This document shows positions 1-10,860 of a DNA stretch of 10,860 bases, piece after piece. The position numbers and the translations under genes were made by a program. Each line of letters opens with the position of its first letter. Positions within the stretch are counted from its first letter, which is position 1. The DNA comes from an uncultured Oscillospiraceae bacterium. GTDB lineage: Bacteria; Bacillota; Clostridia; Oscillospirales; Oscillospiraceae. Location of the stretch: positions 1-10,860 of the forward strand of contig CAKUHJ010000059.1 of assembly GCA_934655935.1 (NCBI GenBank). The letters are read 5' to 3'. The notes under the pieces were generated by a model. That model worked only from the letters and a program-made list of their open reading frames with translations. It was not told the DNA's origin and ran no database searches.

Positions 1-354
1 CGCTGTTTCCGTGCTCCAGCCTTCAGCCGGCGTGCAGTCCTTAGTCTCCTTGCCGCCGCATACGCTGCAGGTATGGCTGTGCTTGCCTGCTCCGTCCTCT
101 GCCCAATTGCCAAAGCTGCATTTCTGAGCCTCTCCAAACGTATGCGCAGGATTCACACTGCAGACCAGCTCATGTGTCTTGTTCTCACTGTTAAACTGCC
201 ATTTGAGCGTTCCCTTGTTTGTAACGCTTTCATCTGCCGCACAAGCCGGGCAGGTCTCCCCAGCCTTCTCATTGTCAGCAAACGCCGCGGGGATCATGGA
301 GATCACCATGACGAGCACCAGCAGAAGGCAGGTCAATTTTTTAAAAACCTTCAT
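1..354 (-). CDS. Secreted Cys/His-rich repeat protein, N-terminal part (runs off window)
   Basis: The frame is open from an ATG at 354 to the left edge, giving 118 residues with no stop. AGAGGT (361-366) lies 6 bases upstream of the ATG. Residues 1-26 form a classic Sec signal peptide: MKVFKK, a Leu/Val/Met core, then a cleavage site near AAFA|DN. The mature part carries two CXXC pairs (TCPAC and TCSVCGG), further single Cys residues, and the motif HSHTCSVCGGKETKDC. This resembles the Cys/His-containing repeats seen in many large Firmicutes surface proteins, and the visible part may hold the first repeat units. Zn binding or disulfide bonding is possible but not shown. Codon use is clearly less GC-rich than in the pilus operon, and the gene is separated from it by a terminator-like hairpin, so it is probably its own transcription unit. 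The function and C-terminal domains cannot be told from the fragment. Confidence 0.85.
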   Translation of the reverse strand, partial: MKVFKKLTCLLLVLVMVISMIPAAFADNEKAGETCPACAADESVTNKGTLKWQFNSENKTHELVCSVNPAHTFGEAQKCSFGNWAEDGAGKHSHTCSVCGGKETKDCTPAEGWSTETA

Positions 355-360
355 AAGTAC

Positions 361-366
361 ACCTCT
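361..366 (-). promoter_or_regulatory. Ribosome binding site of the secreted-protein gene
   Basis: AGAGGT on the minus strand, 6 bases before the ATG at 354. It fixes the start of the partial secreted protein, whose signal peptide begins exactly at that ATG. Confidence 0.7.
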
Positions 367-378
367 TTCAAATGCCCC

Positions 379-393
379 GGGGCGGTGCGCCCC
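379..393 (-). promoter_or_regulatory. GC-rich hairpin in the leader of the secreted-protein gene
   Basis: GGGGCG and CGCCCC form a perfect 6-bp stem with a 3-base loop. It sits 12 bases upstream of the Shine-Dalgarno, in an otherwise AT-rich leader. The overlapping CCCCGGGG (375-382) offers an alternative pairing. On the minus strand no T-run follows, so it is not a normal terminator of that transcript. It could stabilise the leader or affect translation. No riboswitch family was recognised. Confidence 0.4.
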
Positions 394-411
394 GAGAAAG
401 TTTTTCACTTT

Positions 412-428
412 AAGTTTACCATAAACTT
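412..428. promoter_or_regulatory. 17-bp inverted repeat, operator-like
   Basis: AAGTTTA (412-418) and TAAACTT (422-428) are perfect inverted arms around a 3-base centre. The dyad covers the putative -10 and part of the spacer of the promoter at 413-440, which is where a dimeric repressor would bind. The regulator is unknown. Confidence 0.45.
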
Positions 429-440
429 TTGAAATTGCAA
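413..440 (-). promoter_or_regulatory. Putative sigma-A-type promoter of the secreted-protein gene
   Basis: On the minus strand TTGCAA (435-440, 4 of 6 consensus) and TAAACT (413-418, 4 of 6) are 16 bases apart. They lie in the AT-rich gap just upstream of the secreted-protein gene and would give a leader of about 50 bases. Both boxes are imperfect, so this is a tentative call supported mainly by position. Confidence 0.4.
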
Positions 441-478
441 CTACCTGAACCGATTTTTAAGAATTGCCGGAATACAGA

Positions 479-508
479 ACCGGCCTCCCCGGATACAGGG
501 AGGCCGGT
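479..508 (-). terminator. Probable rho-independent terminator of the pilus operon
   Basis: A perfect 11-bp stem (479-489 with 498-508) closes an 8-base loop and begins on the last base of the final pseudopilin's TGA stop. On the minus strand the stem is followed by TCTGTATT, a U-rich but interrupted tract, so termination may be imperfect. Its place between the end of the operon and the promoter of the next gene supports the call. Confidence 0.65.
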
Positions 509-1017
509 CAGCCGCTCTCGTCGGCCAGGGAAGGCGGCTGGTTGAGCTGATGCACCTCAAACTCCGTTTCGCACAGGCGCTTTCCCGCCGCGTCCTGCAC
601 GCAAAGGTATACCGCGAAGTTCCGGGTATCCGGGTCGTAGGCCGTAAGCTCCGCCTGCGCGCGCAGACCGTAGGGATAGGCCTTGGCCGGAAGCAGCTTG
701 TTTTCGCCCAGCAGCACCTGCCCGTCCTGATTCTGGGAGAAGCCGGAAAAGGCCGTCTGGCCGAAGCGCTGGCTGAAAAAGCCGATGGGCCTTCCGGCCT
801 CCTGCCGCACGACGCCCGCATAGCGCAGCTCGTCGCTGACGGAGGTCTTGAGCGTCTGCAGCAGCACCTGCGCCTCGGAATACGAGACGGACTTTGCATA
901 GCTCCGCACCCCGAGCAGCACGCCCGTGAGCATCCCCGCGCTCACCAGCACCAGCACCGCCAGGACGCACAGAAGCTCCACCAGTGTAAAGCCCTTCCGG
1001 CCCCGAAGCTTTTTCAT
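508..1017 (-). CDS. Minor pseudopilin, PilW/GspJ-like
   Basis: This 169-residue protein has the class III leader MKKLRGRKG|FTLVELL: cleavage after Gly9, Phe at +1 and the key Glu at +5. A hydrophobic helix of about 22 residues and an amphipathic stretch (VRSYAKSVSYSEAQVLLQTL) follow, as in pseudopilins. The C-terminal part is beta-rich with two Cys ten positions apart (YLCVQD and RLCETE), which may form a disulfide. I chose the ATG at 1017 over an upstream in-frame start at 1038: two overlapping GGAGG sites precede 1017, the leader then has the usual length, and the gene no longer overlaps its neighbour. In Gram-negative systems the PilW/GspJ protein joins the PilV and PilX equivalents in the pilus tip or priming complex. 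The PilW label rests on the N-terminus and gene order. It is the last gene of the operon. Confidence 0.85.
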   Translation of the reverse strand: MKKLRGRKGFTLVELLCVLAVLVLVSAGMLTGVLLGVRSYAKSVSYSEAQVLLQTLKTSVSDELRYAGVVRQEAGRPIGFFSQRFGQTAFSGFSQNQDGQVLLGENKLLPAKAYPYGLRAQAELTAYDPDTRNFAVYLCVQDAAGKRLCETEFEVHQLNQPPSLADESG

Positions 1018-1021
1018 TGTA

Positions 1022-1030
1022 CCTCCCTCC
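1022..1030 (-). promoter_or_regulatory. Tandem Shine-Dalgarno deciding the PilW-like start
   Basis: Two overlapping GGAGG sequences (1022-1026 and 1026-1030) lie 4 and 8 bases before the ATG at 1017. They sit in the 17-base gap after the upstream stop codon. The alternative start at 1038 would place this site inside the coding region. Confidence 0.75.
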
Positions 1031-1034
1031 CGTC

Positions 1035-1319
1035 TCAAGGCGTTTTGGTATAAAAGCGGTAGCCGTTGCGGGTGTAGGCCTCGACGTCAACCGAAAAGGC
1101 CTCCGCCGTCACATTCTCCGGCTCCACGGTCAGCGTCTGCGTGCCGGCCGGCTTCGCGTCCGAATAGCGGAAGGAGACGTCGGTCTCGTGCACGGCGCGG
1201 TTGAGCCGGGCAGCCACGGCGATGGCTGTGGCCAGGAAGAGCATCACAAGCGTCACCACCAGAAGCGCCAGCAGCGACTCCACCAGCGTCTGGCCCCGGC
1301 GGTCTCTGAGCTTTTGCAT
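1035..1319 (-). CDS. Short minor pseudopilin, PilV/GspI-like
   Basis: This 94-residue protein has the class III leader MQKLRDRRG|QTLVESLLALLVV: Gly at -1 and Glu at +5, with Gln instead of Phe at +1. The helix continues to about residue 34, leaving a soluble part of only about 60 residues (beta-rich, ending YRFYTKTP). The QTLVESLLALL pattern resembles PilV/GspI pseudopilins. GGAGG (1327-1331) is 7 bases from the ATG and directly follows the stop of the preceding gene, so translation may be coupled. It lies between the PilX-like and PilW-like genes, a cluster equivalent to the GspI/J/K tip complex of type II secretion. It is short for PilV, but the reading frame is intact. Confidence 0.82.
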   Translation of the reverse strand: MQKLRDRRGQTLVESLLALLVVTLVMLFLATAIAVAARLNRAVHETDVSFRYSDAKPAGTQTLTVEPENVTAEAFSVDVEAYTRNGYRFYTKTP

Positions 1320-1331
1320 AGCCTGCCCTCC

Positions 1332-1997
1332 CTACTGCGTTTTGCGGATGCCGCTGCCCTCGCCGTCCGCCGTCCAGCGGAGCGTCGTGGTGACGGTGCG
1401 GGTCAGGCTTGTCTGGAAGTCCTTTTTCTGCACAAGCTCGTCCCCGCTCATTGTAAGCGCCATGCGGCAGGCGTGCGCCGTGTCCTCCGCAGCACAGAAG
1501 CGCACCGTCAGCGTATAAACGCCCTCGCTGCTGGTCTCGTCCTTTTTCTCATAGCGCATCAGAAACTCTGCCCGCACCGGCTCCAGCCCCTCGCCGGAGA
1601 TGGTGTAGACGGCGTCAAAGCTCTGCGCGGGGTTCGCCGCGCAGGCTTCGATCGCTTCGTTCAGGATCTGGCTGAAGGGCCCCGACGCCTTTGTGACGTG
1701 CGTCGTGGTCGTGGGGTTCCAGTCCCAGTAATAGTTCTGATAGCTGCTGTAGGTTTTGGTCAGGGTCTTTTCATAATTGCCGCTGCCGCAGAGCACGCTG
1801 TCGCGCACAAGCTCGGCCGCGGAGCTGACCGTAAGCAGCGACTGCTGCAGCGCGCGGTCGTTCCGCACGTCGCGCGCGGCGCTGATGGCCGCGGCCAGCA
1901 CCACCGTGCTGACCATCACCGCGACGAGAAGCAGCAGCATCGCCATCAGCATGGAGGCGCCCTGCCGGTTTTTCAGTTTGCGCCGCAGCGCCTGCAT
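1332..1997 (-). CDS. PilX/GspK-like minor pseudopilin lacking Glu5
   Basis: This 221-residue protein starts with a basic stretch (MQALRRKLKNRQG) and then ASMLMAMLLLLVAVMVSTVV, a hydrophobic helix at about residues 14-37. It fits a class III leader cut after Gly13, but position +5 is Met, not Glu. Lack of Glu5 is typical of PilX-type proteins and of GspK, which caps the pseudopilin tip complex and needs no partner above it. After the helix comes a region rich in Ala, Arg and Gln (RDVRNDRALQQSLLTVSSAAE), as in the PilX N-terminal domain. The rest is a mixed soluble domain with an aromatic Tyr/Trp/Thr patch at about residues 75-96. AGGTGA (2004-2009) lies 6 bases before the ATG, and the gene starts 24 bases after the giant pilin stop. 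The family call rests on N-terminus and context only. Confidence 0.78.
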   Translation of the reverse strand: MQALRRKLKNRQGASMLMAMLLLLVAVMVSTVVLAAAISAARDVRNDRALQQSLLTVSSAAELVRDSVLCGSGNYEKTLTKTYSSYQNYYWDWNPTTTTHVTKASGPFSQILNEAIEACAANPAQSFDAVYTISGEGLEPVRAEFLMRYEKKDETSSEGVYTLTVRFCAAEDTAHACRMALTMSGDELVQKKDFQTSLTRTVTTTLRWTADGEGSGIRKTQ

Positions 1998-2021
1998 GCC
2001 CGCTCACCTGCCCTTTCTGCC

Positions 2022-5000
2022 CTATTGCGCCGGAAATTCCTCCGGATTCTCATTCTGATTCTCGTCCGGGCTTTCGCCTGGGTCCTGATTTTCATCCGGC
2101 TTTTCTTCCGGCTTCCCGTCCGGGGCTTCCTCCGGCGTCTGCTCCGCCGGGAGCGTCACGCGGAGGGTGAAGTCTGTTTCCGCATAGCGGCAGAAAAGCA
2201 CAAGCTCTGCCTCCTGGGTGCGGGCGCCGCCGTCCGGGGACGAAAGCGTCAGCGTCTGAAGGACGTAATCCCCCGCGCTCTGCGCCTGGCCAAAGCTCAG
2301 GAAATAGCCGGAGGCTGCCGCAGGCAGGTCCTCGTCCGTGCCGTCCGCCCAGCTGAGCTGCGCGCCGGTCACCGTTACGCCGTCAAAGCTGCCGCCGGAG
2401 CCGAACAGGCACAGCCCCAGGCCGGAAAGCTCCAGCTCCGGCGCGCCGGAGGCCGGCCTTCCGCTCGGGAGCTTCACCTGCGTCAGCGTGCCTGCAAAGC
2501 TCAGGCCGAAGACATCCGCCGGGGTTACGGTGTACTCGATGCGCAGCGTAGCGGCCGTTTCCGCGCTGCCCGCCTCCGCCGTGCCGAGCGGATACGCATA
2601 CGCGCACGTCACGCTCAGAATCGCGCTGCCGGCGGAGAAGCCGGTCACCGGAACGTCATAGGTCCCGGTTTCGGGGTTGAACGTGGGCTCGGCGTCCGCA
2701 AAATCGAAAATGTCCGGGCCGTCCGGGTCCTCCTTTTCCTGCCGGAGCGTCCAGGTCAGGGTGCGTCCCGGCTGGGGAAGGATGGGATTGCCGGCGCTGT
2801 CGGTCAGAAGGAGGCGGAGGGTGTGCGTTTCCTCCTCGCGCAGCTCCACGCGCCCGGCCTCTGCCGCAAGCTTCAGCTCCGCCCTGACGCGCACCAGCAT
2901 ATCCGCCTGCACGCCTCCGGCGCTTACGCGGACCAGGATCTCCGCCTCGCTCGGGAACAGGCCCTCAAAGCGCACGGCAAAGCCGCCCTCGGTCGGCGTG
3001 ATATCATAGACGCGAAGGGGCGTCTGTTCTTCGGAGAGCGGGTTTGCGTCCTCGTCGAGGAAGGAAATCTGATCAGCGTCCAGAGCCGCCAGGCCGCTTC
3101 CGTGCACGTAGAGCGTTTTCTGCAGAAGCGGGGTCTGCGCCTGCTCGTCAAAATCGGACAGAAGGTCGAATTCCGCCCGGCTCTGCTCCCAGAGAAGGCC
3201 GTAGCGCGGCCACGCGCCATAGTGCACGCTGACCGTGCTGCCGAACGCGTCCGTCTGGGTCAGGATGGTCGGGAAGGGGTAGTTCAGGCCCTTGAGTGCC
3301 GTATCCCCGCCAGGATAGGAATATTTTCCGCTGATGTCCGCGCCGTTTTCCACCGTCGTGACCGTTCCGAAGCCGCCGTAGTAGCCGCGGTTGAGCTTGC
3401 TCAGGAGTCCGTCCGTGCCGGTGTCGCGCATCTGCTCATAGCTCAGATACGGTGTGGAGGCGTTGTAGCAGCGGATGGCGCGCTTCCAGGCGTCGCCCTT
3501 GCTGTTTGCGTCGGAGCGGTTGTTCAGGTTCACGCCGCTGGTGCTGTTCCAGCCCTGTTCATCCCGGAAGGAAAGGTAATCATCCGTCGCCGACACGGCG
3601 GAATTCAGCGCATAGCAGTTGTAGATTTCCGCATGGGGGTTGACGATGGTATAGCCGTCCATGGCCGTCTGGAAATTGCTGGACTGCATTTCGCCGTTGG
3701 AGGCGATGGAATACGAGCCCGCAACCTGGTTTGAAATCCGCTTCGGCAGCTGGACGAAGCTGTAGCAGTCGTAAAGCCGCAGCACATCCTCCACCGAGCC
3801 GATCAGGTCCTGCATGGTGCCAAGGCAGCGCAGCACCACGCCGCTGGCGATTCCGCTGGTCCAGATGTTGACGCCCTGGCCGTTCGCCCTGACATTTCCG
3901 GGAACGGTGCTGACAATCGAGCCGCCTGCGTAGCAGCTGTGAATTTCGGACCGGCAGACGCCCGCAATGCCGCCGACCCGGATATTGTTCCAGCTGGCCG
4001 TATAGGTAAAGCTGATGCGGATATCGTTTACGGCTGTGCAATTCTGGATATTGATGTTCGTCGCGCCGACAAGACCGCCGACGTTGCCGCCGCCCCAGCC
4101 GCCGTTCTGGCTGTGGAGGTCCAGAATCTGATAGCCGGAAACCGTACAGTTGGAGATGCTGTCCGAGGTGTCATAGAAGACCTCTGGGTCGCCGCGCGTG
4201 GCAAAGCCGACAAGGCCGCCCATGCAGTACCAGTTCGGCACGCTTGCCGAGCGCCCCGTCACCGTATTATTCCGGTCGGTATACATGACGATGTTGCGCA
4301 GCTTTGCCGCAGCGGTGATGCCGAAGATGCCGACGCACTGGAGGTCGCTGTTGATCTCCAGATTCTTGATCACATAGTCCTGCCCGTCATAGGTGGAGGT
4401 GAAGAAGGCAATGTAGGCGCTGGCCTTTGCCTTGTCCGCGCCCTCGATGTCCACCATGCTGCCGATGGGCACATGAAGCCTGGCGGTCCTCCCGTCCGGA
4501 CCGGCGCCATATTCCTTATAGGCGTCGATATCATGGCTCTGCTGCCAGACAAGCGGCTTGGCGCCCGCGGCCTTCTGGCGGTCGCTGGAAAAGACCAGAT
4601 AGCTGAACCGGGCGCTGTTTTCATCAAACGTCCATCCGCCCGCTCTTGTATTGTTCGGAATGCCGTATTCCGCGCTCAGACAGCCGTAGTTCCAGTTGAT
4701 GAACTGCAGCTGCGCGGCCGAGCGGACCTGATACGGGTTTTTCTCGCTGCCGGGCTTGGCTGCCTCCGGCTGCGCGGCGCTTTCCGCGCCCGTTTCGATC
4801 CGGTCCAGGCTGATGGCCGCGGCAAAGAAGGGGCTGATAGAATAGGTATAGCTGGCCGCCGCGCCATAGCTGAGCGTCCAGGTCGCGTTGAACGCCGCGC
4901 CGTCCAGCCGGAGGCCGCCGGTGGTGTTCGCGGTATCCGTCGTGCGGAAGGCCACGAAGGTATACTCCGGCATCTGCGCGGCAAGGTTCCGGCTGGCCTG

Positions 5001-8000
5001 CTCGTCCAGGGCGGACTGCTCGTCCGTGCCGTAGCAGTTCTGCACGGTAAGCGTCGGCTCGGCGCTCCCGGTCTTGTAGAAATAGCCGTAGCCGTAGCGG
5101 GCAATGTAGCCGCCGTCGTCGTGCGCGACGCAGAGCGAATGCCCCTGCAGAAGATCCTCCGCCTTCTGTCCTGGCTCCCCGGTCTCATCCGCCGCGGCAA
5201 GAAGCGCAAGCTGCTCCTCCTGATCCTCAGAGCCGATGAGCTGCCCCTGATTGGTGCCGATATAGCTGAAATGGTAGCCGCTGTTGCTGCTGCCGGTTTC
5301 ATATTCCCAGTAAAACACACCGAGCGTGCCGATATCCTTCTGGATGGGCCAGTTGCCGTAGTGCACGGTGCGGCCCTGCGCGTCGGTCACAACTGCCGGA
5401 TAGGGATAGGCCTCCTCGTCCGTCTCCTCGTGGGCATAGCTCTCCTGTGCCCAGGAAAAGCCCGCGATGCCGCGGTCGGCCAGAAGCTCGCCCGTCAGCG
5501 CCGTACCGGCGGCCTGGGCAGAGAACTGGTTGGTCGAGGTATTGTAGGCATAGAGCCCGCCGGCATAGGCGTAGGTTCCGCCGTCGAGGTAGAAGCAGCC
5601 CGCCGCCACGCCGCCGACGTGCGCAAGGCCGTAGGACTCCGCCGTGCCGGAGGCGGTCAGCGCGTTCGCGCTGTAGCAGCGGCGCAGCGCGCCGCCGTTG
5701 TTGTCTGCGGCGAAGCCCGCAAGCCAGACCGTGCTCTCGTCCGCGTCGATGGCGCGGATGCTGCCAAGCGCGTAGCTGGCCGTGATGGAGCCCCGGTTGC
5801 GCCCGGTAAAGCCGCCCGCGCAGACATATGCGTTCGTCGCGGCAATTTCCACATCCGCCGTATCCGCCGAGCAGAACTGCACCGTGCCCTCGTTTGTGCC
5901 GAGAAGGCCGCCCAGGTAGGCCGTGCTGGAGCGGTAGCTGTAGGCGCGCATGCGGTAGCCGCTGGCCGCGCAGTTCTGGACCGTGCCGTAGTTTTCGCCC
6001 GCCAGCGCGCCCAGGGCAATGCGCAGGCTGCTGCCTGAGGCTGCCGCGCCGCCGTCTGAATTGAAATAGCGTACACAGACCTCCGCGTCCGCCGGGGTCT
6101 GCTCGCCTCTTGCCAGCAGCACTACATTCTTTACCAGCGCGCCGCGCGCAATGGCCCCGAACAGGCCGACCTGCGTATCGCTCGCAGCAAAGCCCACGCC
6201 GCGGATTCTCCGGCTCCCGCCGTCATAGACCGAGGCGAAGCCTCCGAGCGCGCGGCAGGTAATCGGCGTCTGCTCTGCAGCGGTGTCCATGCCCGCGTAG
6301 GTATCCCAGAGATAGGTGGAATAGTCGATATCCAGCTCCTGCTGGAACTGACTGCCCGCCGCCAGAGGCGCATACTGCGCGTAGTCGCGGCTGAGCTCGT
6401 AGAGCTGGCGGGCCGTGCGGATAGAAACCGTCTGCGGCATGGCGGGAAGCGCGTCGTTCACCACGACGGATTTTGCCGTGCAGGGATTAAAAAAGAAGCT
6501 GCGGTTGCTGACAATGAGCTGCTGATAGAAGCGCGCAAAATCCGTGTGCTTTTCCTGCACCGCCGCCAGCGGAAGCGGCAGAAGCGTATAGGCCGTGCCG
6601 GCGCTGTCGGCAGTCCGGATGGCGCCGGCCTTGTCCATGGTATATTCCGTGCCCTCGTAGACATAGCGGATTTCCTCGTCCGGAAGGTCGGTATAGGCAA
6701 GGGCGTAGCCGTCGCCCAGGGCCGTGCAGCCGGTGCGGAGCGTCGACTTGTTCGCGCCGCTGAAGCCGTAGGCATAGGCCTTCGTCTCCTCGTCCCAGTA
6801 GACCTCGTAGTAAACCAGCGAGCCGGATTCAAACCGCGCCTGCCAGTCTCCGTAGTGGTCCAGCGCCTTCAGACGCGGGTAGGAATAGGTCATCAGGCCC
6901 TGCTCCAGCAGGTTGTAGGCATAGGTTGCGTCGCCGGAAGCCAGCGTGAACACATCCGCGCCGAGGGCCGTGACAGCCTCCTCACCGGAAAGGGCCTCAA
7001 AGCTCATGCCCTGCGTGCCGGGCATGGGGGTATCGAGCTCAGAAAAGCCCGAAAGATACAGAACGTTCTGCGGCGCGGTTCTGCAGCCGGCCGCCGTGGA
7101 GTAGACGGTAAGGCCGTCCTCCTGGGCGGCGTAGTCAAAGGCGGCGTAGCTGCTGTGAACCGAGTCAAGCTCTCCCGGCGCAAAGCCTGCGGCCTGCCGC
7201 CCCGCGGTCTGATAGCCGGCGGCATAGACGCGGCTGAGCGCGATGCGCGCCGTTTCGCTCTCGTAAATCCAGCCGACCAGACCGCCGGTGTACGGCGCGC
7301 TCAGATAGCAGTCGGCATAGGAATCCTCGATTTGCAGCGCGCACCCGGTCTCTCCGACCAGGCCGCCCGCGTGCTCCTCCGCTTCAATGACCGTTGCGGC
7401 CAGGCAGCCGGTAATTTTCGCGCTGCCCGTGCCGGACACGCGGCCGAGAAGCCCTCCGGTCTGCTTACCCCGGAGCCAGGGACGGACCTCCCCTGCGCTT
7501 TCCGCCTTCGCCTCGTCCGTAATATCGCCCTGTGTCTGGCTGAGGAAAACGCGGCAGCCGGAAAGCTCCAGCTCTCCGCTGACCAGCCCCGCAATCGCGC
7601 CGACATAATTGCCGCCGTCGATGCGCGCGCCGGTAAGCGTCACGCTGCAGATGCTTCCGGCCGCCCTGCGGAACAGGCCCGCGTCCTCCTGCCCCTGGTC
7701 TGCCACATGCAGGCCGTGGATAGAGGCGTAGAGCGTCTGGCCGTCGAGCGAGGAACTGCCGTCGAAGCTTCTGAGGCAGGAATTATCGATGGGCGTAAAG
7801 GGCATATCGTTGTAGACGCTGTACCAGTCCGTCTGGCTCGTGGCGTCGTCATGGAAGGAAATGTCGCTGACCTGCACGGCCTTTGTGATGGACGCGTCCA
7901 CCTTCGAGGCCTGATCCAGGTTCTGCAAGTGCCGCCCATAGGCAAGATAGGCCGTGTCCGCCGCGCCCTTGGGCTCATAGGCAAAGAGGCTGTTCGTGTC

Positions 8001-8942
8001 GCGGCTGGCGCTCTTTGCGTCGATAAGCGGGCTGGAGCTTGAAGCCCGCAGCGTGACGTTCAGCGTTTTTCCGCAGGCAAAGCCGCCGCCCACCTGCTCG
8101 CAGAAGCGCTGCTCGGCCGGGTCCAGGCTGTCCAGCACCCAGGTATAGCGGTACGTGCGCAGGTTGACCGGCACAAGCTCCGCGTGCTGCACCGTGCGCT
8201 TCAGGACGCCGCCCTTGCCGTCGGAGAGCGTGATTTCAAACGTCAGCTCGTTCTGCTCGCCCTCCCGCGCGGCGGGGTTGTTGCAGTAGAAAACTGCCGT
8301 CAGCTTTTCTTCATTATAAATGGTGATATCGGGGCGCAGCTCGCTCGTGGTCTCCACAAGGGCGATATCGCCGCCGTAATAGCCGATGCGCGCGCCGCCG
8401 CGGAGGCGGGCCTTTTTCGCGCGCAGCGAATCAAGCTGCTCCGGTATTTCCGCCTTTTCGCTGTAAAAGACCGCATACACGCTCGCGCTCAGCGGGTCGT
8501 ACTCAATGTACCAGTTGTGCGCCCAGAGCTCCTGGTCCACGCAGGCCGCCGGCAAAACGGCATAGGCCGCCATGCCCTTGGTCTGCTTGTCCTCCGAACG
8601 GACAAACACGAGCGTATTCTCGTCCAGGTCCGTGTTGGAGCTTGCCGCATCCGAGGGAAGATAGCCCAGCTTCTGCGCGCCGTTTGCGCCGTCTGTATCG
8701 GCGTAAAGGTCCTCATAGCCGGACGCGCGCAGCTCCGCAAGGCGGTTCTGCGCGGCGACATAGATAATTTCAGCCTTGCTGTCCAGCTCCTTCTGCCGGA
8801 GATTCTTCCGCGTGTTTAAAAGCGCCAGCAGCGCCACGGCAAACAGCACTACCAGAATGGCCACGACAATCAGCGTCTCGACCATGGTAAAGCCCCGGCG
8901 GCTCCTGCGGCGGATATTCTGTTTCAGGGAAGAACGGTTCAT
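2022..8942 (-). CDS. Giant modular type IV prepilin with Glug-like beta-solenoid adhesin modules
   Basis: This 2306-residue protein (about 245 kDa by length) begins with a complete class III leader: RRRSRRG|FTMVETLIVVAIL, with Gly17, Phe at +1 and Glu at +5. A hydrophobic helix (18-40) and amphipathic helix (to about 80) follow, exactly as in pilins. Residues 135-195 hold WYIEYDP and RIGYYGG; residues 205-305 look beta-sandwich-like. Three large modules follow (about 334-701, 842-1199, 1407-1912), each with repeats like the Glug motif (GGLVG... then NCYA-type turns), consistent with a beta-helix. Residues 1940-2265 are Ig-like, one resembling bacterial Ig/invasin domains (LTDSAGNP). A Pro/Glu/Asp/Asn tail ends the protein, with no LPXTG motif or C-terminal membrane segment. 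The start is the ATG at 8942, not the in-frame TTG at 8969, because AGGAG lies 7 bases before the ATG. Known modular pilins such as PilB and PilC of Streptococcus sanguinis suggest a pilus-borne adhesin; ligand unknown. Confidence 0.93.
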   Translation of the reverse strand: MNRSSLKQNIRRRSRRGFTMVETLIVVAILVVLFAVALLALLNTRKNLRQKELDSKAEIIYVAAQNRLAELRASGYEDLYADTDGANGAQKLGYLPSDAASSNTDLDENTLVFVRSEDKQTKGMAAYAVLPAACVDQELWAHNWYIEYDPLSASVYAVFYSEKAEIPEQLDSLRAKKARLRGGARIGYYGGDIALVETTSELRPDITIYNEEKLTAVFYCNNPAAREGEQNELTFEITLSDGKGGVLKRTVQHAELVPVNLRTYRYTWVLDSLDPAEQRFCEQVGGGFACGKTLNVTLRASSSSPLIDAKSASRDTNSLFAYEPKGAADTAYLAYGRHLQNLDQASKVDASITKAVQVSDISFHDDATSQTDWYSVYNDMPFTPIDNSCLRSFDGSSSLDGQTLYASIHGLHVADQGQEDAGLFRRAAGSICSVTLTGARIDGGNYVGAIAGLVSGELELSGCRVFLSQTQGDITDEAKAESAGEVRPWLRGKQTGGLLGRVSGTGSAKITGCLAATVIEAEEHAGGLVGETGCALQIEDSYADCYLSAPYTGGLVGWIYESETARIALSRVYAAGYQTAGRQAAGFAPGELDSVHSSYAAFDYAAQEDGLTVYSTAAGCRTAPQNVLYLSGFSELDTPMPGTQGMSFEALSGEEAVTALGADVFTLASGDATYAYNLLEQGLMTYSYPRLKALDHYGDWQARFESGSLVYYEVYWDEETKAYAYGFSGANKSTLRTGCTALGDGYALAYTDLPDEEIRYVYEGTEYTMDKAGAIRTADSAGTAYTLLPLPLAAVQEKHTDFARFYQQLIVSNRSFFFNPCTAKSVVVNDALPAMPQTVSIRTARQLYELSRDYAQYAPLAAGSQFQQELDIDYSTYLWDTYAGMDTAAEQTPITCRALGGFASVYDGGSRRIRGVGFAASDTQVGLFGAIARGALVKNVVLLARGEQTPADAEVCVRYFNSDGGAAASGSSLRIALGALAGENYGTVQNCAASGYRMRAYSYRSSTAYLGGLLGTNEGTVQFCSADTADVEIAATNAYVCAGGFTGRNRGSITASYALGSIRAIDADESTVWLAGFAADNNGGALRRCYSANALTASGTAESYGLAHVGGVAAGCFYLDGGTYAYAGGLYAYNTSTNQFSAQAAGTALTGELLADRGIAGFSWAQESYAHEETDEEAYPYPAVVTDAQGRTVHYGNWPIQKDIGTLGVFYWEYETGSSNSGYHFSYIGTNQGQLIGSEDQEEQLALLAAADETGEPGQKAEDLLQGHSLCVAHDDGGYIARYGYGYFYKTGSAEPTLTVQNCYGTDEQSALDEQASRNLAAQMPEYTFVAFRTTDTANTTGGLRLDGAAFNATWTLSYGAAASYTYSISPFFAAAISLDRIETGAESAAQPEAAKPGSEKNPYQVRSAAQLQFINWNYGCLSAEYGIPNNTRAGGWTFDENSARFSYLVFSSDRQKAAGAKPLVWQQSHDIDAYKEYGAGPDGRTARLHVPIGSMVDIEGADKAKASAYIAFFTSTYDGQDYVIKNLEINSDLQCVGIFGITAAAKLRNIVMYTDRNNTVTGRSASVPNWYCMGGLVGFATRGDPEVFYDTSDSISNCTVSGYQILDLHSQNGGWGGGNVGGLVGATNINIQNCTAVNDIRISFTYTASWNNIRVGGIAGVCRSEIHSCYAGGSIVSTVPGNVRANGQGVNIWTSGIASGVVLRCLGTMQDLIGSVEDVLRLYDCYSFVQLPKRISNQVAGSYSIASNGEMQSSNFQTAMDGYTIVNPHAEIYNCYALNSAVSATDDYLSFRDEQGWNSTSGVNLNNRSDANSKGDAWKRAIRCYNASTPYLSYEQMRDTGTDGLLSKLNRGYYGGFGTVTTVENGADISGKYSYPGGDTALKGLNYPFPTILTQTDAFGSTVSVHYGAWPRYGLLWEQSRAEFDLLSDFDEQAQTPLLQKTLYVHGSGLAALDADQISFLDEDANPLSEEQTPLRVYDITPTEGGFAVRFEGLFPSEAEILVRVSAGGVQADMLVRVRAELKLAAEAGRVELREEETHTLRLLLTDSAGNPILPQPGRTLTWTLRQEKEDPDGPDIFDFADAEPTFNPETGTYDVPVTGFSAGSAILSVTCAYAYPLGTAEAGSAETAATLRIEYTVTPADVFGLSFAGTLTQVKLPSGRPASGAPELELSGLGLCLFGSGGSFDGVTVTGAQLSWADGTDEDLPAAASGYFLSFGQAQSAGDYVLQTLTLSSPDGGARTQEAELVLFCRYAETDFTLRVTLPAEQTPEEAPDGKPEEKPDENQDPGESPDENQNENPEEFPAQ
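2025..2135 (-). repeat. Low-complexity Pro/Glu/Asp/Asn C-terminal tail of the giant pilin
   Basis: The last 37 residues contain only P, E, D, G, K, N, Q, S, A and F, with imperfect repeats such as KPDENQDPG and SPDENQNEN. At DNA level this gives recurring short TTC/TCC/CGG-type units. The tail resembles cell-wall-spanning stretches of surface proteins, but no sorting signal follows it. Slippage between strains is plausible. Confidence 0.7.
3207..4724 (-). repeat. Solenoid module 3 of the giant pilin (residues about 1407-1912)
   Basis: The module opens with RSAAQLQFINWNY and closes with YPFPTILT... and HYGAWP. Inside are YDGQDYVIKNLEI, VGIFGITAAAKLRNIVM, GGLVG twice, and turn motifs SNCTVSG, QNCTAVN and HSCYAGG. 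It is the longest of the three modules, about 500 residues. Limits are approximate and set by the shared opening and closing motifs. Confidence 0.65.
5346..6419 (-). repeat. Solenoid module 2 of the giant pilin (residues about 842-1199)
   Basis: The module opens with RTARQLYELSRDYA and closes with YPYPAVVT... and HYGNWP. Inside are YDGGSRRIRGVGF, VGLFGAIARGALVKNVVL, LGGLLGTNEGTVQFCSA, FTGRNRGSITASYALG and RRCYSAN, a close match to the Glug pattern. It shares order and end motifs with modules 1 and 3. Confidence 0.65.
6843..7943 (-). repeat. Solenoid module 1 of the giant pilin (residues about 334-701)
   Basis: The module opens with AYGRHLQNLDQ and closes with YSYPRLKALDHYGDW. Inside are NYVGAIAGLVSG, LSGCRVFL, TGGLLGRVSGTGSAKITGC, HAGGLVGETG and YTGGLVGW. 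These are Glug-like turns with the same opening and closing motifs as the other two modules. Limits are approximate. Confidence 0.6.
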
Positions 8943-8949
8943 GGCAAAG

Positions 8950-8954
8950 CTCCT
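8950..8954 (-). promoter_or_regulatory. Ribosome binding site deciding the giant pilin start
   Basis: AGGAG (in TGCAGGAG) is 7 bases before the ATG at 8942. It lies inside the coding sequence if the upstream TTG at 8969 were the start, so the ATG is preferred. With it the leader is 17 residues, ending RRSRRG. Confidence 0.8.
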
Positions 8955-8999
8955 GCAAAGAACATTCAATTCACATGCTTTTTTATCTGCCCGCGGCGC

Positions 9000-9545
9000 T
9001 CAGGCGTCCGCGTCCAGCTCAAAGAAGGTGACGGACAGGCTGGTCTGCACCTTCTCGCCGTCGTTTTCCGGCAGCTCGATGGAAAGGTCCGTGACCTGGT
9101 TGATTTCCTCGGCGGCATAGAGCGCATCGAGAATGCTTCTGGCCTGCGCGTAGGTATCGGTCGCGAAGCTCAGCTTCACGGTCCGGCAGACAATGTACTG
9201 CGCGTCAAGCCGCCGCGGCTCGGAAAAGCTCAGGCTGACCTCGCCGGCGTCCTTTAAAATGGCGTTGAGGCTCAGAAGCAGCCTTTCGGAATTGTCGTAG
9301 GCCGGAAGCGGCTTTTCCTCGCCCGCGGCGCGGATTTCCTCCAGCTCCTTCTGCATGGCGTTCCTGCGGGCCAGCCGCACCGTATCGACCGTGATTTCGT
9401 CCTGCTCGCTGGCGGTCATCGCCTGATTGCGCGCAATGGAATCGTTGATGGGCGTGAGAATGAGCTTGAAATAGCCGACGGCGATGATCAGGAAGGCGAG
9501 AACCGCCAGAAGGACCTTCTCTCTGGTTGTAAAGCTCCGGTTCAT
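9000..9545 (-). CDS. pilO: PilO-like inner platform protein of the type IV pilus
   Basis: This 181-residue bitopic membrane protein has a short cytoplasmic N-terminus (MNRSFTTREK), one membrane helix at about residues 11-30 (VLLAVLAFLIIAVGYFKLIL), a charged heptad-like coiled-coil region at 35-77, and a C-terminal alpha/beta domain with alternating strands, as in the ferredoxin-like fold of PilO/GspM. In T4P systems PilO pairs with PilN and links the PilM ring to the growing pilus. AGGAGG (9553-9558) is 7 bases before the ATG, and the start overlaps the pilN stop by 4 bases (ATGA), which suggests translational coupling. The closing segment (QTSLSVTFFELDADA) is acidic. No pilP or pilQ follows, as expected for a cell without an outer membrane. 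PilO and GspM are hard to tell apart by eye; context favours PilO. Confidence 0.85.
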   Translation of the reverse strand: MNRSFTTREKVLLAVLAFLIIAVGYFKLILTPINDSIARNQAMTASEQDEITVDTVRLARRNAMQKELEEIRAAGEEKPLPAYDNSERLLLSLNAILKDAGEVSLSFSEPRRLDAQYIVCRTVKLSFATDTYAQARSILDALYAAEEINQVTDLSIELPENDGEKVQTSLSVTFFELDADA

Positions 9546-10159
9546 TCGGCGGCCTCCTTCTGCACGTTCTGAAGTGTGACGGTCAGCGTGAAATCCAGCT
9601 TTTCCGTCTGCGCGCTCTGGCGGGCTTCGGCCAGATTCAGGCTGGCCGCCGCCACAAGCGGCCGGGCCTGGAGCCGTGTCAGCATAGAGGAAATTTCCTC
9701 AAGGCTCATGCCGGACATGGACACGGTCATCGTGTCCTCCTTCATGCGCACGGCGCGCACCTCGCCGTAGGGCGCAAGATAGTCCTCCAGCAGCTCCAGC
9801 GCGTCCACGCGCTCGACGCGGACGAAGCTTCCCGTCGTGTCCTCGTAGAGCCATTTGCGCGAATAGGTCCGGTATTCCTTCTGCACCTCGGGGTAGTCCG
9901 CAAGCGCGTTCTGCAGCGTAACCAGCTGCGCGTGCACGCTCTGATAGGCCGCCTCGGCCTGGCGCTGGCGCTCGAGCTGGTCCAGCACACCGAACTTTGT
10001 CACGCAGAAGCACAGCGCCGCAATCGCCAGCGCGCCCAGCGCAAGCGTCAGGGCGCTGCCCGCGCGCGATTCGCGCCTGGCAAGGTTCACCGTGCGCTTG
10101 ACCGGGCATTTGACAGGCCTTGCGCCCTGCTTGGATACGGGCTTCAGTTCCAGACTCAT
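9542..10159 (-). CDS. pilN: PilN-like inner platform protein of the type IV pilus
   Basis: This 205-residue protein has a basic cytoplasmic N-terminus of about 33 residues, one membrane helix at 34-54 (SALTLALGALAIAALCFCVT), a coiled coil at about 58-92 (LERQRQAEAAYQSVHAQL) and a C-terminal alpha/beta domain. Residues 24-30, VNLARRE, resemble the INLLP..RE motif with which PilN binds PilM in characterised systems. Here about 23 extra residues precede it, an unusual extension. I chose the ATG at 10159: AGGGGG is 7 bases upstream, and this ATG overlaps the pilM stop as ATGA, mirroring the pilN-pilO junction. The ATG at 10165 is only 1 base from that site. Sequence identity to known PilN appears low, so the call depends on topology, motif and position between pilM and pilO. 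Confidence 0.85.
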   Translation of the reverse strand: MSLELKPVSKQGARPVKCPVKRTVNLARRESRAGSALTLALGALAIAALCFCVTKFGVLDQLERQRQAEAAYQSVHAQLVTLQNALADYPEVQKEYRTYSRKWLYEDTTGSFVRVERVDALELLEDYLAPYGEVRAVRMKEDTMTVSMSGMSLEEISSMLTRLQARPLVAAASLNLAEARQSAQTEKLDFTLTVTLQNVQKEAAE

Positions 10160-10860
10160 ACGCATGCCCCCTGTGCCTGCAGCGCGCAGCCCGCCGCGCG
10201 GACAAACAGCTCCGGCGTCTGCGGCAGCTGCCCCTGCGGAAGAAGCTCCGCTGCGGAATGGAGCTCCAGCCTTGTCATCTCAGCGACAGCCTCGCGCAGC
10301 GGCGCAAGCAGCGCGCCGCCGCCCAGAAGATAAATCCGCTGCAGGCTCTTCTCGCGGTTGTTATAGTTATAGAAATTCACGGCCTTCATGATCTCCACGG
10401 CCATGCGGTGGTAGAGCTCCAGGCTCTCCGGCTCGGTCAGAACGCCCTCAAAGCCGGCGTCCACATACTTCCTTGCCAGGTGCTCGTCCACGCCCCGCCG
10501 CTCGGAGACCGAGCGGACCAGGTCCGCCAGGCCCAGCCCGATGGTTCTCTGATTGACCGGCGCGTCGCTGCGCAGAAACTGCAGCCGCGCCGCGTTGTAG
10601 CCGAGGTCTACAAAGCAGCAGTCCTCCGTCTGCGCGGCCTTCTGCACGCGGATGAGCGCGGCGTAGGCGCTCTGCTCCGGAATCGCCAGCTTCAGCCGGA
10701 AGCCCGCGCGGCGGAGCATGGCGCGGTAGGCCTCGATCGTCGCTTTGAGCGCCGCGCAGGCAAACAGCTGCAGGCGCTCGCCTCCCTCGGTCTGGCTGTG
10801 GCCGAGCACTGCGTAGTCAAAATAATACTTGCTCTTCTCCTGGGTCAGATAGTCCCGGAA
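10156..10860 (-). CDS. pilM: Type IV pilus assembly ATPase PilM, C-terminal part (start outside window)
   Basis: The frame is open to the right edge, with 234 residues visible. PilM is usually about 350 residues, so roughly the first third is missing. It belongs to the actin-like (FtsA/MreB/Hsp70) ATPase superfamily. Visible are the phosphate-2-type motif FVDLGYNAARLQFL, the helical region after IGLGLADLVRSVSERRGV, and the adenosine motif LLGGGALLAPL near the C-terminus. The sequence between, LYHRMAVEIMKAVNFYNYNN, is typical of PilM. In the cell PilM forms a cytoplasmic ring, binds the N-terminus of PilN and connects the PilB/PilT motors to the platform. The GTG at 10809 is internal, because the PilM-like frame (EKSKYYFDYAVLG) continues upstream of it. 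The stop overlaps the pilN start (ATGA). Confidence 0.93.
   Translation of the reverse strand, partial: FRDYLTQEKSKYYFDYAVLGHSQTEGGERLQLFACAALKATIEAYRAMLRRAGFRLKLAIPEQSAYAALIRVQKAAQTEDCCFVDLGYNAARLQFLRSDAPVNQRTIGLGLADLVRSVSERRGVDEHLARKYVDAGFEGVLTEPESLELYHRMAVEIMKAVNFYNYNNREKSLQRIYLLGGGALLAPLREAVAEMTRLELHSAAELLPQGQLPQTPELFVRAAGCALQAQGACV
10167..10172 (-). promoter_or_regulatory. Ribosome binding site deciding the pilN start
   Basis: AGGGGG lies 7 bases before the ATG at 10159 but only 1 base before the ATG at 10165. The spacing and the ATGA overlap with pilM favour the inner start. Confidence 0.6.

What the first reader, a model, noticed from the sequence alone, without database searches (positions are those of the whole stretch)
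2022..8942. A 2306-residue type IV prepilin that is itself a giant adhesin
The protein has an intact class III leader (RRSRRG|FTMVE with Glu5) and pilin helix, so it should be processed by prepilin peptidase and enter a pilus, yet carries over 2200 residues of Glug-like solenoid and Ig-like sequence. Modular pilins with grafted domains are known (PilB and PilC of Streptococcus sanguinis) but are far smaller. Typical pilins are 100-200 residues. It may act as a one-per-pilus tip adhesin. That it is tip-located is inference.
Basis: partly seen in the sequence, partly recalled or inferred. Interest (0 to 1): 0.85.

Follow-up and report, generated by a model that had tools for sequence, protein, structure and literature searches.

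The report
Giant rod-bearing type IV pilin family
This gene encodes a pilus-building protein about fifteen times larger than usual, whose extra length is predicted to be a long rod ending in antibody-like domains; similar giants occur beside pilus genes in related bacteria and may give their pili a very long tip.

The parts
2022..8942 (-). giant prepilin gene, 2306 aa, 245 kDa after cleavage, pI 4.5
8950..8954 (-). AGGAG ribosome-binding-like site, 7 nt before the ATG
   Evidence: sequence
8892..8942 (-). class III leader peptide, residues 1-17 (ends ...RRSRRG)
8724..8891 (-). pilin alpha-1 helix, residues 18-73; Glu5 = E22
   Evidence: helix 20-73; profile position of F18 falls on residue 1 of the chain in 14 of 21 matches
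8346..8723 (-). pilin head, residues 74-199, with predicted strands
   Evidence: fold not tested alone
7968..8345 (-). Ig-like / beta-sandwich domain, residues about 200-325
6834..7967 (-). beta-helix module 1, residues about 326-703, HYGDW at 696
6429..6833 (-). linker region, residues 704-838
5340..6428 (-). beta-helix module 2, residues about 839-1201, HYGNW at 1194
   Evidence: strand pattern, (profile homology to modules 1 and 3); barely covered by the fold search
4734..5339 (-). second linker region, residues 1202-1403
3204..4733 (-). beta-helix module 3, residues about 1404-1913, HYGAW at 1907
2136..3203 (-). C-terminal Ig-like domains, about three, residues about 1914-2269; least conserved folded part
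2025..2135 (-). Pro/Glu/Asp/Asn-rich low-confidence tail, residues 2270-2306
10156..10860 (-). pilM (partial in window)
   Evidence: PF11104 42.1 bits over its cut-off; TIGR01175 58.1 bits, under its 133 cut-off
9542..10165 (-). pilN-like
   Evidence: PF05137 21.6 bits, just under its 22.8 cut-off; position
9000..9545 (-). pilO/GspM-like
   Evidence: PF04612 27.2 bits, just under its 27.8 cut-off; position
1332..1997 (-). small prepilin-like gene X, GspK-like by position and missing Glu5 (GASMLM)
   Evidence: GspK model only E 0.055 (13 bits, cut-off 130); no N_methyl match
1035..1319 (-). small prepilin gene V, Glu5 present (GQTLVE)
   Evidence: N_methyl 20.7 bits, just under its 21.2 cut-off
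508..1017 (-). small prepilin gene W, Glu5 present (GFTLVE); start ATG 1017 with a ribosome-binding-like site rather than TTG 1038
   Evidence: N_methyl 28.4 bits

Best explanation
A giant minor type IV pilin. Steps: (1) The prepilin is inserted in the membrane by its N-terminal helix with its 2200-residue remainder outside (inferred). (2) Prepilin peptidase cuts after Gly17 (inferred from the leader and from pilD-like genes near relatives). (3) With the three small prepilins X, V and W it forms the tip/priming complex of a monoderm type IV pilus, filling the fourth (H-like) place; X, which lacks Glu5, is the likely cap (inferred from gene order and motifs). (4) Being bulky, it is presumably used at or near the tip and points a rod made of an Ig-like domain, three beta-helix modules and about three Ig-like domains away from the filament (fold predicted, placement inferred). 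My rough guess, not computed from coordinates, is 30-40 nm. (5) The conserved rod acts as a stalk and the fast-varying distal Ig-like domains as the contact surface for a host, food or microbial ligand (inferred). Pilus retraction would then pull on that contact.
For: Leader and N_methyl; Glu5 in 77 of 78 homologues and 27 of 27 loci. The N-terminal profile matches 21 PDB sequences at E<=1, of which 19 bear a pilin, pilus, fimbrial or prepilin name, and in 14 of 21 the residue after the leader Gly falls on chain residue 1. Operon: X, V and W all lie in the same fetched stretch as the giant in 12 of 26 loci, X and W in 3 more, and some other pilus gene in 22 of 26. L001 carries pilB, T, C, major pilin, D, M, N, O, giant, X, V, W in one run, with no further small pilin in that run. 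X lacks Glu5 in 16 of 16 rows, V keeps it in 15 of 15 and W in 16 of 16; PMC10191384 (passages) says the tip complex is capped by a subunit lacking Glu5. Rod. Distal divergence: mean pairwise identity 0.30 for residues 1914-2269 against 0.48-0.62 for the mature chain before it.
Against: No experiment shows processing, incorporation or binding. Homologues were found with queries that include the leader, which favours leader-bearing hits. The giant was not compared with GspH/FimU in structure; the H place rests on gene order and on no other candidate in the L001 run, while that genome has two more N_methyl places elsewhere (frames of 335 and 144 aa). The names X, V, W as K-, I-, J-like rest on order and Glu5, not on strong profile matches. 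4 of 26 loci show no other pilus gene in the fetched stretch (L038, L047, L048, L056; L038 is cut by a contig end), and the small-pilin context differs in 6 more (L050-L055). Low conservation of the end domains may be relaxed constraint rather than ligand diversity. The fold searches barely covered the pilin head and module 2; for the second half Foldseek's first 50 rows are Ig-domain proteins and the IgA1 protease match comes from the VIA second look.
Confidence: 0.6

Rival explanations
1. A prepilin-like, membrane-anchored surface protein: the leader and helix only tether it outside the membrane and it never enters a filament, so it works like an ordinary cell-surface adhesin.
For: Its size (245 kDa) is a burden for assembly; no C-terminal anchor was found (no LPXTG-type motif in the last 60 residues, no second strong membrane helix), so the N-terminal helix could be the anchor; 4 of 26 loci show no other pilus gene in the fetched stretch.
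Against: Glu5, which is taken to serve subunit docking, is kept in 77 of 78 and 27 of 27. Signal-peptide surface proteins carrying the same GLUG motif exist in the same genomes, so a plain surface version would not need a pilin leader. Clustering with minor pilins.
Confidence: 0.2
2. A shaft subunit spread along the pilus, giving it side rods, rather than a tip subunit.
For: Glu5 is present, so it can have subunits above it; PMC10191384 (passages) notes that system-specific minor pilins can lie along the shaft.
Against: It sits with X, V and W, which resemble core tip pilins; a 2200-residue graft would have to leave the packed shaft sideways.
Confidence: 0.12
3. A pilus-tethered protease: the GLUG region marks an M26-type peptidase, as suggested for N_methyl plus IPR011493 architectures by Raynaud 2021.
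Against: The matched part is the N-terminal beta-helix domain; the active site is formed with the middle and C-terminal domains (PMC7695701 passages). HExxH occurs neither in the window protein nor in any of the 198 proteins then held, one of which (P0001) is nearly the window's own.
Confidence: 0.04

Closest known systems
Modular type IV pilins PilB and PilC of Streptococcus sanguinis
   Same: pilin module with a grafted non-pilin module; monoderm; PilB is a shown adhesin (PMC8179133, passages)
   Different: processed PilB is 50.5 kDa; here 245 kDa with several modules. The paper's most extreme case of multiple added domains has 860 residues; relatives here reach 5255
Pilins with N_methyl plus IPR011493 mentioned by Raynaud 2021
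   Same: probably the same architecture class (that IPR011493 is the GLUG entry is recalled, not looked up)
   Different: read there as an M26 peptidase module; no size, operon or family analysis in the passages seen; its Dataset S1 was not seen
M26 IgA1 proteases of S. pneumoniae and G. haemolysans (6xja, 7uvk) and 3n6z of B. ovatus
   Different: no HExxH; the beta-helix is repeated and carried by a pilin
PilHIJK / GspHIJK tip complex
   Same: a set of minor pilins of which one lacks Glu5 (PMC10191384, passages)
   Different: the fourth member is giant; structural identity with H not tested
PilY1/PilC
   Same: large tip-located effector in diderm pili (PMC10191384 and PMC8179133, passages)
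   Different: not a pilin and works through the minor pilin complex; here pilin and effector are one chain
Kil tip complexes of Myxococcus xanthus (PMC12075869, passages)
   Same: minor pilins with extra modules at the tip; several alternative tips per genome, as the three giants of genome G156 may be
   Different: Tad type, other domains, no chain of this size described in the passages seen

Membership tests
type IV pilins | class III leader, Gly at -1, Glu at +5, hydrophobic stretch | tested here: met
   window protein; relatives: (several have Ala at -1, P0188 has Gln at +5)
type IV pilins | long alpha-1 helix | tested here: met
   predicted helix 20-73
type IV pilins | beta-sheet head packed on alpha-1 | tested here: inconclusive
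   strands predicted, but the fold search rows covered mainly 211-696
type IV pilins | cleavage by prepilin peptidase and assembly in a filament | not testable with these tools
   needs the bench; pilD-like genes lie near several relatives
modular pilins | non-pilin module grafted behind a pilin module | tested here: met
modular pilins | the grafted module has its own function | not testable with these tools
   no ligand known
M26 IgA1 peptidase | beta-helix of the N-terminal domain | tested here: met
M26 IgA1 peptidase | HExxH zinc site | tested here: not met
   absent from the window protein and the 198 proteins then held
HIJK tip complex, H subunit | gene next to K-, I- and J-like minor pilins | tested here: inconclusive
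   X, V and W with the giant in 12 of 26 loci, but that X, V, W are K, I, J rests on missing Glu5 and order, not on a strong profile match
HIJK tip complex, H subunit | structural homology to GspH/FimU | not tested
sortase-anchored surface adhesins | C-terminal LPXTG | tested here: not met
   last 60 residues

The most novel reading that the evidence does not exclude
In one lineage of monoderm bacteria the pilus tip is a built-in fibre: the H-place minor pilin is a rod of roughly 700 to 5255 residues whose length grows in part by duplication of beta-helix modules, often ending in an HYG[DN]W motif, from one to about eight copies. The pilus machine then serves mainly to hoist and pull back a single very long reaching tip, like a harpoon, with rod length tuned to the wall, mucus or target and with specificity in the distal Ig-like domains.
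Probability: 0.3. Interest if true: 0.82.

Novelty: new variant of a known kind. Interest (0 to 1): 0.64.

Why it matters
Pilins are thought of as 100-200 residue bricks, and the modular ones in the papers I saw are mostly modest. A conserved family of 2000-5000 residue pilins sitting in the minor-pilin cluster would suggest that the pilus machine can assemble very large cargo-bearing subunits and would offer a direct handle on what these pili hold on to. It also argues against reading the GLUG module on these pilins as a peptidase.

Tried and rejected
Own genome: none held. A first genome scan with the single protein found no relative; an alignment found six. Peptidase reading rejected by the absent HExxH. 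Misassembly or chance fusion rejected by homologues aligning end to end. Small free-standing versions of the head: one search gave 30 hits of 139-401 aa; the seven I read look by eye like cut-off or frame-shifted pieces of giants; the other 23 were not read, so small relatives are not excluded. Module ladder: the number of HYG[DN]W-type caps rises with length among the 92 of 105 proteins with at least one cap (Spearman 0.47, p 2e-6), but not clearly over all 105 (0.18, p 0.06), because 13 proteins (1307-3413 aa) have no cap; so capped modules explain length only in part. The strict cap pattern counts 7 in the 5255-residue protein; one more ends in F. Many weak hits are ordinary short pilins and were not counted as giants. 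Terminator scan: no minus-strand site between operon genes and one inside the giant, taken as chance; 13 sites found against 9.3 (sd 3.3) in shuffles; one promoter-like site against 1.8. Literature: (modular pilin; GLUG with pilin; giant and large pilin wordings; Oscillospiraceae pili; GLUG motif with prepilin; pilin sizes; Hominenteromicrobium with pili) showed no paper on giant pilins, but the longer ones list only the best 12-20 of up to 1,967 papers, and preprints and most subscription papers are not held. The absence of pilin chains from the fold-search rows is not taken as evidence.

Full report
What was checked. The reported ORF exists as described: 2022-8942 on the minus strand, ATG at 8942 with AGGAG seven bases upstream, 2306 residues. 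The first 17 residues end in RRSRRG, followed by FTMVE and a hydrophobic stretch. Pfam N_methyl (24.9 bits, cut-off 21.2) and Glug (30.6 bits, cut-off 20.5) are over their cut-offs, as is TIGR02532. The mature chain is 245 kDa, pI 4.5, has no LPXTG-type motif in its last 60 residues and no other strong hydrophobic segment; one 19-mer at 925 is marginal.

Setting. The window is a type IV pilus operon read on the minus strand: pilM (10860-10156, cut by the window), a pilN-like gene, a pilO/GspM-like gene, the giant, and three small prepilin-type genes here called X (1997-1332), V (1319-1035) and W (1017-508). The pilN, pilO and V model scores lie just under their curated cut-offs and X has no N_methyl match, so these names also rest on position and on matches to the same genes of relatives. 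Genes overlap or lie within 60 nt of each other, and no minus-strand terminator-like site lies between them.

Family. A search with residues 1-500 reports 2349 proteins at E<=1e-3 among 7984 scored; of the 120 listed, 119 are 2218-2452 aa and one 1305. Eight representatives were taken from these 120 at less than 75% identity in the first 450 residues, the window standing in for its near-copy P0001; they align end to end, the other seven at 44-50% identity to the window. A second search from an Anaerotignum relative gave 78 proteins of 1215-3413 aa; 74 of 78 fit the strict leader pattern, three more keep Glu5 by eye and one has Gln. Both queries include the leader. Among 295 genomes of the order of G001 (the genome of L001, titled Oscillospiraceae bacterium MH27-2) 46 have a match at E<=1e-8, but only 18 carry one in an open frame of at least 1000 residues (my count from its rows); among 398 genomes of the phylum 6 match at E<=1e-12 and 4 of these, the centre included, in such a frame. 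These are lower bounds, because at most 6 or 4 candidates per genome were scored. The longest is a 5255-residue frame without a stop or N, between pilM-N-O and X-V-W of genome G156 (L040).

Gene neighbourhood. I examined 26 loci: the six and 20 places picked for strong matches and mostly long frames (other places of that list were not fetched at length). X, V and W all lie in the fetched stretch in 12 of 26; X and W in 3 more; some other pilus gene in 22 of 26; none in 4. Labels come from blastp to the window and four loci; in L003 the X and V labels rest on E 0.006 and 0.004 plus position. In L001 the order is pilB, pilT, pilC, major pilin, pilD, pilM, pilN, pilO, giant, X, V, W; its genome has two further N_methyl places elsewhere. 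In L039 the trio precedes the giant. X has no Glu5 in 16 of 16 rows, V keeps it in 15 of 15 and W in 16 of 16. A review (PMC10191384, passages) states that core minor pilins form a tip complex capped by a subunit lacking Glu5. That makes X the expected cap and the giant, which keeps Glu5, the fourth member just below it. This is inference from gene order and motif; no comparison with GspH or FimU was made.

Internal repeats. Profile comparison finds modules 1, 2 and 3 homologous (1-2 E 3e-10, 1-3 1.5e-6, 2-3 6e-20), against 0.15-0.8 in eight control pairs of unrelated regions or shuffled columns (eight sequences, so E-values are rough). The modules carry HYG[DNA]W at 696, 1194 and 1907. Such caps number 1.88 per protein over 105 proteins, against 0.008 in shuffled sequences; cap number rises with length only among capped proteins, and 13 of 105 have none. 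Other GLUG proteins of three of these genomes, read at seven places, show by eye signal peptides, a lipoprotein start or C-terminal membrane or repeat ends where the ends are visible, and none shows the cap.

Where it varies. Across the eight representatives mean pairwise identity is 0.62 in the helix and 0.48-0.53 from the head to residue 1913, then 0.30 in the last Ig-like domains and 0.13 in the tail. A conserved rod with a variable end is what one expects of a stalk that carries a contact surface, though relaxed constraint would look alike.

Not a peptidase. In S. pneumoniae the matched beta-helix (residues 781-1070) belongs to the N-terminal domain; catalytic residues come from the middle and C-terminal domains (PMC7695701, passages). 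HExxH is absent from the window protein and from the 198 proteins then held.

Literature. Raynaud 2021 (PMC8179133, passages) reports over 1,200 modular pilins in 264 architectures, names an 860-residue protein as the most extreme case of multiple added domains, and mentions N_methyl with IPR011493 as a predicted M26 peptidase. So the kind is known and this architecture was probably listed (that IPR011493 is GLUG is recalled). My searches listed no study of pilins of this size; the longer listings were cut.

Verdict. It is a giant variant of modular pilins with a recurrent place in the minor-pilin cluster.

Noticed in passing
window 1-354, minus strand: Start of a signal-peptide-like protein with CxxC/HxxxC-type repeats (by eye), probably another surface protein, after the operon; cut by the window end.
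   Followed up: no
window 1017-3734, 3939-6038, 6546-8042, plus strand: Long open frames of 905, 699 and 498 aa antisense to the giant and its neighbours, probably shadows of GC-rich coding sequence.
   Followed up: no
L040 1995-17762 (G156:C14): A 5255-residue prepilin with seven or eight capped beta-helix modules; the same genome has two more giants (L038, L048).
   Followed up: partly
L055 2992-12348: A 3118-residue pilin relative with an F5/8 type C domain (32.3 bits, over its cut-off) and no Glug match at E 0.01, a possible carbohydrate-binding version; it lies by a differently arranged pilus cluster.
   Followed up: no
L056 2880-13097: A 3405-residue pilin relative with GLUG, a FIVAR match under its cut-off and no other pilus gene found in the 17 kb fetched.
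   Followed up: no
window giant, residues 134-2251: 36 cysteines in a predicted extracellular protein, 8 of them invariant in eight representatives.
   Followed up: no
L046 12051-13039: A second X-V pair directly after the first X-V-W trio, perhaps an alternative tip set.
   Followed up: no
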